A stretch of 64,000 nucleotides of DNA from Clostridia bacterium. GTDB lineage: Bacteria; Bacillota; Clostridia; Oscillospirales; Acutalibacteraceae. Where the stretch lies: positions 35,453 to 99,452 of the forward strand of contig JAFTWW010000046.1 of the NCBI GenBank assembly GCA_017465085.1, read 5' to 3'. Positions 1 to 64,000 of this stretch are shown here, piece after piece. How positions within the stretch are numbered: the first letter of the stretch is position 1; each line of letters begins with the position of its first letter. Position numbers and translations under genes: made by a program. The notes below the pieces were generated by a model. It worked only from the letters and a program-made list of their open reading frames with translations. It did not search any database and was not told where the DNA came from.

Positions 1-67
1 ATCCGTTCGCTTTGCGAACGTATTACTTCACGGAACGCCACATAGGGCGTTCCCTACTTCTGATTAA
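1..67. repeat. Right-hand end of a hairpin-array element
   Basis: Two perfect small hairpins are visible: CGTTCGC/GCGAACG (4-10 with 14-20, loop TTT) and GGAACGCC/GGCGTTCC (32-39 with 46-53). Each is followed by the same word, TACTTC (24-29 and 55-60). Hairpins alternating with a constant word is the architecture seen at 10.1, 32.5 and 33.8 kb, with a different word. The rest of the element lies to the left of the window, so its full structure cannot be judged. It sits directly after the stop codon of the GH2 gene and may also serve as its terminator. Confidence 0.5.
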
Positions 68-2452
68 TTAAAATCCCTCAATCTCTAAAAGCTCTGCCTT
101 CTTAAACCATTCTACAAGTTTTTTGTAGTCATATTTAGGCTCGCCCGTAAGATAGTGGTTTTTATAGGTTTTACCGTTTACGGTAAATTCGATAAGAAGA
201 AGTCCCCGCTTTTCTATCCTGGGAAGCGCCGCCGCATCGTAGCTTGAAAGGGCGGGAATATTGCAGCTGCCCGAGAGGATAATCTCACCCGATTCGATAT
301 CGGTAACCTTATATGATGCAGTAACCTCGTTCTGTGTTTCGTTGGCCGCTACGAGCTCTAATTTATCCTCCTGCTTTGCAGGGTCACGGAACATAAACAT
401 TACTGGCTTTTGAATTCGGCGCACGGTAAAGTACGCCATCTTTTTGCCGTAATAGTAATCTACTATGGCATCGGAGAACTGTGGCCAACCGTCGAGCAGA
501 TTCCACCAGATAATACCCGTTCTGTTAGGCTTGTTGGCGCGGAAGAGCTCGATAAAATACTTAAATGCCTCGGATTGAGAAATCTGAGAGGCTAAGCAGA
601 AATCCTCTAAGGTATCGGGAACGGTATCACCGAAGACATTATCTATCTGCACTGCCATAAGGGGTATTCGGTAGGAGAAATCGGCGCCCACCTTAATATT
701 GGTGCAGGAGGCGTGAAGCTGCCAAGCCTTGTTATAATCCACCTGATTCATATCAGGCGCTGAGGATAGGGTTTTAACCATATCCTTAAAGGGCCAAAGA
801 TTTTCGCCTGTTAAGAATTTCTTTGCGCTTTCGGGTGAAACGCTTCCGTGGTAGCCTGTTTCACTTGCAAAGCGGGCGATGCTGTTTTTATAGAAATCTT
901 CTTTGTAATATCTTCTCGGTCCCCAAAGGTGATTTTCGGGGATACGACGCTTCATATTATCGGCAAATGCCTTGGGTGAGCAATAGGGGGAGGAGGGCAG
1001 ATAGAGTCTGCAGGGGTCAAGCTCCTCAAGAACATTAGGGATAACCTCTCTCGTTACCCTGTTTTTGTTGGGGTCGTGGAAATGCTGCATTATGGCGGAG
1101 TCAACCTCGTTATCGCCTGCCCACATAATAATTGATGGGTGCTGACGAAGACGTTTAACTGCCTTTGTTACCTCTTTGCGCATTTCCTCAAAGAAGGCTT
1201 CGTTCTGTGGGTAAACCGAGCAGCCCATAGCAAAATCCTGCCATACAACGATACCGTTTTTATCGCAGTAATCATAGAATTCATCCTGCTCGTAAACATT
1301 ACCGCCCCAGCAGCGAACGATATTGCTTCCCGATTCGCCTAAAAGCTCTAAGGCTTTAGGTAAACGTTCTTTATCGCGGGAGTGGAGAGCATCAAGAGGC
1401 ACCCAGTTGGTACCCATAGCAAAGAAGGGCTTTTCGTTTATAAGGAAGCCGAACTCACCGTTACCATCCTTATCAATATAATCGGTGCGGTTGAGCCATA
1501 CCTTTCTAACACCGTAGTTAAAGGCCTTGGTATCAAGAACTTCTTCACCGTGCTTAAGTGTTACCGTAACCTCATAGAGATTTTGTTCGCCCATATTTTT
1601 AGGCCACCAAAGCTTAGGATTAGTAATTTTTACGGGTAACACCATACCCTCACTATGCCAAAGCTCATGGGTCTGCTCAAAAACGCTATCACCGCAAACA
1701 CCCTTTATATGTAAGGAATATTCCCTTGCAAAATCGCCGTCGATAGTGGTGCGGAAATACATAGCGTGGTTTTCAAAGCTTGTTCCCCTTGAGTGATTGC
1801 GAAGATACATATATGTTTCTTCAATTCGCTCTTTCTTTTTGGTTACAACATAAACGGGCTTCCATATACCGCCCGAAATCATACGGGGCATAATATCCCA
1901 GCCGTACATATGGGGAGCTTTTCTCACAGCTATCGAAGAGTTGGTGCAGTGCTGAACCGAAATTATACCTGCCTCAAAGTGCTTTTCCCTTGCCTTTATC
2001 TCGGTGGGGTATATATGAACGAGAAGCTGATTTTCGCCCTTGATAATTCCATTAGCGGCGAATTCGTGTTCAACTAGCATATTATCCGAGGAGCCTATGT
2101 ACTCACCGTTCAAATAATAATCGGCGAAGGTATCAACGCCCTCGAAGATAAGGCAGGGCCCATCCTCTGCCTCGCCATCGAAATTAAAGGCGGTGGCATA
2201 CCACAGATGGCGGTTTTCAAGCTCCTGAGCAATAAGGGGGTTAAGGTCGCAGAATAAATCGGGGAGAAGTCCCTCCCTCATCATATCTATTTCAAAGTTA
2301 CCGGGAACAGTACCCGTAATAGCCTTTAAGCCCTTTTCCTTAAGCTGAGCCTCGCTCACAATATCGGTAGCGTAGGCCTTGCAGTTTTTATTCTCTTCAA
2401 TATAAAGCTGCCAGTTGCCGTTAAGACAAAGCTTTGTTATGTATTTTTCCAT
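68..2452 (-). CDS. GH2 family beta-mannosidase-like glycosidase
   Basis: 794 residues with the glycoside hydrolase family 2 layout: N-terminal jelly-roll sugar-binding domain (about 1-200), immunoglobulin-like domain (about 200-320), TIM barrel (about 320-640) and a short C-terminal beta domain. The clan A acid/base is readable as E449 in WAGDNE and the nucleophile as E531 in FASETGYHG. The WNLLDGWPQ segment in the barrel is typical of beta-mannosidases. There is no signal peptide, so it should act in the cytoplasm on imported mannosides. It is divergent from the AraC gene at 2619, and a second GH2 enzyme follows that gene. Mannosidase specificity is inferred from similarity; another beta-glycosidase activity is possible. 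Confidence 0.85.
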   Translation of the reverse strand: MEKYITKLCLNGNWQLYIEENKNCKAYATDIVSEAQLKEKGLKAITGTVPGNFEIDMMREGLLPDLFCDLNPLIAQELENRHLWYATAFNFDGEAEDGPCLIFEGVDTFADYYLNGEYIGSSDNMLVEHEFAANGIIKGENQLLVHIYPTEIKAREKHFEAGIISVQHCTNSSIAVRKAPHMYGWDIMPRMISGGIWKPVYVVTKKKERIEETYMYLRNHSRGTSFENHAMYFRTTIDGDFAREYSLHIKGVCGDSVFEQTHELWHSEGMVLPVKITNPKLWWPKNMGEQNLYEVTVTLKHGEEVLDTKAFNYGVRKVWLNRTDYIDKDGNGEFGFLINEKPFFAMGTNWVPLDALHSRDKERLPKALELLGESGSNIVRCWGGNVYEQDEFYDYCDKNGIVVWQDFAMGCSVYPQNEAFFEEMRKEVTKAVKRLRQHPSIIMWAGDNEVDSAIMQHFHDPNKNRVTREVIPNVLEELDPCRLYLPSSPYCSPKAFADNMKRRIPENHLWGPRRYYKEDFYKNSIARFASETGYHGSVSPESAKKFLTGENLWPFKDMVKTLSSAPDMNQVDYNKAWQLHASCTNIKVGADFSYRIPLMAVQIDNVFGDTVPDTLEDFCLASQISQSEAFKYFIELFRANKPNRTGIIWWNLLDGWPQFSDAIVDYYYGKKMAYFTVRRIQKPVMFMFRDPAKQEDKLELVAANETQNEVTASYKVTDIESGEIILSGSCNIPALSSYDAAALPRIEKRGLLLIEFTVNGKTYKNHYLTGEPKYDYKKLVEWFKKAELLEIEGF

Positions 2453-2475
2453 AAAAGCACACCCTTTCTGCTTTT

Positions 2476-2503
2476 ATTATAAGAGGGCTTTACCGAAAGT
2501 CAA
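2476..2503 (-). promoter_or_regulatory. Sigma-A-type promoter of the GH2 gene
   Basis: On the minus strand TTGACT (2498-2503) and TATAAT (2476-2481) are separated by 16 bp, just upstream of the GH2 start at 2452. The leader is short, with no riboswitch. Confidence 0.65.
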
Positions 2504-2563
2504 CAAAGAAAAATGGGAAAATCAACGGTATTTTCGGGAATTTCAGAAAAAATAAAAATCCAC

Positions 2564-2592
2564 TTGATATAGCGGTTTTTAGTTATTATAAT
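2564..2592 (+). promoter_or_regulatory. Sigma-A-type promoter of the AraC gene
   Basis: TTGATA (2564-2569) and TATAAT (2587-2592) are separated by 17 bp, 27 bp upstream of the AraC start. With the divergent promoter at 2476-2503 it forms a compact shared regulatory region where the AraC protein probably binds. Confidence 0.65.
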
Positions 2593-2618
2593 GAAATCAA
2601 GAGAAGGAGGCGGTGAAT

Positions 2619-3437
2619 ATGTCACATAAACGGGGCCCCGAAAGATTAGTCGGCGGCTTTGAATGGTTTAGGATAGATGCTGATAGAAGAAGCGATAGCT
2701 ATCCGAGTCATTGGCACGATTTTTATGAATTTGAATGGGTAAGAAAAGGCGCTTTTGTTCATTGTATGAATGATAACGAAACCCTTTTGAAAACAGGGAA
2801 TCTGGTGCTGTGCACCACCTCTGATATACATTCGCTGATAGTAGATAGGGGCGAGGTTGAGCTTATAACGGTCCACTTCGATGAAAGCTATCTAACGGAT
2901 ACATCAAAAAAGGCCATCAGCTCCCTTAAAAACCGCGAATTTTCTTTTGATGAGAAAACCGTCAGAACACTTGATGATATTTTTGATGTTTTATCTGATA
3001 TACAGGCAAATAAATTCTCAAACAAAAAGGAAAACATCAAAAACCGAATAGAAACCATCCTTCTTTATTGTGTTGAGGCGGATGCGGGCGAAAAGGCAAA
3101 GCTCAGCGGCGTTATGGAGGCGGTAGGCTTTATCGATAGTAATTTCAGGGAAAATATATCGCTGGAAAAGGCGTCAGGTATCGCAGGGCTCTCAAGGGGC
3201 GCCTTTTCGGCTGAATTTCATAAAAAAATGGGTTGCACCTTTCAGGAATATCTTATTAAAAAAAGAATTAAATGGGCATGTACCCTTCTTAAGCATACCG
3301 AGCTTAATGTGACTCAGGTTGCCTTTGATTCAGGCTTTCATTCCCATTCCCACTTCAGCCATAGCTTCAAAAAGCACAAGGGAACAGCCCCGCTTACTTA
3401 TAGGGAAAATTATCTTAAATCTGTGAAAGTAGATTAA
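2619..3437 (+). CDS. AraC family transcriptional regulator
   Basis: 272 residues. An N-terminal cupin-type ligand-binding domain (HWHDFYEFEWV near residue 30) is followed by the two-HTH AraC DNA-binding domain over about the last 100 residues (ISLEKASGIAGLSRGAF; second HTH VTQVAFDSGFHSHSHFSHSF). I chose ATG 2619 over GTG 2613 because the AAGGAGG at 2604-2610 lies 8 nt from the ATG but only 2 nt from the GTG. It lies between two GH2 glycosidase genes, one divergent and one downstream, so a sugar-responsive activator of both is the natural inference. The ligand is unknown. Confidence 0.9.
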   Translation: MSHKRGPERLVGGFEWFRIDADRRSDSYPSHWHDFYEFEWVRKGAFVHCMNDNETLLKTGNLVLCTTSDIHSLIVDRGEVELITVHFDESYLTDTSKKAISSLKNREFSFDEKTVRTLDDIFDVLSDIQANKFSNKKENIKNRIETILLYCVEADAGEKAKLSGVMEAVGFIDSNFRENISLEKASGIAGLSRGAFSAEFHKKMGCTFQEYLIKKRIKWACTLLKHTELNVTQVAFDSGFHSHSHFSHSFKKHKGTAPLTYRENYLKSVKVD

Positions 3438-3549
3438 AATCGTAAATCATTAACAAAACACATAAAATATATACTTTTGCTAAAGAAATCTCATAAAAAT
3501 GATGATATAATCGAAATATCCTAAAAAATTCTAAAAGTGAGGGATTTTT

Positions 3550-6033
3550 ATGATTTTTGAAAAATGGAATTTTAAGACAGGGGATATCGCTATAAACGAT
3601 GTTAAATCTCCCTGCTCCTTCTATTCTGTTCTCCTTGAGAACGGCAAGATGGAGGACCCCTTCTGGCGCGATAACGAATACGCGGCCAAGGATATGTGCA
3701 GAGCTGACTGTTCTTTCGAAACTGTGTTTACTGCAACTGCCGAGGACCTTTCAAAAGAGTATCAGACAATTCGCCTTGCGAATATCGATACCATCTGCGA
3801 TATTTATCTTAACGGCAAGAAAATTGCTCACACAGAGAATATGCACAGAAGATTTGTTTTCGATGTTAAGGGCAAGGTGAAAGAGGGAGATAACACCCTT
3901 CTTATCTACATAAATTCACCCATTTTAGAGATGGAGCGCCAACAGCTTCAGCACGAAATGTTTGGCCTCGGCGATTCTATCCACGGTACAAATCAGCTTC
4001 GCAAAACCTACTGTATGTCGGGCTGGGATTGGGGTCCGATGCTTCCCGATATGGGTATCTACGGCAAATGCGAATTCTTGTGCTTCAATAGTAAAATTGA
4101 GGAAGTAGAAATCCGCCAGAAGCACAGGGCAGACGGTAGTGTTGTTTTAACCGTCACCCCCGAAATCACAGGCGAAGCCGACACATTCGAAACCACCGTT
4201 ACTCTCGGTGATAAGGTTTACACCGCAGAATATGATGATGGCGTTGGCACGGTTGTTATTGAGGACCCTGAGCTCTGGTGGCCCAACGGTTACGGCGAGC
4301 AGGTGCTTTATACCGTAGAAACCAAGCTGATTAAAAATGGCGAAGCAGTTGATACCAACAGCCAAAGAATAGGTCTTCGCACCCTTTATGTTCATTCACT
4401 TAAAGACCAATACGGTAAAGATTTCACCGTTCAGGTAAACGGTGTTGGCATCTTCTGTATGGGCGCCGACTATATCCCCGAAGATAGCATATTCCCCCGT
4501 ATTACAAAGGAAGTGCTTGACCGTCTTGTTAACGATAGCGTTAAGGCGAACTATAATATGTTAAGAATCTGGGGCGGCGGATACTACCCCTCTGATTATT
4601 TCTATGACCTTTGCGACGAAAAGGGTATCCTCGTTTGGCAGGACTTTATGTATGCCTGCGGATGTGTTCGCTACACCAAAAAAATCGGCGAAGATCTTTC
4701 CGCCGAAATTCGCGATGTTGTAAAGCGCATCAGAAATCACGCCTCATTAACCCTCTTTGCAGGCAACAATGAAATTGAGCAATCAATTTCTTATAGAAAA
4801 GATGGCGGTACATGGAACGATTTCAAAATGGCTTATATGGAAATTTTCCATAAGCTGATGCCCGATATCTGCGAGGAAGAAGCTCCCGATGTATTCTATA
4901 TTCCTTCTTCTCCCACATCCAGCTGGAACGATAAGGACCCTAACGACACTAATTGGGGCGACTCTCATTATTGGGGTGTATGGCACGGTCTTAAGGATTT
5001 TACCGAGTATAGAAACTACTATTTCCGATTCCTTTCAGAGTTTGGTTTCCAGTCCTTCCCCTCAATGAAGACCATTGAGTCATTTACACTCCCCGAAGAT
5101 AGAAATATCTTTACTCGTGTTATGGAATCCCACCAGAAAAACGGCGCCGCTAATAGCAAAATTCTTGACTATATGGCAAGAAATTACCGTTATGTAAGCG
5201 GCCTTCCCGAGCTTTGCTTTGTTTCTCAGGTTAATCAAGCCGATGCTATGAAATACGGTGTTGAACATCTTAGAAGAAACCGCGGCAGATGTATGGGAGC
5301 GCTTTATTGGCAGATAAATGACTGCTGGCCCGTTGCCTCCTGGTCATCTATCGACTATTTCGGCCGTTGGAAAGCAACCCATTACTATGCTAAGAAATTC
5401 TTCGCTCCTGTTCTTATGTCTGTTGAGGATGCTCAGGGAAATGCGTATCCAAAAATTACCGATGTTACCGCAAACAATTTCAATAATCCCGATGTTCCGA
5501 GAACAAATATGAGAATAAATATCTCTAACGAAACAATGAAGGATTTCAAAGGAACTGTTAAATGGTTTGTTAAGGATAATGAGCTTAACGTTATAGCTTC
5601 GGGTGATGTTGCAGTTAATTCAAAACACTTAACTGCAAACTATATCAGCACTATCGATATAGCAGAATTTGTTTCAGGTGAGGATAGATATTCACGTTTC
5701 TTCGTAGCTGAGCTTTATGATGAAAACGGAGTGTTTGTTTCAAATCAGGTGATTCTCATTTGCAAGCCTAAGCACTTCGAATATAAAAACCCCGAGGTTA
5801 AGGTGGATGTTAAGGCAGAAAACGGCAAGACTGTTATCTACCTTTGGGCTGATGCCTTTGTTCACAACATTGAGATTTCCTTTAAGAATGTTGATAGCGT
5901 TCTTTCGGATAACTTCTTCTCAATCACAGGCAAGGAGCCCGTAAAAATTATTGTTGAAGAGGATATAGCCCCCGAGGTTATTAAGGAAGAAATTCAGATT
6001 ATGTCCGTTAACAGCGCAAGTCAGAACTTCTAA
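3550..6033 (+). CDS. GH2 family beta-mannosidase
   Basis: 827 residues, with closer resemblance to canonical beta-mannosidases than the 68-2452 enzyme. The acid/base is E408 in FAGNNEIEQ and the nucleophile E497 in FLSEFGFQSFPS. The YCMSGWDWGPMLPDMGI stretch near residue 155 is characteristic of the N-terminal domain of this subfamily, as is YWQINDCWPVASWSSID in the barrel. There is no signal peptide. A TATAAT (3506-3511) lies upstream without a well-spaced -35, which fits activator dependence on the preceding AraC protein. It probably removes terminal beta-linked mannose from oligosaccharides inside the cell. Confidence 0.9.
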   Translation: MIFEKWNFKTGDIAINDVKSPCSFYSVLLENGKMEDPFWRDNEYAAKDMCRADCSFETVFTATAEDLSKEYQTIRLANIDTICDIYLNGKKIAHTENMHRRFVFDVKGKVKEGDNTLLIYINSPILEMERQQLQHEMFGLGDSIHGTNQLRKTYCMSGWDWGPMLPDMGIYGKCEFLCFNSKIEEVEIRQKHRADGSVVLTVTPEITGEADTFETTVTLGDKVYTAEYDDGVGTVVIEDPELWWPNGYGEQVLYTVETKLIKNGEAVDTNSQRIGLRTLYVHSLKDQYGKDFTVQVNGVGIFCMGADYIPEDSIFPRITKEVLDRLVNDSVKANYNMLRIWGGGYYPSDYFYDLCDEKGILVWQDFMYACGCVRYTKKIGEDLSAEIRDVVKRIRNHASLTLFAGNNEIEQSISYRKDGGTWNDFKMAYMEIFHKLMPDICEEEAPDVFYIPSSPTSSWNDKDPNDTNWGDSHYWGVWHGLKDFTEYRNYYFRFLSEFGFQSFPSMKTIESFTLPEDRNIFTRVMESHQKNGAANSKILDYMARNYRYVSGLPELCFVSQVNQADAMKYGVEHLRRNRGRCMGALYWQINDCWPVASWSSIDYFGRWKATHYYAKKFFAPVLMSVEDAQGNAYPKITDVTANNFNNPDVPRTNMRINISNETMKDFKGTVKWFVKDNELNVIASGDVAVNSKHLTANYISTIDIAEFVSGEDRYSRFFVAELYDENGVFVSNQVILICKPKHFEYKNPEVKVDVKAENGKTVIYLWADAFVHNIEISFKNVDSVLSDNFFSITGKEPVKIIVEEDIAPEVIKEEIQIMSVNSASQNF

Positions 6034-6050
6034 TTTATAACTTGTAGAAA

Positions 6051-6084
6051 AAAGCACGGGTGACCGATCGGTCACCCGTGCTTT
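6051..6084. terminator. Perfect palindromic bidirectional terminator
   Basis: A 34-bp perfect palindrome (AAAGCACGGGTGACCGATCG followed by its mirror) sits between the convergent GH2 and pyk genes. The T-tract is stronger on the minus strand, favouring termination of pyk; a short TTT follows on the plus strand. Confidence 0.85.
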
Positions 6085-6091
6085 GCGCTTA

Positions 6092-7504
6092 TTATATCGT
6101 TTCAATTTTAATCATATTGGTATCGCCCGTGATGCCGTTGGTGGTGCCGCCCGTGATTACGATTTTATCACCCTTATTAAGCCCTAACTTCTCTTTGGCA
6201 ACATTTTCTGCTGTGTAGAAAAGCACATCGGTGGATTTGTAAATCTCACTCATAACGGGAGTAACGCCCCAGGAAAGACTAAGCTTTCTCCAGGTCTTTT
6301 CGTTAACGGTAAGACCTATTATATCAACGGGAGAGCGGAAACGGGAAACCATTCGCGCGGTTATGCCCGAAAGGGAGCAAACCACAATGGCCTTAGCGTC
6401 AATATCTATGGACATGGCGCAGGCCGAGTGGGAAAGGGCATCTACAACATTCTTAATCTTAAACTCGGTGCCGTAAAAACGCTTTTTATAGTTAATACTC
6501 TCCTCGGTCTGTTCCGCTATTTTGGACATCGTTTCAACCGTGAGCACGGGGTATTTACCTGCCGCTGTTTCGCCCGAAAGCATAATGGCGCTTGTACCAT
6601 CGTAAACCGCATTGGCAACATCGCTTATCTCGGCGCGGGTGGGGCGGGGGTTGTGAATCATAGATTCAAGCATTTCGGTAGCGGTTATTATGCGCTTACC
6701 TAAAAGGCGGCACTTGGTAATGAGTTGCTTTTGTATTGCGGGGAGCTCCTCAAAGGGAATCTCAACACCCATATCACCGCGGGCAACCATAATGCCATCG
6801 CATTCGGAACAGATATCCTCAATGTTATCAACGCCCGAGCGGTTTTCGATTTTGGCTATTATATCAATATAGTTATCTGTATGCTGACCTATAAATTCCT
6901 TAACATCAAGCAAATCCTGCTTGCAGGAAACAAAAGAACAGGCAATAAAATCCACATCGTTTTCGATGCCAAGGAGGATATCCTCCTTATCCTGCTCGCT
7001 TAAATATACCTGCTTTAATACTTTACCTGGAAAGCTCATACTCTTTCTATCGGAAAGCTCACCGCCTGAAAGCACCTTGCAGATAACATCTCTCTCGGCA
7101 ATCTCGGTAACCTCAAATATTAAAAGACCGTTATTAAGAAGAATTTTATCGCCGACAAAAAGCTCTTCTGCAAGATTTTTATAGGATACCGAAACCCTCT
7201 TTCCATCTCCCACGATTTCCTCAGGAGTAAAACAGAAGGTATCACCGTCATTTAAGAATACCTTGCCGTTTTGGAAGGTTTTAATGCGGTATTCGGGGCC
7301 TTTGGTATCGAGCATAATGGCAAGAGGGACGTTCAATTCTTCTCGCACCCGCTTTATAAGGGATATTGTTTCAAGATGGCTCTGCTTATCCCCGTGGGAA
7401 AAGTTGATACGGGCTACATTCATACCTGCAAGGCACATTGCCTTTAGCGTTTCTTCATTATTGCAGGCAGGGCCTATTGTGCAAACGATTTTTGTTTTCC
7501 TCAT
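6092..7504 (-). CDS. pyk: Pyruvate kinase
   Basis: 470 residues, converting phosphoenolpyruvate and ADP to pyruvate and ATP in glycolysis. The start MRKTKIVCTIGPAC is the canonical N-terminus. The active-site segments IIAKIENRSGVDNI and MVARGDMGVEIP, with the K-x-E metal and substrate residues, are intact, as is the TATEMLESM helix. Domains: barrel interrupted by the B domain (about 70-170), then the C-terminal allosteric domain. It lacks the extra PEP-utilising-type domain that extends many Bacillus enzymes to about 585 residues. The AAGGAT ribosome binding site precedes ATG 7504. The gene is separated from the Lrp-type gene by a terminator and is probably transcribed alone. Confidence 0.97.
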   Translation of the reverse strand: MRKTKIVCTIGPACNNEETLKAMCLAGMNVARINFSHGDKQSHLETISLIKRVREELNVPLAIMLDTKGPEYRIKTFQNGKVFLNDGDTFCFTPEEIVGDGKRVSVSYKNLAEELFVGDKILLNNGLLIFEVTEIAERDVICKVLSGGELSDRKSMSFPGKVLKQVYLSEQDKEDILLGIENDVDFIACSFVSCKQDLLDVKEFIGQHTDNYIDIIAKIENRSGVDNIEDICSECDGIMVARGDMGVEIPFEELPAIQKQLITKCRLLGKRIITATEMLESMIHNPRPTRAEISDVANAVYDGTSAIMLSGETAAGKYPVLTVETMSKIAEQTEESINYKKRFYGTEFKIKNVVDALSHSACAMSIDIDAKAIVVCSLSGITARMVSRFRSPVDIIGLTVNEKTWRKLSLSWGVTPVMSEIYKSTDVLFYTAENVAKEKLGLNKGDKIVITGGTTNGITGDTNMIKIETI

Positions 7505-7522
7505 ATTTTATCCTTCCATAGT

Positions 7523-7555
7523 AAAAACGGGGCAAAACCGCGAAGGTTTTGCCCC
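7523..7555 (-). terminator. Rho-independent terminator of the Lrp-type gene
   Basis: GGGGCAAAACC/GGTTTTGCCCC stem with a 5-nt loop. On the minus strand it is followed by GTTTTTAC, so it terminates transcription of the regulator gene before pyk. Confidence 0.8.
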
Positions 7556-7583
7556 TTAATTATTTTTAACCGAAATGTACCGA

Positions 7584-8045
7584 TTATTCTTCTTCTGCTT
7601 CACAGAAAATCTCTTCAAGCTTAACCTCTCTCGGCGGTTGCGGGGCAGAAAATGCAATCTGGGTTTCGGTAGGACCAAAGGAGTTAAGCTCGCCTATAAA
7701 GGTATCAAGGGCCTCGGTGCTCTCAAATGCCACCTTGATAAGCTGTGAGTATCTGCCCGTAACACAACTGCATTCAAGCACATTGGGATGGGAGCAGATA
7801 AAGGGATAGAAGGTGGGCTTAAGTTTAGGGTCCAAATCAAGATTGATAAATGCCGTAATGGGAAGACCAACCTTTTTAAGATCAAGCCGCGCTTCATAGC
7901 CCGAAATGATACCCTCTTTTTCGAGACGCTCAATCCTCGCCGCAGTAGCAGGGGAGGATAGATAAATCTCCTTTGCAATCTCTTTAAGGGGCATCCTCGC
8001 GTTCTTTTGCAAAAGGGTTATAAGTTTAAGGTCGATAGCATCCAT
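7584..8045 (-). CDS. Lrp/AsnC family transcriptional regulator
   Basis: 153 residues from ATG 8045 (MDAIDLKLITLLQKNARM). An N-terminal winged HTH (SSPATAARIERLEKEGIISG) is followed by an RAM/AsnC ligand-binding domain (about 65-140). A GTG three codons upstream is also possible, but the ATG gives the family's usual N-terminus. The protein ends in an acidic tail. These proteins normally sense an amino acid and form octamers; target and effector cannot be read here. It is divergent from the SLOG-family gene at 8234 and has its own promoter. Confidence 0.9.
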   Translation of the reverse strand: MDAIDLKLITLLQKNARMPLKEIAKEIYLSSPATAARIERLEKEGIISGYEARLDLKKVGLPITAFINLDLDPKLKPTFYPFICSHPNVLECSCVTGRYSQLIKVAFESTEALDTFIGELNSFGPTETQIAFSAPQPPREVKLEEIFCEAEEE

Positions 8046-8101
8046 AAGGCACACCGTCTTTCTCGTTCGGTTTGACTCTTTGTAAGCCTTTCTTCCTCAC
8101 T

Positions 8102-8130
8102 ATGATAACCCTAAAAGGCTATAAAGTCAA
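8102..8130 (-). promoter_or_regulatory. Promoter of the Lrp-type gene
   Basis: Minus-strand TTGACT (8125-8130) and TATCAT (8102-8107) with a 17-bp spacer, about 57 bp upstream of the start. Confidence 0.55.
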
Positions 8131-8233
8131 GAAAACAAATGGTGAAAATTAAACTTTTTCAAAATAAAGTTGCCAAGACCTCGGAAATATGATATCATAA
8201 TAAAAAAGTAGCAATTCTAAGGTGAGTAGAGTT

Positions 8234-8803
8234 ATGGAAAGTCAGTTTAAGTCGTGTTGCTTCACAGGCTACCGCCCTTCAAAATTCCCCTTTCCGCTTA
8301 GTAAGGCGAATGGGGAATATATAGAGATGGAAAACAGTCTCACAACCACCCTGATTTCTCTTTTTGAGGATGGGTGTGATACCTTTTTAAGCGGCGGCGC
8401 AATGGGGTTTGATATTATAGCCGCTGAGGCGGTTTTGGAGCTGAGAGCAGCAAGCAAGCGCCCCGTAAAGCTTATCTGTGTTTTGCCGTTTAAAGAGCAG
8501 GCAAGCGCATATACAGATGGCTGGAAAGCCCGCTACGATGCGGTTTTATCCGCGGCGGACCAAATTATTTACACTTCAGAGAATTACTATAAGGGCTGCT
8601 ACGGAAAAAGAAATAAATATATGGTTGATAACAGCGATTATGTCCTCACTTGGTTTGATGGAACGGCAGGGGGTACGAGGAACACCGTAACCTATGCGCT
8701 TAAATGCAATAAACGGGTTGTTAATCTTAAATATCTTGAGAATGAGCAGCTTTCCTTATTTGAGGATACCGTTTATTTCGTTGATTGTTCTCAGGGAAAA
8801 TAG
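8234..8803 (+). CDS. YpsA/DUF1273-type SLOG family protein
   Basis: 189 residues. The N-terminal CCFTGYRPSKF and the glycine-rich FLSGGAMGFDIIAAE segment (about 55-70) are hallmarks of the YpsA/DUF1273 branch of the SLOG superfamily, Rossmann-like proteins thought to bind nucleotide-derived ligands. DNTDYV-like and DGTAGGTRNTV elements follow in the C-terminal half. ATG 8234 is preferred over GTG 8222 because the AAGGTGAG is correctly spaced only for the ATG. Cellular role is unknown. The downstream XRE gene begins 66 bp after the stop and may be co-transcribed. Confidence 0.8.
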   Translation: MESQFKSCCFTGYRPSKFPFPLSKANGEYIEMENSLTTTLISLFEDGCDTFLSGGAMGFDIIAAEAVLELRAASKRPVKLICVLPFKEQASAYTDGWKARYDAVLSAADQIIYTSENYYKGCYGKRNKYMVDNSDYVLTWFDGTAGGTRNTVTYALKCNKRVVNLKYLENEQLSLFEDTVYFVDCSQGK

Positions 8804-8868
8804 AACACTGTCCTAATAAAACGCAAATTCTACCCGTGGTAGAGTTAAATTTTAAGAAAAAGGTAAAA

Positions 8869-9456
8869 ATGATGAGTATAACTGAAGAAAAAATTAAAGA
8901 AAATTTCGCCCATAATTTAGCGTGTTACAGAAGAAGAGCGGGTCTTACCCAGCTTGAACTTGCCGAAAAGCTTAATTATTCCGATAAATCGGTTTCCAAG
9001 TGGGAAAGGGGCGAGGGGCTCCCCGATTTATTCGTGGTTGCCACAATAGCCGACCTTTTCGGGATGACGGTTAATGATATGATAGGCGATAAGGAGGTAA
9101 AAAAACCGCTTTTGCACCGAAATAAGATTATCATTACCATACTTTCGGTGGGACTTGTGTTGCTTGTTGCCGCCATACTCTTCTTTATTTTCGAGCTGGC
9201 GTTGGAATCCTATCCCACTTGGCATATGTTCGTTTATGCCCTGCCTGCTTGCGCCATAGTAAATCTTGTTTTTGCGTGCTGTTGGTGGAGTAAGCTTTAC
9301 CGATTCCTTTCGGTTTCCTTGCTCGTATGGGCAGTTCCCGCCACGGTATTTATCGTTGTGAGCACCTTTGTTACAGTTGCCAAGCTACCTCTTATATTCT
9401 CCATAAGCGGTGTTTTACAGGTTATGGCAATCCTTTGGTTTATGATGAAAAAATAA
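8869..9456 (+). CDS. XRE family regulator with four membrane segments
   Basis: About 195 residues. An XRE helix-turn-helix (about 10-65, with LTQLELAEKLNYSDKSVSKW) is followed by a short linker and four hydrophobic segments: 24 residues from IIITILSVG, then WHMFVYALPACAIVNLVF, LYRFLSVSLLVWAVP and LPLIFSISGVLQVMAIL. An HTH with a membrane tail is a common Firmicute layout, and such proteins may sense the envelope. The start is ATG 8869 or 8872 behind AAAAAGGT; an upstream TTG frame would overlap the previous gene and lacks a ribosome binding site. Target genes are unknown. Confidence 0.85.
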   Translation: MMSITEEKIKENFAHNLACYRRRAGLTQLELAEKLNYSDKSVSKWERGEGLPDLFVVATIADLFGMTVNDMIGDKEVKKPLLHRNKIIITILSVGLVLLVAAILFFIFELALESYPTWHMFVYALPACAIVNLVFACCWWSKLYRFLSVSLLVWAVPATVFIVVSTFVTVAKLPLIFSISGVLQVMAILWFMMKK

Positions 9457-9458
9457 AA

Positions 9459-9496
9459 AATGCCGCAGATATTGATGGTATCTGCGGCATTTTTGT
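9459..9496. terminator. Bidirectional terminator
   Basis: ATGCCGCAGATA/TATCTGCGGCAT perfect stem flanked by A and T tracts, between the convergent XRE and ppa genes. Confidence 0.9.
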
Positions 9497-9498
9497 TC

Positions 9499-10026
9499 TT
9501 AAAAATTTCTATTGTAATTATCTATTGCGGATTGGATTATTTTAAGGGAATCCTCTCTGCCTGTAACCTCATCAACAGCGGTGGTCTTGTGCTCAAGATT
9601 CTTATAAACCTCAAAGAAATGGCGCATCTCATCAAAAATATGGCGGGGTAGCTCGTCAATGGATTTATAACCGTTATAGGTAGGGTCATTAAAGGGGATT
9701 GCGATAATCTTTTCATCGCTTCTGCCATTATCTATCATCTTGATAACGCCAATGGGATATGCGCGCACCAGCGTCAGCGGCTCTAAAACCTCGGAGCAGA
9801 GCAACAGCACATCAAGCGGGTCGTTATCATCACCGTAAGTGCGGGGGATAAAGCCGTAGTTTGCGGGATAGTGGGTGGAGGTGTGCAGAATACGGTCAAG
9901 AATAATAAATCCTGTTTGTTTATCAAGCTCGTATTTCTTTTTGCTTCCCTTGGAGATTTCTATAACACAGATAAAATCCTCGGGTGTTATTCTATCGGGA
10001 GCAATATCATGCCATATATTTGCCAT
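9499..10026 (-). CDS. ppa: Inorganic pyrophosphatase, family I
   Basis: 175 residues, hydrolysing pyrophosphate to two phosphates in the cytoplasm. The family I active site is visible in YPANYGFIPRTYGDDNDPLD, including the DxDPxD metal-binding aspartates, and in the downstream KIIAIPFNDP. Start ATG 10026 is supported by AGAAGG 7-8 nt upstream; a longer frame reaching 10077 has no such site. Many Clostridia use a family II enzyme or a membrane pump instead, so the family I type is worth noting. It converges on the XRE gene across a shared terminator. Confidence 0.95.
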   Translation of the reverse strand: MANIWHDIAPDRITPEDFICVIEISKGSKKKYELDKQTGFIILDRILHTSTHYPANYGFIPRTYGDDNDPLDVLLLCSEVLEPLTLVRAYPIGVIKMIDNGRSDEKIIAIPFNDPTYNGYKSIDELPRHIFDEMRHFFEVYKNLEHKTTAVDEVTGREDSLKIIQSAIDNYNRNF

Positions 10027-10101
10027 AAAATACCTTCTTTCTGAGTATATGATAGCATAAATTATAAAGTTTTTCAATAAATATTAAACCGCCAAGCGTT
10101 T

Positions 10102-10335
10102 GTAGAAATGTTCTTAGTGAACATTTCTACAGTTCTATTCGCCTACGGCAAGTTATATTGCTTCGCAGTGATATTATGCTACGCATAGTGATATTGTCCT
10201 GCGGACAGTTTATGGCGAATAGAATATCACGAAACCGATAGGTTTCATATCACTTTATTTTGAAATATCTCGCTTATTGCGAGGAATTTTCAAAATAAAA
10301 TATCACGCTGACGATAGTCAGCATATCGCTTAACA
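10102..10335. repeat. Intergenic hairpin array with mirrored spacer words
   Basis: A 12-bp perfect hairpin (GTAGAAATGTTC/GAACATTTCTAC, 10102-10130) is followed by an 11-bp stem TTCTATTCGCC/GGCGAATAGAA (10133-10143 with 10214-10224). That stem encloses four tiny hairpins: GCC-TAC-GGC, TGC-TTC-GCA, TGC-TAC-GCA and GTCC-TGC-GGAC. These are separated by AGTTATAT or GTGATATT. Beyond it come three larger hairpins (GAAACC/GGTTTC, TTTATTTTGAAA/TTTTCAAAATAAA, GCTGAC/GTCAGC), each preceded by ATATCAC, the reverse complement of GTGATAT. No coding potential is seen. It lies between the 5' end of ppa and the 3' end of the 3D-domain gene. Function is unknown. Confidence 0.75.
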
Positions 10336-10460
10336 GAAAAAAGAAAGAGAAGACTCGTTGCAAACATACGAATCTTCCCTTTTCTGTTGTTAGTGGGTTT
10401 GGGCTACTGCCCAAGTGAATTTGTACATACAAATGCGATGCTGATTCTAACCCGATATAT
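10331..10460. other. Further dense inverted repeats, possible structured RNA
   Basis: Directly after the array lie AACAGAAAA/TTTTCTGTT (about 10332-10388), enclosing AAGA-CTCG/CGAATCTT. A GTTAG/CTAAC closing pair (about 10389-10450) then encloses TTGGGC-TACT-GCCCAA and ATTTGTA-CA-TACAAAT. These could fold into a branched RNA on either strand. I do not recognise a known RNA family. The rest of the interval to 10520 shows only a weak stem that may terminate the 3D-domain gene. Confidence 0.35.
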
Positions 10461-10520
10461 TATTCTATACTAAAACAAAAACTTCGCTAACGACATTACC
10501 GTTTTGCTTAGCGGTTTTAA

Positions 10521-11585
10521 TTATTCAAGAATATAAATTTCAACGTTTCTTCTGCCGAATGCGCTGCAAGCGCTTGCGGAGGACATAAACAGGTCAACAT
10601 TAGTGGGCCTTGTTTTGATAAATCCACCCGTATCGGCGGCAATACAGTAGCCGTAGGTATATTTTCCGTCACTCGAAACGATATACATCTTAGTTCCGTA
10701 AGGAATTATATCGGGGTTAACGGCAATATATCCGGGGCCGGTGGGAACACCCGTTGAACACTTGGTGCCCGTTGAATATGCGGTGGCTTGAACGGTTTTG
10801 TGAGCCTTGTAGTTTACGGGACGGCCGTTTTTATCAAGCTCGATGGGGGTGGGGGGAGTGATTTTGGAAATGCACTTAACATCGTTGCTTGTCATAACAG
10901 CCTGCTTTTTGGTGCCGATAATCTTCTGTGTGTTTACTGCCTTGGATAGAACTGTTACCTTATCAACAACGGTTTCAACGGTAACGCCGTTTACCACCTT
11001 GGCGGTATATTCGATAAGCTCCTCGCCATCGGTACCCTGATTTATGGTGGTGGTGCCTTCTGCCTTTTCTCTTGAATAAATAACCTCGGTTTTGCAAGGA
11101 ACGGTTTTGGTATAGCTTCCCGATACATATTCTATATCGGCAAAATCGATATAAGCGGTTTCGGTGATGAGCGTATCAGCGGCAGGCTCAACCATATCGG
11201 TGCTGTCAACGTTTAGTCCCATCTCCTTAAGTATTTCGGCAACGGTGGATTCGGTAGCCGAAACCTCGGTGGTTTTATCTCCCACAGTAACGAATACGGG
11301 GAAGGTGTAAGCAATTTTAATATCGGTAACACTACCGCTTACGCTGGTGTTAAGGATCTTGAAATCGGGTGATTTTAGTTCTGCAAGATTAAGAGCAGAT
11401 CTTACATCACTTGTAAGTGAGCGGATAGTGAAGGTGTTTTCGCCGTCAGATATGCTGTAGGTTCTCACGCTGAAGCCTAACATAATGGAGGCTACGGTGG
11501 AGATAATGCAAACTACGGCAACCAAAACTCGCCTTACAGGTAAGCTTATAAGCTTGCCGAGGGCGGATTTTATAACTGTAAACAT
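10521..11585 (-). CDS. G5 and 3D domain cell-wall protein (YabE-like)
   Basis: 354 residues. An N-terminal membrane anchor or signal segment (about 18-43) is followed by DUF348-like repeats (about 60-170), a G5 domain (about 170-245, with VVNGVTVETVVDKV) and a C-terminal 3D domain (about 265-354). In the 3D domain TAYS, IPYGTKMYIVSS, AADTGGFIK and NVDLFM mark the conserved aspartates. Relatives with this layout are peptidoglycan-acting proteins resembling resuscitation-promoting factors and lytic transglycosylases of the MltA fold. It is preceded by AAAGGAGA and a consensus promoter and stands alone. A role in wall remodelling at the outer face of the membrane is inferred. Confidence 0.88.
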   Translation of the reverse strand: MFTVIKSALGKLISLPVRRVLVAVVCIISTVASIMLGFSVRTYSISDGENTFTIRSLTSDVRSALNLAELKSPDFKILNTSVSGSVTDIKIAYTFPVFVTVGDKTTEVSATESTVAEILKEMGLNVDSTDMVEPAADTLITETAYIDFADIEYVSGSYTKTVPCKTEVIYSREKAEGTTTINQGTDGEELIEYTAKVVNGVTVETVVDKVTVLSKAVNTQKIIGTKKQAVMTSNDVKCISKITPPTPIELDKNGRPVNYKAHKTVQATAYSTGTKCSTGVPTGPGYIAVNPDIIPYGTKMYIVSSDGKYTYGYCIAADTGGFIKTRPTNVDLFMSSASACSAFGRRNVEIYILE

Positions 11586-11641
11586 AATCTTCTCCTTTAA
11601 TTTAACTCCGAGTAAAAGTGACCTTTTTCGAGAGCCTTGTT

Positions 11642-11670
11642 ATTATATGCAATTAAAGTCACAATGTCAA
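11642..11670 (-). promoter_or_regulatory. Consensus promoter of the 3D-domain gene
   Basis: Minus-strand TTGACA (11665-11670), 17-bp spacer and TATAAT (11642-11647): a full sigma-A consensus match about 56 bp upstream of the start. Confidence 0.85.
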
Positions 11671-11690
11671 GGCAGAAAAATGTTCAAAAT

Positions 11691-11802
11691 TTGTGCAGTT
11701 TGCACAACAAATTACGAAAAAACAAAAAGTTACAACTTTGTAACCTTTGAAATTGCGCAATTTGTTGACATTAAATGTCAGAAAAGTTGTGAAAACTCAC
11801 AA
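11691..11802. other. Cluster of five short perfect dyads
   Basis: Within 112 bp lie TTGTGCA-GTT-TGCACAA, GTTACAA-CT-TTGTAAC, AAATTGCGCAATTT, TGACATT-A-AATGTCA and TTGTGA-AAAC-TCACAA. All are perfect but unrelated in sequence. They lie between the 3D-domain promoter and the pyrR promoter, in AT-rich non-coding DNA. They could be operators or a structured transcript; no family is recognised. Confidence 0.4.
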
Positions 11803-11905
11803 TTTTTACTCTCCCCTGTGGAAAGCATGGGCAGGGCAGAGAGGGAAAAGAAGGTAAAACTCTATATATAGTATGCGCCAATATGAAAAAATATACAGAA
11901 AATAC

Positions 11906-11934
11906 TTTACATTGGGTGTAATGTGTGATAGAAT
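11906..11934 (+). promoter_or_regulatory. Promoter of the pyrR-uracil permease unit
   Basis: TTTACA (11906-11911), 17-bp spacer and TAGAAT (11929-11934). Transcription would start shortly before the PyrR-responsive leader. Confidence 0.6.
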
Positions 11935-11948
11935 AATTCCAGCAAAAG

Positions 11949-12056
11949 TTCCTTTAATTTCGGTACAGTGATGCCGGCAAGGGCATATATATTATATATG
12001 TGTATAGCGTATATGAGAGTTAAAACCTGCCGTGCATTTGCGCGGCTTTTTATTTT
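11949..12056 (+). promoter_or_regulatory. PyrR-dependent transcription attenuator
   Basis: Three competing helices can be drawn. A PyrR-binding-loop-like hairpin at 11949-11983 (TTCCTTTAAT, CGGTACAGTGATGCCGG, AAGG) resembles the Bacillus anti-antiterminator but has CAGTGATG where the usual loop reads CAGAGAGG. CGGCAAGG (11975-11982) can pair with CCTGCCG (12026-12032) as antiterminator. GCCGTGC/GCGCGGC (12029-12046) followed by a T-tract is the terminator and overlaps the antiterminator arm. PyrR bound to UMP would favour termination and reduce pyrR and permease expression. Confidence 0.75.
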
Positions 12057-12087
12057 GTATATTTATATAAGTGTGGGAGGTTTACTT

Positions 12088-12624
12088 ATGTCCGAATTCA
12101 AAACAACGCTTATGGATGAATCGGCGGTAGGCCGAGCCCTTAAACGAATCTCTCACGAAATCGTTGAAAAAAACAGCGGATGCGATAACCTTTGCATTAT
12201 CGGAATCAAGCGCAGAGGCGTGCCTCTTGCAAAAATTATTGCAGATAATATAAGCAGGATAGAAAACGTTGCGGTGCCCACGGGCGTGCTTGATATAACC
12301 TTTTACCGTGATGATCTCGAAAAAGCCGAGGCGGAGCCCGTTATAAGAGCTTCTCAGATATCCTTTGATATTTCGGGCAAAACCGTGGTGCTTGTGGATG
12401 ATGTGCTTTATACGGGCAGAACGGCCCGCGCCGCTTTAGATGCAGTTATGAGCCATGGCAGGCCTGCCGCAGTTCAGTTGGCAGTTCTGGTGGATAGAGG
12501 GCACAGAGAGTTGCCCATAAGAGGAGATTATGTGGGCAAAAATATTCCCACCTCTAAAAGCGAGAGAATAAATGTTAAAATCCCACCCGTTGATGATATA
12601 ACGGCGGTGGAGCTTTACGGTTAA
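12088..12624 (+). CDS. pyrR: Bifunctional pyrimidine operon regulator / uracil phosphoribosyltransferase
   Basis: 178 residues. The PRPP-binding loop [17 protein letters not shown] near residue 100 and the [13 protein letters not shown] segment near 40 are diagnostic of PyrR, an RNA-binding attenuation protein that keeps weak uracil phosphoribosyltransferase activity. The start at ATG 12088 has GGGAGG 7 nt upstream; a longer frame from 11968 would run through the attenuator and is rejected. The preceding leader contains a PyrR-type loop and terminator, so the gene is autoregulated together with the permease 67 bp downstream. Confidence 0.95.
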
Positions 12625-12691
12625 TACGGATTTTGAAAAATCCGAGTTAATATTAAAATGCCGAAAGGCGTAAAATACGGAGGATGAAAAA

Positions 12692-14068
12692 ATGAAAATG
12701 ATCTACAATGTAGAAGACAAGCCTAAATTCGGGCAGTTAATTGTCTTCGCCATACAGCAGTTACTTGCTATTATGGCAGCTACCATCGCAGTTCCCGCAA
12801 TCGTAGGAAACGGTATGAGCGCTTCCGCAGCACTCTTTGGCGCAGGTGTCGGCACCCTTGTTTACCAGCTCTTCACCAAGTTCAGAAGCCCCGTTTTCTT
12901 AGGCTCTTCCTTTGCATTCATAGGCTCCATGCTTGCAGCTTTTGCAGGCGGCGTATCTATGTCCCTTGGTTATCTCGGCTTAATCATCGGCGCAGTTATC
13001 GCAGGCCTTGTTTATGTTGTTATCGCTATCGTTATTAAGATTGCAGGCGTTAACTGGATAAATAAGCTTATGCCCCCTGTTGTTATCGGTCCCACAGTTG
13101 CTATCATCGGACTTTCCCTTGCGGGAGCCGCTATTAAGGATGTTTTCTCCTACACCGCTCAGGATGCCAACGGCTCTTTTATTATGACAGGTAACGTTTG
13201 GGTATCCTTTATTTGCGCAATGGTAACACTCCTTGTCGTTGTTCTTTGCTCAACCTACGGCAAGAAGATGGCAAGACTCATTCCTTTCATCATCGGTATT
13301 ATGGCAGGCTATGTAGTAGCTCTAATCTTCACCTTAATCGGTGCTGCTACTGAAAATGCGGCTCTTATGATAATCGATTTTGCTCCCTTCAAGGCTCTTG
13401 TAGCTGATGGCGTAACTCTTAAGACCTTCTTATCAGTTCCCGAGTTCACCTTCCTTACTGCTGCTAATGGCCTAGCAGAGTTTAACTGGAGCTATGTTGC
13501 AACCATCGCTGTTGCTTACGCTCCCGTTGCTTTCGTTGTATTTGCAGAGCACATTGCTGACCACAAAAACCTTTCCTCCATCATTGAAAGAGATCTTCTC
13601 GAGGAACCCGGTCTTCACAGAACACTCCTCGGCGATGGCATTGGCTCAATGGTTGGCGCTTTCTTTGGCGGCTGCCCCAACACCACCTACGGTGAATCTG
13701 TTGGTTGTGTAGCTATTACCAAGAATGCCTCTGTTGCAACTATTACCACAACCGCTATAATGTCAGTTCTTATTTCCTTTGTTTCTCCCTTTGTTGCTTT
13801 CCTTGATTCCATCCCAGGCTGTGTAATGGGCGGCGTTTGCATTACCCTTTACGGCTTCATCGCAGTAAGCGGTCTTAAGATGATTCAGAAGGTTAACCTT
13901 GAGGAGAACAAGAATCTCTTCACTGCATCTGTAATTCTTATTGCAGGTATCGGCGGTATGGCTATGGCAATCGGTAAGGTTACTATCACCTCCATTGCTT
14001 GCGCTCTTATCCTTGGCATTATCGTTAACCTTGTTCTTTCCAAAGAAAAGGCTGAAGATGCCGAATAA
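12692..14068 (+). CDS. Uracil permease, NCS2 family
   Basis: 458 residues with about 12-14 membrane segments. The UraA-type substrate-site motifs are intact: VVFAEHIADHKNL in the eighth-helix region and CPNTTYGESVG in the tenth. It should import uracil with protons across the cytoplasmic membrane. A GGAGG precedes ATG 12692. In the 67-bp gap behind pyrR are two small hairpins (CGGATTT/AAATCCG and GCC-GAAA-GGC) that lack a terminator-like T-tract, so co-transcription with pyrR under PyrR control is likely. The pairing of pyrR with a uracil permease is common in Firmicutes. Confidence 0.92.
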   Translation: MKMIYNVEDKPKFGQLIVFAIQQLLAIMAATIAVPAIVGNGMSASAALFGAGVGTLVYQLFTKFRSPVFLGSSFAFIGSMLAAFAGGVSMSLGYLGLIIGAVIAGLVYVVIAIVIKIAGVNWINKLMPPVVIGPTVAIIGLSLAGAAIKDVFSYTAQDANGSFIMTGNVWVSFICAMVTLLVVVLCSTYGKKMARLIPFIIGIMAGYVVALIFTLIGAATENAALMIIDFAPFKALVADGVTLKTFLSVPEFTFLTAANGLAEFNWSYVATIAVAYAPVAFVVFAEHIADHKNLSSIIERDLLEEPGLHRTLLGDGIGSMVGAFFGGCPNTTYGESVGCVAITKNASVATITTTAIMSVLISFVSPFVAFLDSIPGCVMGGVCITLYGFIAVSGLKMIQKVNLEENKNLFTASVILIAGIGGMAMAIGKVTITSIACALILGIIVNLVLSKEKAEDAE

Positions 14069-14082
14069 TCGGTAAAAAATAT

Positions 14083-14116
14083 AAGAGGTTGGCTAATTGC
14101 CAACCTCTTTTTTTGT
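14083..14116. terminator. Bidirectional terminator, uracil permease / malQ
   Basis: AAGAGGTTGGC/GCCAACCTCTT 11-bp perfect stem with loop TAATT, then a run of T on the plus strand. The malQ stop codon (14093-14095) lies inside the hairpin. Confidence 0.9.
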
Positions 14117-15601
14117 TTTTTTCGGGGCTCTGCCGTAAAGACAGGTCATATCATAAATTATTTTAGCGAGCCAATCGTTTGTGCAACCCTCTTCAATGCG
14201 CCATTTCCAGTTATCCCCAAGGGTTGAGGGGGTGTTTATGCGGCCCTCAGAGCCAAGCCCTATAAAATCGGGCATCATAAATATGGCGGTATCTGCCACA
14301 CTCATCATTGCTGCCCTTATAAAAGCCCAGTTAAAGCCTGCATCTGCTTTGGTGTTCAGATACTCCTCCGCCATTTTAACATCATCTGCCTTAGCAGATT
14401 TAGTCCATCCGATTACGGTATCGTTATCGTGGGTACCCGTATAAACTATGCAGTTCTTAGGATAGTTATGAGGAAGATAATCACTATCCTCACGGCTATC
14501 AAAGGCAAATTGGAGTACCTTCATACCCGGGAATCCCGAATCCTTTAATAGCTTTTTAACCTCCGGAGTTAAAAAGCCTAAATCCTCGGCAATAATGGGG
14601 AGCTTTTCGCCGAACTCTTTTTTAAGAGCCTCAAAAAGCTTCATATCAGGGCCCTTTTTCCAAACGCCATCCTTGGCGGTCTTAGCGCCGTATTTTATGG
14701 CATAGTAGGCCTCAAAGCCTCTGAAATGGTCTATTCGCACCACGTCATAAATGCTGAATGCAGATTTAAGCCTGTTGCACCACCAGGAATAAGGCTTGGC
14801 TTCCTTTTCCATATAATCCCAATCGTAAAGGGGGCTACCCCATAGCTGACCATCCTCAGAAAAAGCATCGGGCGGAGTTCCCGCAACACAGTTAGGCGTA
14901 AGGTTTTCATCAAGGTCAAACTGCTTTGTGTTGCTCCACACATCTGCGCTATCAAGAGCAACATATATGGGCATATCTCCGATTATTTTAATGCCGTTTT
15001 CGTTGGCGTATTTCTTTAGGGCCTGCCATTGTGAGAAAAACTTAAACTGAACGAATTTGTGAAAATCTATCTCTTCGCTTAAATTTTCCTCAACCGCTTT
15101 TAAGGAGGCTTCCTCCCTTAGCTTTAAGGCATCATCCCACTCATACCACGCCTTACCGCCAAAGGAATCTTTAAGAGCCATAAAGAGCGCATATTCATTA
15201 AGCCAATAGCCCTCTGCTTTACAAAAATCCTTGAAGGCATCGTTTTTCTTGAAACGGGCAAAGGCCTTCCTTAAAACAGGATATCTGTTTTCATAAAGCT
15301 TGGCGTAATCAATACTGAATGGGTCCGAGCCGAAATCAACCTCTTCGTATTCCTCTTTAAGAAGGAGGCCTTCGCGGGAAAGCATATCAAGGTCGATAAA
15401 ATATGGGTTGCCCGCCGCAGAGGAGAAGGATTGATAGGGGGAATCCCCGTAGTTTGTAGGATTAAGGGGGAGAATCTGCCAATAGCTCTGCCCCGATTTT
15501 TTAAGGAAATCAACAAAATTATAAGCCTTTTCTCCGAGAGTGCCGATGCCGTAGGGCGAGGGCAGGGAGAAAACAGGCATTAAAATACCACTTGCGCGCA
15601 T
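14093..15601 (-). CDS. malQ: 4-alpha-glucanotransferase (amylomaltase), GH77
   Basis: 502 residues from ATG 15601 (MRASGILMPVFSLPSPYGIG), supported by AAGGAG 6-7 nt upstream; an in-frame start 8 codons earlier lacks such a site. Catalytic elements are visible: the nucleophile Asp in VRIDHFRGFEAYYAI, the acid/base Glu in IIAEDLGFLTPEV and the stabilising Asp in GTHDNDTVIGW. The enzyme disproportionates malto-oligosaccharides in the cytoplasm during glycogen or starch turnover. No other maltodextrin genes are nearby. It follows the germination operon on the same strand but is separated by a hairpin. Confidence 0.96.
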   Translation of the reverse strand: MRASGILMPVFSLPSPYGIGTLGEKAYNFVDFLKKSGQSYWQILPLNPTNYGDSPYQSFSSAAGNPYFIDLDMLSREGLLLKEEYEEVDFGSDPFSIDYAKLYENRYPVLRKAFARFKKNDAFKDFCKAEGYWLNEYALFMALKDSFGGKAWYEWDDALKLREEASLKAVEENLSEEIDFHKFVQFKFFSQWQALKKYANENGIKIIGDMPIYVALDSADVWSNTKQFDLDENLTPNCVAGTPPDAFSEDGQLWGSPLYDWDYMEKEAKPYSWWCNRLKSAFSIYDVVRIDHFRGFEAYYAIKYGAKTAKDGVWKKGPDMKLFEALKKEFGEKLPIIAEDLGFLTPEVKKLLKDSGFPGMKVLQFAFDSREDSDYLPHNYPKNCIVYTGTHDNDTVIGWTKSAKADDVKMAEEYLNTKADAGFNWAFIRAAMMSVADTAIFMMPDFIGLGSEGRINTPSTLGDNWKWRIEEGCTNDWLAKIIYDMTCLYGRAPKKTKKEVGN

Positions 15602-15651
15602 AGGAATCTCCTTTAGAATACACATTAGAATATACGAAAAATTATAAGGCT

Positions 15652-15678
15652 AAATTCCCCTTCGGTCAAGGGGAATTT
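15652..15678 (-). terminator. Hairpin at the end of the germination operon
   Basis: AAATTCCCCTT/AAGGGGAATTT 11-bp perfect stem with a 5-nt loop; the TGA of the gerAB-like gene (15666-15668) lies in it. The T-tract is better on the plus strand than on the minus, so termination of the operon is plausible but not ideal. Confidence 0.6.
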
Positions 15679-16544
15679 TTATTTTTTATAAGGGATAAAA
15701 GATATTTTGCGGCGTTTATGCAAACGGTTATCTTGGCCGCCGCGCAGATAAGGAACATAAAATAAACAAAACCGTCAAGTCGGGTGAAAAGATTGCCGAA
15801 GGTAAGGGTACCCACGGCGGATAGATAGGGGAACTCAAAATAGTTTATTCCGCTTCCTAAAACCAGCAGAGCTTGAAGAAGAATTATACCAAGGAGGAGA
15901 GAGCCCGAAAGCAAGCCTGATAGCAGTGTTCTTTTCTTTATCTGCGGCAAAACGGCGTGGGCTAGAATCAGGGAGGGCGTAGCCGTAACAAAAATATTAA
16001 GCAGATAGGAAAGGGAGTGTGATGAAAGTTTATTTACGGGTGGCAGAGAATAAACCGAAATATTCATAAGCTTCATTGATGGCATCGATAGACAGAAAAG
16101 AAGGACTACCGTAACCGAAACGGGCAAAAGCATAATGAGACAGAATTTAAGAAAGGCTTCCCTTTTAGCAAAGCCGAAATATATTAAAAGGGCAAGAATC
16201 AAGGCAAGGGATATAAATTCGGGGGCTCTGGGCAGTAAAACCTTGGCTGAAAGCCGCCAGAAATCCTTAAGTGTTATAAGCGCGCTTAAAAGACAGAGTA
16301 AAAATCCCGATACTACAAAAACCATTAAAAAGATTTTGTTTATTCCCTTATGGCAGGCAGAAAAATCCCGTGGGAAGCAAAAGGAGAATATAAGCGCAAC
16401 GGAAATAGCCACCGCCGCCGCTAAGGCAAAGCTTAAAAAGGAGTAGGGTGTGGCATTATAGAAAAGCGCGGTTATGGGGGCGGCGCCCAAAACCGAAAGG
16501 CAAAGAGCGGCTATTATATGGAAGGAATAGTTTTTCGTTTGCAT
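15666..16544 (-). CDS. GerAB-like spore germination permease
   Basis: 292 residues with about 8-9 hydrophobic segments. The FEFPYLSAVGTL segment and the following GNLFTRLDGFVYF are typical of the C-terminal half of GerAB (amino-acid/polyamine-type permease fold). Family members are usually about 360 residues with ten helices, so this one is short, with terse loops. It is the third gene of a gerAA-gerAC-gerAB operon, 2 bp after gerAC. It should sit in the spore inner membrane and take part in germinant recognition with GerAA. The germinant cannot be predicted. Confidence 0.8.
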   Translation of the reverse strand: MQTKNYSFHIIAALCLSVLGAAPITALFYNATPYSFLSFALAAAVAISVALIFSFCFPRDFSACHKGINKIFLMVFVVSGFLLCLLSALITLKDFWRLSAKVLLPRAPEFISLALILALLIYFGFAKREAFLKFCLIMLLPVSVTVVLLFCLSMPSMKLMNISVYSLPPVNKLSSHSLSYLLNIFVTATPSLILAHAVLPQIKKRTLLSGLLSGSLLLGIILLQALLVLGSGINYFEFPYLSAVGTLTFGNLFTRLDGFVYFMFLICAAAKITVCINAAKYLLSLIKNKNSP

Positions 16545-16546
16545 TT

Positions 16547-17551
16547 TTAACCCCTTTTTCCTTTAGCCAATGCATTGGCTAGTTCTATAACGCAGTTTTC
16601 GAAGGCTTTGCCATAATCTCCCTTAATCTGCTCAAACACCCTACTGTGCTTTTGCTCTAAAACATTTGCAAAACCGAAGATATCGGTCTTCTCCGATAGG
16701 AGCTTTTGGGCAATAAGATACAAATTTTCGCAAAATTCAGCGTTTTCTTGCTTCAAATCCGTTTGCATTTCAAGGGTGATATAAAGCCGCTCATCCTTAA
16801 AATCTGCCGAAAGATAGGTGTGGGAGGAGTTCATAAGGGCTTCATTATCATCTACCGTGATATAACCGCCGCTGTTTTGGTTGGTTATAAGCGAGTATAT
16901 AACCGATTGCTCGTTATCAAGCTTTTTTACGGGGGTGAAATCGGTATAAATATATTCGCCTTCTATATAAAATTCATCCGTAGAGGAGGAAACTATAGGC
17001 AGATTAAAGGTGGGCAGAAAATTCTCGCGAGCAGAAAGAATTTCGTAAAGGCGGTTTTTGTAGTTAATACCCGTTTGTTCCGCCCTGCTTTCAATAAGGG
17101 AGGATATATCGTATCCGCCTGCGCTTTCGGAAATTGCATCGCTTCCTAAAAGCCCCTCGATATCCTCGCATACCGCAAAATAAACCGAGGTATTAAGCCG
17201 CTCTAAATCTTTACAAAAATCACATATTTTAACTAAATCCTCTTTGGGAATTTCGGGGGATATGGCAATAATACTGCAATGCTCAAAGGAAATGGGCTTC
17301 GAAAGGCGCGCTTTAAGCTCGGAGAGAGTTCCCCATAAGCTTTCGCCAAAAGCGCGGTAGCTGTTCTGCGCAATTTCCCCCTTGCCCTCGTTTGCAGTAA
17401 CGGTCTGAGCATAAATTACAAAGCCATCGCCCGTTCTCTCAAATCCTAAGGCAGATACTATATAGCGGCTATCACTTTCGGTATAGCCCGTACATCCCGT
17501 GAGGAATATAAGGATAATTAACAGGCAGGGTAAAAGCCGCTTTTTAATCAT
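16547..17551 (-). CDS. GerAC-like spore germination lipoprotein
   Basis: 334 residues. The N-terminus (KKRLLPCLLIILIFLTGC) is a lipoprotein signal with a lipobox cysteine at residue 20. The following SRYIVSALGFERTGDGFVIY and the segment around ISFEHCSIIAIS match the N-terminal domain of Ger(x)C proteins. At 334 residues it is slightly shorter than usual (about 370-400). The start overlaps the end of the gerAA-like gene by 8 bp, indicating translational coupling. It would be anchored on the outer face of the spore inner membrane as a subunit of the germinant receptor. Confidence 0.85.
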   Translation of the reverse strand: MIKKRLLPCLLIILIFLTGCTGYTESDSRYIVSALGFERTGDGFVIYAQTVTANEGKGEIAQNSYRAFGESLWGTLSELKARLSKPISFEHCSIIAISPEIPKEDLVKICDFCKDLERLNTSVYFAVCEDIEGLLGSDAISESAGGYDISSLIESRAEQTGINYKNRLYEILSARENFLPTFNLPIVSSSTDEFYIEGEYIYTDFTPVKKLDNEQSVIYSLITNQNSGGYITVDDNEALMNSSHTYLSADFKDERLYITLEMQTDLKQENAEFCENLYLIAQKLLSEKTDIFGFANVLEQKHSRVFEQIKGDYGKAFENCVIELANALAKGKRG

Positions 17552-19031
17552 TTTTTCTTTCCTTCCTTATTCTGTTCAGGTTAAAGGTGGGCCGTGTAAG
17601 CATATTTCCCCAAGGAGCTCTTATAAAGGTATCCTTAAGTCCTTGCGGGGTGGGATTCAGTAAAGGCAGGGTATAGTCGGTGCCGAAGGAATTAAGGGAT
17701 AGCACCCTTAAAATCAGGATAAGGGATAGAGCGAAAACCCCGTAAAGACCGAAAAACGATGCGGCTAAAACAAGGCCTACCTTAATATAAATCACCGCGC
17801 CTTTAAGTCGAGGTATCATAAGCCCTGCAATACCGCTTAAGGCCACCGCTATAAGCATAGGGGCGCTGATGATACCTGCTTCCACCGAGGCTTGCCCCAC
17901 CACAAGACCGCCTACAATACTCAGCGCGTGGCCAAGGCTCTGGGGCATTCGCACCCCCGTTTCCTTTAATATCTCAAACACGAAGATGAGCAACAAGCAC
18001 TCGATAACCGAGGGAAAGGGCACGCCGCCTCTCAGTCTTATTAAAGTTACGGCAAAGGAGGTGGGGAGCAAATCAAAATGATGAACACATAAAGCTACAA
18101 ACACGGCGGGTACGCTAACTGCCAAAAAGAAGCAGATGTACCGAAGTATTCTTCCCACAGAGGATACGAGAAAATTAAGATAGTAATCCTCATCAGATTG
18201 AAAGTTTTCGCAGAAAAGATAGGGGATGGTAAGCACCACGGGGGTGCCATCCACCACAACGGCTATTCTGCCCTCAAGAAGTCTTGCGGCAACGATATCG
18301 GGGCGTTCGGTGGTGCCGATGGTCTTAAAAAGACAGTATTTAGGCTGTTTTATAATTTCAGATATATAGTTGCTGTCCAGTATGCCGTCAATGGAAATCT
18401 CTTTTATTTTTTTCCTTACAAAATCCACCGTTTTCTTGTTTGCAAGGGAGCCTAAATAGCATAGAAAAACAAGGGTGCCGCTACGCCTTCCCACATGGAG
18501 CATTTCGGTGCAAAGGTCGGGAGTAACAAGCTTACGGCGGATAAGCGCCATATTGAGCATAGCGGCTTCATCAAAGCCCTCGCGGGGACCCTGTAAAACC
18601 CTTTCATCAACGGGCTCCGAAACACCTCGCGTTCTCCAACCCTTTGAATCGATAAGAATGGCGATTTTGCTGTTTTCCAGTATTATAACCGTATCGCCGT
18701 ATAAAAGTGAGCGGAGAAGTTCGCCTAAGTCTGTCTGTGTTTTGGCATCGCTTGTAAAGAGTATATTTGAGAGTAAAAAATCGGCGTTGGCAAGCTTTTT
18801 ATCGTTAATATCCGTAGATACCAAGGGGCGTATTACCGAATCATCTATTAAAGAGGCGTTTACCATACCGTCAATATAGTAAAGCTTGCACCTTACCCCT
18901 GTATGTCCTATTTTTATAAGGCGCTTGAACAAAATAGAATCGTTTTTTAGTATATCCTCGATTCTTTTTGTATCCTTATCAAAGTCGCCCGAAAGGGTGA
19001 GCCCAATATAATCTTCAATTCCCGTGTGCAT
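17544..19031 (-). CDS. GerAA-like spore germination protein
   Basis: 495 residues. A hydrophilic N-terminal domain (1 to about 280) carries the family's ERPDIVAARLLEGRIAVVVD segment near residue 245. The membrane domain follows, with VALCVHHFDLLPTSFAVTLI and FEILKETGVRMPQ, GerA-family hallmarks. It encodes the large receptor subunit. The start at 19031 is preceded by GGGAGG, which is itself the 3' arm of a hairpin (19041-19066). It heads a compact three-gene operon in the order A, C, B instead of the common A, B, C. Confidence 0.92.
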   Translation of the reverse strand: MHTGIEDYIGLTLSGDFDKDTKRIEDILKNDSILFKRLIKIGHTGVRCKLYYIDGMVNASLIDDSVIRPLVSTDINDKKLANADFLLSNILFTSDAKTQTDLGELLRSLLYGDTVIILENSKIAILIDSKGWRTRGVSEPVDERVLQGPREGFDEAAMLNMALIRRKLVTPDLCTEMLHVGRRSGTLVFLCYLGSLANKKTVDFVRKKIKEISIDGILDSNYISEIIKQPKYCLFKTIGTTERPDIVAARLLEGRIAVVVDGTPVVLTIPYLFCENFQSDEDYYLNFLVSSVGRILRYICFFLAVSVPAVFVALCVHHFDLLPTSFAVTLIRLRGGVPFPSVIECLLLIFVFEILKETGVRMPQSLGHALSIVGGLVVGQASVEAGIISAPMLIAVALSGIAGLMIPRLKGAVIYIKVGLVLAASFFGLYGVFALSLILILRVLSLNSFGTDYTLPLLNPTPQGLKDTFIRAPWGNMLTRPTFNLNRIRKERKND

Positions 19032-19035
19032 AATA

Positions 19036-19066
19036 AAAAACCTCCCGATTTAGTATGACCGAGAGG
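19036..19066 (-). terminator. Terminator-like hairpin whose 3' arm carries the gerAA ribosome binding site
   Basis: On the minus strand CCTCTCGG (19066-19059) pairs with CGGGAGG (19047-19041) and is followed by TTTTTTATT and then ATG. The hairpin can end transcription of the upstream spoIID-like gene. It also buries the GGGAGG of the gerAA-like gene. Confidence 0.6.
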
Positions 19067-19078
19067 CTCTTAAAAATT

Positions 19079-20446
19079 CTAAACGCCTTCTGTTTCCACA
19101 AGGAAATTATATTGATTTGCAATGGTGTTCCAGGTAACAGGCCCCACAGCTCCGTTTACGGGAAGACCGAAAAGGGATTGAAAGGCTTCCACCGCCGCCC
19201 TTGTTTGTGAGCCGAAATATCCCGTTACTGGAATTTCGGGCACCTGGGCGTAGCTTCTGCCGATTCGGGCTAAATAGGTTTGAAGATTTGTGACATCGCT
19301 GCCAGACATCCCCTCGCTTAAAAAATATCCGGGATACAGCTTAGCCCTTGTGCCCTCATATCCTGCGGGCAGGGCAGAAACGGTTTCTCGGTAAGCGTTT
19401 TGGAGGTTTATCCAGGTGGGAGAGGTTACAACTCCCGTTTGGGTAAGACCGTAAAGCCCCTGAAAATCCCTTACTGCCTGAGTGGTTTCGGGGCCGAAAA
19501 CTCCATCTAACGGCAGAGGATTAAGGTTTGGATTAAAGTAGGCCAAAATATTGAGATAATACTGTAAGGTCCTTACCGCAATACCCTGCATACCTTGGCT
19601 GAGGCGGGTTGAAAAGGGAAGGGTAGCCTCCTCTAATGAAACGCCCTCCGAAACTAAATCAGAAAGACTTTTAACCCCCACATAGTATTGCTTTATCTTA
19701 TACCAGGTGGATTTATCCACACTACCCGTTTGGGATAGATTGAATATCTCCTGAAATTTTCGCACAGCCTCTTGCGTATCTATGCCGAAAACTCCATCGG
19801 TACGGGCAATTCGTGGGATAGCAGGGTAGTTTTGCCCTATTCGGTTAAGCTGCACCTGAATGGTTTTTACATTGTTTCCCGAATCTCCGAGCACAAGGGG
19901 AGCGCCGGGATAGGATTCATCCACCTCGCTTACGGGAGCATCATTTACGATGTTTATATCCTCGCCGTAATATCGCTGTAAAATGGCGTAGGGGATAAGT
20001 CCCTCATTAGCAAGGGAAACGGTGCCCCATTGAGAGAGCCCCGCGCAAGTGGAGGTGGTGCCGTTGCAGAATTGGGCAAAAAGGGGCTCAATGTTCCCCT
20101 GCCGCGCAATATAATCGTTAAAGATCTCATCAACTATAAGGCTTATGTTATCAAAAACCTCACCGTCCTTATTAAACGCCTGATCAAAGGCGGTGGTGTT
20201 GGTTATATCAAAATCATAGCCGCGGGAGCGGTACCACTCGGTGTAAATTCGGTTAAGCGCGTAGGATATTATGGCATAAATATTGGCTCTGAGGGCGTTC
20301 TCGGGCCATGTGGGGTAAATTTCATTGGATGCCACATTTTTTATATAGTAATCGAAGGGCACGGTAACATTCTCGGCAGGAGAATCGGGAGCCCCTAAAT
20401 GAACGGTGATGTTCTGAGGGATAACGGGAGCGTTTATTTCGGGCAT
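19079..20446 (-). CDS. SpoIID-like domain protein with three peptidoglycan-binding repeats
   Basis: 455 residues. Residues about 20-150 resemble the SpoIID/LytB-type domain (VPFDYYIKNVASNEIYPTWP, then a conserved ALRANIYAIISYALNRIYTE). Three PG_binding_1 repeats follow (about 180-255, 285-355 and 375-450), each with a GxDG-FG-T-AV-FQ pattern such as DGVFGIDTQEAVRKFQ. No signal peptide is visible, unlike classical SpoIID. It follows the beta-sandwich gene by 12 bp and precedes the germination operon, so a spore cortex or germination role is the likely context. I do not know a characterised homologue of this exact layout. Confidence 0.82.
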   Translation of the reverse strand: MPEINAPVIPQNITVHLGAPDSPAENVTVPFDYYIKNVASNEIYPTWPENALRANIYAIISYALNRIYTEWYRSRGYDFDITNTTAFDQAFNKDGEVFDNISLIVDEIFNDYIARQGNIEPLFAQFCNGTTSTCAGLSQWGTVSLANEGLIPYAILQRYYGEDINIVNDAPVSEVDESYPGAPLVLGDSGNNVKTIQVQLNRIGQNYPAIPRIARTDGVFGIDTQEAVRKFQEIFNLSQTGSVDKSTWYKIKQYYVGVKSLSDLVSEGVSLEEATLPFSTRLSQGMQGIAVRTLQYYLNILAYFNPNLNPLPLDGVFGPETTQAVRDFQGLYGLTQTGVVTSPTWINLQNAYRETVSALPAGYEGTRAKLYPGYFLSEGMSGSDVTNLQTYLARIGRSYAQVPEIPVTGYFGSQTRAAVEAFQSLFGLPVNGAVGPVTWNTIANQYNFLVETEGV

Positions 20447-20458
20447 ATTATCACCGCC

Positions 20459-20947
20459 TTATAAATCAAATTTCGGAAAATCCGAAAAGGGCCGTGGCTG
20501 TGGATTTTTTCCCGCCGCATTCATAGGCGTAAGGTCGGCGGTTTGCAGAGAAACGGTATCGGGAAAAACGGGTATATCGGTTTCAATATAATCTACAAAC
20601 CCATCAGACCTTACTGTAATGTTATAAAGAGCATAGGGTATTTCGCTGCTGCCTGCCGTTTGGGAAAGGCTTTTCAGTGGGGTGGAGAGTATGAATTTTT
20701 TTGTTCTTCCGCTTTCATCTGTAAGGTCGCGGTCAAGCTCTGTAATATTATCTCCGCTACCCGTAAAAACCGTAACAACAGCATTTTTTACGGGGAAAAG
20801 CTCTCGCAGAGTCGTAACGCTTACTATCAGTCCTCCCAAGGAGGAATCCTCGCTTGGCGGGGCAGGGGCGGAAGCTCCTGCGGCAACCGCCTTTTGCTTA
20901 AATTCAAGCATCTCTCTTTTGTACTTTTCAATTAAGTCCTTATCCAT
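20459..20947 (-). CDS. Carboxypeptidase-regulatory-like beta-sandwich protein
   Basis: 162 residues from ATG 20947 (MDKDLIEKYKREMLEF), supported by AAGGAG 8-9 nt upstream. After a charged helix and a proline/alanine-rich linker (about 12-35), residues about 38-140 form a predicted beta-sandwich. It contains FPVKNAVVTVFTGSGDN and YNITVRSDGFVDYIETDIPV, the pattern of carboxypeptidase-regulatory-like domains. There is no signal peptide. It is the first gene of a pair with the SpoIID-like protein (12-bp gap) and is divergent from spoIIGA. A structural or scaffold role with its partner is inferred; function is unknown. Confidence 0.65.
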   Translation of the reverse strand: MDKDLIEKYKREMLEFKQKAVAAGASAPAPPSEDSSLGGLIVSVTTLRELFPVKNAVVTVFTGSGDNITELDRDLTDESGRTKKFILSTPLKSLSQTAGSSEIPYALYNITVRSDGFVDYIETDIPVFPDTVSLQTADLTPMNAAGKNPQPRPFSDFPKFDL

Positions 20948-21010
20948 AAAATCAACTCCTTTATATATATCTATGTAATCTTGCAAAATAATATTTTTCA
21001 TTAGTCTTAA

Positions 21011-21044
21011 TGCGACAGTTTTTTCAATCTCAAGGATATATAAT
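21011..21044 (+). promoter_or_regulatory. Possible Spo0A-type promoter of spoIIGA-sigE
   Basis: TATAAT at 21039-21044 lacks a well-spaced -35. TGCGACA at 21011-21017 matches 6 of 7 bases of the reverse Spo0A box TTCGACA at about the distance used in the Bacillus spoIIG promoter. One box only, so this is tentative. Confidence 0.35.
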
Positions 21045-21064
21045 ATTCTTCGGGAGTGGTAGAG

Positions 21065-21877
21065 ATGGTGGTCTATGCGGATGTTCTTATAATCCTTAAC
21101 ATAATAGTAGATTATTTTCTGCTGAAGCTTACCGCTCTGATTACAAGGGGCGGCGCCGATATTAAAAGGCTTCTGTTGGCATCTGTTCTGGGCGGATTAT
21201 CTTCCCTTTACATATTTTTGCCCCCGTTAAGCCTTGTTTTCGAAATACTTATAAAAATATTCATAAGCGCTCTTATGGCTTTTGCCGCCTTTGGATTTAT
21301 AAACATTAAGATGTTTATAAGGCGTGTTGTTACCCTCTTTGCCGTAACCTTTGGCTTTGCAGGGGCTATGATAGGGGTTTGGTATGCCTTTAAGCCCTCG
21401 GGTATGGTTATAAATAATTCGGTGGTGTATTTTAATATATCACCTGTGTTTTTAATCGTGTTTTCGGTGGCAGGGTATTTTATATCCGCCCTTTTGAGAA
21501 GAATTTTCTCTAAAAGCCAAACGGAACAGACCTGCAGGGTAAAAATCGGCTTAGGGAAAAATGATATTGAGCTCTTTGCCCTTGTTGATACGGGTAATTC
21601 CTTAACCGATCCCTTTGGGGACGGTGAGATTATAATAACCGATGAAAGCGTGGCGAGGGGCCTTCTGGCAGGGGAGGAGAAAGATAAAAGATATCGGGCT
21701 ATTCCTTGCGTTACCGTATCGGGTACGGTTCTGCTTGAGGGTTATAGGTGCGATAGGGCAGAAATTACGATAGATAAAGAAAATTATGCCCTTATAAAGC
21801 CCATTATTGCAATTTCGAACACAGCGCTCAAAGGGGATTTCAAGGCCATCATCAACCCCCAGAGTATAGGCCTATAA
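21065..21877 (+). CDS. spoIIGA: Sigma-E processing peptidase SpoIIGA
   Basis: 270 residues. An N-terminal membrane domain of five hydrophobic segments (about 1-155) is followed by a cytoplasmic aspartyl-protease domain with the catalytic motif ALVDTGNSLTDPF. It cleaves the pro-sequence of sigma-E in the mother cell in response to forespore signalling. ATG 21065 is chosen because MVVYADVLIILN aligns with the family N-terminus and the GGAG is spaced for it; a GTG three codons earlier overlaps that site. It lies 15 bp upstream of sigE, as in other endospore formers. Confidence 0.95.
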   Translation: MVVYADVLIILNIIVDYFLLKLTALITRGGADIKRLLLASVLGGLSSLYIFLPPLSLVFEILIKIFISALMAFAAFGFINIKMFIRRVVTLFAVTFGFAGAMIGVWYAFKPSGMVINNSVVYFNISPVFLIVFSVAGYFISALLRRIFSKSQTEQTCRVKIGLGKNDIELFALVDTGNSLTDPFGDGEIIITDESVARGLLAGEEKDKRYRAIPCVTVSGTVLLEGYRCDRAEITIDKENYALIKPIIAISNTALKGDFKAIINPQSIGL

Positions 21878-21892
21878 AAGAGGAGAAGATTT

Positions 21893-22579
21893 ATGAAAAA
21901 CCTGATTTTAAGATTTCTGATAAGAATAGGTATTATAAAGCCAACCTATTATATAAACGGCCCCGAAACCCTGCCTGCGCCCTTAACGGCGGAGGAGGAA
22001 AGGGAGCTTCTTATCAAAAACGATAACAAATCGAGGGAAACCCTCATTGTGCATAATTTGCGGCTTGTGGTATATATTGCGCGAAAGTTCGATAACACAA
22101 CCAACAATGTGGAGGATTTAATATCCATAGGCACAATAGGGCTTATTAAGGCGGTTAATACCTTCTGCCCCGACCGCAATATAAAGCTTGCCACCTATGC
22201 CTCGCGGTGCATAGAAAACGAGATACTTATGTATCTTAGAAAATGCGCCTCCAAGCGAAACGAGATATCCATTGATGAGCCCCTTAATACCGATTGGGAT
22301 GGTAATGAGCTTCTGCTTTCCGATGTTTTAGGCACCGACAATGATGAGGTGGGTAAGAATTTAGAGCAGGAGGATGAAAGAAAACAGCTTTCCTCCTTTG
22401 TGAATGAGCTACCCCCAAGAGAAAAACAGATAATGGAGATGCGTTTTGGGATGAACGGCTATAACGAATATACTCAAAAGCAGGTTGCCGATACTCTGGG
22501 CATTTCACAATCTTATATATCACGCCTTGAAAAAAGGATTATAGATAAGCTTAAAAAACAGATTGAAAAAGCGGTGTAG
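21893..22579 (+). CDS. sigE: Sporulation sigma factor sigma-E
   Basis: 228 residues. Region 2 is nearly invariant ([48 protein letters not shown]). Region 4 carries [20 protein letters not shown]. The pro-sequence is short: aligned at the YYI processing point, about 19 residues precede the inferred cleavage, against 27 in Bacillus subtilis, but it keeps the hydrophobic-basic character. It directs mother-cell transcription after engulfment begins. The gene for sigma-G, often next in the cluster, is not here; a DUF1294 gene follows instead. Confidence 0.97.
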
Positions 22580-22606
22580 AAATAGTAAAATATAATCGGT
22601 GATAGT

Positions 22607-22882
22607 GTGTACGGTTATGTTTTGATTTATATGGGCGTCATAAGTCTTATATCGGTTTTGTTTTGCGCCGCAGATAAGCTTGCCGCCATTAAGGGCAGGA
22701 GGAGAATAAGCGAAAGGTGTCTTTTTACCCTCTCCTTTTTAGGCGGAGCGGCGGCAATGTATATTACAATGCGCCTGATTCGCCATAAAACCCTGCACAA
22801 GCGGTTTATGATAGGTTTGCCCATAATTATAGCCTTGCAGATAACATTGTTCTATCTGCTGGTTGACAAAAATATTATATAG
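22607..22882 (+). CDS. DUF1294 family small membrane protein
   Basis: 91 residues from GTG 22607, with three hydrophobic segments. The core FCAADKLAAIKGRRRISERC and the following LSFLGGAAAMYITMRLIRHKT match the DUF1294 family (conserved D-K-x-A, R-x-R-I-x-E and G-x-x-G positions). The ribosome binding site is weak; a later ATG at 22631 is possible but would cut the first helix. It lies 27 bp after sigE and may be its operon partner. Its last codons overlap the promoter of the FMN riboswitch. Function unknown. Confidence 0.8.
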   Translation: MYGYVLIYMGVISLISVLFCAADKLAAIKGRRRISERCLFTLSFLGGAAAMYITMRLIRHKTLHKRFMIGLPIIIALQITLFYLLVDKNII

Positions 22883-22891
22883 TGGTAAAAT
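22863..22891 (+). promoter_or_regulatory. Promoter of the FMN riboswitch-ribU unit
   Basis: TTGACA (22863-22868), 17-bp spacer, TAAAAT (22886-22891). The -35 is inside the end of the DUF1294 gene; transcription would begin at the riboswitch P1 stem. Confidence 0.85.
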
Positions 22892-22896
22892 TGAGT

Positions 22897-23005
22897 TATC
22901 TTCGGGGCGGGGTGTGATTCCCCACCGGCAGTAAAGCCTGCGAGCCGTTATGGTTGATTTGGTGAAATTCCAAAGCCGACAGTATAGTCTGGATGAAAGA
23001 AGATA
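22897..23005 (+). promoter_or_regulatory. FMN riboswitch (RFN element)
   Basis: The canonical RFN landmarks are present in order: GGGGCGGGGTGTGATTCCCC, ACCGGCAGTAAAGCCTGCGA, GCCG, GATTTGGTGAAATTCCAA, GCCGACAGTATAGTCTGGAT and GAAAGAAGA. P1 is formed by TATCTTC (22897-22903) and GAAGATA (22999-23005). FMN binding should favour the terminator at 23023-23058 and shut off the riboflavin transporter. Confidence 0.97.
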
Positions 23006-23022
23006 GTATTTATATTGTATCT

Positions 23023-23058
23023 AAGCCCCGTTTTATATTCTAAAACGGGGCTTTTTTT
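23023..23058 (+). terminator. Riboswitch-controlled terminator
   Basis: AAGCCCCGTTTTA/TAAAACGGGGCTT 13-bp perfect stem followed by seven T, between the RFN element and ribU. Confidence 0.95.
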
Positions 23059-23084
23059 AGCTATTTAACCTGCTGAGGTGTATT

Positions 23085-23753
23085 ATGGAAAATAAAACCA
23101 ATCTTAAAAAAATAACCCTTGCCGCTCTTTTTTGCGCCGTGGCATACCTTTGTATGTTTTTGTTCAGATTTAAGGTAAGCTTTTTAACTTTTGATTTTAA
23201 GGATGCAATTCTTGCAGTTTCGGCTTTTTTGTGCGGCCCTTTATATGCCGCCGCCTGCGCGGTAACTGTGGCGCTTATAGAGTTTATATCGGTTAGTGAT
23301 ACAGGGGTTTACGGCCTTATTATGAATGCCCTTTCAAGCACTGTTTTTGCGGGTGTTTGCGGCATTATCTATAAATATAAACGCACCCTTTCGGGCGCTG
23401 TTTTGGGTAGCGTTTTAGCGGTAATATCTATGGTGGCGGTTATGATGGTTGCCAATATATTCATAACCCCCTATTATATGGGCGCCGCAAGAAGCGATGT
23501 GGTGGCTATGATACCCACCCTTCTTTTACCTTTTAATCTTTCAAAGGGTATCGTTAATGCGGCGATTACTATGATTATCTATAAGCCCGTTACCTCGGCC
23601 CTGAGAAAAGCAGGTCTTGTTAAATCCTCGGCGGCTACAACCGATAAGAAAAAATTTGCCGCCATATCGGTTATATCTCTTATAGCCCTTGTGGCAGTAG
23701 TTTTTGTTATAATTTTCGTTCTGGGCGGAAATTTCTCCTTTGGTCGAAATTAA
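23085..23753 (+). CDS. ribU: Riboflavin ECF transporter substrate-binding protein
   Basis: 222 residues with six hydrophobic segments. The N-terminal part contains KVSFLTFDFKDAILAV, the typical riboflavin-site segment of RibU, and FISVSDTGVYGLIMNALSS follows. It should bind riboflavin and work with a shared energising module (EcfA/A'/T) that is not in this window. The unusual C-terminal extension carries a seventh hydrophobic stretch (about 188-213). The FMN riboswitch upstream supports the substrate assignment independently. GAGGT precedes ATG 23085. Confidence 0.95.
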   Translation: MENKTNLKKITLAALFCAVAYLCMFLFRFKVSFLTFDFKDAILAVSAFLCGPLYAAACAVTVALIEFISVSDTGVYGLIMNALSSTVFAGVCGIIYKYKRTLSGAVLGSVLAVISMVAVMMVANIFITPYYMGAARSDVVAMIPTLLLPFNLSKGIVNAAITMIIYKPVTSALRKAGLVKSSAATTDKKKFAAISVISLIALVAVVFVIIFVLGGNFSFGRN

Positions 23754-23756
23754 CTG

Positions 23757-23784
23757 TTGACAAATGCCGTTATTATGGTAAAAT
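23757..23784 (+). promoter_or_regulatory. Promoter of the SAM riboswitch-metK unit
   Basis: TTGACA (23757-23762), 16-bp spacer, TAAAAT (23779-23784), beginning 3 bp after the ribU stop. Confidence 0.8.
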
Positions 23785-23811
23785 ATCATTGAAAATAAAT
23801 TAAATATCGGT

Positions 23812-23906
23812 CCTTATCAAGAGAGGCGGAGGGTACAGGCCCTGCGAAGCCCGGCAACCTGTTTTCAACAAGGTGCTAATTCCTGCGGATTATCCGAAAG
23901 ATGAGG
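23812..23906 (+). promoter_or_regulatory. SAM-I riboswitch (S box)
   Basis: The S-box core is readable: CTTATCAAGAGAGGCGGAGG, GGCCCTGCGAAGCCCGGCAA, CCTG...AAGGTGCTAATTCCTGC and GAAAGATGAGG. P1 pairs CCTTATC (23812-23818) with GATGAGG (23900-23906). SAM binding should promote the terminator at 23915-23941 and lower metK expression. Confidence 0.97.
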
Positions 23907-23914
23907 TTTTATGT

Positions 23915-23941
23915 AAACCGCTCTTTCTGGGGCGGTTTTTT
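23915..23941 (+). terminator. SAM-controlled terminator
   Basis: AAACCGC/GCGGTTT stem with an inner CTTTC/GGG helix, followed by a T-tract, between the S box and metK. Confidence 0.85.
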
Positions 23942-23983
23942 ATATGTATAAACAAGATTGTAAGGACCTAAACGGAGGTAAAA

Positions 23984-25165
23984 ATGAATAAATTTCTTTT
24001 CACATCAGAGTCGGTAACCGAGGGCCATCCCGATAAGGTCTGCGATCAGATTTCCGATGCCATTCTCGATGAGTATCTTAAGTGTGATAGCTTTGCCCGC
24101 GTGGCCTGCGAAACCTTCTGCACCACGGGTGTTGTTACGGTTATGGGTGAGATTACCGCAAAAAATCAGGTTGATATCCCCGCAGTAGTAAGAGGCGTTC
24201 TTAACGATATTGGCTATGATAGCGCCGAGAGCGGATTTGATGGTAACACCTGTGCGGTTATGGCCTCTATCGATAAGCAATCCCCCGATATTGCTATGGG
24301 CGTTGATAACTCCTTAGAATTCAAGGATGGCGAGGAGGATAAGTATAACCTTAACGGAGCGGGAGATCAGGGTATGATGTTCGGCTACGCCTGTAATGAA
24401 ACCAAGGAGCTTATGCCCCTGCCTATATCCTTGGCTCATAAGCTTTCATATAAATTAACCTGCGTGAGAAAATCGGGTGAGCTTAAGTATCTCAGGCCCG
24501 ATGGTAAAACTCAGGTAACGGTTGAGTATGAAGATGGTAAGCCTAAGAGAATAGAGGCGGTTGTTCTCTCAACACAGCACAGCGAGGCCGTAACTCTTGA
24601 AACCTTAAGAGCCGATATACTCGAAAAGGTTATTAAGCCCATTATTCCTAAGGGACTTATGGATAATGATACCAAGGTTTACATAAACCCAACGGGCAGA
24701 TTTGTTATAGGCGGCCCTCAGGGTGATACAGGTCTTACGGGTAGAAAGATAATCGTTGATACCTACGGCGGTATGGCGCGTCACGGCGGCGGCGCATTTT
24801 CGGGTAAGGATCCCACGAAGGTTGACCGTTCAGCAGCCTACGCCGCAAGATATGTGGCAAAGAACATTGTTGCCGCTTCTCTTGCCGAAAAGTGCGAGGT
24901 GCAGATAGCCTATGCAATCGGCGTTGCAAAACCCGTTTCCGTAATGGTTGATACCTTCGGCACAGGTGTTGTGAGCGATGAAAAAATAGCCGAGGCAGTA
25001 GGCAAGGTGTTCGACCTTCGTCCCCTTGCTATAATCGATTCCTTGGGACTTAGAAATCCCATCTACCGTAAAACCTCTAACTACGGTCACTTAGGCCGCG
25101 AGGATATGGGCTTTAAGTGGGAAGAAACGGATAAGGCAGAAGAGCTTAAAAAGCTTTTAATTTAA
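23984..25165 (+). CDS. metK: S-adenosylmethionine synthetase
   Basis: 393 residues. The family signatures are intact: [18 protein letters not shown] (ATP and metal binding), [12 protein letters not shown] and [20 protein letters not shown]. It makes SAM from methionine and ATP in the cytoplasm. CGGAGGT precedes the ATG. The gene is preceded by a SAM-I riboswitch with its own promoter and terminator, giving feedback control by its product. A GAAGGGT/ACCCTTC hairpin (25196-25212) follows but lacks a strong T-tract, so some read-through into the glycosidase gene is possible. Confidence 0.98.
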
Positions 25166-25246
25166 TAAATATAAACACATTATCGGTTAGAAAGTGAAGG
25201 GTAACACCCTTCTTAGAAAGGCATTTTTATAAAAGCAGGTGTTTGT

Positions 25247-27154
25247 ATGAAAAATTCAAAATGGATCTGGTTAAAGGAAGAGGCTTATAAGGATATGTAC
25301 GGCGAGTTTGCCGATAAGTTTTCCTATGAGGGCGGTAAGGCTACCCTTAAAATTTCCGCCGATTCTAACTACGCTGTATATGTAAACGGCAAAATTGCCG
25401 ATTCGGGCCAGTATGCCGATTATCCCTATCACAAGGTGTATGATGAGCTTGATATAACCGAGCTTTGCGTTAAGGGGGAGAACAATCTTTCGGTTGTTGT
25501 TTGGTATTACGGCAAGGATGTGCCCTGGATGGTTTACTATTCGGGTGAAGCCGCCCTTAAATATGAGCTTTGTGTTAACGGCTCTCTTGCGGCAGTTTCC
25601 GATGAAAATACCCTTTCCCGCGTAAGTAAGGCATATAAGAGCGGATATAATAAGATGCTTACGGGCTCCATCGGCTGTAGCTTCCTTTATGATATGAATA
25701 AGGAAGATAACTGGATGGCAGGTGAGCTTGTCGGTTTCGGTAAGAGCGTTGTTGTAGAGCAGGAATTACCCCTGTTCCCCCGCCCGAATAAAAAGTATCT
25801 TATCGGTGATAGGCTCGCCACTAAGGAGCTTTCAAGCGAAAACGGCACCTATTGGCTTTTGGATTTAGAGGCCGAAACCGTAGGCTATATTGCCGTTGAT
25901 GTGGAGAGCGACTGTGAGCAGACCTTAACCGTTGCCTTCGGTGAGCATCTGAATAAAGAAAACCATGTAATGCGTTATAACGGTAAGCAGGATTACAGTG
26001 TTGAGATAGTTCTTAAAAAGGGCAGAAATGTTTATGAAAACTATTTCCGCCGCTTAGGTCTTCGTTATATGGAGGTCTATGCCGAAAAGCCGATAAAGCT
26101 TAATTATGTAACCATTCTCCCCACCGATTATCCCACCGTTAAAAAGGAATATAAGGCCACTAATTCCTTAAGACAAAGGATTTATGATGTATCAGTAAGA
26201 ACTTTGGAAGTTTGTATGCATGAGCATTATGAGGATACTCCTTGGAGGGAGCAGGCTTTATATACTATGGATAGCCGCAATCAGATGCTTTGCGGATATT
26301 ATGCCTTTGATAACCCCGAGTTCCCCCGCTCTAACCATGAGCTTATCGCCCTTGATAACCGTGAGGATGGTCTTCTTTCCATCTGCTTCCCCATTAAGCG
26401 TGACCAGACCATACCCACCTTCTCGCTATATTGGTATATCTCTATGAATGAGTATATTAAATATACGGGCGATACCTCTCTTGCAAAGCAGTATTTACCC
26501 AAGCTTAAATCGGTTATAAAGGTATTTATGGACCGTATTGAAGATGATGCCCTTGCCATCTTCACCGAGCCTCAGCATTGGAATTTCTATGAGTGGTCCA
26601 AAAACCTTAACGGTGTTGTAGGCGTAGAGGAGGAAAAAAGATTTGACCTTATCCTCAACTGCCTGTTTATAATCGCCCTTAAGAATTTAGAGGAAATCTG
26701 CAAGGCTATAGGCGAGGAGGCAGATTTTGGCGAGCTGATAGCAAGAGTATCAAGAAGAACAAGGGAATTGTTCTTTGTAAAGGATAGAAGGCTCTTCAAA
26801 AACTCCACAACCTGCGATGATTTCAGTGAGCTTGGCAACGCTATGGCAATACTCAGCGGCGTTGCAGGTGAGGATGCCCCCTTTATCGCGGAGGTTATCT
26901 CCACCGAGGAAACCGACCTTACCAAGATTACCCTTAGTATGCAGACCTTCAGATACGATGCTCTGCTTAGTGTTGATAAGGAGAAATATAAGGAATATAT
27001 CCTCTCTGATATAGATAAACGCTTCAAGAGAATGTTAGACCTTGGCGCCACAACCTTCTGGGAGGTTGAGGATGCCGACCAAAAGCCTGGTAACAGTCGC
27101 TCTCACGGCTGGGCAGCCCTCCCCGTTTATTACTACAATATTCTTGATGAGTAA
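25247..27154 (+). CDS. GH78 alpha-L-rhamnosidase-like glycosidase
   Basis: 635 residues. An N-terminal beta-sandwich part (about 1-290) precedes an (alpha/alpha)6 barrel. The acidic residues of GH78 align at D330 and E335 in YEDTPWREQALYTMDSR with D342 after them, and at E606 in TTFWEVED, followed by RSHGWAALPVYYY. It lacks the extra carbohydrate-binding domains of long GH78 enzymes and has no signal peptide, so it should act on imported oligosaccharides. The motif TPWREQ differs from the usual CPxRDE, so specificity for rhamnose is not certain. No sugar transporter is adjacent. Confidence 0.82.
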   Translation: MKNSKWIWLKEEAYKDMYGEFADKFSYEGGKATLKISADSNYAVYVNGKIADSGQYADYPYHKVYDELDITELCVKGENNLSVVVWYYGKDVPWMVYYSGEAALKYELCVNGSLAAVSDENTLSRVSKAYKSGYNKMLTGSIGCSFLYDMNKEDNWMAGELVGFGKSVVVEQELPLFPRPNKKYLIGDRLATKELSSENGTYWLLDLEAETVGYIAVDVESDCEQTLTVAFGEHLNKENHVMRYNGKQDYSVEIVLKKGRNVYENYFRRLGLRYMEVYAEKPIKLNYVTILPTDYPTVKKEYKATNSLRQRIYDVSVRTLEVCMHEHYEDTPWREQALYTMDSRNQMLCGYYAFDNPEFPRSNHELIALDNREDGLLSICFPIKRDQTIPTFSLYWYISMNEYIKYTGDTSLAKQYLPKLKSVIKVFMDRIEDDALAIFTEPQHWNFYEWSKNLNGVVGVEEEKRFDLILNCLFIIALKNLEEICKAIGEEADFGELIARVSRRTRELFFVKDRRLFKNSTTCDDFSELGNAMAILSGVAGEDAPFIAEVISTEETDLTKITLSMQTFRYDALLSVDKEKYKEYILSDIDKRFKRMLDLGATTFWEVEDADQKPGNSRSHGWAALPVYYYNILDE

Positions 27155-27157
27155 AAA

Positions 27158-27194
27158 TAAAATCCCTCGATGATATTCATCGAGGGATTTTTAC
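27158..27194. terminator. Bidirectional terminator, GH78 / GH38
   Basis: AAATCCCTCGATGA/TCATCGAGGGATTT perfect stem with a 3-nt loop between convergent genes, A-rich before and T-rich after. Confidence 0.92.
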
Positions 27195-27208
27195 TGCCTA
27201 AAGGCAAA

Positions 27209-29632
27209 TTATTGCATATCATATTCGGTCATTAAAACCTCTCTCCATTGGCTTTCACCGTCTGCAAGATAGTAGGTATTGACCGAATAGGGTGTAAATG
27301 TAGCGGTTAATGGGGCGGGCAATACCTTGCCGCTTATTGTAACAATAGTTTCCTTGCCATCGGTTTCGTAGGCGCGGATAACGGTGCCCTTTTGGTCCTC
27401 GGAGCGCTTGATAGCTGAGATTATGATATTCTCCTTATCAACATTCACGGCGCTATCGGTAAAGGGCAGGGAGCCTTCGTGATTGTTTTCAACCACAAGG
27501 GTTACGGGGTTGTTAAGGAGAATTGCCTCCTTGATAACCCTGCTCCAGCCATCCTCATAAACGGGGATAAGTCCATAAGAGAATTCGTGCTCACCCTGAT
27601 CGGTGAATGTTCCTTCGGCGTCCTCCATAAGTCCCGAATGGTCGTTATAGTAAGGAGAGCGGATTACGGTTAAATCCATAGCGCTGTCAAGGCCGGAGAA
27701 ACTATACTTATTATTATTTATAATAGCAAGTCCGCCTTCGCTGTTCTTAATTGCCTGCCACTTAAGACCTGGGTATTCCTTGCCATCCAAATCCCTTTCC
27801 ATAACACCGAAGGGGATTTCGTAATAGGCCTTAGCGTTATCAAAAACGGTGTTGAAACGAAGCTTTAACATCTTGCGCTTTTCGTGCCAATTTACTATGG
27901 CTCTTACCTGTAAATCACCCGATTCGGTAAGGGAGAAATATTGGGTAAGGCGGGAATCGTTGTAACGGCTTTCCACCTTGATGGTGGCTCTTACAGGTCC
28001 TTTCTCAACAACCGTTAGCTTAGCATCGTAAAATTTTGCAATCTCACGGTCAAAATGAGTTATGTTATGAGCCCAGGTATCAATGCCCACCTCATCAATA
28101 ACTACGGGCACGGCTCCGTAGCCACGAATTAGCTCCTTTTCTTTCTCTTTATCAAATAGGGAGGTAATATAGCCCGTATGCTTTTCAAAGGTTACACGGT
28201 ATCGGGTGTTTTCAAGAATATTGCCTTCGGCCTTAACCTTGCTTTCCTCGTTCCAGCTCAGAGGATTTTGCTCATCGGGATATTTCTGGAAAACGGTGGC
28301 GTAGCCCATAGGCGCTACAGTAACCTCGACGGCTAATTTCTGATTCCATCCACCGTCAGTAAGATGGGAATCAAGGTGCACGGGCTGAAATGGGAGAAGA
28401 TTACCATCCTCGCTATGCAGGGTGGATTTACCTCTGCAACGCTGAGCGATTACAGCTTTAACCTCAAAGGGATGGGGGTTAAATACAACCCAGGGGAAGC
28501 CCTTTGAAGCATCGCGGGAATCTATCTGCCAGGAGAGAGTCTGCAAAGAATTATTGGTAATTCTTGCGGCAATACTGCGGCTCTCACCTAAGGTGAGATG
28601 TATATCATCGTGAGCCGTTTTTATACTACAACCGCCCATACTATCGTGAAAATGCGAAAATAGCACATTTTTCCAAGCGTCTTTAATCACTTTGTTATCG
28701 GGCAATTCCTTGCCGCAAAGGGTATGCGCCATCATACCGAAATTCTCTGCCGCAGTAAGCTCGCACTCGGCACGACGGATATCGTTTTTCATAGAAGCAA
28801 GGGCCGCGTAGCAGCCTGTGGCGTGGAACTGTAAATCATCGCGGAGCTCGGGCACAGCATCCTGCTTACCTGAAACGGCCTCAAAATAATCTTCAAGGGT
28901 TGAGAATATAAACTCTTTATCGGGGTGCTTTTCTCTTGCCTTCAGAATAAGGTTAATATTCTGCTTGGTAGGTCCTCCGCCGTGATTGCCTACGCCATAG
29001 AAAAAGGTGAGATTATCATTGGTTTTATCGTGGTTTATAGCCTTTTCTATTTCCTTTTCCATCTGCTCCTCATCCCGCATATTTCGGCAATATGGATCAG
29101 GTATTCGTGAGGTTAAAACCTTAGAGCCATCGGGCGAAACCCAATTGAACAGCTCCTCGGGAATCTCCTTTTCGTGAGGCGCGGGGCGCATAAAGATATA
29201 ATTATCCATACCCTGCTTTTTAAGTATCTGGGGAAGCATAGCGTTGTGGCCGAAGGAATCCACATTATAACCCGTGTGGGCGGTAACGCCAAACTTTTCC
29301 TTAAAGTAACGCTGAGCATAAAGACCGTGGCGCGCAAAGCTTTCGCCCGAAGGGGAGTTGCAATCGGGCTGAACAAACCAACCGCCAACAATCACAAATC
29401 TGCCCTCGGCAATTCTATCCTTAATTTCACCGAACATATCTTTATCGAATTCCTCTATCCATTCGAACACCTGTGATGCGGCGCAAACGAATTTGAATTC
29501 GGGGTATTCCTTCATTCTATCAAGAGCGCTTCGGATGGTAGCCTTGGCTTCACAGCTACCCTCCTGCCAACGCCACAGCCACAAAGGGTCTAAATGGGCG
29601 TTGCCTACGCAATAAAACTTTTTATTTTCCAT
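27209..29632 (-). CDS. Alpha-mannosidase, GH38
   Basis: 807 residues from ATG 29632, with GAGGTGAT 5-7 nt upstream; a frame reaching 29704 has no such site. The zinc site begins in VGNAHLDPLWLWRW (residues 8-21) and the nucleophile is D125 in TGYNVDSFGHN. Mid-domain and C-terminal beta domains of the family follow. It removes alpha-linked mannose, as from N-glycans, and has no signal peptide, so it is probably intracellular. It is divergent from a tandem pair of AraC regulators, which are the likely controllers. Together with the GH2 enzymes at 0-6 kb it suggests N-glycan or mannan oligosaccharide use. Confidence 0.94.
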   Translation of the reverse strand: MENKKFYCVGNAHLDPLWLWRWQEGSCEAKATIRSALDRMKEYPEFKFVCAASQVFEWIEEFDKDMFGEIKDRIAEGRFVIVGGWFVQPDCNSPSGESFARHGLYAQRYFKEKFGVTAHTGYNVDSFGHNAMLPQILKKQGMDNYIFMRPAPHEKEIPEELFNWVSPDGSKVLTSRIPDPYCRNMRDEEQMEKEIEKAINHDKTNDNLTFFYGVGNHGGGPTKQNINLILKAREKHPDKEFIFSTLEDYFEAVSGKQDAVPELRDDLQFHATGCYAALASMKNDIRRAECELTAAENFGMMAHTLCGKELPDNKVIKDAWKNVLFSHFHDSMGGCSIKTAHDDIHLTLGESRSIAARITNNSLQTLSWQIDSRDASKGFPWVVFNPHPFEVKAVIAQRCRGKSTLHSEDGNLLPFQPVHLDSHLTDGGWNQKLAVEVTVAPMGYATVFQKYPDEQNPLSWNEESKVKAEGNILENTRYRVTFEKHTGYITSLFDKEKEKELIRGYGAVPVVIDEVGIDTWAHNITHFDREIAKFYDAKLTVVEKGPVRATIKVESRYNDSRLTQYFSLTESGDLQVRAIVNWHEKRKMLKLRFNTVFDNAKAYYEIPFGVMERDLDGKEYPGLKWQAIKNSEGGLAIINNNKYSFSGLDSAMDLTVIRSPYYNDHSGLMEDAEGTFTDQGEHEFSYGLIPVYEDGWSRVIKEAILLNNPVTLVVENNHEGSLPFTDSAVNVDKENIIISAIKRSEDQKGTVIRAYETDGKETIVTISGKVLPAPLTATFTPYSVNTYYLADGESQWREVLMTEYDMQ

Positions 29633-29721
29633 TGCAATCACCTCGGGTATATTGTATAATAAAAAAGAAATAAGTTCTTCTAATATTTTAATATAAAATT
29701 CCAATATTTTATGGTGATTTT

Positions 29722-30552
29722 ATGAATGAGCCAAAACTTAACAGAAAACTTGTCATAAATGAGTTTGCCGATCCTCAAAAAAATGTATCCTTTGTGGAAC
29801 GAAGGATAGGAGTGGGTATGGGCGGCGCTCACGTTCATGAATTTTATGAGCTTGAGTATATTTTAGAAGGCGAGGGTGAGCAGAATCTTAACGGCTCTAT
29901 GTATAAGCTAAGGCCCGGAAGCTTTTATCTTTTAACCCCTATTGATTTTCATAGCTTATCCACCGATGATTATCTGCTCATCGCGAATATTTCCTTTGAT
30001 ATGTCAGCCCTTTCTCCCGAGTGGCAGATGCAGTTTACAGGCCGCCGCCACAACCTTTTCTGCAACCTTGAAGGTCAGGAGAAGATGCATTTTGAGGCGG
30101 TGCTCAGTATGTTCAGAAAGGAATTTTCCGAAACCGATACTCTTGCTGCCAATATGCAGAAAAATCTTTTAGAGATAATTTTCGCCTTTGTAGCAAGAAA
30201 TATGAAGGCGGAAAAAGCGGGAGCGGCCGAGGGACTTCAAAAATCTCTTCAATATATATTCGAGCACTTCAGGGAGGATATTAAATTAGAGCAGATAGCA
30301 ACCCTTGGCGGCTATACTCCCACCTATTTCAGCTCGCTTTTTCACGAAAGAACGGGCAAGCGCTTTTCCGATTTTGTAAACGATCTGCGCATCCATTACG
30401 CAAAGGTTTTACTTGCCAACACCGATCTTTCAATAACCGAGGTCTGCGAAAAGAGCGGTTTTGGCTCAATTTCTAACTTTTTAAGGCTTTTCAAGGATTC
30501 GGGGCAGACTCCCACTCAGTACCGAAAAAGCAGTAAGAAAGAGAAGGAATGA
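29722..30552 (+). CDS. AraC family regulator, copy 1 of a tandem pair
   Basis: 276 residues. An N-terminal cupin domain (HVHEFYELEYILEGEGEQNL near 37-56) and a C-terminal AraC HTH pair (LEQIATLGGYTPTYFSSLF, then ITEVCEKSGFGSISNFLRLF). It is a clear paralogue of the next gene over the whole length, sharing SPEWQMQF, RRHNL and MQKNLLE blocks. GGTGAT lies upstream of ATG 29722. It is divergent from the GH38 gene (89-bp gap) and probably regulates it. Confidence 0.92.
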   Translation: MNEPKLNRKLVINEFADPQKNVSFVERRIGVGMGGAHVHEFYELEYILEGEGEQNLNGSMYKLRPGSFYLLTPIDFHSLSTDDYLLIANISFDMSALSPEWQMQFTGRRHNLFCNLEGQEKMHFEAVLSMFRKEFSETDTLAANMQKNLLEIIFAFVARNMKAEKAGAAEGLQKSLQYIFEHFREDIKLEQIATLGGYTPTYFSSLFHERTGKRFSDFVNDLRIHYAKVLLANTDLSITEVCEKSGFGSISNFLRLFKDSGQTPTQYRKSSKKEKE

Positions 30553-30587
30553 TTCTCAAATCCAAAATATCATAATCGGGTGGTTAT

Positions 30588-31424
30588 ATGAAGATTGATA
30601 TGATAACGCATATGCTCGTTGAGGATGAATTTCTTAATCCCGAAAAGAGCATTTCCGTTTCCGAACATACCTTAGCGGTTGAGGGAAACGTTCATATGCA
30701 CGAATTTTATGAAATAGAATACGTGCTTGAGGGCACGGGCGAGCATAATCTTAACGGTACCGTTTATAAAATAGGCCCTGGCAGTCTTTTTATGCTTACT
30801 CCCATAGATTTCCATTCCTTTAAGATCGATGGAAGTATGAGGGTTATAAACGTTTCTTTTGAGGCGGGCGCGCTCTCTCCCGAGTGGCAGATGCAGTTTA
30901 TAAGCCGCCGCCACAATCTTGTTTGTAATCTTTCGGGTCAGGAAAAATCCGATATGGAGGCTCTTCTTTCTATGTTTCAGAGGGAGCACTCCTCCTCCGA
31001 TTTGTTTTCGGAGGCTATGCAGAAAAATCTTCTCGAAATGATTTTTGCTTACGTGGCGCGATATATGATAGCCGATAAAAGCGAGGCCTCTAAGGGTATC
31101 CAAAAGGGAATGCAGCACATATTCCAGCATTTCCGCGATGAGATATCCCTTAAAGAAATAGCCGATAAGTGCGGCTATGCTCCCGCATATTTCAGCTCCT
31201 TGTTCCGCAAGGAAACGGGCAGAAGCCTTACGGATTTCATAGCCGACCTTCGCGTTAACTACGCTAAGATATTACTTGCCAACACCGAGCTTTCTATAAC
31301 CGAGGTCTGTCAGAAAAGCGGCTTTGGTTCGATGTCTAACTTTTTCAGAATTTTTCAAACCCACGGCTGTTCGCCCTCGGAATACCGAAACAGCTACGGA
31401 AACAAAGCGCAGAATAAAGAGTAA
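30588..31424 (+). CDS. AraC family regulator, copy 2 of a tandem pair
   Basis: 278 residues with the same cupin plus double-HTH layout as the preceding gene and extensive identity to it (LSPEWQMQF, LTPIDFHS, LLANT-LSITEVC-KSGFGS). It starts 35 bp after copy 1, so the pair is probably one transcript produced by tandem duplication. The cupin residues that differ (HMHEFYEIEYVLEGTGEHNL here) suggest a different or altered ligand response. Downstream is the GMP synthase gene with its own promoter. Confidence 0.92.
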   Translation: MKIDMITHMLVEDEFLNPEKSISVSEHTLAVEGNVHMHEFYEIEYVLEGTGEHNLNGTVYKIGPGSLFMLTPIDFHSFKIDGSMRVINVSFEAGALSPEWQMQFISRRHNLVCNLSGQEKSDMEALLSMFQREHSSSDLFSEAMQKNLLEMIFAYVARYMIADKSEASKGIQKGMQHIFQHFRDEISLKEIADKCGYAPAYFSSLFRKETGRSLTDFIADLRVNYAKILLANTELSITEVCQKSGFGSMSNFFRIFQTHGCSPSEYRNSYGNKAQNKE

Positions 31425-31501
31425 TTTTTAACGGCAGTTATTTAATTTTATCTTTTCCGATTGTGTAATTCGGAGAAACTCAAAAAAATTTTTCGATATT
31501 A

Positions 31502-31530
31502 TTGCAAGTATAAAAAAATTGATATATAAT
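31502..31530 (+). promoter_or_regulatory. Promoter of the GMP synthase gene
   Basis: TTGCAA (31502-31507), 17-bp spacer, TATAAT (31525-31530), about 38 bp upstream of the start. No purine riboswitch fits in the leader. Confidence 0.7.
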
Positions 31531-31567
31531 ATTCTTGTTGTTTAATCTTTTCTTGGAGGTAAAAAAT

Positions 31568-32548
31568 ATGGATTCAAACAAAAGACCTGAAACAATGGAA
31601 AGAATTACCACCAAGGCTTTAGCCGATAAATTCATCGAGGAGCAGGTGGCGCTTGTAAGAGAGCAGGTTGGGGATAAAAAGGTTTTACTTGCCCTCTCAG
31701 GCGGCGTTGATTCTTCGGTTGTTGCCGCCCTTTTAATCAAGGCTATAGGCAAACAGCTTGTATGCGTTCACGTTAACCACGGCCTTATGCGCAAGGGCGA
31801 GAGTGAGCAGGTTATCGAGGTTTTCGGTAAGGAGCTTGATGCAAACCTTATCTATGTTGATGCATCCGATCGCTTCCTTTCTCTTTTGGAGGGTGTAAGC
31901 GATCCCGAGAAAAAGCGTAAAATAATCGGCGGAGAGTTTATTAAGGTGTTCGATGAGGAATCTGCAAAGCTTGAGGGCATTTCCTTCTTGGCGCAGGGCA
32001 CCATTTATCCCGATATCCTTGAGAGCGATGGCGTTAAGGCCCACCATAATGTAGGAGGTCTTCCCGAGGATATGGAGATGGAGCTCGTTGAGCCCGTTAA
32101 ACTGCTTTATAAGGATGAGGTAAGGGTTGTTGGCGATGCTTTAGGCCTTCCTCATAATATGGTTTACCGTCAGCCCTTCCCGGGCCCCGGCCTTGGCGTC
32201 AGATGCCTTGGCGCTATCACAAGGGATAGATTGCACGCTCTTCGCGAAGCCGATGCAATCCTCCGTGAAGAATTTGAGAAGAACGGCCTTGCAGGTAAGG
32301 TATGGCAGTATTTTATAGCCGTTCCCGATATGACCGCCGTAGGCGTAATAGATGGCAAGCGCCTTGATGGCTGGTGCGCAGTTATCCGCGCCGTTAACAC
32401 TACCGATGCTATGACCGCTACCGTCGAAGAAATCCCCTACGCCCTCCTCCACCATATAACAAACCGCATCACAAGTGAGGTTAAGGGTATTAGCCGCGTG
32501 CTTATGGATCTCACTCCCAAGCCTGTTGGAACCATAGAATTTGAATAA
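31568..32548 (+). CDS. guaA: GMP synthase, ATP-pyrophosphatase (B) part only
   Basis: 326 residues from ATG 31568 behind GGAGGT. The ATP-pyrophosphatase loop VLLALSGGVDSSVVAALL (about 43-60) and the C-terminal dimerisation domain (FPGPGLGVRCLG, then LMDLTPKPVGTIEFE) are complete. The N-terminal class I glutamine amidotransferase domain of normal bacterial GuaA (about 190 residues with a catalytic Cys) is absent, and no such gene is adjacent. The enzyme turns XMP into GMP using ammonia, from a separate glutaminase subunit as in archaea or from free ammonium. A purine permease gene lies 1.5 kb downstream. Confidence 0.92.
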   Translation: MDSNKRPETMERITTKALADKFIEEQVALVREQVGDKKVLLALSGGVDSSVVAALLIKAIGKQLVCVHVNHGLMRKGESEQVIEVFGKELDANLIYVDASDRFLSLLEGVSDPEKKRKIIGGEFIKVFDEESAKLEGISFLAQGTIYPDILESDGVKAHHNVGGLPEDMEMELVEPVKLLYKDEVRVVGDALGLPHNMVYRQPFPGPGLGVRCLGAITRDRLHALREADAILREEFEKNGLAGKVWQYFIAVPDMTAVGVIDGKRLDGWCAVIRAVNTTDAMTATVEEIPYALLHHITNRITSEVKGISRVLMDLTPKPVGTIEFE

Positions 32549-32757
32549 AATTCAAATTCTATGAGTTATGATTGCCTTACGGCAAACTATGAGCTATAAG
32601 ATGCTCCGCATCGTTATGAGTTGCCTTGCGGCAACGCGGTTTCGGGGCAATCATATCATAACGCAAGGCGAAGCCTTGTTCATAACTCTAAACTCATAAC
32701 TAAATATGTTGTATTTAATAACGAAAAAATGAGCCGAAATTTTCGGCTCATTTTTGC
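32534..32757. repeat. Hairpin-array repeat, copy A
   Basis: Small hairpins TTGCC-TTAC-GGCAA, GATGC-TCC-GCATC, TTGCC-TTGC-GGCAA and CAAGGC-GAA-GCCTTG are separated by a TATGAGTTATGA-type word in the left half. In the right half the separator is its reverse complement (TCATAACTC, CTCATAACT). The left edge is the palindrome ATAGAATTTGAAT-AAA-ATTCAAATTCTAT, which includes the last codons of guaA and may act as its terminator. The right edge is a GAGCCGAAA/TTTCGGCTC hairpin with a T-tract. About 97 percent identical to copy B by eye. Confidence 0.9.
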
Positions 32758-32954
32758 ATATTTGGATTGTCTGTTCTTTCGAGCAAGTAATCGACCGATA
32801 TATTAAAATAATCAGCAATTTTTATAAGTTCTACAATTCCTGGCTCTCTTTCACCTGTTTCGTAACGGCTTATAGTGTTTTGATTTGTGCTTAAATCCAT
32901 AGCCAATTTTAATTGGGAAATGCCTCTGGATTTTCTGATTTCTCTAAGTCTCAA
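32748..32954 (-). CDS. Small XRE family regulator
   Basis: 68 residues, nearly all a Cro/C1-type helix-turn-helix: LREIRKSRGISQLKLAMDLS, then TNQNTISRYETGEREPG and a DYFNISVDYLLER tail. The start is probably TTG 32954, placed 5 nt after GAGGTGG; a GTG three codons earlier overlaps that site. The stop codon lies inside the terminal hairpin of repeat copy A, so its 3' end has been shaped by the repeat. It is divergent from the zinc-ribbon gene, with a pair of direct repeats between them that are likely operators. Confidence 0.85.
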   Translation of the reverse strand: MRLREIRKSRGISQLKLAMDLSTNQNTISRYETGEREPGIVELIKIADYFNISVDYLLERTDNPNMQK

Positions 32955-32966
32955 AAAAACCACCTC

Positions 32967-32995
32967 TTGACATTATTATCCCATATTGGTATAAT
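32967..32995 (+). promoter_or_regulatory. Full-consensus promoter of the zinc-ribbon gene
   Basis: TTGACA (32967-32972), 17-bp spacer, TATAAT (32990-32995). A strong promoter, overlapped by the first direct repeat at 32977-32993, as expected for a repressed gene. Confidence 0.85.
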
Positions 32996-33017
32996 AAAAA
33001 TATCCCGATTTGGTATA
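32977..33017. promoter_or_regulatory. Direct-repeat operator candidate
   Basis: TATCCCATATTGGTATA (32977-32993) and TATCCCGATTTGGTATA (33001-33017) share 14 of 17 bases and start 24 bp apart. The first covers the -10 of the zinc-ribbon promoter. The location between an XRE gene and its divergent neighbour suggests XRE binding. Confidence 0.5.
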
Positions 33018-33036
33018 TATGTGAGGAGGAAATAAA

Positions 33037-33654
33037 ATGAAAAATTGTTTCAAATGCGGAAGCGCAATGGAGGATAAGGCTGTTCTGTGCGCAAATTGCG
33101 GAACACCATCTGCGGTAAAAAAGCCTGTTACAAAAAAATGGTGGTTTTGGGTACTTATAGGTTTTGCTGTAATTGTGTTAATCGGTTCTATGGGTGAGGA
33201 TGATTCCACATCCACAAATAGCGATACAAATTCAAAGATTGAGAGCAGCGAAAAGATAGAACAAAATTCCCAGCCCGAACTTACCTATGAAGAAGAAATT
33301 GCAACCTATGGTGAAATTGATTTTGAAACTCTTTCAAGAAATCCCGATAAATATAAGGGCGAAAAATTCAAGTTCACGGGCGAGGTCATTCAGGTGCTAG
33401 AAGCTTCTTTTGGGGATATCGTTGAATTAAGAATAAATGTAACAAAACAAACCTATGAATATATTGATTCTGTAACCTGGACCGATACAATATACGCAAC
33501 TGTTGAGTTGCCCGATGGTGAGGATCGTATTCTTGAAGATGATATTATTACTTTTTATGGTGAATGTAAGGGATTGTATTCATATACAAGCGTACTAGGC
33601 TCAAAAATTTCACTACCTAAAATAGAAATCAAATATTGGAATTGGTCAGAATAG
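33037..33654 (+). CDS. Zinc-ribbon membrane protein with OB-fold-like domain
   Basis: 205 residues: an N-terminal zinc ribbon with two CxxC pairs (C5/C8 and C21/C24, in MKNCFKCGSAMED and VLCANCG), a basic linker, one membrane helix (WWFWVLIGFAVIVLIGSMG, about 41-59), a serine/asparagine-rich spacer and a C-terminal beta domain (about 95-205). That domain has the pattern NPDKYKGEKFKFTGEVIQV...DIITFYGECKGLYSY seen in OB-fold-type exported domains. Visibly more AT-rich than its neighbours. Zinc-ribbon-plus-helix proteins of this kind are often carried by mobile or accessory segments. Function unknown. Confidence 0.8.
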   Translation: MKNCFKCGSAMEDKAVLCANCGTPSAVKKPVTKKWWFWVLIGFAVIVLIGSMGEDDSTSTNSDTNSKIESSEKIEQNSQPELTYEEEIATYGEIDFETLSRNPDKYKGEKFKFTGEVIQVLEASFGDIVELRINVTKQTYEYIDSVTWTDTIYATVELPDGEDRILEDDIITFYGECKGLYSYTSVLGSKISLPKIEIKYWNWSE

Positions 33655-33666
33655 TATTCTTTGCAC

Positions 33667-33708
33667 AAAAAGAGCTATTAGATTTTCAAAAAATCTAATA
33701 GCTCTTTT
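33667..33708 (+). terminator. Terminator of the zinc-ribbon gene
   Basis: AAAAGAGCTATTAGATTTT/AAAATCTAATAGCTCTTTT near-perfect stem of 19 bp with a 3-4 nt loop. It also reads as a terminator on the minus strand, for the XRE remnant that ends here. Confidence 0.9.
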
Positions 33709-33793
33709 AATCTTCCTCTAATAGCTTTGCGGGGGTTACATTCAATACCTCTGCCATTTTGAATAGAATTTGAATAAGATTAAATTCTATGAG
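33707..33793 (-). pseudogene. C-terminal remnant of an XRE-type regulator
   Basis: On the minus strand an open stretch of 28 codons ends at TAA (33709-33707). It reads LIQILFKMAEVLNVTPAKLLEED before the stop in two overlapping pieces (LIQILFKMAEVL and VLNVTPAKLLEED), a typical last-helix-and-tail sequence of XRE proteins. Upstream the frame enters repeat copy B and meets a stop at 33794-33796, so the DNA-binding part is missing. The gene appears truncated by, or recombined with, the repeat. It is not the tail of the intact XRE gene at 32748, which ends differently. Confidence 0.6.
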
Positions 33794-33985
33794 TTATGAT
33801 TGCCTTACGGCAAACTATGAGTTATAAGATGCTTCGCATCGTTATGAGTTGCCTTGCGGCAACGCGGTTTCGGGGCAATCATATCATAACGCAAGGCGAA
33901 GCCTTGTTCATAACTCTAAACTCATAACTAAATATGTTGTATTTAATAACGAAAAAAATGAGCCGAATATTTTGGCTCATTTTTT
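33763..33985. repeat. Hairpin-array repeat, copy B
   Basis: Near-identical to copy A (32534-32757) in the same orientation. The differences seen are AGATT-A for AAATTCA at the left edge, GTTATAAGATGCTTC for GCTATAAGATGCTCC, one extra A and a changed last hairpin (GCCGAATATTTTGGC for GCCGAAATTTTCGGC). The hairpin changes fall in loops or keep pairing through G-T. The left edge coincides with the end of the XRE remnant and the right edge is 75 bp from the purine permease start. Confidence 0.9.
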
Positions 33986-34059
33986 ATATTTCTCTGAAAG
34001 TTGTAGAAAAACCGCGAAAGATGTGTTATAATTACCCCAAATGGTTTAGGAGATGCGAA

Positions 34060-35469
34060 ATGGATAACTTTTTCAAGCTAAAAGAACGGAACACATCGGT
34101 TAAAACCGAATTTATCGCGGGTATGACCACCTTTTTTGCTATGGTTTATATTCTTATGGTAAATGCGAATATGTTTGCTAATCCCTTTGGAGATGGCAGT
34201 AACCCTCTTGGAGTTTCCTACGGCGCCATATATATTGCAACGGCAATTTCGGCTGTGGTGGGCACAATCCTTGCGGGGCTTCTTGCGAATCTCCCTTTGG
34301 CTCAGGCCAGCGGTATGGGGCTTAACGCCTTCTTTGTTTATACTGTTTGTATAGGCTTTGGCCTTTCCTATGCCAATGCCCTTGTGCTTATTCTAATTGA
34401 GGGCGTTGCCTTTATTCTTTTAACGGTTACAGGTCTTCGCAAAAAGATTTTCGATTCGCTTCCGCAGGCTGTAAGGATGGCAATCCCTGCGGGAATAGGC
34501 CTTTTTATAGCCCTTTTAGGTCTTCAGAATGCGGGGATAGTTGTGCCTAGCACCTCTACTTGCGTGGACCTTGCTTCCTTTAATCTGCGAACTCAGAGTT
34601 GGGGAGATATTATGCCCATGGTGGTAACACTTTGCACCTTCCTTGCTATAGTAATTATGAGCCATAAGAATGTGCGCGGCTCGGTATTTATAGGTATATT
34701 AGGCGGTATGGGGCTTTACTATCTGTTAGGCCTTACGGTTGATGGATTTTATTCCTCCCTTAATATTCAGTTTGTTAGTCCCTTTAAGGCCTTTGGCGAG
34801 TTTTTCGATCAATCTTTCTTAACCGTAATTAAAGAGGGCTTCGATTTTTCGGATTATGCGGCCAAGCACGGTAATGCAAATCTTATCGTTACCATTCTTA
34901 CCACCGCACTTGCATTTTGTATGGTGGATATGTTTGATACCTTAGGCACCCTTTATGCCGCCTGCGAGAGAGCAGGTCTTATGGATGAAAAGGGTGAGCC
35001 TCTTAATATGAATGAGGGTATGCTCTCCGATGCCATAGCCACCACCACGGGAGCTCTTTGCGGCACCTCTACCGTAACAACCTTCAGCGAGGTTAATGCA
35101 GGTGTTGCGGCAGGAGGCAGAACGGGACTTACATCAATATTCTGCGGAATATTCTTCTTTATTGCAATGTTCCTAAGCCCAATTGCTCAGCTAATCCCGG
35201 GTTGCGCCACCGCCGCCGCCCTTATTTACGTGGGATTATTGATGATGGGCGGAGTTAAGAATATCGATTGGAGCGATTATAAGGTTTCGGTTCCCGCCTT
35301 TTTAACCCTTATAATAATGCCCTTTACATATAATATTTCTTACGGCATAGCCTTTGGCCTTTTATCATATATTGTTATCAGCGTTTTCTGCGGCGATATT
35401 AAAAAGATAAAGGCAAGCTCTTGGGTTATCGCGGCGCTGTTTATCGCAATGCTGTTGCTTACACACTAA
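34060..35469 (+). CDS. Purine permease, NCS2 AzgA-type
   Basis: 469 residues from ATG 34060, with TTAGGAG 6 nt upstream; an apparent upstream extension to 33934 would run out of repeat copy B and is rejected. Twelve or more membrane segments. The AzgA/PbuG branch is indicated by TEFIAGMTTFFAMVYILMVN at the N-terminus, VDMFDTLGTLYAACERAGL and GTSTVTTFSEVNAGVAAGGR. It should import adenine, guanine or hypoxanthine. A TATAAT at 34027-34032 lies right after the repeat, so the repeat borders its promoter. Proximity to guaA suggests purine salvage. Confidence 0.92.
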   Translation: MDNFFKLKERNTSVKTEFIAGMTTFFAMVYILMVNANMFANPFGDGSNPLGVSYGAIYIATAISAVVGTILAGLLANLPLAQASGMGLNAFFVYTVCIGFGLSYANALVLILIEGVAFILLTVTGLRKKIFDSLPQAVRMAIPAGIGLFIALLGLQNAGIVVPSTSTCVDLASFNLRTQSWGDIMPMVVTLCTFLAIVIMSHKNVRGSVFIGILGGMGLYYLLGLTVDGFYSSLNIQFVSPFKAFGEFFDQSFLTVIKEGFDFSDYAAKHGNANLIVTILTTALAFCMVDMFDTLGTLYAACERAGLMDEKGEPLNMNEGMLSDAIATTTGALCGTSTVTTFSEVNAGVAAGGRTGLTSIFCGIFFFIAMFLSPIAQLIPGCATAAALIYVGLLMMGGVKNIDWSDYKVSVPAFLTLIIMPFTYNISYGIAFGLLSYIVISVFCGDIKKIKASSWVIAALFIAMLLLTH

Positions 35470-35507
35470 TTTACATTTGCACTTGATGTATATATCGGGA
35501 GATCAAA

Positions 35508-36341
35508 ATGAAGGTATTTGAAAACAAGGTTTATGATAAGGAGCGGGAGTTTTACGAGAGTGAAGATGTAACCGTAAGAAACTGTCGCTTCGAGGGTGTT
35601 CGCGATGGGGAAAGCGCATTTAAGGAGAGTAAAAATATTTGCGTTTTCGATTGCTACTGGGATTTGCGATATCCTTTCTGGCACGATGAAGAGCTTTTTA
35701 TAAGCGGCACCCATCTTACCGAAAACTGCCGCGCGGCCCTTTGGTATTCCAAGGGTATAAAAATAGAAAATTCCCGCCTCCACGGTATTAAGGCGCTAAG
35801 GGAATGTGAAGCTGTAAAAATAGAAAACTGTGATATTATTTCATCCGAGTTTGGATGGTCGACCAGCGGCGTTGATATTAAAAACAGTAGCGCCAAGAGC
35901 GAATATTTTATGATGAGGTCTAAAAATATAAGCTTTGATAATGTTACGCTACAAGGTAAATACTCTTTTCAGTACATAGAAAACGCCCGCTTTGAAAACT
36001 GCAATTTCGATACCAAGGATGCCTTCTGGCACGCCAAGGGAGTTACGGTTAAGGATAGCGTTATAAAGGGTGAATACCTCGCTTGGTATGCCGAGGATAT
36101 AACCTTTATAAACTGTAAGATTATAGGTACCCAGCCCCTTTGCTATTGCAAAGGCCTTAAGCTTATAAACTGCGAGCTGATAGATGCCGATTTAAGCTTC
36201 GAAAAATCGGAGGTTGAGGCAACGCTTACCGCCCCCGTAATCAGCATAAAGAATGTCATTTCGGGCTTTATACGCCTTCCTGCCGCCAAAGAGATAATTC
36301 GCGATAGGGAAGAATATAAGTGCGAGATAATAATAGAATAA
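35508..36341 (+). CDS. DUF3737 right-handed beta-helix protein
   Basis: 277 residues, matching DUF3737: repeated strands with N-C or E-N-C ladders (VTVRNCRFEG, VKIENCDIIS, ARFENCNFDT, ITFINCKIIG, LKLINCELID) spaced about 20 residues, as in pectate-lyase-like beta helices. Conserved blocks DCYWDLRYPFWHDE and AALWYSKG are present. No signal peptide. The family is widespread in gut Firmicutes and is uncharacterised; the helical fold suggests carbohydrate binding or processing, which is inference. Its start lies 38 bp after the purine permease stop. Confidence 0.85.
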   Translation: MKVFENKVYDKEREFYESEDVTVRNCRFEGVRDGESAFKESKNICVFDCYWDLRYPFWHDEELFISGTHLTENCRAALWYSKGIKIENSRLHGIKALRECEAVKIENCDIISSEFGWSTSGVDIKNSSAKSEYFMMRSKNISFDNVTLQGKYSFQYIENARFENCNFDTKDAFWHAKGVTVKDSVIKGEYLAWYAEDITFINCKIIGTQPLCYCKGLKLINCELIDADLSFEKSEVEATLTAPVISIKNVISGFIRLPAAKEIIRDREEYKCEIIIE

Positions 36342-36377
36342 TATAAAAGCCGAGCAGAAAATTCTGTTCGGTTTATA

Positions 36378-36410
36378 TTGACAAAACAATACTATGTGTG
36401 GTATAGTATT
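36378..36410 (+). promoter_or_regulatory. Promoter and putative PadR operator
   Basis: TTGACA (36378-36383), 18-bp spacer, TATAGT (36402-36407). A perfect inverted repeat AATACTAT-N7-ATAGTATT (36388-36395 with 36403-36410) covers the spacer and -10, an ideal site for autorepression by the PadR protein encoded next. Confidence 0.65.
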
Positions 36411-36429
36411 ACACAAAGGGAGGTATTGT

Positions 36430-36756
36430 ATGGATGTTCAGCTTAAAAGAGGCCTTTTAGATATTTGCGTTCTTGCCGCCATAAAGGATAAGGATTCCTA
36501 CGGTTATCAGATAATCAAGGATATGAAGCCCTTTGTAGAGGTAAGCGAATCCACGCTCTATCCGATTTTAAGGCGATTGGAATCTGCCGAGCTTTTAACG
36601 GTGCGCTCTGCCGAGCATAACGGAAGACTAAGAAAATACTATCATATAACAAAGGCAGGGCTTAGCAGAATAGAAGCCTTTAAGGAGGAGTGGAAGGAAA
36701 TTCTTTCCATATACCGATTTGTTGCAAAGGAGGATGAATGTGATGAAAAAGCTTGA
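36430..36756 (+). CDS. PadR family transcriptional regulator
   Basis: 108 residues from ATG 36430 behind GGGAGG. PadR winged-helix signature: MDVQLKRGLLDICVLAAI, YGYQIIKDM, SESTLYPILRRLES and GRLRKYYHITKAGL. It heads a three-gene operon with DUF1700 and DUF4097 proteins, an arrangement found across Firmicutes in which PadR represses its own operon. A perfect dyad over the promoter supports that. The inducer is unknown. Confidence 0.94.
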   Translation: MDVQLKRGLLDICVLAAIKDKDSYGYQIIKDMKPFVEVSESTLYPILRRLESAELLTVRSAEHNGRLRKYYHITKAGLSRIEAFKEEWKEILSIYRFVAKEDECDEKA

Positions 36757-37351
36757 GTTTTTAGAGGCTCTCAAAAATGGCCTTGAGGGGCTTCCCGAAG
36801 AGGATATTTGGAGCTCTACTCAATATTACAGCGAAATGATAGAGGATAGGATGGAGGAGGGCTTTACCGAGGAGGAAGCGGTGAAACAAATAGGGGATGT
36901 TAAGGAAATAGTTGCTGATATATTGGCAGAAACACCCCTTTCAAAATTAGTTAAAAACAAATTAAAGCAAAAGAAAAGCTTAGGGGCATTTGAAATAATC
37001 CTCATTATTTTGGGCTCTCCCATATGGATATCTCTGCTTATCGCATTGTTTAGCGTAATTATATCGGTTTACGCGGTATTCTGGGCGGTTGTTATAAGCG
37101 TTTTCGCAGCGTTTTTAGCTGTTTCCGCAAGTGTGTTGGCTCTCATTTTCGCCGCAGTGATTTTTGCCGTTCTCGGCAATTTGGCGGCGGCAGGCGTAAG
37201 TGTGGGAGGAGCGCTTATCTGTGTTGGCGTTTCCATACTTATTTACTATGCCGCATTTCTTACTGCCAAGGCCATAGTATTTTTAACAAAAAAGAGCTTT
37301 TTGCTTATTAAATCCTGTTTCATTAAAAGGAGGCAGTACAATGAAGAGTAA
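36743..37351 (+). CDS. DUF1700 (HAAS) membrane protein
   Basis: 202 residues. ATG 36743 is chosen because AAGGAGG (36727-36733) is 9 nt upstream; an ATG at 36734 would have no spacing. It overlaps the padR end by 14 bp. The N-terminal helical domain (FLEALKNGLEGLPEEDI, then YYSEMIEDRMEEGFTEEEAV) is the HAAS/DUF1700 signature, followed by three or four long membrane helices (about 90-200). With PadR and DUF4097 it likely forms an envelope-related module of unknown purpose. Confidence 0.9.
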   Translation: MKKLEFLEALKNGLEGLPEEDIWSSTQYYSEMIEDRMEEGFTEEEAVKQIGDVKEIVADILAETPLSKLVKNKLKQKKSLGAFEIILIILGSPIWISLLIALFSVIISVYAVFWAVVISVFAAFLAVSASVLALIFAAVIFAVLGNLAAAGVSVGGALICVGVSILIYYAAFLTAKAIVFLTKKSFLLIKSCFIKRRQYNEE

Positions 37352-38189
37352 AAACATTATTGCAATTATAGTGGCGCTTTGCTCGGTTTTCATAGGCGTT
37401 TTTATAGTGGCGGTTTCTCTCGTTTCCATAGATTTTGATTTAAGTAAGCTCGATACCCGAAATGTAACCGAAAAAACATATGAGATAAAAGATGATTTTA
37501 ACAGTATAAATATGAACGGTATGGAACTTGATGTTAATTTAGAGCTTTCGCAGGATGGTGAGTGTAAGGTCCTCTGCCGTCAGCCCGAACGCTTATCCAT
37601 TGGCGTTGAGGTAGAAAACGGCGCGCTTAATATAAGCAAGGTGGATAACAGAAAATGGTATGATTTTATTGGTATATATACCTTTGAAAATCTTGAAATT
37701 ACCCTTTATCTGCCGAAAACTCAGTACGAAAGTATAAAAATAAGCGGCTCTACCTGCGATGTGACTATACCTGAGCAGTTCACCTTTGGGCAGGCCCGGA
37801 TTAGCTTAAGCACAGGGGATATATTTATTTACGGTAAGGTAAACGGAGATCTGAATGCAACCACAAATACGGGTGATATAGCCCTTTGCGGACTCACGCC
37901 GAAAAATATCACTCTCCAAAGTGATACAGGTGATATCGTTCTAAAGGAAACGGTTGCCCTTGAGAATATTAAGATTGATGCTGATACGGGAGATATTGAG
38001 CTTGAGGATTGCGATGCCGAAAGCCTATATCTTACTGCCGATACGGGAGATATTTCGGCAACTCTGCTTTCGGGCAAAACTTTTAAGGCAGAATCAAACA
38101 CGGGTGACGTTACCGCCCCTGCCTCCGCCGAGGGCGGCGTATGCGAAGCCAAAACCCATACGGGAGATATTTATATAAAAGTAAAGTAA
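37341..38189 (+). CDS. DUF4097 beta-repeat membrane-anchored protein
   Basis: 282 residues with an N-terminal membrane anchor (IIAIIVALCSVFIGVFIVAVSL) and a beta-helix-like extracellular part. From about residue 155 a T-G-D-I/V motif recurs seven times at roughly 18-24-residue intervals (LSTGDI, TNTGDI, SDTGDI, ADTGDI twice, SNTGDV, THTGDI), the mark of DUF4097. It overlaps the DUF1700 gene by 11 bp, so the two are translationally coupled. Function is not established; a surface adhesin- or anti-sigma-like role has been suggested for relatives only by context. Confidence 0.9.
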   Translation: MKSKNIIAIIVALCSVFIGVFIVAVSLVSIDFDLSKLDTRNVTEKTYEIKDDFNSINMNGMELDVNLELSQDGECKVLCRQPERLSIGVEVENGALNISKVDNRKWYDFIGIYTFENLEITLYLPKTQYESIKISGSTCDVTIPEQFTFGQARISLSTGDIFIYGKVNGDLNATTNTGDIALCGLTPKNITLQSDTGDIVLKETVALENIKIDADTGDIELEDCDAESLYLTADTGDISATLLSGKTFKAESNTGDVTAPASAEGGVCEAKTHTGDIYIKVK

Positions 38190-38194
38190 AATAA

Positions 38195-38219
38195 AAAGCC
38201 GAGCTGATTGCTCGGCTTT
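38195..38219. terminator. Bidirectional terminator, DUF4097 / DUF6512
   Basis: AAAGCCGAGC/GCTCGGCTTT perfect 10-bp stem with loop TGATT between convergent genes; the DUF6512 stop overlaps its right edge. Confidence 0.88.
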
Positions 38220-38748
38220 ATTGTTTAATTCCGCTTTTACCCGTGGCGGAATCTATAAACAAAGGAATATTCGGTTGAATAAATGTGGTAACTGCAAAGA
38301 TAAGTCCTATTAAACAGATTGTTATTAAGGCTACCGCCTCGGAAATACCCAGGGCGGCTTTGTTTTTTAGCAGAAGCGTTTCCAATCTGAATGCCACGGC
38401 GGCGGATAAAAAGAAGATGGCTATATTTATAAGGTCGATGCTTTTGCCAAGGATACCCGTATAGGTATAGAAAAGAACGGGTATTAAAATAAGACCTATC
38501 AGAAGACCTGAAAGCTTTGCCGACCAAAAACTGCTAAAGCTTTCTTTTATAAATTTGCTTTCAACAAGGGCAAAGATAAACATAGGGAAAAACAAGATTT
38601 TCATATGCTCCCAGACTGATTCGTTAACCGCGGAAAATGGGGCTAAAATTATACTATTACCGCTTAAATCATATAAAAAGTGCAAAAATGAGCCAAAAAT
38701 ACCTGTAAAAATAAAACCGCATATTTGCCATCTTGAAAGAGCGCTCAT
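38218..38748 (-). CDS. DUF6512 family membrane protein
   Basis: 176 residues, five hydrophobic segments. The conserved FIFTGIFGSFLHFLYDLSG and AVNESVWEHMKILFFPMF blocks identify the DUF6512 family of small membrane proteins. The invariant N-E-S-x-W-E-H suggests a buried functional site, but no activity is known. It lies 47 bp downstream of the EamA transporter gene on the same strand and is probably co-transcribed. Confidence 0.78.
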   Translation of the reverse strand: MSALSRWQICGFIFTGIFGSFLHFLYDLSGNSIILAPFSAVNESVWEHMKILFFPMFIFALVESKFIKESFSSFWSAKLSGLLIGLILIPVLFYTYTGILGKSIDLINIAIFFLSAAVAFRLETLLLKNKAALGISEAVALITICLIGLIFAVTTFIQPNIPLFIDSATGKSGIKQ

Positions 38749-38795
38749 AAAACATCACCCTGACAAGTATATGCGGTTTTAAGCTTCGATATACT

Positions 38796-39731
38796 CTATG
38801 ATTTTGCGATTTGTTTTGAACCGATTATTTCGGGAAGCTGGGCCAGAATTATGGCTATGAAAACCAGAGCACAGCCCATAATCTCGCGAAATGTTAGGGT
38901 ATTGCCCGAAATAAGCCAACCGCCGAGGGCGGCGAAAACGCTTTCAAGGCTCATGGTGATTGATGCTACTGCGGGCTCGGCAAAGCGTTGGCCAACTATT
39001 TGTAGGGTATAGGCCACACCGCTTGACATTATACCGAGATAAAGTATCTGAGGCGCCGCCGCTAAAATATCGGCGTAGGTTACGGTGCCCCATTCAGTAA
39101 ACAGGGAAATTACACCCGAAATAATTCCGCAGATAAAGAACTGAATCATTGAGAGTCTTGCGCCGCCCACGGCCTCGCCGTAGCGGTCGATACACAGAAT
39201 CTGCAGGGTAAAGGTTATGGCGCAACCGAACATAAGGATATCGCCTAAATGTATGCCCGAGATAGCGCCTCCGCCGCAGAGCAGATAGATACCGCCAATT
39301 GCTACTGCGGCGGCTCCCCAAACGATTTTGGGTATTTTTTTGCCTATCAGCACCGAGGCAATGGGCACGATTATCACATAAAGGGCGGTGATAAAGCCCG
39401 AACGGGCTTCGTTGGCAACATTATCGGGATAAACGGTGATGCCTGCCTGCTGAAAGTTTACCGAAAGGGCAAGGGTGATTCCGCATAGCAGACCGCCTAT
39501 AAGGGTTGCGCGCTTGTGCTCAGGGGTTTTAGGGAATATAGGCTCCTTGGTGCGAAGTTTTTTAATTGCTAAAAAGCCTAAAAGGAATGCAGCGCCGATA
39601 AATGAGCGCAGACTGTTAAAGAGGAATGGTGGAACAAAATCTGCCGCCTTATTCTGCGCCACGAAGGCAAGTCCCCATATAAGTGCCGCGGCGCCAAGTA
39701 TAATACTGCCCTTTAAGTTATTTCTTTTCAT
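38796..39731 (-). CDS. EamA family (DMT) transporter
   Basis: 311 residues with ten membrane segments in two EamA halves (about 8-150 and 160-305). The motif ALIWGLAFVAQNKAADFVPP opens the first half and ITMSLESVFAALGGWLISG marks the second, as in RhaT/YdcZ-type metabolite exporters. The start overlaps the tex 3' end by 14 bp, implying translational coupling. Likely an exporter or importer of a small metabolite; substrate unknown. Confidence 0.9.
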   Translation of the reverse strand: MKRNNLKGSIILGAAALIWGLAFVAQNKAADFVPPFLFNSLRSFIGAAFLLGFLAIKKLRTKEPIFPKTPEHKRATLIGGLLCGITLALSVNFQQAGITVYPDNVANEARSGFITALYVIIVPIASVLIGKKIPKIVWGAAAVAIGGIYLLCGGGAISGIHLGDILMFGCAITFTLQILCIDRYGEAVGGARLSMIQFFICGIISGVISLFTEWGTVTYADILAAAPQILYLGIMSSGVAYTLQIVGQRFAEPAVASITMSLESVFAALGGWLISGNTLTFREIMGCALVFIAIILAQLPEIIGSKQIAKS

Positions 39732-41886
39732 TATTCAGTTTCTCTTTTCTCATGGTAAGTGAAATTCTGTTCTTTGCAACATCGGTATCAAGTACCCAAA
39801 CGGTTACTATATCGCCAACCTTTAATACCTCGCTTGGATGCTTTATAAATTTGTTGGTTATCTGTGAAATGTGAACGAGTCCATCCTGATGAACGCCGAT
39901 ATCAATAAATGCGCCGAAATCTATAACATTCCGTACGGTGCCCGTAAGCTCCATACCGCGCTTCAGGTCCTCTATGGACATAACATCGTGGCGCAAAAGG
40001 GGAGGAGGCAGCTCATCACGGGGGTCACGGCCTGGCTTTTGAAGCTCGGAAATTATATCCTTAAGGGTGGGAATACCGATGCCTAATTCCTCGGCAACAT
40101 TATCCTCGCCCTTCTCTTCAACTCTTGTGTGAAGCTCTGATACATTGCCCTTTTTAACATCCTCATCACTGTAGCCGCAAAGCTTAAGAAGGGCGGATGC
40201 CGCCTTATAGCTTTCGGGGTGAACAGCCGTGTTATCAAGCACGTTTTTGCCATCTAAAATCCTCAGGAAGCCTGCGCATTGCTCGAATGCCTTGGGGCCT
40301 AGCTTCGATACCTTTTTAAGCTGACCTGATTCGGTAAAGGCTCCGTTTTCCTCACGAAAAGCAACTATGTTTTTAGCCACAGCGCTGCTGATACCTGCCA
40401 CGCGGGAGAGGAGCTGAACCGAGGCGGTGTTAAGGTCAACGCCGACCGAGTTTACGCAATCCTCTACAACGCCGTCAAGGGCGCCTGCCAGAGCGTTTTG
40501 GGGCATATCGTGCTGATACTGACCAACGCCTATTGCCTTGGGGTCTATCTTAACAAGCTCTGCTAATGGATCCTGCATACGCCTTGCAATAGATACTGCG
40601 CTACGAAGGGAAACATCATATTCAGGGAACTCCTCGGCGGCCAATTTGGAGGCAGAATAAACGCTGGCGCCCGCCTCACTTACCACCATATAGGAGATTC
40701 CATCATTAAGCTCCTTGATAACATCGGCGGCAAATACCTCGGTTTCGTGACTCGCTGTACCGTTGCCAATGGCAAAGGTGCGTACCTTATGCTTCTTAAC
40801 AAGATTTGTGATAATCTTTTTGGCTTCCTCTAACTTGCTGTGTGGGGGAGCGGGATAGATAACCGAGGTATCGAGCACCTTGCCCGTTCCATCCACAACG
40901 GCAACCTTACAGCCCGTTCTGTAGCCTGGGTCAAGACCAATGGTAACACTGTTTTTAACGGGAGGTTGCATAAGCAACTGCCGCAGATTAGTGGAAAATA
41001 CCTTAATGGCAGAGTCGCTCGCCTTATCGGTAAGCTCGTTTCTCATTTCTCTCTCGATGGAGGGGAAAATAAGGCGGCTGTAGGCATCCTCTGCCGCTTG
41101 CCTTACATATTCGGTGGCTATAGAGCCTTCTTTTATATGGTTTTTGGATATGATAAACATAGCCTTATCTTTATCAAAATCAACGCTCACCTTAAGGAAT
41201 TTCTCTTTTTCTCCGCGGTTTACGGCTAGGATTCTGTGGGAGGGGATTTTTGAGAGGGGCTCGGTGTAATCGGCATACATATCATATACGCCTAAATCCT
41301 CGCCTTCGCCCTTAACCACAAGACTTCCGTGGGCCATACAAACAAAGCGCATACGCTTACGTATATCCGCATCATCCGAAATAAGCTCTGCAATTATATC
41401 CTTAGCGCCGTTTATGGCATCCTCTGCGGAGCCTACGCCCAATTCTTCGTTGATATATTTCTTCGCCTCTTCCTCAATATCGGGGCAATCGGGCTCTTGC
41501 GCATAGATGAGCTCGGCCAAGGGGGCAAGTCCCTTCTCCTTAGCAACAGATGCCCTTGTTTTACGCTTTTTCTTGTAAGGCCTATAGAGGTCATCAAGCT
41601 CGGTAAGGGTAAGCGCCGCATCAATAGCCGCCTCTAATTCTTCGGTAAGAGCATCCTGCTCGGCTATGGCGGCCTTTATCTTTTCCCTTGTTTCATCCAT
41701 ATTGCGAAGATAGTTGAGTCTATCATAAAGCTCTCGCAGTATCTGGTCATCGAGAGAACCCGTCATCTCCTTGCGGTAACGGGCAATAAAGGGTATGGTG
41801 TTATCCTCATCGATAAGCTTAACGGTATTCTCCACCTGCCAGGGCTTTAAGGAAAATTCTTGTGTTAATTTTTCAATAACGGTCAT
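39718..41886 (-). CDS. tex: Tex family RNA-binding transcription accessory protein
   Basis: 722 residues with the full Tex layout: N-terminal helical HTH-like region (FSLKPWQVENTVKLIDEDNT), central YqgF/RNase H-like domain (about 320-450, TIGLDPGYRTGCKVAVVDG), a helix-hairpin-helix region (about 490-560) and a C-terminal S1 domain (about 640-715, LTGTVRNVIDFGAFIDIG). It binds nucleic acid and affects transcription in other bacteria. It is divergent from the sufC-like gene and is followed on its strand by the overlapping EamA gene. Confidence 0.96.
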   Translation of the reverse strand: MTVIEKLTQEFSLKPWQVENTVKLIDEDNTIPFIARYRKEMTGSLDDQILRELYDRLNYLRNMDETREKIKAAIAEQDALTEELEAAIDAALTLTELDDLYRPYKKKRKTRASVAKEKGLAPLAELIYAQEPDCPDIEEEAKKYINEELGVGSAEDAINGAKDIIAELISDDADIRKRMRFVCMAHGSLVVKGEGEDLGVYDMYADYTEPLSKIPSHRILAVNRGEKEKFLKVSVDFDKDKAMFIISKNHIKEGSIATEYVRQAAEDAYSRLIFPSIEREMRNELTDKASDSAIKVFSTNLRQLLMQPPVKNSVTIGLDPGYRTGCKVAVVDGTGKVLDTSVIYPAPPHSKLEEAKKIITNLVKKHKVRTFAIGNGTASHETEVFAADVIKELNDGISYMVVSEAGASVYSASKLAAEEFPEYDVSLRSAVSIARRMQDPLAELVKIDPKAIGVGQYQHDMPQNALAGALDGVVEDCVNSVGVDLNTASVQLLSRVAGISSAVAKNIVAFREENGAFTESGQLKKVSKLGPKAFEQCAGFLRILDGKNVLDNTAVHPESYKAASALLKLCGYSDEDVKKGNVSELHTRVEEKGEDNVAEELGIGIPTLKDIISELQKPGRDPRDELPPPLLRHDVMSIEDLKRGMELTGTVRNVIDFGAFIDIGVHQDGLVHISQITNKFIKHPSEVLKVGDIVTVWVLDTDVAKNRISLTMRKEKLNNEKK

Positions 41887-41916
41887 AATTCACGCTCCGA
41901 AAATAATTATGGAAAG

Positions 41917-41945
41917 ATTATACCACAAATTTCCCGTTCAGTAAA
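41917..41945 (-). promoter_or_regulatory. Promoter of tex
   Basis: Minus-strand TTTACT (41940-41945), 17-bp spacer, TATAAT (41917-41922). Confidence 0.65.
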
Positions 41946-41965
41946 TAAGAATATATATTATTATA

Positions 41966-41994
41966 TTGATTTTTGCTATTTTTTGGGTTATAAT
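41966..41994 (+). promoter_or_regulatory. Promoter of the Suf-like / rhamnose run
   Basis: TTGATT (41966-41971), 17-bp spacer, TATAAT (41989-41994), 45 bp before the GTG start. No other promoter is obvious before 48.7 kb, so it may drive all seven genes. Confidence 0.7.
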
Positions 41995-42039
41995 CTACTT
42001 TAGGTACTTATGCCTATTTGTTTCACACGGAGGTTTAAT

Positions 42040-42777
42040 GTGTTAGAATTAAAAAATGTTTCCTTTAATGCCGAAGCGCAGGATGGCGTTAAAGAAATTC
42101 TTAAGGATGTTTCACTTAAAATAGATGATGGCTTTGTGGCAATTACGGGTCCCAACGGCGGCGGTAAATCCACACTTGCTAAGATTATCGCAGGCATTGT
42201 TAACCCAACCAGCGGTAAAATTCTGCTTGATGGGGAGGATATAACCAACCTTTCTATTACGGAAAGGGCACAAAAGGGAATAGCCTTTGCTTTTCAGCAG
42301 CCCGTTCGCTTTAAGGGAATTACCGTAAACGATCTTATCCGCCTTGCCGCAGGTAAGGAGATGGATATAGGCGAGGCCTGCGATTATTTATCTCAGGTAG
42401 GCCTATGCGCCAGAGATTATATAAACCGCGAGGTTAACGCCTCCCTTTCGGGCGGCGAGCTTAAAAGAATTGAGATTGCCACCGTACTCGCCCGCGGCAG
42501 TAAGGTATCCTTGTTTGATGAGCCCGAGGCAGGTATCGACCTTTGGAGCTTCGGTAACCTTATAAACGTTTTTGAAAAGCTTCACGAAACCAAGGGCGGC
42601 TCTATAATCATAATCTCCCATCAGGAGAGGATCCTTAATATTGCCGATAAGGTTGCCGTAATCTCGGCAGGAAAGCTCAAGGCATACGGCGCCAAGGATG
42701 ATATCCTGCCCGAGCTTTTAGGTGTTACCAAGTCTGCTTGCAGCGTACTCACCGAAACCATAAAGGAGGCAGACTGA
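42040..42777 (+). CDS. sufC: SufC-like Fe-S cluster assembly ATPase
   Basis: 245 residues from GTG 42040 (MLELKNVSFN), with CGGAGG 6 nt upstream; an ATG at 42010 lies before that site and is rejected. Walker A GPNGGGKST, signature LSGGELKRIEIA and Walker B VSLFDEPEAGIDLW identify an ABC ATPase of the SufC branch (the FDEPEAGID wording is typical). It powers Fe-S cluster assembly with the SufB-like protein encoded next, whose ATG overlaps this stop (TGATG). No sufS, sufU or sufD lies alongside, as in two-gene minimal (SMS) systems. Confidence 0.9.
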   Translation: MLELKNVSFNAEAQDGVKEILKDVSLKIDDGFVAITGPNGGGKSTLAKIIAGIVNPTSGKILLDGEDITNLSITERAQKGIAFAFQQPVRFKGITVNDLIRLAAGKEMDIGEACDYLSQVGLCARDYINREVNASLSGGELKRIEIATVLARGSKVSLFDEPEAGIDLWSFGNLINVFEKLHETKGGSIIIISHQERILNIADKVAVISAGKLKAYGAKDDILPELLGVTKSACSVLTETIKEAD

Positions 42778-43700
42778 TGAATATCTCCAATACCGAAAAA
42801 GAACTGCTTAAAATAATTGCCGATATGGAGGGCACCCCCGAGGGAGCCTTTAATATCCGCGCAAACGGCGCTTTGGCAGAACGCCGTGTAACCGAAAATA
42901 TTGATATTAAAACCAAAACTGATAGACAGGGTATTGATATTATCATCCGTCCCGGCACTAAAGGGGAGACTGTGCACATTCCCGTTATTATCAACGCCAC
43001 CGATTTTAATGATTTGGTATATAACGATTTCATTATCGGCGAGGATGCGGATGTTACCATTATGGCAGGCTGTGGAATCCACAACTGCGGTGAGGGTGAA
43101 TCGGGCCACGATGGTATCCACACCTTCTTTGTGGGTAAGAATGCCAAGGTTAAGTATATTGAACGCCACTACGGCGAGGGGGATGGAAACGGTAAAAACG
43201 TTATGAATCCCACCACCGTTATAAATATTGCCGAGGGTGGATATATGGAGATGGAAACCACCCAGATTAAAGGTATAGATTCCACCAGCCGCAATACCAT
43301 TGCCAATGTGGAAAAGGATGGAACCTTGGTTATCAAGGAAAAGCTTATGACTCATGGAGTACAAAGAGCCGATACCGATTTTACCGTGAACTTAAACGGT
43401 GAAAACTCGGGGGCTAACGTTATCTCCCGTTCGGTTGCCAAGGATGAATCCTTCCAGATTTTCAAATCGAATATAAACGGTAATGCCCTCTGCTCAGGCC
43501 ACACCGAGTGTGACGCTATTATTATGGATAACGCTAAGGTCAAGGCCGTTCCCGAAATAAATGCAAATCATATTGATGCTTCTCTTATCCATGAAGCCGC
43601 CATTGGTAAAATCGCAGGCGAACAGCTTATAAAGCTTATGACCTTAGGCCTTACCGAGAAAGAGGCAGAGGAAGAGATAGTAAACGGATTCTTAAAATAA
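42777..43700 (+). CDS. SufB/SufD-like Fe-S scaffold protein (minimal SUF)
   Basis: 307 residues, shorter than SufB of standard systems (about 465). The beta-helix core is visible (DADVTIMAGCGIHNCGEGES, then GKNAKVKYIERHYGEG). The C-terminal portion, SGHTECDAIIMDNAKVKAVPE...HEAAIGKIAGEQL, carries the H-E-A-A-I-G-K-I motif of SufB/D with the conserved Cys and His/Glu region. Translationally coupled to the SufC-like gene, and the ABC exporter ATG overlaps its stop. It likely assembles Fe-S clusters with SufC as a two-component system; the sulfur source is elsewhere. Confidence 0.87.
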   Translation: MNISNTEKELLKIIADMEGTPEGAFNIRANGALAERRVTENIDIKTKTDRQGIDIIIRPGTKGETVHIPVIINATDFNDLVYNDFIIGEDADVTIMAGCGIHNCGEGESGHDGIHTFFVGKNAKVKYIERHYGEGDGNGKNVMNPTTVINIAEGGYMEMETTQIKGIDSTSRNTIANVEKDGTLVIKEKLMTHGVQRADTDFTVNLNGENSGANVISRSVAKDESFQIFKSNINGNALCSGHTECDAIIMDNAKVKAVPEINANHIDASLIHEAAIGKIAGEQLIKLMTLGLTEKEAEEEIVNGFLK

Positions 43701-45442
43701 TGAAAACATTTAAGTTAATCAAGAGATTTTTGCCCTACTATAAAAAGCACACAGGCACCCTTGCCTTTGACCTTTTCTGCGCTATGCTTACCACCGTTTG
43801 TGAGCTTGTGCTTCCTATGATAGTAAGGGAAATAACGGGCAGAGCCACCGATAATCTCGCCTCGCTTACAGTAGCCTTTGTGGTAAAAACGGGTGTATTC
43901 TATATTGCGCTCAGGATAATCGATACCCTTGCCAACTACTATATGGCAACGATAGGTCATATTATGGGCACCAAGATAGAAACCGATATGAGAAGAGATA
44001 TGTTTTCCCACCTGCAGAAGCTTTCCTTCTCCTTTTACGATAACACCAAGGTGGGAAGCATTATGTCACGCATAACCAGTGACCTTTTCGATGTTACGGA
44101 ATTTGCCCACCACTGCCCCGAGGAGTTTTTAATCGCGGGTATAAAGATTATTGCTTCCTTTGTAATTCTTTGCAATGTGAATGTGCCTTTAACCCTTATA
44201 ATCTTCTCAATTATTCCCCCGATGCTAATAGTGCTTTCACACTTTAACCGCAAGATGAAGGCAGGCTTTCGCGAATCCCGTAAGAGTGTTGCCGAGCTTA
44301 ATTCCTGCGTGGAGGAAAGTCTGCTCGGAATAAGGGTTGTAAAATCCTTTGCAAACGAGCCTATCGAGGAGGAAAAGTTTGAGGAGGGCAATGTAGGCTT
44401 CCTTAAAATCAAATCCAAGGTTTATAAATATATGGGCGGCTTCCATTCCTGCACAAGACTTTTTGACGGTATTATGTATATAACCGTTGTGGTTGCGGGC
44501 GCTATCTTTATGATAGGCGGCTCTATTGATGCGGCGGATTTCGTTGCCTACCTTCTCTATGTTTCAACCCTTCTTACCTCTATCCGTAGGATAGTTGAGT
44601 TTGCCGAACAGTTCCAACGGGGTATGACAGGTATCGAGCGCTTTGCCGAGATTATGGACTGTCAGCCCGATATTGAGGATTCCCCTGAAGCCACCGAGCT
44701 TAAAGGCGTTAAGGGTGAAATTAAATTCGATGATGTAACCTTCCGCTATTCCGAGGATACAAAGGAGGTTCTGGCCCACATAAGCCTTAATATCGGCGTG
44801 GGCGAGAATGTTGCCCTCGTAGGCCCCTCGGGCGGCGGAAAGACCACTATATGTTCACTTATCCCACGATTTTACGATATCGATGGCGGTAGCATCACCC
44901 TTGATGGTAAGGATATAAGGGATGTTACCATTAAATCCCTTAGGGAAAATATCGGCATCGTTCAGCAGGATGTTTATCTGTTTTCGGGAAGTGTCTATGA
45001 GAATATTTCCTACGGTAAGCCCGATGCTACTAAGGAGGAAATTTATGAAGCCGCCCGTCTTGCAGGGGCAGATGGCTTTATAAACGAGCTCCCCGATAAG
45101 TATGATACCTATGTGGGTGAGCGTGGAGTTAAGCTTTCGGGCGGTCAGAAGCAGAGAATCTCCATTGCCCGAGTATTCCTTAAAAACCCACCCGTACTTA
45201 TTCTTGATGAGGCAACAAGCGCCCTTGATAACGAATCTGAAAAGTTAGTTCAGGCCTCTCTTGAAAGGCTCCAGAAGGGCAGAACAACCCTTACAATAGC
45301 CCACAGGCTTACCACCGTTAAGAATGCGGATAAGATAATAGTTTTAACCGCCGATGGTATTGCTGAAAGCGGGTCCCACGCTGAGCTTTTGGCGAAAGGC
45401 GGATTATACAGCGAGCTATACAGCTCATACACGGAAGAATAA
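43700..45442 (+). CDS. ABC exporter, fused membrane and ATPase domains
   Basis: 580 residues: six-helix ABC transmembrane domain (about 15-315) followed by the nucleotide-binding domain, with Walker A VGPSGGGKTTICSL, Q-loop, signature LSGGQKQRISIARVF and Walker B PVLILDEATSALD. An MsbA/LmrA-type half-transporter that should work as a homodimer. The ATG overlaps the stop of the SufB-like gene (TAATG), so it is translated as part of the Suf-like run. The substrate is unknown: lipid, peptide or drug. Confidence 0.93.
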   Translation: MKTFKLIKRFLPYYKKHTGTLAFDLFCAMLTTVCELVLPMIVREITGRATDNLASLTVAFVVKTGVFYIALRIIDTLANYYMATIGHIMGTKIETDMRRDMFSHLQKLSFSFYDNTKVGSIMSRITSDLFDVTEFAHHCPEEFLIAGIKIIASFVILCNVNVPLTLIIFSIIPPMLIVLSHFNRKMKAGFRESRKSVAELNSCVEESLLGIRVVKSFANEPIEEEKFEEGNVGFLKIKSKVYKYMGGFHSCTRLFDGIMYITVVVAGAIFMIGGSIDAADFVAYLLYVSTLLTSIRRIVEFAEQFQRGMTGIERFAEIMDCQPDIEDSPEATELKGVKGEIKFDDVTFRYSEDTKEVLAHISLNIGVGENVALVGPSGGGKTTICSLIPRFYDIDGGSITLDGKDIRDVTIKSLRENIGIVQQDVYLFSGSVYENISYGKPDATKEEIYEAARLAGADGFINELPDKYDTYVGERGVKLSGGQKQRISIARVFLKNPPVLILDEATSALDNESEKLVQASLERLQKGRTTLTIAHRLTTVKNADKIIVLTADGIAESGSHAELLAKGGLYSELYSSYTEE

Positions 45443-45459
45443 AGAGGTGATAACGTAAG

Positions 45460-46209
45460 GTGGAAAGTTTTATTTCTGCGGCAATCGTTACCTATAACGA
45501 TTTAGATAAGGTTAAGGATGCGTATTACTCCATAAAAGAAAACACCAAGCGTTATCCTTTGAAGCTTTATATAATTGATAACGGCTCTGAAGATAACCTT
45601 GTTGATTTCTTTAAGGATTTTGATGTTACCGTAATAGAAAACGGCAAAAACTTAGGCTTTGGCGCCGCGCATAATAAGGCGCTTGGGCTATCCCTTGGCA
45701 AGTATCATTTTATCGTAAATCCCGATATTGAGATAAAGAGCGATGTGTTATCCGATATGGTGGATTTTATGGAGAAAAACGGGGATATATGTCTTGCTAT
45801 GCCCGATATTCTTAACAGCGATGGCACAAGGCAGTATCTTCCCAAAGAGATACCCACCGCAAAAAGCCTTTTCCTTGGCAGATTTTCGGATGAAATAAGA
45901 AAAAAATATGTGTGGGCGGATAAGGCCTTTGAGGGCGTAACCGATATTGATTTTTGCAGCGGCTGTTTTATGTGCATAAAAACCGATGTTTTCAGAGAGC
46001 TTAACGGCTTTGATGAAAGATATTTTATGTATCTTGAGGATGCGGATTTAACCCTCAGAGCCAAAAAATACGGCAGAGTGGTAATAAACACGGGTGTTTC
46101 GGTATTTCACCGTTGGGAGCGGGAGAGCTCTAAAAAAATCAAATATTTAATAATCCATATATGCTCTGCCTTAAAATTTCTAGCTAAGCGAAGGAGTGGA
46201 AAGCTATGA
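45460..46209 (+). CDS. Family 2 glycosyltransferase, rhamnosyltransferase-like
   Basis: 249 residues from GTG 45460 behind AGAGGTGAT. GT-A fold: VTYNDLDKVKDAYYSI, IDNGSEDN, the metal-site region FIVNPDIEIKSD and a C-terminal GFDERYFMYLEDADLTLRAK, the pattern of dTDP-rhamnosyltransferases. It probably adds rhamnose, or another dTDP-sugar, to a cell-wall or exopolysaccharide acceptor. The next gene, rfbD, starts inside its stop (ATGA), so function in the rhamnose pathway is well supported by context. Confidence 0.88.
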   Translation: MESFISAAIVTYNDLDKVKDAYYSIKENTKRYPLKLYIIDNGSEDNLVDFFKDFDVTVIENGKNLGFGAAHNKALGLSLGKYHFIVNPDIEIKSDVLSDMVDFMEKNGDICLAMPDILNSDGTRQYLPKEIPTAKSLFLGRFSDEIRKKYVWADKAFEGVTDIDFCSGCFMCIKTDVFRELNGFDERYFMYLEDADLTLRAKKYGRVVINTGVSVFHRWERESSKKIKYLIIHICSALKFLAKRRSGKL

Positions 46210-47087
46210 AGATAATGATTACGGGCTGTAACGGTCAGCTTGGCAACGAGCTCATTTCTATTCTTAAAAGCGGAAAAAGCGAGATAGGCGCTATGCCTTG
46301 CGAGCTTGCAGGCAGTGAGCTTTTGCCCGTTGATGTTGATACCCTTGATATTTCCGATAACGCGGCAGTTGCGGCCTTTGTGGCGGAAAATCGCCCCGCT
46401 GTTATCATCAACTGCGCCGCATATACTAACGTTGACGGTTGCGAAAGTGATTTTGAAACCGCCTTTAAGGTAAACGCTATGGGGGTTCGTAATCTGAGCC
46501 TTGCGGCAAAAAGCGTGGGCGCTAAGCTTATCCACGTTTCCACCGATTACGTTTTTGCAGGGGATGGAACAAGGCCCTATGTGGAGTGGGATCAGGTGAA
46601 CCCGCAAAGCGCCTACGGCGCTTCAAAGGCATTGGGTGAAAAATATGCCCTTGCCTTTAATGATAAGACCTTTGTTGTCCGCACCTCATGGCTATACGGC
46701 TATATCGGTAAAAACTTTGTTAAAACCGTTCGCCGAGTTATCCGCGAGAAAGGCGGCATTACCGTTGTAAACGACCAACGGGGCAACCCAACTCACGCTA
46801 ATGACCTTGCTCACCATCTTTTAAAGCTTGCTCTTACTGAGGAATACGGCATCTACCATTGCACAGGCGAGGGCGAATGTACCTGGTATGATTTTGCTAA
46901 GAAGATAGCCGAGCTTTCAGGCTTTGGCGATGTTGTTAAGCCCTGCACCTCTGTGGAGTTTCCTACTCCTACTAAAAGACCTGCATATTCCTCCCTTAGC
47001 AATTTAGCGCTTCGGTGTACCGTGGGCAATGAAATGCGTAATTGGGAAGATGCGATAGAAGAGTATATTAAGAAAGTAGAGGATTAA
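46206..47087 (+). CDS. rfbD: dTDP-4-dehydrorhamnose reductase
   Basis: 293 residues, last step to dTDP-L-rhamnose. Rossmann start MIMITGCNGQLGNEL-like (GCNGQLGNEL at about 7-16), the short-chain motif YGASKALGEKYAL (Tyr and Lys of the catalytic triad) and the VDGCESDFETAFKVNA region typical of RmlD. Its start overlaps the glycosyltransferase stop by 4 bp, and rfbB follows 4 bp later. Confidence 0.96.
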   Translation: MKIMITGCNGQLGNELISILKSGKSEIGAMPCELAGSELLPVDVDTLDISDNAAVAAFVAENRPAVIINCAAYTNVDGCESDFETAFKVNAMGVRNLSLAAKSVGAKLIHVSTDYVFAGDGTRPYVEWDQVNPQSAYGASKALGEKYALAFNDKTFVVRTSWLYGYIGKNFVKTVRRVIREKGGITVVNDQRGNPTHANDLAHHLLKLALTEEYGIYHCTGEGECTWYDFAKKIAELSGFGDVVKPCTSVEFPTPTKRPAYSSLSNLALRCTVGNEMRNWEDAIEEYIKKVED

Positions 47088-47091
47088 AATT

Positions 47092-48159
47092 ATGAAAACT
47101 TATCTTGTTACGGGCGGCGCCGGCTTTATCGGATCTAACTTTGTTATCTATATGCTTAACAAGTATGATGATGTTAGGATTATCAATGTGGATAAGCTTA
47201 CCTATGCGGGTAACCTTGAAAATTTGAAGAGCGTTGAAAATAATCCCCGTTATAGCTTTGTTCAGGCTGATATCTGCGATAGAGAGGCTATTTCCAAAAT
47301 TTTTGCCGAAAACGATATTGATTATGTTGTTAACTTTGCGGCAGAAAGCCATGTTGACCGCTCCATCACCAATCCCGAAATCTTTGTTAAAACCAATGTT
47401 GAGGGCACCGTTAATATGCTTCAGTGCGCTAAGGTTGCCTGGACTATTGGGGATGATAAATATAAAGAGGGCGTAAAATACCTGCAGGTTTCCACCGATG
47501 AGGTTTACGGCTCCTTAGGGGATGAGGGCTTCTTTATGGAAACTACCCCTCTCGACCCTCACTCTCCCTACTCCTCCTCTAAAGCATCTGCCGATTTCTT
47601 TGTTAAGGCCTTCGGCGATACCTATAAATTCCCCATCAACATAACCCGTTGCTCCAATAACTACGGCCCCTTCCAGTTCCCCGAGAAGCTTATTCCCCTT
47701 ATTATGAATAATACTTTACAGCATAAGGACCTTCCCGTTTACGGTGACGGTATGCAGATCCGCGATTGGCTCTATGTTGAGGATCATTGTAAGGCTATTG
47801 ATATGGTTATCCGCGGAGGCAGGCTCGGTGAGGTTTATAATGTTGGCGGCCATAACGAGAAACCCAATATCTTCATCGTTAAGTCTATTATCGAATATAT
47901 CAAGGAAAATGTTGATTCCACCGTTGGTGAGCATATGATTAAGCATGTTACCGACCGTAAGGGCCACGACCGCCGCTACGGTATCGATCCTCAGAAGATT
48001 AAGGATGAGCTTGGCTGGTATCCCGAAACCTGCTTTGAGGTTGGTATCAAAAAGACTCTTAAGTGGTATCTTGATAACAAAGAATGGTTTGATAACGTTA
48101 CAAGCGGAGCTTATCAGAAGTATTATGATACAATGTATAGCGGAAAAGAGGAGCTATAA
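47092..48159 (+). CDS. rfbB: dTDP-glucose 4,6-dehydratase
   Basis: 355 residues, first committed step of dTDP-rhamnose synthesis. N-terminal TGGAGFIGSNFVIYML (NAD binding), STDEVYGSLGDEGFF with the active-site Thr-Asp-Glu, YSSSKASADFFVKAFGDTY with catalytic Tyr-xxx-Lys, and RCSNNYGPFQFPEKLIPL. It is long compared with many homologues (about 330), because of a slightly extended C-terminus. The next gene's ATG overlaps its stop (TAATG). Confidence 0.97.
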   Translation: MKTYLVTGGAGFIGSNFVIYMLNKYDDVRIINVDKLTYAGNLENLKSVENNPRYSFVQADICDREAISKIFAENDIDYVVNFAAESHVDRSITNPEIFVKTNVEGTVNMLQCAKVAWTIGDDKYKEGVKYLQVSTDEVYGSLGDEGFFMETTPLDPHSPYSSSKASADFFVKAFGDTYKFPINITRCSNNYGPFQFPEKLIPLIMNNTLQHKDLPVYGDGMQIRDWLYVEDHCKAIDMVIRGGRLGEVYNVGGHNEKPNIFIVKSIIEYIKENVDSTVGEHMIKHVTDRKGHDRRYGIDPQKIKDELGWYPETCFEVGIKKTLKWYLDNKEWFDNVTSGAYQKYYDTMYSGKEEL

Positions 48160-48710
48160 TGGGTAAGTTTAACTTTATAAAAACCTCTATTGATGGCGTT
48201 GTTATTATTGAGCCCACCGCCTTCGGTGATAGCCGCGGCTATTTTATGGAAACCTATCAGAAAGAGGATTTTAAGGCGGGCGGAATAGATGTTGATTTCG
48301 TTCAGGATAATCAGTCTATGTCCACAAAAGGAGTGCTTCGCGGCCTTCATTTTCAGATAAACTATCCTCAGACCAAGCTTGTTCGCTGTGTAAGAGGCGA
48401 GGTTTTCGATGTTTGTGTGGATTTGCGTGAGGGCTCTAAGACCTACGGCAAGTGGGAGGGCGTTATTCTTTCTGCCGAAAATAAGCGTCAGTTTCTGGTG
48501 CCCAAGGGCTTTGCCCACGGCTTCGTGGTGCTTTCCGATGAGGCGGAGTTCTGCTACAAGGTTGATGATTATTATCATCCGAATGATGAGGGCGGCCTTA
48601 TGTGGAACGACCCCGATATAGCTATCGAATGGCCGATACCTGAGGGTATGGAGATAAAGCTTTCGGATAAGGATAAGGTTCATCCATCCTTTAAGGATTT
48701 CAAAAAATAA
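48159..48710 (+). CDS. rfbC: dTDP-4-dehydrorhamnose 3,5-epimerase
   Basis: 183 residues, cupin fold. STKGVLRGLHFQ and FVVLSDEAEFCYKVDDYYHP carry the active-site His, Asp and aromatic residues of RmlC. It ends the rhamnose cluster glycosyltransferase-rfbD-rfbB-rfbC. RfbA (glucose-1-phosphate thymidylyltransferase), required for the pathway, is not in this window and must be elsewhere. The gene is followed by a strong hairpin at 48743-48783. Confidence 0.96.
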   Translation: MGKFNFIKTSIDGVVIIEPTAFGDSRGYFMETYQKEDFKAGGIDVDFVQDNQSMSTKGVLRGLHFQINYPQTKLVRCVRGEVFDVCVDLREGSKTYGKWEGVILSAENKRQFLVPKGFAHGFVVLSDEAEFCYKVDDYYHPNDEGGLMWNDPDIAIEWPIPEGMEIKLSDKDKVHPSFKDFKK

Positions 48711-48742
48711 TTCCAAAAAAATAATTATAAAGCAATAAATAA

Positions 48743-48783
48743 AACCTCCCGTTTCGGTAAAGATAATTTACGAAAGGGAGGTT
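48743..48783 (+). terminator. Long hairpin: rfbC terminator carrying the next gene's ribosome binding site
   Basis: AACCTCCC (48743-48750) pairs with GGGAGGTT (48776-48783), extended by TTTCG/CGAAA and TAAA/TTTA with a few bulges, and followed by TTTTTATT. The GGGAGG is the only Shine-Dalgarno for the small gene at 48790. The element may both end rfbC transcripts and sequester that site. Confidence 0.7.
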
Positions 48784-48789
48784 TTTATT

Positions 48790-48972
48790 ATGCAAAACGG
48801 AAAAACAATGACCTTTATTAAAGGGCTTGGAGCAGGTATGGTGGCAGGCGCCGCCGCCCTTGCAGTCGGTAAGGTTATGATGCAGGAAAAGCACAATGTT
48901 TCCAAGGGCTCCGCTAAACTTGTTAAGGCAGTAGGCGAGTTTGTGGATGGCGTACAGACAATATTTCATTAA
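48790..48972 (+). CDS. Small glycine-zipper protein, function unknown
   Basis: 60 residues: a glycine/alanine-rich helix (FIKGLGAGMVAGAAALAVGK, about 9-28) that could insert in a membrane, followed by an amphipathic basic segment (KGSAKLVKAVGEFVDGVQTI). It resembles the small G-x-G-x-x-x-G anchor proteins seen in many Clostridia. The start has a perfect GGGAGG, in the 3' arm of a hairpin. A terminator lies right after the stop. Length, start and terminator support a real gene despite the lack of known function. Confidence 0.75.
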   Translation: MQNGKTMTFIKGLGAGMVAGAAALAVGKVMMQEKHNVSKGSAKLVKAVGEFVDGVQTIFH

Positions 48973-48974
48973 AC

Positions 48975-49010
48975 AAAAAACGGAATGAGGACTTCTCATT
49001 CCATTTTTTG
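48975..49010 (+). terminator. Terminator of the small glycine-rich gene
   Basis: GGAATGAG/CTCATTCC stem (48982-48989 with 48995-49002), loop GACTT, followed by ATTTTTT. On the minus strand an A/T-rich flank also allows use by prfC, which ends at 49054. Confidence 0.88.
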
Positions 49011-49053
49011 TTTTACAATAACCTTTTTACATTAAAGGACTTCAAAATCCGAT

Positions 49054-50643
49054 TTATTCCTTGCTGAATTCCTCTAAAATAAGTCCCTCGTTCTTTTCAA
49101 GCGCCCAGTTAATATTCCACTCGCTTGTGAAGATAAGCAGATCGTTGCCCTTAAAATCCTGCACCCACTTGGTATCGGAGGTAAGGTTAAGTGAAGCAAC
49201 ATCAATGCCTTTGTTTCCAATCCAACGGATATATTGGAAAGGCAGGTTGTTTCTTACAACATCCACATTATATTCGTTTTTAAGGCGGTATTCGAGCACC
49301 TCGAACTGAAGCACGCCAACAACTCCCACAATAACCCTTTCCATACCTGAATTGGGCTCGTGGAAAATCTGTATAGCGCCCTCCTGCGCTATCTGCTCAA
49401 CTCCCTTAACGAACTGCTTTCGTTTAAGGCTATCTATTTGCTCCACCATAGCAAAATGCTCGGGAGCAAAGGTGGGAATACCCTCAAATTCTACCTTGTG
49501 CTTGGTATCGCAAACCGTATCGCCTATGAAGAAAATGCCGGGGTCAAAAACGCCGATAATATCACCTGCATAGGCTTCGTTAACTATCTGCCTATCCTGA
49601 GCCATAAGCTGTTGGGGCTGAGAAAGCCTGAGGGATTTTGCGCCTTGAATATGGAAATATTCCTTATCACGCTCAAACTTACCCGAGCAGATTCTCATAA
49701 AGGTCATTCTATCTCGGTGAGCCTTGTTCATATTAGCCTGAATTTTGAACACAAAGGCAGAAAAATCCTCGCTATCAGGTTGGACCTCACCCGATTTTGT
49801 GTTGCGGGCTAAGGGGGCGGTGGTCATCTTAAGGAAATTTTCAAGGAAAGGCTCAACACCGAAATTAGTAAGAGCAGAGCCAAAGAAAACGGGGGTAAGG
49901 GTTCCGTTTCGCACCTTTTCTAAATCAAAATCGAAGCTTGCACCATCAAGCAGCTCTATTTGGTCAACAAGCTCGGCTCTCTGATATTCGCCTATTAACT
50001 CATCAAGCTTTGCGGTATCGGTTATATCGCACTCTATGGCGTTTAGCTTTTCCTGACCTCTGTGCCGCTCGTTAAAGCTCATTATCTGACGCTTTTCTCT
50101 ATCAAAAACGCCCTTGAAATTAACGCCGCAACCGATGGGCCAGTTAATAGGATAGGTGCCTATGCCAAACTCCTTTTCGAGCTCATCGAGTAGCTCAAAG
50201 GGATCTCTTGCCTCACGGTCAAGCTTATTTATAAAGGTAAAGATGGGGATATGGCGCATAGCCGTAACCTTAAAGAGCTTCCTTGTCTGAGGCTCAATAC
50301 CCTTGGCCGCATCAATTACCATAACAACGCTATCTGCCGCCATAAGTGTGCGGTAGGTATCCTCCGAGAAATCCTGATGTCCAGGAGTGTCAAGAATATT
50401 GATGCAGTAGCCTTCATATTCAAACTGCATAACAGAGGAGGTTATGGAAATACCCCTCTGCTTTTCAAGGTCCATCCAGTCGGAAACGGCGTGCTTGGCC
50501 GTGGCCTTACCCTTAACCGAACCTGCGGTCTGGATAGCGCCTCCGTATAAAAGTAATTTTTCTGTAAGTGTGGTTTTACCCGCATCGGGATGGGAGATTA
50601 TGGCAAAGGTCCTTCTGCGGTTGATTTCTTCTTTTAATGTCAC
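49054..50643 (-). CDS. prfC: Peptide chain release factor 3
   Basis: 529 residues, a translational GTPase recycling RF1/RF2 from the ribosome. G1 ISHPDAGKTTLTEKLL near residue 17, G2 region around GISITSSVMQFEYEG, G3 DTPGHQDFSEDTYR and G4 NKLDREARDPFELL. The C-terminal domains II and III are complete. The start is preceded by its own promoter. It is a free-standing gene that does not sit in an operon here. Confidence 0.97.
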   Translation of the reverse strand: MTLKEEINRRRTFAIISHPDAGKTTLTEKLLLYGGAIQTAGSVKGKATAKHAVSDWMDLEKQRGISITSSVMQFEYEGYCINILDTPGHQDFSEDTYRTLMAADSVVMVIDAAKGIEPQTRKLFKVTAMRHIPIFTFINKLDREARDPFELLDELEKEFGIGTYPINWPIGCGVNFKGVFDREKRQIMSFNERHRGQEKLNAIECDITDTAKLDELIGEYQRAELVDQIELLDGASFDFDLEKVRNGTLTPVFFGSALTNFGVEPFLENFLKMTTAPLARNTKSGEVQPDSEDFSAFVFKIQANMNKAHRDRMTFMRICSGKFERDKEYFHIQGAKSLRLSQPQQLMAQDRQIVNEAYAGDIIGVFDPGIFFIGDTVCDTKHKVEFEGIPTFAPEHFAMVEQIDSLKRKQFVKGVEQIAQEGAIQIFHEPNSGMERVIVGVVGVLQFEVLEYRLKNEYNVDVVRNNLPFQYIRWIGNKGIDVASLNLTSDTKWVQDFKGNDLLIFTSEWNINWALEKNEGLILEEFSKE

Positions 50644-50674
50644 GTGAAAATTCTCCTAAAAATATAATCAACTA

Positions 50675-50703
50675 ATTTTAGCATAAATATTGCCTTATTT
50701 CAA
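50675..50703 (-). promoter_or_regulatory. Promoter of prfC
   Basis: Minus-strand TTGAAA (50698-50703), 17-bp spacer, TAAAAT (50675-50680). Confidence 0.7.
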
Positions 50704-50733
50704 TAGAAATAAACGCGGTTTATACGTTTTTTC

Positions 50734-50762
50734 TTGTAAAGTGGAATGGTTTGTGTTATTAT
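50734..50762 (+). promoter_or_regulatory. Promoter of pth-mfd
   Basis: TTGTAA (50734-50739), 17-bp spacer, TATTAT (50757-50762), 19 bp before the pth start. Confidence 0.6.
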
Positions 50763-50780
50763 TTTCGTTAGGTGATATAA

Positions 50781-51374
50781 ATGTTTTTCAAATCAAAGAA
50801 GAGCGCCTTTGATTATCTGGTGGCAGGTCTTGGCAATCCGGGGATTGAGTATGCTAAAACCCGCCATAACGCAGGCTTTATTGCCATAGATAAGCTTGCA
50901 AAGGATATAGGCTGTGAATTTAAGAAGAATAAGCATAACGCTCTCTTCGGCGAGGGCAATATAGGCGGTAATAGGGTGCTTCTCGTAAAGCCCCAGACCT
51001 ATATGAATAATTCGGGCGCCGCCGTGGGCGCTTTATCCTCTTTTTATAAGATACCCACCGATAAGATAATAATTATGTTTGATGATATATCTCTCGATGT
51101 GGGCAAAATTCGTATCCGCCGTAAAGGAAGCGCGGGGGGCCACAATGGAATTAAGGATATTATCGAGGTCTTGGGCACCGAGGATATTATGCGAATAAAA
51201 ATCGGTGTGGGCGAGAGAAAGGATAGGCAGAGCGATCTTAAAAATCACGTTCTCGGCAAAATTCCCGAGGGTGATATGGAAAGCTTTGAGGCCGCTACGG
51301 ATGAATGTGTAAAGGCGGTAAAAGAGATTTTAAGCCGAGGTATTGATTCGGCTATGAATAAGTTCAGCAGGTAA
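50781..51374 (+). CDS. pth: Peptidyl-tRNA hydrolase
   Basis: 197 residues, releasing peptides from peptidyl-tRNA. VAGLGNPGIEYAKTRHNAGF holds the catalytic His and the Asn of the substrate site; MFDDISLDVGKIRIRRKG has the active-site Asp; SAGGHNGIKDIIEVLG follows. An N-terminal extension of about 11 residues (MFFKSKKSAFD) precedes the usual start, so a slightly later start is possible, though GGTGAT precedes this ATG. The mfd gene starts 4 bp after the stop, the common pth-mfd pairing of Firmicutes. Confidence 0.97.
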   Translation: MFFKSKKSAFDYLVAGLGNPGIEYAKTRHNAGFIAIDKLAKDIGCEFKKNKHNALFGEGNIGGNRVLLVKPQTYMNNSGAAVGALSSFYKIPTDKIIIMFDDISLDVGKIRIRRKGSAGGHNGIKDIIEVLGTEDIMRIKIGVGERKDRQSDLKNHVLGKIPEGDMESFEAATDECVKAVKEILSRGIDSAMNKFSR

Positions 51375-51377
51375 AAA

Positions 51378-54300
51378 ATGAAGCTTCTTTTTGATGTTTT
51401 AGGGCGTGACGGAGATTTCGGCGAGCTTATAAAGGCCCTCGAAAAAGGGCGGCTCCCTTTGGGCGCTACGGGTTTATCACAAATCCACAAGGCGCTGGTA
51501 GCAGGGGGCGTTAAGGCAAAGCTTAATAAAAAGCTCCTTCTTATCTGTCACGATGAGGCGGCGGCAAATGGAATGCGCGAGGACCTTGGCAGTTTAGGCT
51601 TAAGGATCCTGATGTTGCCTCAAAGAGATCTTAACCTTGTAAGAATGGCAGGGTACTCAAGAGAATATGAACATAAGCGTGTAGATACCCTGTCAAGAGT
51701 TCTTGACGGGCAATTTGACATGCTCGTTTTATCGGTGGATTCTGCCCTGCAATACACCCTGCCGCCCCATATTTTAAGGGAAAACCTTATGTCGCTTAAA
51801 AGCGGCGATGAGGTGGATGTTACAGCCCTTTGCGAAAGGCTTGTGAGCGCGGGCTATGCGAGGAGTGAGCTTTGCGAGGGAGCAGGTCAGTTCTCGGTGA
51901 GGGGCGGAATTATAGATGTTTTCCCCGTAAATTCGGAAAAGCCTGTGAGAATTGAGCTGTGGGGCGATGAGGTGGATAGTATATCCACATTTGATATAGA
52001 AAGTCAACGCCGTGAAGAAACAAAAGAAAGCGTCAATATTTATCCTGCCTGCGAACTTCCCGTTAACGCAGGATATTTATCCGAAAAATTAGAAGAATAT
52101 CTTGAAAAGAATAAAAAAATTGATGGTGAAACCCTTAGGAATATAAGGAATGATATAGACCTTTTAGGAGCGGGGGTAAATGTTTCTCCCGATTTGTATC
52201 TTCCCTTTTTGTATGAGGATGGATGCGCTACCGTGTTTGACTATGTGCCTGATAGTCTTATTATGCTTTGCGAATCGGGTAATATAGCCGAGCGGCTTAA
52301 AAGCATTTTTATTCAGCAATCGGAGGATATAAAAATACTTCTTGAAAGTGGGGTAATCTGCCCCGAAAGCGCCAAAATAAGCCTCGATAAAGAGGGGCTT
52401 TATTCCCGTTGCGAAAAGGCAATTTTCCTTGATAGCTTCCCTCGTTCTTCCTATGAGGCGGCCGTTAAGGTGCTGATAAATTTCTCGTATAAAAGGTCAA
52501 CCGCTTGGGGCGGAGATGTGGCAGTGCTGTGCGAGGATATAGATTTTAACCTGCAAAGAGGCGGTAGCGTTCTTATTTTAGCAGGCGGCGAAAAGGGCGC
52601 GAGGGTACTTGCAGGCGAGCTTGAAGCCAAGGGCTATAAGCCCCTTATTATAAACGGGGATGAGGATATAAAAGATGGAGGCTTGTTTATCGCGGCAGGC
52701 GGTTTATCAGGCGGTTTCGAAATACCCTCCATTAAATTCCTGCTCATAACCCATCGTCATATAAGCGGCGAAAAGAAACGCAAGGTAAAAAGACCTAAAA
52801 ATGCCAAGGAAATAGGCTCCCTTGATGAGCTTCATAAGGGAGATTATGTGGTGCATGCCTCCCACGGTATCGGTGTTTTTGATGGCATCAACCATATAAC
52901 CACCGCGGGCGTTACCAAGGATTATATAAGGATAAAATACAAGGGCACCGATGTGCTTTATGTGCCCGTAACCCAGCTTGATTTAGTTTCAAAATATATA
53001 GGCTCTGCTGAGGATGGCGCAATAAAGCTGAACCGTTTAGGCTCTGCCGAGTGGCAGAAAACGAAGCAAAGAGTTCGCGCCGCCGTTAAGGATATGGCAA
53101 AGCAGTTAACCGCCCTTTATGCCAAGCGGATGTCTATGAAAGGCTATGCCTTTTCGGAGGATACCGATCTTCAGAATAATTTTGAAAGAAGATTTGAGTA
53201 TGAAGAAACCGATGATCAGATTCAGTGCATAAACGAGATAAAGGCTGATATGGAAAGAGCCGTTCCTATGGATAGGCTTCTGTGCGGAGATGTGGGCTTC
53301 GGTAAAACCGAGGTAGCGCTTAGAGCCGCCTTTAAGTGCATAAGCGAGGGTAAGCAATGCGCCCTGCTTGTTCCCACCACCATACTTGCTATGCAGCACT
53401 ATAATACCATAATAAAGCGGTTTGGGGATATGCCCGTAACCGTAAAGCTGCTATCCCGATTCGTAACCCCCGCCAATCAGAGAAAAACTATCGAGGGGCT
53501 TAAAAAGGGTAGGGTTGATATGGTGGTTGGCACCCACCGTCTTATCTCAAAGGATGTGGAATTTAAGGATATAGGCCTTGTTATAATCGATGAGGAGCAA
53601 CGCTTCGGCGTGGCTCAGAAGGAAAGACTAAAGGAGCTTTATCCCTTTGTGGATATCCTTACTCTCAGCGCCACTCCCATACCGAGAACGCTTAATATGG
53701 CAATGTCGGGGCTTAGGGATATGTCCTCCTTGGATGAGGCGCCGGGTGACCGCCACCCCGTTCAGACATATGTTTTAGAGCAGAATGACGGTGTGCTCAT
53801 AGATGCTATAAATAAGGAGCTTCGCCGCGGCGGTCAGGTTTATTATCTGCACAATAGGGTAGAGAGCATCTCGGCCTGCGCCGCAAAGCTTAAGGCTAAA
53901 ATTCCCAACGCCCGATTTGCCGTTGCCCACGGAAAAATGAGCGAGGATGAGCTTTCTCGCGTGTGGCAGCAGTTGGTTGAGCACGAAATAGATGTGCTTG
54001 TTTGCACCACCATTATTGAAACGGGTGTGGATGTGCCAAATGCCAACACACTTATAATAGAAAACGCCGATAGGATGGGGCTATCTCAGCTTCATCAGTT
54101 AAGGGGCAGAGTAGGGCGCTCCCCCCGAAGAGCGTACGCCTATTTCTGTTTCAGCCGCTTTAAGCAGCTTTCCGATATAGCTTCCAAAAGGCTTGAGGCC
54201 ATAAGGGAGTTTACCGAGTTCGGCTCGGGCTTTAAGATTGCTATGCGCGACCTTGAAATAAGGGGAGCGGGCAGTATTTTAGGTGGAGAACAGCACGGCA

Positions 54301-54809
54301 ATATGGAGGCGGTGGGATATGATATGTATCTTAAGCTTCTATCCGATGCGGTCAACGAAGAAAACGGGGTTGAGGTTAAAGAAACAAAAGAATGTACCGT
54401 TGACCTTAATATATCGGCGCATATTCCCGAAAGCTATATTGAGTCGCTCCCCGCAAGGCTCGGTATCTATAAACGGATTGCCGATATTGAAACGGATGCG
54501 GATGTAAGCGATATTATAGATGAGCTTTGCGACCGCTTCGGCGAGCCGCCTAAATCGGTTATGGGGCTTATGGATATTGCTCTGCTTCGCAATAAAGCGT
54601 CTGGACTTGGTATTTATGAAATTACGGGCGGCGCCAACACGGTTATTCTTCATACAAACGCTCTTAATGAAGAGGCGGTAGCAAAGCTTAGCGAGGGCTT
54701 AGGCGATAGATTTACCGTAACCTTTAAGGATAAGCCCTGCTATGTTATAAAATTAAAGGCAGGAGAAAAGGCGGCAAAAACCGTTGCCGACCTTGTAAAA
54801 ATATTATAG
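51378..54809 (+). CDS. mfd: Transcription-repair coupling factor
   Basis: 1143 residues. UvrB-like N-terminal part (about 1-420, including [19 protein letters not shown]), the RNA polymerase interaction domain near 480-540 ([20 protein letters not shown]) and the RecG-like helicase: Walker [17 protein letters not shown], Walker [35 protein letters not shown] and QLRGRVGR. The C-terminal UvrA-masking domain closes it. It removes stalled RNA polymerase and recruits UvrA to lesions. Length is normal for the family. It is co-transcribed with pth. Confidence 0.98.
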
Positions 54810-54824
54810 TTCATAAAAAATTTG

Positions 54825-54853
54825 TGGACTTTTAGCGGCATATAGTATATAAT
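54825..54853 (+). promoter_or_regulatory. Probable promoter of the lipoprotein gene
   Basis: TATAAT (54848-54853) with TGGACT (54825-54830) 17 bp upstream; the -35 is weak. Confidence 0.5.
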
Positions 54854-54894
54854 CTTTATATATGTTTATATGTTTTCACGGAGGAATTCAAACA

Positions 54895-55986
54895 ATGAAA
54901 ATTATAACAAGAATAGCAGCGCTTGCTCTGGCGCTTATTATGTGCCTTTCTTTTGCAGGCTGTCACCAAAAAGATGAGATTGCCGTTACAATAGAAGGCA
55001 ACGATTTTACAGCCGCTTATTATCTCTGCGCTCTTGTTTTTGCCGATGGCGAGGCAAGAACTAAGGTTGATGAGGAACTTTCGGGCGATGTTGATGCCGC
55101 GGCAGAGGGTATTGATTATCATAAGCAGAGCATTGATAACAAGGATTTTGTTACCTGGGTTGAGGATACTGCAATTCTCAATCTTAAAAAGGTTGCCGCA
55201 TATAAGAACGCTTGTAAGGAAAACAAGTTAGAGCTTAGCGCCGATACCAAATCTATGGCAGAATACTATGCCGAGTATTATTGGAACTCCTATGGCTACA
55301 GCTCCTATCTTGAGCCCAACGGCGTTGGCCTTTCTACCTTTAAGACCTATATGGCCGATACCTACTACTCTGAGGAATACTTTAATTTCCTTTACGGTGA
55401 GGGCGGCGAAAAAGAGGTTGCCGCCGAAACCCTTAAGGAGCTTTTGGTTGAGAAATACCTTATCGTTGATATGATAGAGGTTGATTTCACCACCTTAGAG
55501 GAGGATGAAATTGCGGCTAAAACCGATTTCATAAATAAGGCCGCTGATGATTTAAGAGCAGGCAGAAAGAGTTTTGAAACGGTGCTCGAGGAATATGTAG
55601 GTCCCGATGAAGAGGAAGAAACCGAAAATACCGTTACCGATACCGAAACTCCTCAGCCTAAGGATATCAATGCCGAAATCTTAGGTGATGAGGATACCGA
55701 ATACGCCTCCGATTATTTCGCGGATACCAAGGATATGAAGATAGGCGATGTGCTGGTTAAAACCCTTGATGATAATGCGGGTATCGTTCTTTTCGTTAAG
55801 GGTGATATCGCAGGCGATGATTATTACTATGATCTCCTTGTAGATAGCCTTCGTCATCTTAAGTCCGATGAGGAATATGATGAGTTCATAACCAAAGAGG
55901 CAGAAGCCTTGGGAGCTGAAAAGCATAAATATGCTATTAAGCGCTTAAAGGTTAAGAACATCGTTTATCCCGAAGTAACAGAATAA
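54895..55986 (+). CDS. Secreted lipoprotein, SurA/PrsA-like
   Basis: 363 residues from ATG 54895 (GGAGG 10 nt upstream). A lipoprotein signal (MKIITRIAALALALIMCLSF, then AGC at 21-23) is followed by a helical, acidic domain resembling the N-terminal chaperone part of SurA/PrsA (GNDFTAAYYLCALVF, TYYSEEYFNFLYG). A very acidic linker (EEEETENTVTDTE, near 240) precedes a C-terminal region. No clear parvulin active site can be read, so foldase activity is uncertain. A prsA-like gene just after mfd is common in Clostridia. It is probably an extracytoplasmic folding or stress protein. Confidence 0.7.
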   Translation: MKIITRIAALALALIMCLSFAGCHQKDEIAVTIEGNDFTAAYYLCALVFADGEARTKVDEELSGDVDAAAEGIDYHKQSIDNKDFVTWVEDTAILNLKKVAAYKNACKENKLELSADTKSMAEYYAEYYWNSYGYSSYLEPNGVGLSTFKTYMADTYYSEEYFNFLYGEGGEKEVAAETLKELLVEKYLIVDMIEVDFTTLEEDEIAAKTDFINKAADDLRAGRKSFETVLEEYVGPDEEEETENTVTDTETPQPKDINAEILGDEDTEYASDYFADTKDMKIGDVLVKTLDDNAGIVLFVKGDIAGDDYYYDLLVDSLRHLKSDEEYDEFITKEAEALGAEKHKYAIKRLKVKNIVYPEVTE

Positions 55987-56007
55987 TTTAATGTTTAATA
56001 TAATGTG

Positions 56008-56045
56008 GCCGACTAAAGCTTTAGCTTTGGTCGGCTATTTTTTTG
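56008..56045 (+). terminator. Terminator of the lipoprotein gene
   Basis: GCCGACTAAAGC/GCTTTGGTCGGC 12-bp stem with one G-T pair, 4-nt loop, then TATTTTTTT. Confidence 0.92.
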
Positions 56046-56047
56046 TA

Positions 56048-56103
56048 TTTTACTTCATTTTTACATCAGTATGCTTACGGATTTTACTGCAAAAAAATAA
56101 AAT
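56048..56103 (+). promoter_or_regulatory. Candidate Pho-box promoter of the pst operon
   Basis: TTTTACTTCATTTTTACATC contains two TTTAC(A/T) units 11 bp apart, the spacing of PhoP boxes. They precede TTACGG (56075-56080), 17 bp and TAAAAT (56098-56103). Transcripts would have a 200-nt leader to pstS, in which only short hairpins are seen (for example CCCAAA/TTTGGG near 56265-56280) and no known riboswitch. Confidence 0.4.
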
Positions 56104-56311
56104 ACTAAGTGTAGCAGAGAGAAAACTGCAAAAAATATATCCAAAGCATTCGAACCCGAACCAGCCTGAAAGGGCGGTTTTAAGACGTCTTTTGGCTCTT
56201 TGTTACACATAGGCGTTAGGATTAACGAGTATTTTAACAATGCCACAGCGTGAAATCCTTATCCCAAAATCTGATTTGGGCCCCAATGCTTTGGCTAAGG
56301 AGAAAAAGAAA

Positions 56312-57112
56312 ATGAAAAGAATTGTTAGTTTAATCACAGTAGTAACACTTATAGTATGCGCGCTTACCGGATGCGGCGCAGGCAAGGAAACTGTCGCCAC
56401 AGATGGCTCCACCTCAATGAATAAGGTGATCGGCGCTTTGGGCGAGGCCTTTGAAGCAGAAAACGGCATCACCGTAACCTATAACGCTACAGGCTCAGGC
56501 GCAGGCATTCAGGCAGTGCAGGAAGGCAGATGCGACATCGGACTTTCCAGCCGTGACCTAAAGGATGAGGAAAAGGCAAACGGTCTTGAAGGAACTGTCC
56601 TCGCCTTCGACGGTATCGCAATCATTGTAAATCCTGAAAACCCCGTTTCTGACCTCGACGTTGAAACCATCGCAAAGATCTACACAGGAGAAATAAGCAA
56701 CTGGAAAGAGGTTGGCGGAAATGATGCAGAAATCGTGCTGATCGGCCGCGAAGCAGGTAGCGGTACAAGGGATGGCTTTGAGTCCATTACCGATACCGAG
56801 GATAAGTGCAAATACCGTCAGGAGCTTACCTCCACGGGCGATGTTATAACCACAGTAGCAGGAAATCCCGCGGCAGTAGGCTATGCTTCCCTTGCTTCCG
56901 TAAAGGATACCGTAAAGGCTCTTAAGGTTGACGGTGTTACTCCCAGCGAGGAAACCATTAAGGATGGGAGCTATGTTGTACAGCGCCCCTTCGTTCTTGT
57001 AACCAAGAAGGATGCTACACTTTCCGAAAGCGCAAGTAAATTCTTCGATTATATCACATCCGCAGAGGCGAACGATATAATCAGCGGCGCAGGTGTAGTT
57101 CCTGCTAACTAA
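56312..57112 (+). CDS. pstS: Phosphate-binding lipoprotein PstS
   Basis: 266 residues from ATG 56312 (AAGGAG 9 nt upstream). Lipoprotein signal with lipobox cysteine in CALTGCG at about residue 19. Phosphate-site elements: DGSTSMNKVIGALGEAF, NATGSGAGIQAVQEG and REAGSGTRDGFE. It captures phosphate outside the membrane and delivers it to PstCA. The short form, without long insertions, is typical of Clostridia. First gene of pstSCAB-phoU-phoB-phoR. Confidence 0.96.
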   Translation: MKRIVSLITVVTLIVCALTGCGAGKETVATDGSTSMNKVIGALGEAFEAENGITVTYNATGSGAGIQAVQEGRCDIGLSSRDLKDEEKANGLEGTVLAFDGIAIIVNPENPVSDLDVETIAKIYTGEISNWKEVGGNDAEIVLIGREAGSGTRDGFESITDTEDKCKYRQELTSTGDVITTVAGNPAAVGYASLASVKDTVKALKVDGVTPSEETIKDGSYVVQRPFVLVTKKDATLSESASKFFDYITSAEANDIISGAGVVPAN

Positions 57113-57166
57113 GGAGTCTAAGCGACGGCGCACAAGTGCCGCCGCTTATTCCCATTGAGGTTGATT

Positions 57167-58039
57167 ATGAAGAAAAACAGATTATTTGAGAATATCGTAC
57201 ACGGCATATTTCTCATACTCGGTTTAATCACCGTCGGCTGTGTTCTGCTCATCACGGTGTACCTAATTATTTCGGGTATTCCTGCAATTCGGGAAATCGG
57301 ACTTTTTAATTTCCTTTTCGGAAAAGAGTGGGCATCCACCGCTGAGGATGCTAAATACGGAATACTGCCCTTTATACTCACAAGCATTTACGGCACAGCA
57401 GGCGCAATACTTTTGGGCGTTCCTATTGGCTTCTTTACAGCGGTATTTCTTTCAAAGTTTGCGAATAAGAAGGTAAGAGCTATTATTGAGGCCGCCGTTA
57501 ACCTGCTGGCAGGTATCCCATCGGTAGTGTACGGTCTTGTGGGTATGATTGTGCTTGTGCCTGCTATTCGCGAAATATTTAATATACCTGATGGAGCGAG
57601 TCTTCTCGCCGCCATCATCGTACTTGCCGTTATGATACTGCCGAATATTATAAAGGTATCTATCACGGCGCTTGATGCTGTACCAAAGGAATACGAGGAT
57701 GCATCTCTTGCCCTCGGCGCCACACCCGCTGAAACCTATTTTAAGGTATCGGTCCCCGCTGCAAAAAGCGGTATTGCCGCCGCAGTTGTGCTTGGTGTAG
57801 GCCGCGCTATCGGCGAAGCAATGGCGGTTATGATGGTTGCGGGAAATGTGGCAAATATGCCCTCCCTCTTTCAAAGCGTACGCTTTCTTACCACCGCTGT
57901 TGCAAGTGAAATGGCATATTCAAGCCCAGGCAGTTTGCAGAGAAACGCGTTGTTCTCTATCGCGCTTGTATTGTTCCTATTTATTATGCTCATAAACGCT
58001 ACGCTTAATTTCTTTTTGAAGCGGGATAAGGAGAAATAG
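57167..58039 (+). CDS. pstC: Phosphate ABC transporter permease PstC
   Basis: 290 residues from ATG 57167 (GAGG 6 nt upstream; a frame from TTG 57155 is rejected). Six membrane segments with the ABC permease EAA-type loop EYEDASLALGATPAETYFKV and GIPSVVYGLVGMIVLVP in the PstC-specific region. Forms the channel with PstA, which follows 4 bp after the stop. Confidence 0.96.
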   Translation: MKKNRLFENIVHGIFLILGLITVGCVLLITVYLIISGIPAIREIGLFNFLFGKEWASTAEDAKYGILPFILTSIYGTAGAILLGVPIGFFTAVFLSKFANKKVRAIIEAAVNLLAGIPSVVYGLVGMIVLVPAIREIFNIPDGASLLAAIIVLAVMILPNIIKVSITALDAVPKEYEDASLALGATPAETYFKVSVPAAKSGIAAAVVLGVGRAIGEAMAVMMVAGNVANMPSLFQSVRFLTTAVASEMAYSSPGSLQRNALFSIALVLFLFIMLINATLNFFLKRDKEK

Positions 58040-58043
58040 AGAA

Positions 58044-58883
58044 ATGACAAAAAGAAAACTATATATTGTCTTAATGCGTAGTCTGATGGTTATTTCCGTT
58101 GCGCTTACATCGGCGCTTGTGCTGTTTCTCCTCGCTTATGTTTTGGTAAGAGGCGTTCCAAACATCACTTGGGAGTTACTTTCCACCAAGCCAAGTTATT
58201 TGAGCGATAGGATAGGTATTTTGCCCGATATTCTGAATACGGTGTATATAGTACTTGCCACACTTGTTATTGTATTGCCCCTCGGTGTAGGCGCGGCTAT
58301 ATATCTTACAGAGTACGCCAAGAATAAAAGGCTGGTCGCAATAATTGAGTATGCCGCTGAAACCCTTTCGGGCATCCCTTCGATTATTTACGGCCTTGTG
58401 GGTATGCTGCTCTTTTCCAATAACTTTGGAACAAGCTTACTTGCAGGCGCATTAACCCTTGTTATTATGAATCTTCCCACCGTAATGCGCACCACACAGG
58501 AGAGCTTAAAAACAGTGCCTCAGAGCTATCGTGAGGGCGCGTTTGGCTTGGGCGCGGGGAAATGGCGTGTTATTCGCACCGTAGTGCTCCCGGGATGTGT
58601 GGATGGTGTGATTACAGGTTGTATTCTCTCGGTAGGCCGAATTATCGGCGAATCGGCGGCTCTGCTCTTTACCGCAGGCTTTGCCCATGCGCTAAACGGC
58701 ATTTTCACGGGACTAACTTCCCCAGGCGCAACCTTAACCGTAGCGCTTTATGTATACGCCAAGGAGGAGGGTGAATTCGGCGTCGCCTTCGCTATAGCCG
58801 CAATTCTGATGATACTTACATTACTGATAAATCTATCTGCCACACTTGTTGGCAAATATTTTGAAAAAAGGAGAAGTGTATGA
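58044..58883 (+). CDS. pstA: Phosphate ABC transporter permease PstA
   Basis: 279 residues, six membrane segments. [19 protein letters not shown] and the EAA loop [20 protein letters not shown] are PstA landmarks. Its stop overlaps the pstB start by 4 bp. Confidence 0.96.
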
Positions 58884-59635
58884 GTGAAATAATGATGGCA
58901 AAGTCTCTAAACCTTTGGTACGGCGAAACACACGCCCTGAAGGATATAAATATTTCAATTCCCGAAAAAAGCATCACGGCGCTTATCGGTCCCTCGGGCT
59001 GCGGTAAATCCACATTTCTTAAAACCCTTAACCGTATGAACGACCTTATACCGACTGTAAAAATCACGGGTGAGGTCTGTTATAACGGTCGCAATATTTT
59101 TGAAAGGGATGTGGATGTAAACGAACTTAGAAGAGATGTTGGTATGGTGTTCCAAAAACCCAACCCATTTCCTATGAGTATCTATGATAATATTGCCTAC
59201 GGCCCCCGTACTCACGGTATCACAAGCAAGATGAAGCTCGATGAAACCGTTGAGCAGGCACTTCGTGATGCGGCTATTTGGGATGAGGTCAAGGATAGAC
59301 TAAAAAAGAATGCCCTCGGTCTTTCGGGCGGTCAGCAACAACGACTTTGCATTGCCCGCGCTCTTGCCGTTGAACCTAAGGTTTTGCTTATGGATGAGCC
59401 CACAAGTGCTCTTGATCCCATTTCTACATCGCGAATTGAAGAACTTGCATTGCAATTGAAGAAAAAGTATACTATAATTATAGTGACACATAATATGCAA
59501 CAAGCCCTTCGCATTTCGGATAATACAGCTTTTTTTCTTCTTGGCGAGTTGGTAGAATTCGGTGAAACCGAGAAATTATTCTCCCAGCCTACCCACAAGC
59601 GTACCGAAGATTATATCACAGGAAGGTTTGGTTGA
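58880..59635 (+). CDS. pstB: Phosphate ABC transporter ATPase PstB
   Basis: 251 residues. Walker [21 protein letters not shown], the PstB-typical [18 protein letters not shown], signature [15 protein letters not shown] and Walker [15 protein letters not shown]. Drives phosphate import through PstCA. Confidence 0.98.
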
Positions 59636-59637
59636 TT

Positions 59638-60282
59638 ATGAGAAGCAGATTTGATGAACAACTTGGTTTATTGAACAGAAAGATGATTGAAATGGGCGCC
59701 GAATGTGAAAGCATTATCGCTCTATCCGCAAAGGCTTTACTCGAGGGCAATACTGCAGATGCCCTTAAGGCAAAAGAACAAGGTCACAAAATAGATCAGA
59801 TGGAGCGTGAAATTGAAGCGATTTGCTTAAAGCTTTTGCTCCAACAGCAGCCCGTAGCAAAGGATCTCCGCGTTATTTCCGCAGCCCTTAAAATGATTAC
59901 TGATATGGAAAGAATCGGTGATCAGGCAGAGGATATTGCAGAGATTATTGCATTTTTAGGCGGAAGAACAGGAGAGGAATGCGGAGATATTCGACTTATG
60001 GCGCAGGCCACTATAAAAATGGTTACTGATAGCATTGATGCCTATGTGAACGGGGATATTAACCTTGCTAAATCGGTAACGGATTACGATGATGTTGTAG
60101 ATGATGCCTTCCTGCGCGTAAAACAAACACTGATTAAGATGATCTCCAAAAATACCACCGATGGCGAGTATGCATTGGATCTTCTTATGATAGCGAAATA
60201 TTTTGAACGCATCGGTGATCACGCCGTGAATATTGCGGAGTGGGTAGAATTCTCCGTGTGTGGCGTTCATAAAGGAGAATAA
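59638..60282 (+). CDS. phoU: Phosphate regulator PhoU
   Basis: 214 residues, all-helical, with two PhoU repeats. Each has the metal-binding E/D-x-x-x-D pattern: LKMITDMERIGDQAEDIAE in the first and IAKYFERIGDHAVNIAEW in the second. It links transporter state to the PhoR kinase. ATG 59638 directly follows the pstB stop; an in-frame TTG at 59632 would overlap it. Confidence 0.96.
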   Translation: MRSRFDEQLGLLNRKMIEMGAECESIIALSAKALLEGNTADALKAKEQGHKIDQMEREIEAICLKLLLQQQPVAKDLRVISAALKMITDMERIGDQAEDIAEIIAFLGGRTGEECGDIRLMAQATIKMVTDSIDAYVNGDINLAKSVTDYDDVVDDAFLRVKQTLIKMISKNTTDGEYALDLLMIAKYFERIGDHAVNIAEWVEFSVCGVHKGE

Positions 60283-60283
60283 T

Positions 60284-60958
60284 ATGATCTTTTGTGTTGA
60301 TGATGATAGCACAATCCGCGATTTAGAGGTTTATACCTTAGAGCAGATGGGCCTTAAGGCAAAGGGATTTGCCGATGGCAAGGCGTTGCTTTGCGCCCTT
60401 AAAAGCGAAAAGCCTCAGCTTATCATACTCGATATAATGATGCCCGAAATTGATGGTTTGGAGATTTTAAGACAGATTCGTTCAAACTCCGAAACCAAGA
60501 AAATCCCCGTTATAATGGCTACCGCCAAGGGCACCGAGATGGATAAAATCGGTGGCCTTGATTCAGGCGCTGATGATTATCTTGTAAAGCCATTTAGTAT
60601 GATGGAGATGGTATCGCGGGTAAAGGCGGTGCTTCGCCGAAGCGAGCCTGCGAATGATGGTGAAGAGCTTGTTATCGGCGATATAGTCTTAAATGATAAG
60701 GAGCATATAGTTAAGGTCTTGGGCGAGCGGATAACCCTTACTTTGAAGGAATACGATATGCTTAAGTTCTTTTTGCGCAACAAGGGGGTTGTTTTCTCCC
60801 GCGATACTCTGCTTAATGAGGTTTGGGGTATAGATTATCTGGGCGAATCGAGAACGGTGGATATGCATATCAAAACCCTTCGCAAAAAGCTTGGCGAGGC
60901 TGGCAGATACATAGAAACAGTAATCGGCGTGGGCTATAAGCTGGAGGAGAAAAAATGA
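60284..60958 (+). CDS. phoB: PhoB-type response regulator
   Basis: 224 residues from ATG 60284 (AAAGGAG upstream). Receiver domain with acidic pocket VDDDS and phospho-acceptor Asp in LIILDIMMPEIDG, then GADDYLVKPF. A winged-helix OmpR/PhoB DNA-binding domain (about 125-222) ends in MHIKTLRKKLGE and VIGVGYKLE. It has a 1-bp gap to phoU and overlaps the kinase gene, so phosphate-starvation control of this operon is likely. Confidence 0.94.
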   Translation: MIFCVDDDSTIRDLEVYTLEQMGLKAKGFADGKALLCALKSEKPQLIILDIMMPEIDGLEILRQIRSNSETKKIPVIMATAKGTEMDKIGGLDSGADDYLVKPFSMMEMVSRVKAVLRRSEPANDGEELVIGDIVLNDKEHIVKVLGERITLTLKEYDMLKFFLRNKGVVFSRDTLLNEVWGIDYLGESRTVDMHIKTLRKKLGEAGRYIETVIGVGYKLEEKK

Positions 60959-62607
60959 AAAAGAAAATTTTTCGCTCCATTATTACCGTAGCCCTTACTG
61001 TAATGGTGGCTTCCCTTGTAATAGCAAGTAGCTTCCTATACGATTATTTTAATAAACAGCAAAAAAGTCAGCTAAAGGATGAGCTTACACTTGCCTCTAA
61101 TAATGTAAACGAATTAGGGCTCTCCTATTTCGATAATTTTAAGTCCTCCATCTTCCGTTTTACAGTGGTAGATGCTGATGGCGCGGTGCTTTATGATTCT
61201 CAGGCGGATATAACTAAGATGGGAAATCACCTTGACCGCGAGGAGATAAAAGAAGCGCTGGGACAGGGCAGAGGCAGTAGCTCCCGTTATTCCGTAACCC
61301 TTACGGAGAAGACTATGTATGAGGCGGTAAGGCTTGATAACGGCGACGTTTTGCGAGTTTCGGTAAGTCAGGTAACGGTGGGAACACTTATTTTTATAAT
61401 GCTCCCCACCATTTGCGCCATTGTTATTATTTCGGGCTTTGTATCCCTTATCTTATCCGATAAAATGGCGGCAAGTATCGTAAAGCCCCTTGGTGAATTA
61501 GACCTTGAAAACCCCACGGATAAGGTGGTTTATGAGGAACTCACCCCCGTTCTTAGTAAGCTTAATATGCAGCATAAGCAGATAAAAAGGCAGATGCGGG
61601 AATTAAAGCAAAAATCCGATGAATTTGAGCTTATTATTGCCTCTATGAAGGAGGGCCTTGTGCTGCTTGATAAAAACGGCACGGTGCTTAATATAAACGT
61701 CGCCGCTAAAAAGCTTTTCGGTGTGAGCAGTTATTCGGTGGGAGCAAGTTTTTCGACCGTTTGCCGAAATGAAAAAATGGATTTGGCCGTAAAAGAGGCT
61801 TTTCTTAAGGGCCATACCGAGCTTCGCGAAGAGATAGAGCAAAGGGAATATCAGTTTATTATAAACCGTACCGAATCGGATGGAAAAGTATTAGGTGCTG
61901 TAGTCCTTTGCTTTGATATTACCGAGGCGGCCTTTGCCGAGCGGCAGAGAAGAGAGTTTACGGGTAATGTTTCCCATGAGCTTAAAACCCCCTTGCAGTC
62001 TATTATCGGTAGCGCAGAGCTTTTAGAGAACGGACTTGTGAGATTAGAGGATACCGATAGATTTGTAGGTAACATCAAAAACGAAGCGACTCGCCTTGTA
62101 ACCCTTATAAATGATATTATCCGTCTTTCTCAGCTTGATGAGGGAGCCGAGTCCGCTAAAGAATCGGTAGATTTATATGAGGTGGCAAAGGAGGCTGTTG
62201 AGGTCTTAAGCGCCTTAGCCTCAAAGAAAAATGTTAGTCTTACCGTGAACGGCGGCTCTACCGTTATAGTAGGTGTACGAAGATATCTGTATGAAATAAT
62301 ATATAACCTTTGTGATAATGCCATCCGCTATAATAAAGAGGGCGGAAGCGTGACCGTAACTCTTGGAACACAGGACAAAAATACGTATCTTTCGGTAAAG
62401 GATACGGGTATCGGAATACCTAAGGAGCATAAGCCCCGCATTTTTGAGCGCTTTTACCGAGTTGATAAAAGCCACTCCAAAGAAACGGGCGGCACGGGCC
62501 TTGGCCTTTCCATAGTTAAACACGCCGCAGCCTATCACGGCGCGCAAATAGAGCTTTTAAGCGAAGAAAACAAGGGCACCGAAATAATCGTTAAATTTCC
62601 TCAATAA
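60955..62607 (+). CDS. phoR: PhoR-type sensor histidine kinase
   Basis: 550 residues. Membrane helix 1 (about 9-30), an extracytoplasmic domain (about 31-140), helix 2 (about 145-170), a PAS domain (about 220-325), then HisKA with GNVSHELKTPLQSIIGSAEL (phospho-acceptor His) and HATPase with NLCDNAIRYNKEGG, DTGIGIPKEH and GTGLGLSIVKHAAAYHG. The start overlaps phoB by 4 bp. It pairs with that regulator to sense phosphate, probably through PhoU and PstSCAB. Confidence 0.95.
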   Translation: MKKKIFRSIITVALTVMVASLVIASSFLYDYFNKQQKSQLKDELTLASNNVNELGLSYFDNFKSSIFRFTVVDADGAVLYDSQADITKMGNHLDREEIKEALGQGRGSSSRYSVTLTEKTMYEAVRLDNGDVLRVSVSQVTVGTLIFIMLPTICAIVIISGFVSLILSDKMAASIVKPLGELDLENPTDKVVYEELTPVLSKLNMQHKQIKRQMRELKQKSDEFELIIASMKEGLVLLDKNGTVLNINVAAKKLFGVSSYSVGASFSTVCRNEKMDLAVKEAFLKGHTELREEIEQREYQFIINRTESDGKVLGAVVLCFDITEAAFAERQRREFTGNVSHELKTPLQSIIGSAELLENGLVRLEDTDRFVGNIKNEATRLVTLINDIIRLSQLDEGAESAKESVDLYEVAKEAVEVLSALASKKNVSLTVNGGSTVIVGVRRYLYEIIYNLCDNAIRYNKEGGSVTVTLGTQDKNTYLSVKDTGIGIPKEHKPRIFERFYRVDKSHSKETGGTGLGLSIVKHAAAYHGAQIELLSEENKGTEIIVKFPQ

Positions 62608-62611
62608 AAAG

Positions 62612-62639
62612 AAAATCCCGACTAAAAAGTCGGGATTTT
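62612..62639. terminator. Bidirectional terminator, phoR / sortase
   Basis: AAAATCCCGACT/AGTCGGGATTTT 12-bp perfect stem with loop AAAA between convergent genes. Confidence 0.93.
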
Positions 62640-62640
62640 G

Positions 62641-63402
62641 TTATTTAGTCTTCGTATCATCCGTTAGCACAGCTACCACTAAATATCTTTCATCGGAATA
62701 ATATGCGTAGTTTGTGCAGGTGCTAAGTGTAATTATGCGGTCATCGGTGGTGACCGAAACACCCTCCCTTACATTCTTCACAAGAGATTTAGGGTTAAGG
62801 CAATCCTCAAGGAATGCTCCGTAGCCCTCCTTCGTGGAAAAATCAAAGGAATTAAGAATGTGGCGGTCATCATACTTAAAGGCGGAAAAAATCTTGTAGG
62901 TCAGTATGTGACCTGGGGTGTAGATATAAACGGTATCGTGTTCTTCAAAGGTTTGCTTATCGCGGAAATCCCAAAGGGGCGTGAACATTGTTTTATCGGC
63001 AAGATGGTGGCCGTAAAGCACGGTGTTGGGGTCTAAAAAGGCATCGTTATTAAGCCGCTGGGTATAAATACTGCCCGCCTTTTTCCAATTTTCGTCAATA
63101 TCCCGTTTGAGATAATAATCCTCCGCCTTATCGGTACCGCTTTGTAGGATGGGATAATCAATATCCGTATCTTTGACGGTTATCCAACCGATAACATCGG
63201 GATTTCTCTCTTTCAGCGCGGCAAAATCAATGGGGTTATCGGGAAGCTCCACCTCAATATCGGAGGAGTTTTTGAAATCACTGTAATCCTCATTATCGGG
63301 AATTAAGTTGATAATAAGAAGAATGAGTGAAACCGTGAAAACAATAACCGCAGCTATGAGAAGAATTCTGTTAAGTAGTTTTTTTCGGTCCGTAATTATC
63401 AC
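62641..63402 (-). CDS. Class B sortase
   Basis: 253 residues with an N-terminal membrane anchor (LLIAAVIVFTVSLILLIINL, about 14-33). The catalytic triad is clear: His in VLYGHHLAD, Cys in ITLSTCTNY and Arg in SDERYLVVAV. Class B fold features include VIGWITVKDTDIDYPILQSG near residue 75. It would attach surface proteins to peptidoglycan, but no sorted substrate or pilin is in the window. The GTG start has no good ribosome binding site; with the serS stop 7 bp upstream, translational coupling is plausible. Confidence 0.9.
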   Translation of the reverse strand: MIITDRKKLLNRILLIAAVIVFTVSLILLIINLIPDNEDYSDFKNSSDIEVELPDNPIDFAALKERNPDVIGWITVKDTDIDYPILQSGTDKAEDYYLKRDIDENWKKAGSIYTQRLNNDAFLDPNTVLYGHHLADKTMFTPLWDFRDKQTFEEHDTVYIYTPGHILTYKIFSAFKYDDRHILNSFDFSTKEGYGAFLEDCLNPKSLVKNVREGVSVTTDDRIITLSTCTNYAYYSDERYLVVAVLTDDTKTK

Positions 63403-63409
63403 CTAACTA

Positions 63410-64000
63410 TTAACCATTATATTTATTCTTTGCCTTGATTTCGGCGGTGCCGCCCATATAGGGACGTAAAGCCTCGGGGATTTTAACCGAGTAATACTCG
63501 CCATCAAAGGTAAGATTGTTTTCGAGCAATGCAATAAGCATACGAGGGGGTGCAACAACGGTGTTGTTAAGGGTGTGAGCAAGATATTTTTTGCCATCCT
63601 CACCGCGAACGCGGATACCGAGTCTTCTTGCCTGAGCATCACCTAGATTAGAGCAGGAGCAAACCTCAAAATACTTCTGCTGCTTGGGGCTCCAAGCCTC
63701 AACATCATAGGATTTAACCTTAAGGTCTGCAAGGTCACCCGTGCAGCACTCAAGGGTGCGAACGGGGATATCTAAACTCCTGAATAATTCAACAGAGTAG
63801 CTCCACATCTTGTTAAACCAATCCATACTCTCTTCGGGTTTGCAGATAACTATCATTTCCTGCTTTTCGAACTGATGGATGCGGTAGATGCCGCGCTCCT
63901 CAATGCCGTGAGCGCCCTTCTCCTTGCGGAAGCAGGGTGAGTAGCTCGTAAGCGTCAAGGGAAGCTTTTCCTCCTCGGTGATGGTATCAATAAACTTACC
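63410..64000 (-). CDS. serS: Seryl-tRNA synthetase, C-terminal part (5' end outside window)
   Basis: The last 197 or so residues are present; the reading frame stays open to the right edge. Class II motif 2 is CFRKEKGAHGIEERGIYRIH with HQFEKQE, and motif 3 is LNNTVVAPPRMLIALLENN. The serine-site LECCTGDLADLKVKSYDVEA precedes it, and the protein ends with LRPYMGGTAEIKAKN. The K-E-K-G-A-H-G motif-2 wording resembles a variant also found in archaeal enzymes, unlike the standard bacterial E-A-G-S-A-G form. The N-terminal tRNA-binding coiled coil is not in view. Confidence 0.93.
   Translation of the reverse strand, partial: GKFIDTITEEEKLPLTLTSYSPCFRKEKGAHGIEERGIYRIHQFEKQEMIVICKPEESMDWFNKMWSYSVELFRSLDIPVRTLECCTGDLADLKVKSYDVEAWSPKQQKYFEVCSCSNLGDAQARRLGIRVRGEDGKKYLAHTLNNTVVAPPRMLIALLENNLTFDGEYYSVKIPEALRPYMGGTAEIKAKNKYNG

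Follow-up and report, generated by a model that had tools for sequence, protein, structure and literature searches.

The hairpin array described here is a full copy of the complete Gut-1 element, a mobile repeat without coding function that occurs in gut bacteria, and the catalogued Gut-1 RNA comprises only the first third of the full unit. The window, i.e., the whole 64,000-nucleotide stretch of DNA from a Clostridia bacterium that was analysed, contains a match to the Rfam family RF01706 (Gut-1) at positions 10130-10199 of the plus strand with a marginal score of 50.2 bits (cut-off 50), so that the statement of an earlier note on this DNA, according to which no named RNA or repeat family has this design, has to be withdrawn. 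The match extends over the hairpins h1 to h3 only, which together with their spacer words fit the model of 77 positions and three hairpins, whereas the full unit has a leading hairpin H0, a set of seven hairpins, a distal arm and, after it, a flipped half, and represents a mobile repeat with dispersed copies. By Weinberg et al. (2010; PMC2864571), Gut-1 is listed as a certainly structured RNA which is not cis-regulatory and occurs in the human gut only. In the literature of one open library, neither the full unit nor the phage arrays reported below were found to be described. Elsewhere in the window, matches to an FMN riboswitch (22894-23008, plus strand) and a SAM riboswitch (23811-23907, plus strand) were obtained, both well above the cut-off.

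In the window the string of hairpins is about 200 bases long and adjoins a bacterial gene. All of its parts are given for the plus strand. The left edge of the unit is formed by H0 (10101-10131), a perfect 13-bp hairpin recognized by fold and arm search, behind which a T-tract is absent in this copy. Then follow the word w0 (GTTCTAT, 10132-10138), the hairpin h1 (TCGCC-TAC-GGCAA, 10139-10151; cell listed as TCGCCTACGGCAA) with a single C-A mismatch, w1 (GTTATAT, 10152-10158), h2 (TGC-TTC-GCA, 10159-10167), w2 (GTGATAT, 10168-10174), h3 (TATGC-TAC-GCATA, 10175-10187), w3 (GTGATAT, 10188-10194) and h4 (TGTCC-TGC-GGACA, 10195-10207). The distal arm a'' (GGCGAATAGAA, 10214-10224) consists of 11 nt and is the full complement of segment a (10133-10143), which has two pairing options, locally in h1 or with this arm. 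The second half is composed of the flipped words w3' (ATATCAC, 10224-10230), w2' (ATATCAC, 10247-10253), w1' (ATATCAC, 10300-10306) and w0' (ATATCGC, 10323-10329), the last of which ends the core, and of the hairpins h5 (10231-10246), h6 (10254-10299, with an inner hairpin that enlarges it in the window) and h7 (10307-10322), which were taken from the fold. A tail hairpin follows at 10332-10388 (arms 10332-10345 and 10375-10388, 86% complementary), and tail hairpins of like form are found in some other copies of the same subfamily (L040, L210). A near copy of the window H0 is present in the genome G009 (L168), in which h6 is enlarged similarly; in most copies printed, the H0 position is occupied by a hairpin with another sequence.

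At -96.1 kcal/mol, the RNA fold of 10080-10350 is far more stable than those of 200 dinucleotide-shuffled sequences (-53.3, sd 4.4; z -9.8), not one of which attains this energy, and the DNA fold of the array yields a z of -8.3. Hairpins and word flip are real and go well beyond chance, and the parts named in the earlier note, i.e., the small left hairpins with GTGATAT-type words and the three larger right hairpins with flipped words, are borne out. It had overlooked H0 and the 11-nt helix between a and a''. Its description as a broken long palindrome holds for the mirror symmetry of the words but not for the pairing: the long-range helix joins 10133-10143 with 10214-10224 instead of half with half, so that the left part finds its closing strand in the middle of the element and not in the right half.

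The same unit recurs in the source genome, in which 29 Gut-1 matches were detected. Many of these are pairs on opposite strands, which is explained by the two halves of the unit, as the sequences of 15 copies show. The recurring order is H0, w0, h1, w1, h2, w2, h3, w3, h4, arm, w3', h5, w2', h6, w1', h7 and w0'. A first parser delivered 95 raw calls including spurious ones and a fairer parser 89 elements, 76 of them orientable; depending on the analysis, the filters kept 82, 72, 76 or 66 copies. Chains with at least three left and at least four right words were established for 58 of the 76 oriented copies, the others parsing incompletely. The words are of few kinds (GTGATAT, GTGAAAT, ATGAAAT, ATGATAT and GTGAAGT) and alike within one element, the right side carrying the reverse complement. 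A like-built array with four copies of the word ATGAATT was observed on the minus strand of the phage contig of L355 (L506, start 3704 in minus-strand coordinates), so the choice of word may be less constrained than the architecture. With G-T counted as a pair, 183 of 195 left and 160 of 206 right cells are fully paired, and the stem sequences vary between copies. In an alignment of 21 copies, two-sided changes with the pair kept occur in 21 of the 42 consensus pairs; the a/a'' helix, h3, h5 and h7 reappear in the consensus fold, which lacks h1, h2, h4 and h6 and includes one extra helix outside the proposed layout. Read outward, the loops are of the C-GNA-G or C-GNNA-G type in most cells of both halves. 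A GNRA type was rejected for the right half, where the third loop position of 106 tetraloops is T in 50, A in 43, C in 11 and G in 2 cases. A lack of homologous arrays, or of conservation in stems and words, which the earlier note had named as the outcome that speaks against it, was checked and did not occur; two of its options, a structured RNA and a non-autonomous repeat, stand.

Family identity and dispersal are firm. Within the genus, 33 of 41 genomes contain a Gut-1 match. Across the order, matches occur in 126 of 295 genomes, belonging to 69 of 148 genera, and in a phylum sample they occur in five of 398 genomes (own genome included in each case); these counts are low, as searches over more than 40 genomes pass through filters which lose weak matches. 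The first description, a stand-alone non-coding RNA restricted to the human gut, does not fit this larger dispersed unit. A search of plasmids for the element gave no match. From the genome G714 eight stretches were fetched and five were compared as near-identical copies: their cores are identical in 83-84 of 84 bases and their flanks share 8-20 of 45, the right edges being out of sight since the contigs break inside the element. Two copies from different species (L056 and L242) agree at 96.8% over 221 bp; the RNA genes to their left are different, a tRNA-Leu and a tmRNA, and the DNA to their right is unlike (87 nt available in L242). Such near-identical copies in unrelated flanks reveal mobility and recent copying. 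In a non-systematic look at the aligned flanks of related copies, neither terminal inverted repeats nor target-site duplications were noticed. The stretch L248 contains, at 461-1254, a tRNA-Ala, an element, a direct repeat whose first part is made up of the final 21 nt of this tRNA, and another copy; the repeat copies agree in 98% over 299 bp and represent a duplication edged by the tRNA 3' end.

For a large share of the copies, strand and placement at the 3' end of neighboring genes are established. A tRNA or tmRNA ends 33-49 nt to the left of segment a in 27 of 72 copies, always on the same strand, and none lies within 80 nt on the right (0 of 72, two of which had less than 80 nt there). In tRNA-linked copies H0 is terminator-like with A-tract, stem and T-tract. 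The tRNA genes of the source genome often have a terminator directly behind CCA, which suggests that H0 may be partly host sequence; against this, four copies in the genome G034 share nearly one common H0 and one of them is without a tRNA. Among copies without CCA by H0, complementary flanks with a score of at least 9 occur in 12 of 28 (15.7% of swapped flanks), as compared to four of 38 copies with CCA (6.5% of swapped flanks), and base stems are found in less than half of the copies without CCA. Five copies (L004, L064, L065, L210, L233) lie in the loop of terminator-like flank stems which run from A-rich to T-rich. Taken together, the placement of the family at 3' ends is well supported. 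Behind other tRNA terminators of the source genome (L256-L285) different stretches recur, e.g., ACTTATTACCTCTTACTTCTTCACTCTTACC and GGGATTCGAAACGACCTCC-like ones, and tRNA 3' sides therefore seem to collect several repeat families. The right flanks of L215, L230, L232, L212 and L250 contain a similar promoter-like stretch (CTTTTATGCTATAATACAC), a GG-rich piece resembling a ribosome site and an ATG; this stretch precedes different genes and could belong to some copies.

The window copy breaks this placement rule, its left neighbor being the 5' end of a pyrophosphatase gene. A possible base stem is predicted by the minimum free energy fold, in which the terminator-like 5' arm TTAAACCGCCAAGC (10084-10097) pairs, with a bulge, with 10506-10520, a possible 3' arm adjoining the stop codon of the minus-strand gene at 10521-11585. 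The stem would enclose a block of 400 nt and was not picked up by the ungapped flank test, in which the window copy (L010) scored 6.6; support for a 3'-end placement of the window copy is weak. Relatives of the pyrophosphatase gene were free of the array in all 80 loci, and the neighboring gene with a 3D domain was found in none of the 80, so that these loci do not represent an empty orthologous site. A search for the 3D-domain gene gave matches in 59 of 61 genus genomes, and 29 loci besides that of the source genome were inspected. In L169 and L170 this gene is convergent to an HTH gene across a short gap with neither array nor pyrophosphatase gene, and in L168 an array is present, but at the opposite side of the 3D-domain gene. 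In the window (8785-11585) the pyrophosphatase gene and the element lie between the HTH and 3D-domain genes, which are direct convergent neighbors in L169 and L170.

Arrays of this build are also carried by phages. Viral contigs were scanned twice by pattern, most of the matches being due to chance; in 159 loci, 27 arrays reached three or more words. Of these, 17 in eight contigs are one-sided, which is unsure for L430 and L438 as the stretch stops at the array. Considering frames of at least 60 codons, 13 of the 17 start at most 40 nt from a same-strand stop codon or overlap it, compared with two of 17 when the other strand is read and 15.4% of random positions; for frames of at least 100 codons, the values are 11 of 17, one of 17 and 6.4%. 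The genes ahead of the one-sided arrays encode terminase, portal, scaffold, tape measure, endolysin-like and holin proteins, and others are without family match. Among 47 loci with relatives of the L375 capsid gene, some of them incomplete, the word finder detected the array only in L375 itself. In two faecal phage records, L457 and L458 (MT835815, MT835476), a two-sided copy that follows a tRNA-Arg and a one-sided array were observed.

A shared strand is common to most copies. In 63 of the 76 oriented copies, segment a is complementary to a' over 4 bp or more, which gives h1, and to a'' over 7 bp or more, the two sites sharing at least 4 nt, while shuffling of the 18-nt arm region gave a mean of 1.4 and a maximum of five of 76 (50 rounds). 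The stem types at a include TCGCC, CCACCC, CCGTCC, AAATCCC, TTGCCC, GAACC and others, and as complementarity is kept in spite of these differences, the three segments must have changed together. Judged by its pairing potential, this geometry looks like a switch.

The stems also differ in their mispairs. For the final count 13 of the 89 elements were dropped for unsure orientation, only distinct cells were used, cells with at least two bad pairs were excluded and h4 was admitted only if fully paired. On the plus strand, the right-half stems contain 15 G-T and two A-C (p 0.0023), the left-half stems three and four, i.e., no bias, and both halves pooled 18 and six (p 0.023). Earlier counts differ, with 10 versus 4 on the left and 25 versus 7 on the right for the first parser, which favored G-T, and 5 versus 9 and 17 versus 3 for a fair parser without orientation check. 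Based on few pairs, the bias favors a folded plus strand, which would be RNA more than DNA.

The reading we prefer, with a probability of about one half, is that of a REPIN/MITE-like non-autonomous mobile element which works as a folded RNA at 3' ends. The window locus would be a full copy of such an element, which resembles REPINs and MITEs in size and absence of genes and is spread by a presumed mover. The family tends to settle where transcription units end, either within the loop formed by an intrinsic terminator or just behind the terminator, and the array would be read there as part of the sense transcript. Cells, each composed of a 7-nt word and a tight hairpin, would fold singly on emergence and the outer terminator stem could still close. 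BIME/REP sequences are thought to shield 3' ends, and by analogy the string of hairpins may do the same. Segment a could form h1 first and be taken over later by the arm a'', as in a switch. However, in tRNA-linked copies the gene and the array are separated by a full terminator, H0 with its A-tract and T-tract, and a transcript would therefore mostly end ahead of the array. The likeness to intrinsic terminators is limited to H0 of these copies and to the terminator-like stem around some others; the array itself is without T-tract and is an extension longer by about 170 nt.

It is unlikely that the unit is instead a true REPIN, in which a Y1 (HUH) transposase would move single-stranded DNA and recognize the hairpins and words, with no role as RNA. 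The outward-read loops fit this proposal, since C-GNA-G and C-GNNA-G loops are unusually stable in DNA. Like REPINs and BIMEs (REP doublets), the unit is a short, extragenic, gene-less inverted array of tag and hairpin in many copies (PMC3116915). It differs by 7-nt words in place of a short REP tag and by three to four cells per side with stems varying by copy. Its halves are inverted, yet each is an array, and words and not hairpins carry the symmetry. The right-half G-T bias is not predicted by a Y1 mechanism, and there is no link to Y1 genes in the genus: Y1_Tnp was found in 25 of 33 carriers and five of eight non-carriers (Fisher p 0.66), and in the genome G001 (96% complete) Gut-1 gave 10 matches and Y1 none. 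A Y1 transposase was hence discarded as candidate mover.

A DNA cruciform or protein-binding array, serving as a supercoiling sink or nucleoid site, is likewise improbable. If the words were sites of a DNA-binding protein, their likeness on both sides of the element would follow. The six inner words are in fact identical in 18 of 66 elements and at most one letter from the commonest in 57, and words agree across the halves in 6.73 of 7 letters as compared to 6.11 between elements (66 of 76 elements). This agreement is not by rung, the other order within the same element giving 6.74 (permutation p 0.85, 19 mixed elements). A rung-by-rung pairing of left and right words was rejected, since the nested order is no better and the symmetry of the words is no proof of it. 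One-sided arrays on the sense strand at phage stop codons and the right-half strand bias argue against a protein-binding array.

The original view of Gut-1 as a small RNA in its own right, with the right half incidental, agrees with the cited listing and is nevertheless quite improbable, as the right half has its own order, words and covarying h5 and h7, and the copies are dispersed repeats, many of them by 3' ends of other genes. Descent from a group IIC-like retroelement inserting behind terminator hairpins, a target taste shared with group IIC introns (PMC3898094), is highly improbable, given that the maturase domain PF08388 is present in 0 of 41 genus genomes, which largely refutes the maturase version for the genus and led to rejection of a group II maturase as mover, and that the window is without ribozyme match, none of its three Rfam matches at gathering score being a group II family.

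The folded mobile 3'-end element preferred here might, as a more far-reaching and rather doubtful proposal, belong to a new class of mobile 3'-end RNAs in clostridial gut bacteria and their phages. Such gene-less elements would insert at terminators and stop codons and fold as a chain of words and hairpins, a conserved switch of three strands (a:a', then a:a'') would set termination versus 3'-end protection, and half-elements would lie between late genes of phages. What has been catalogued since 2010 as a small RNA standing on its own appears to make up one third of a mobile element. The element is widespread in one order of gut bacteria, shows a preference for 3' ends and is also present in late operons of phages. 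If it acts on the transcript, it would tie the spread of a mobile element to the control of mRNA 3' ends, in bacteria known mostly from metagenomes, and a clean test bed would be provided by copies which are identical but stand at different genes and by the half copies of phages whose relatives are free of the array.
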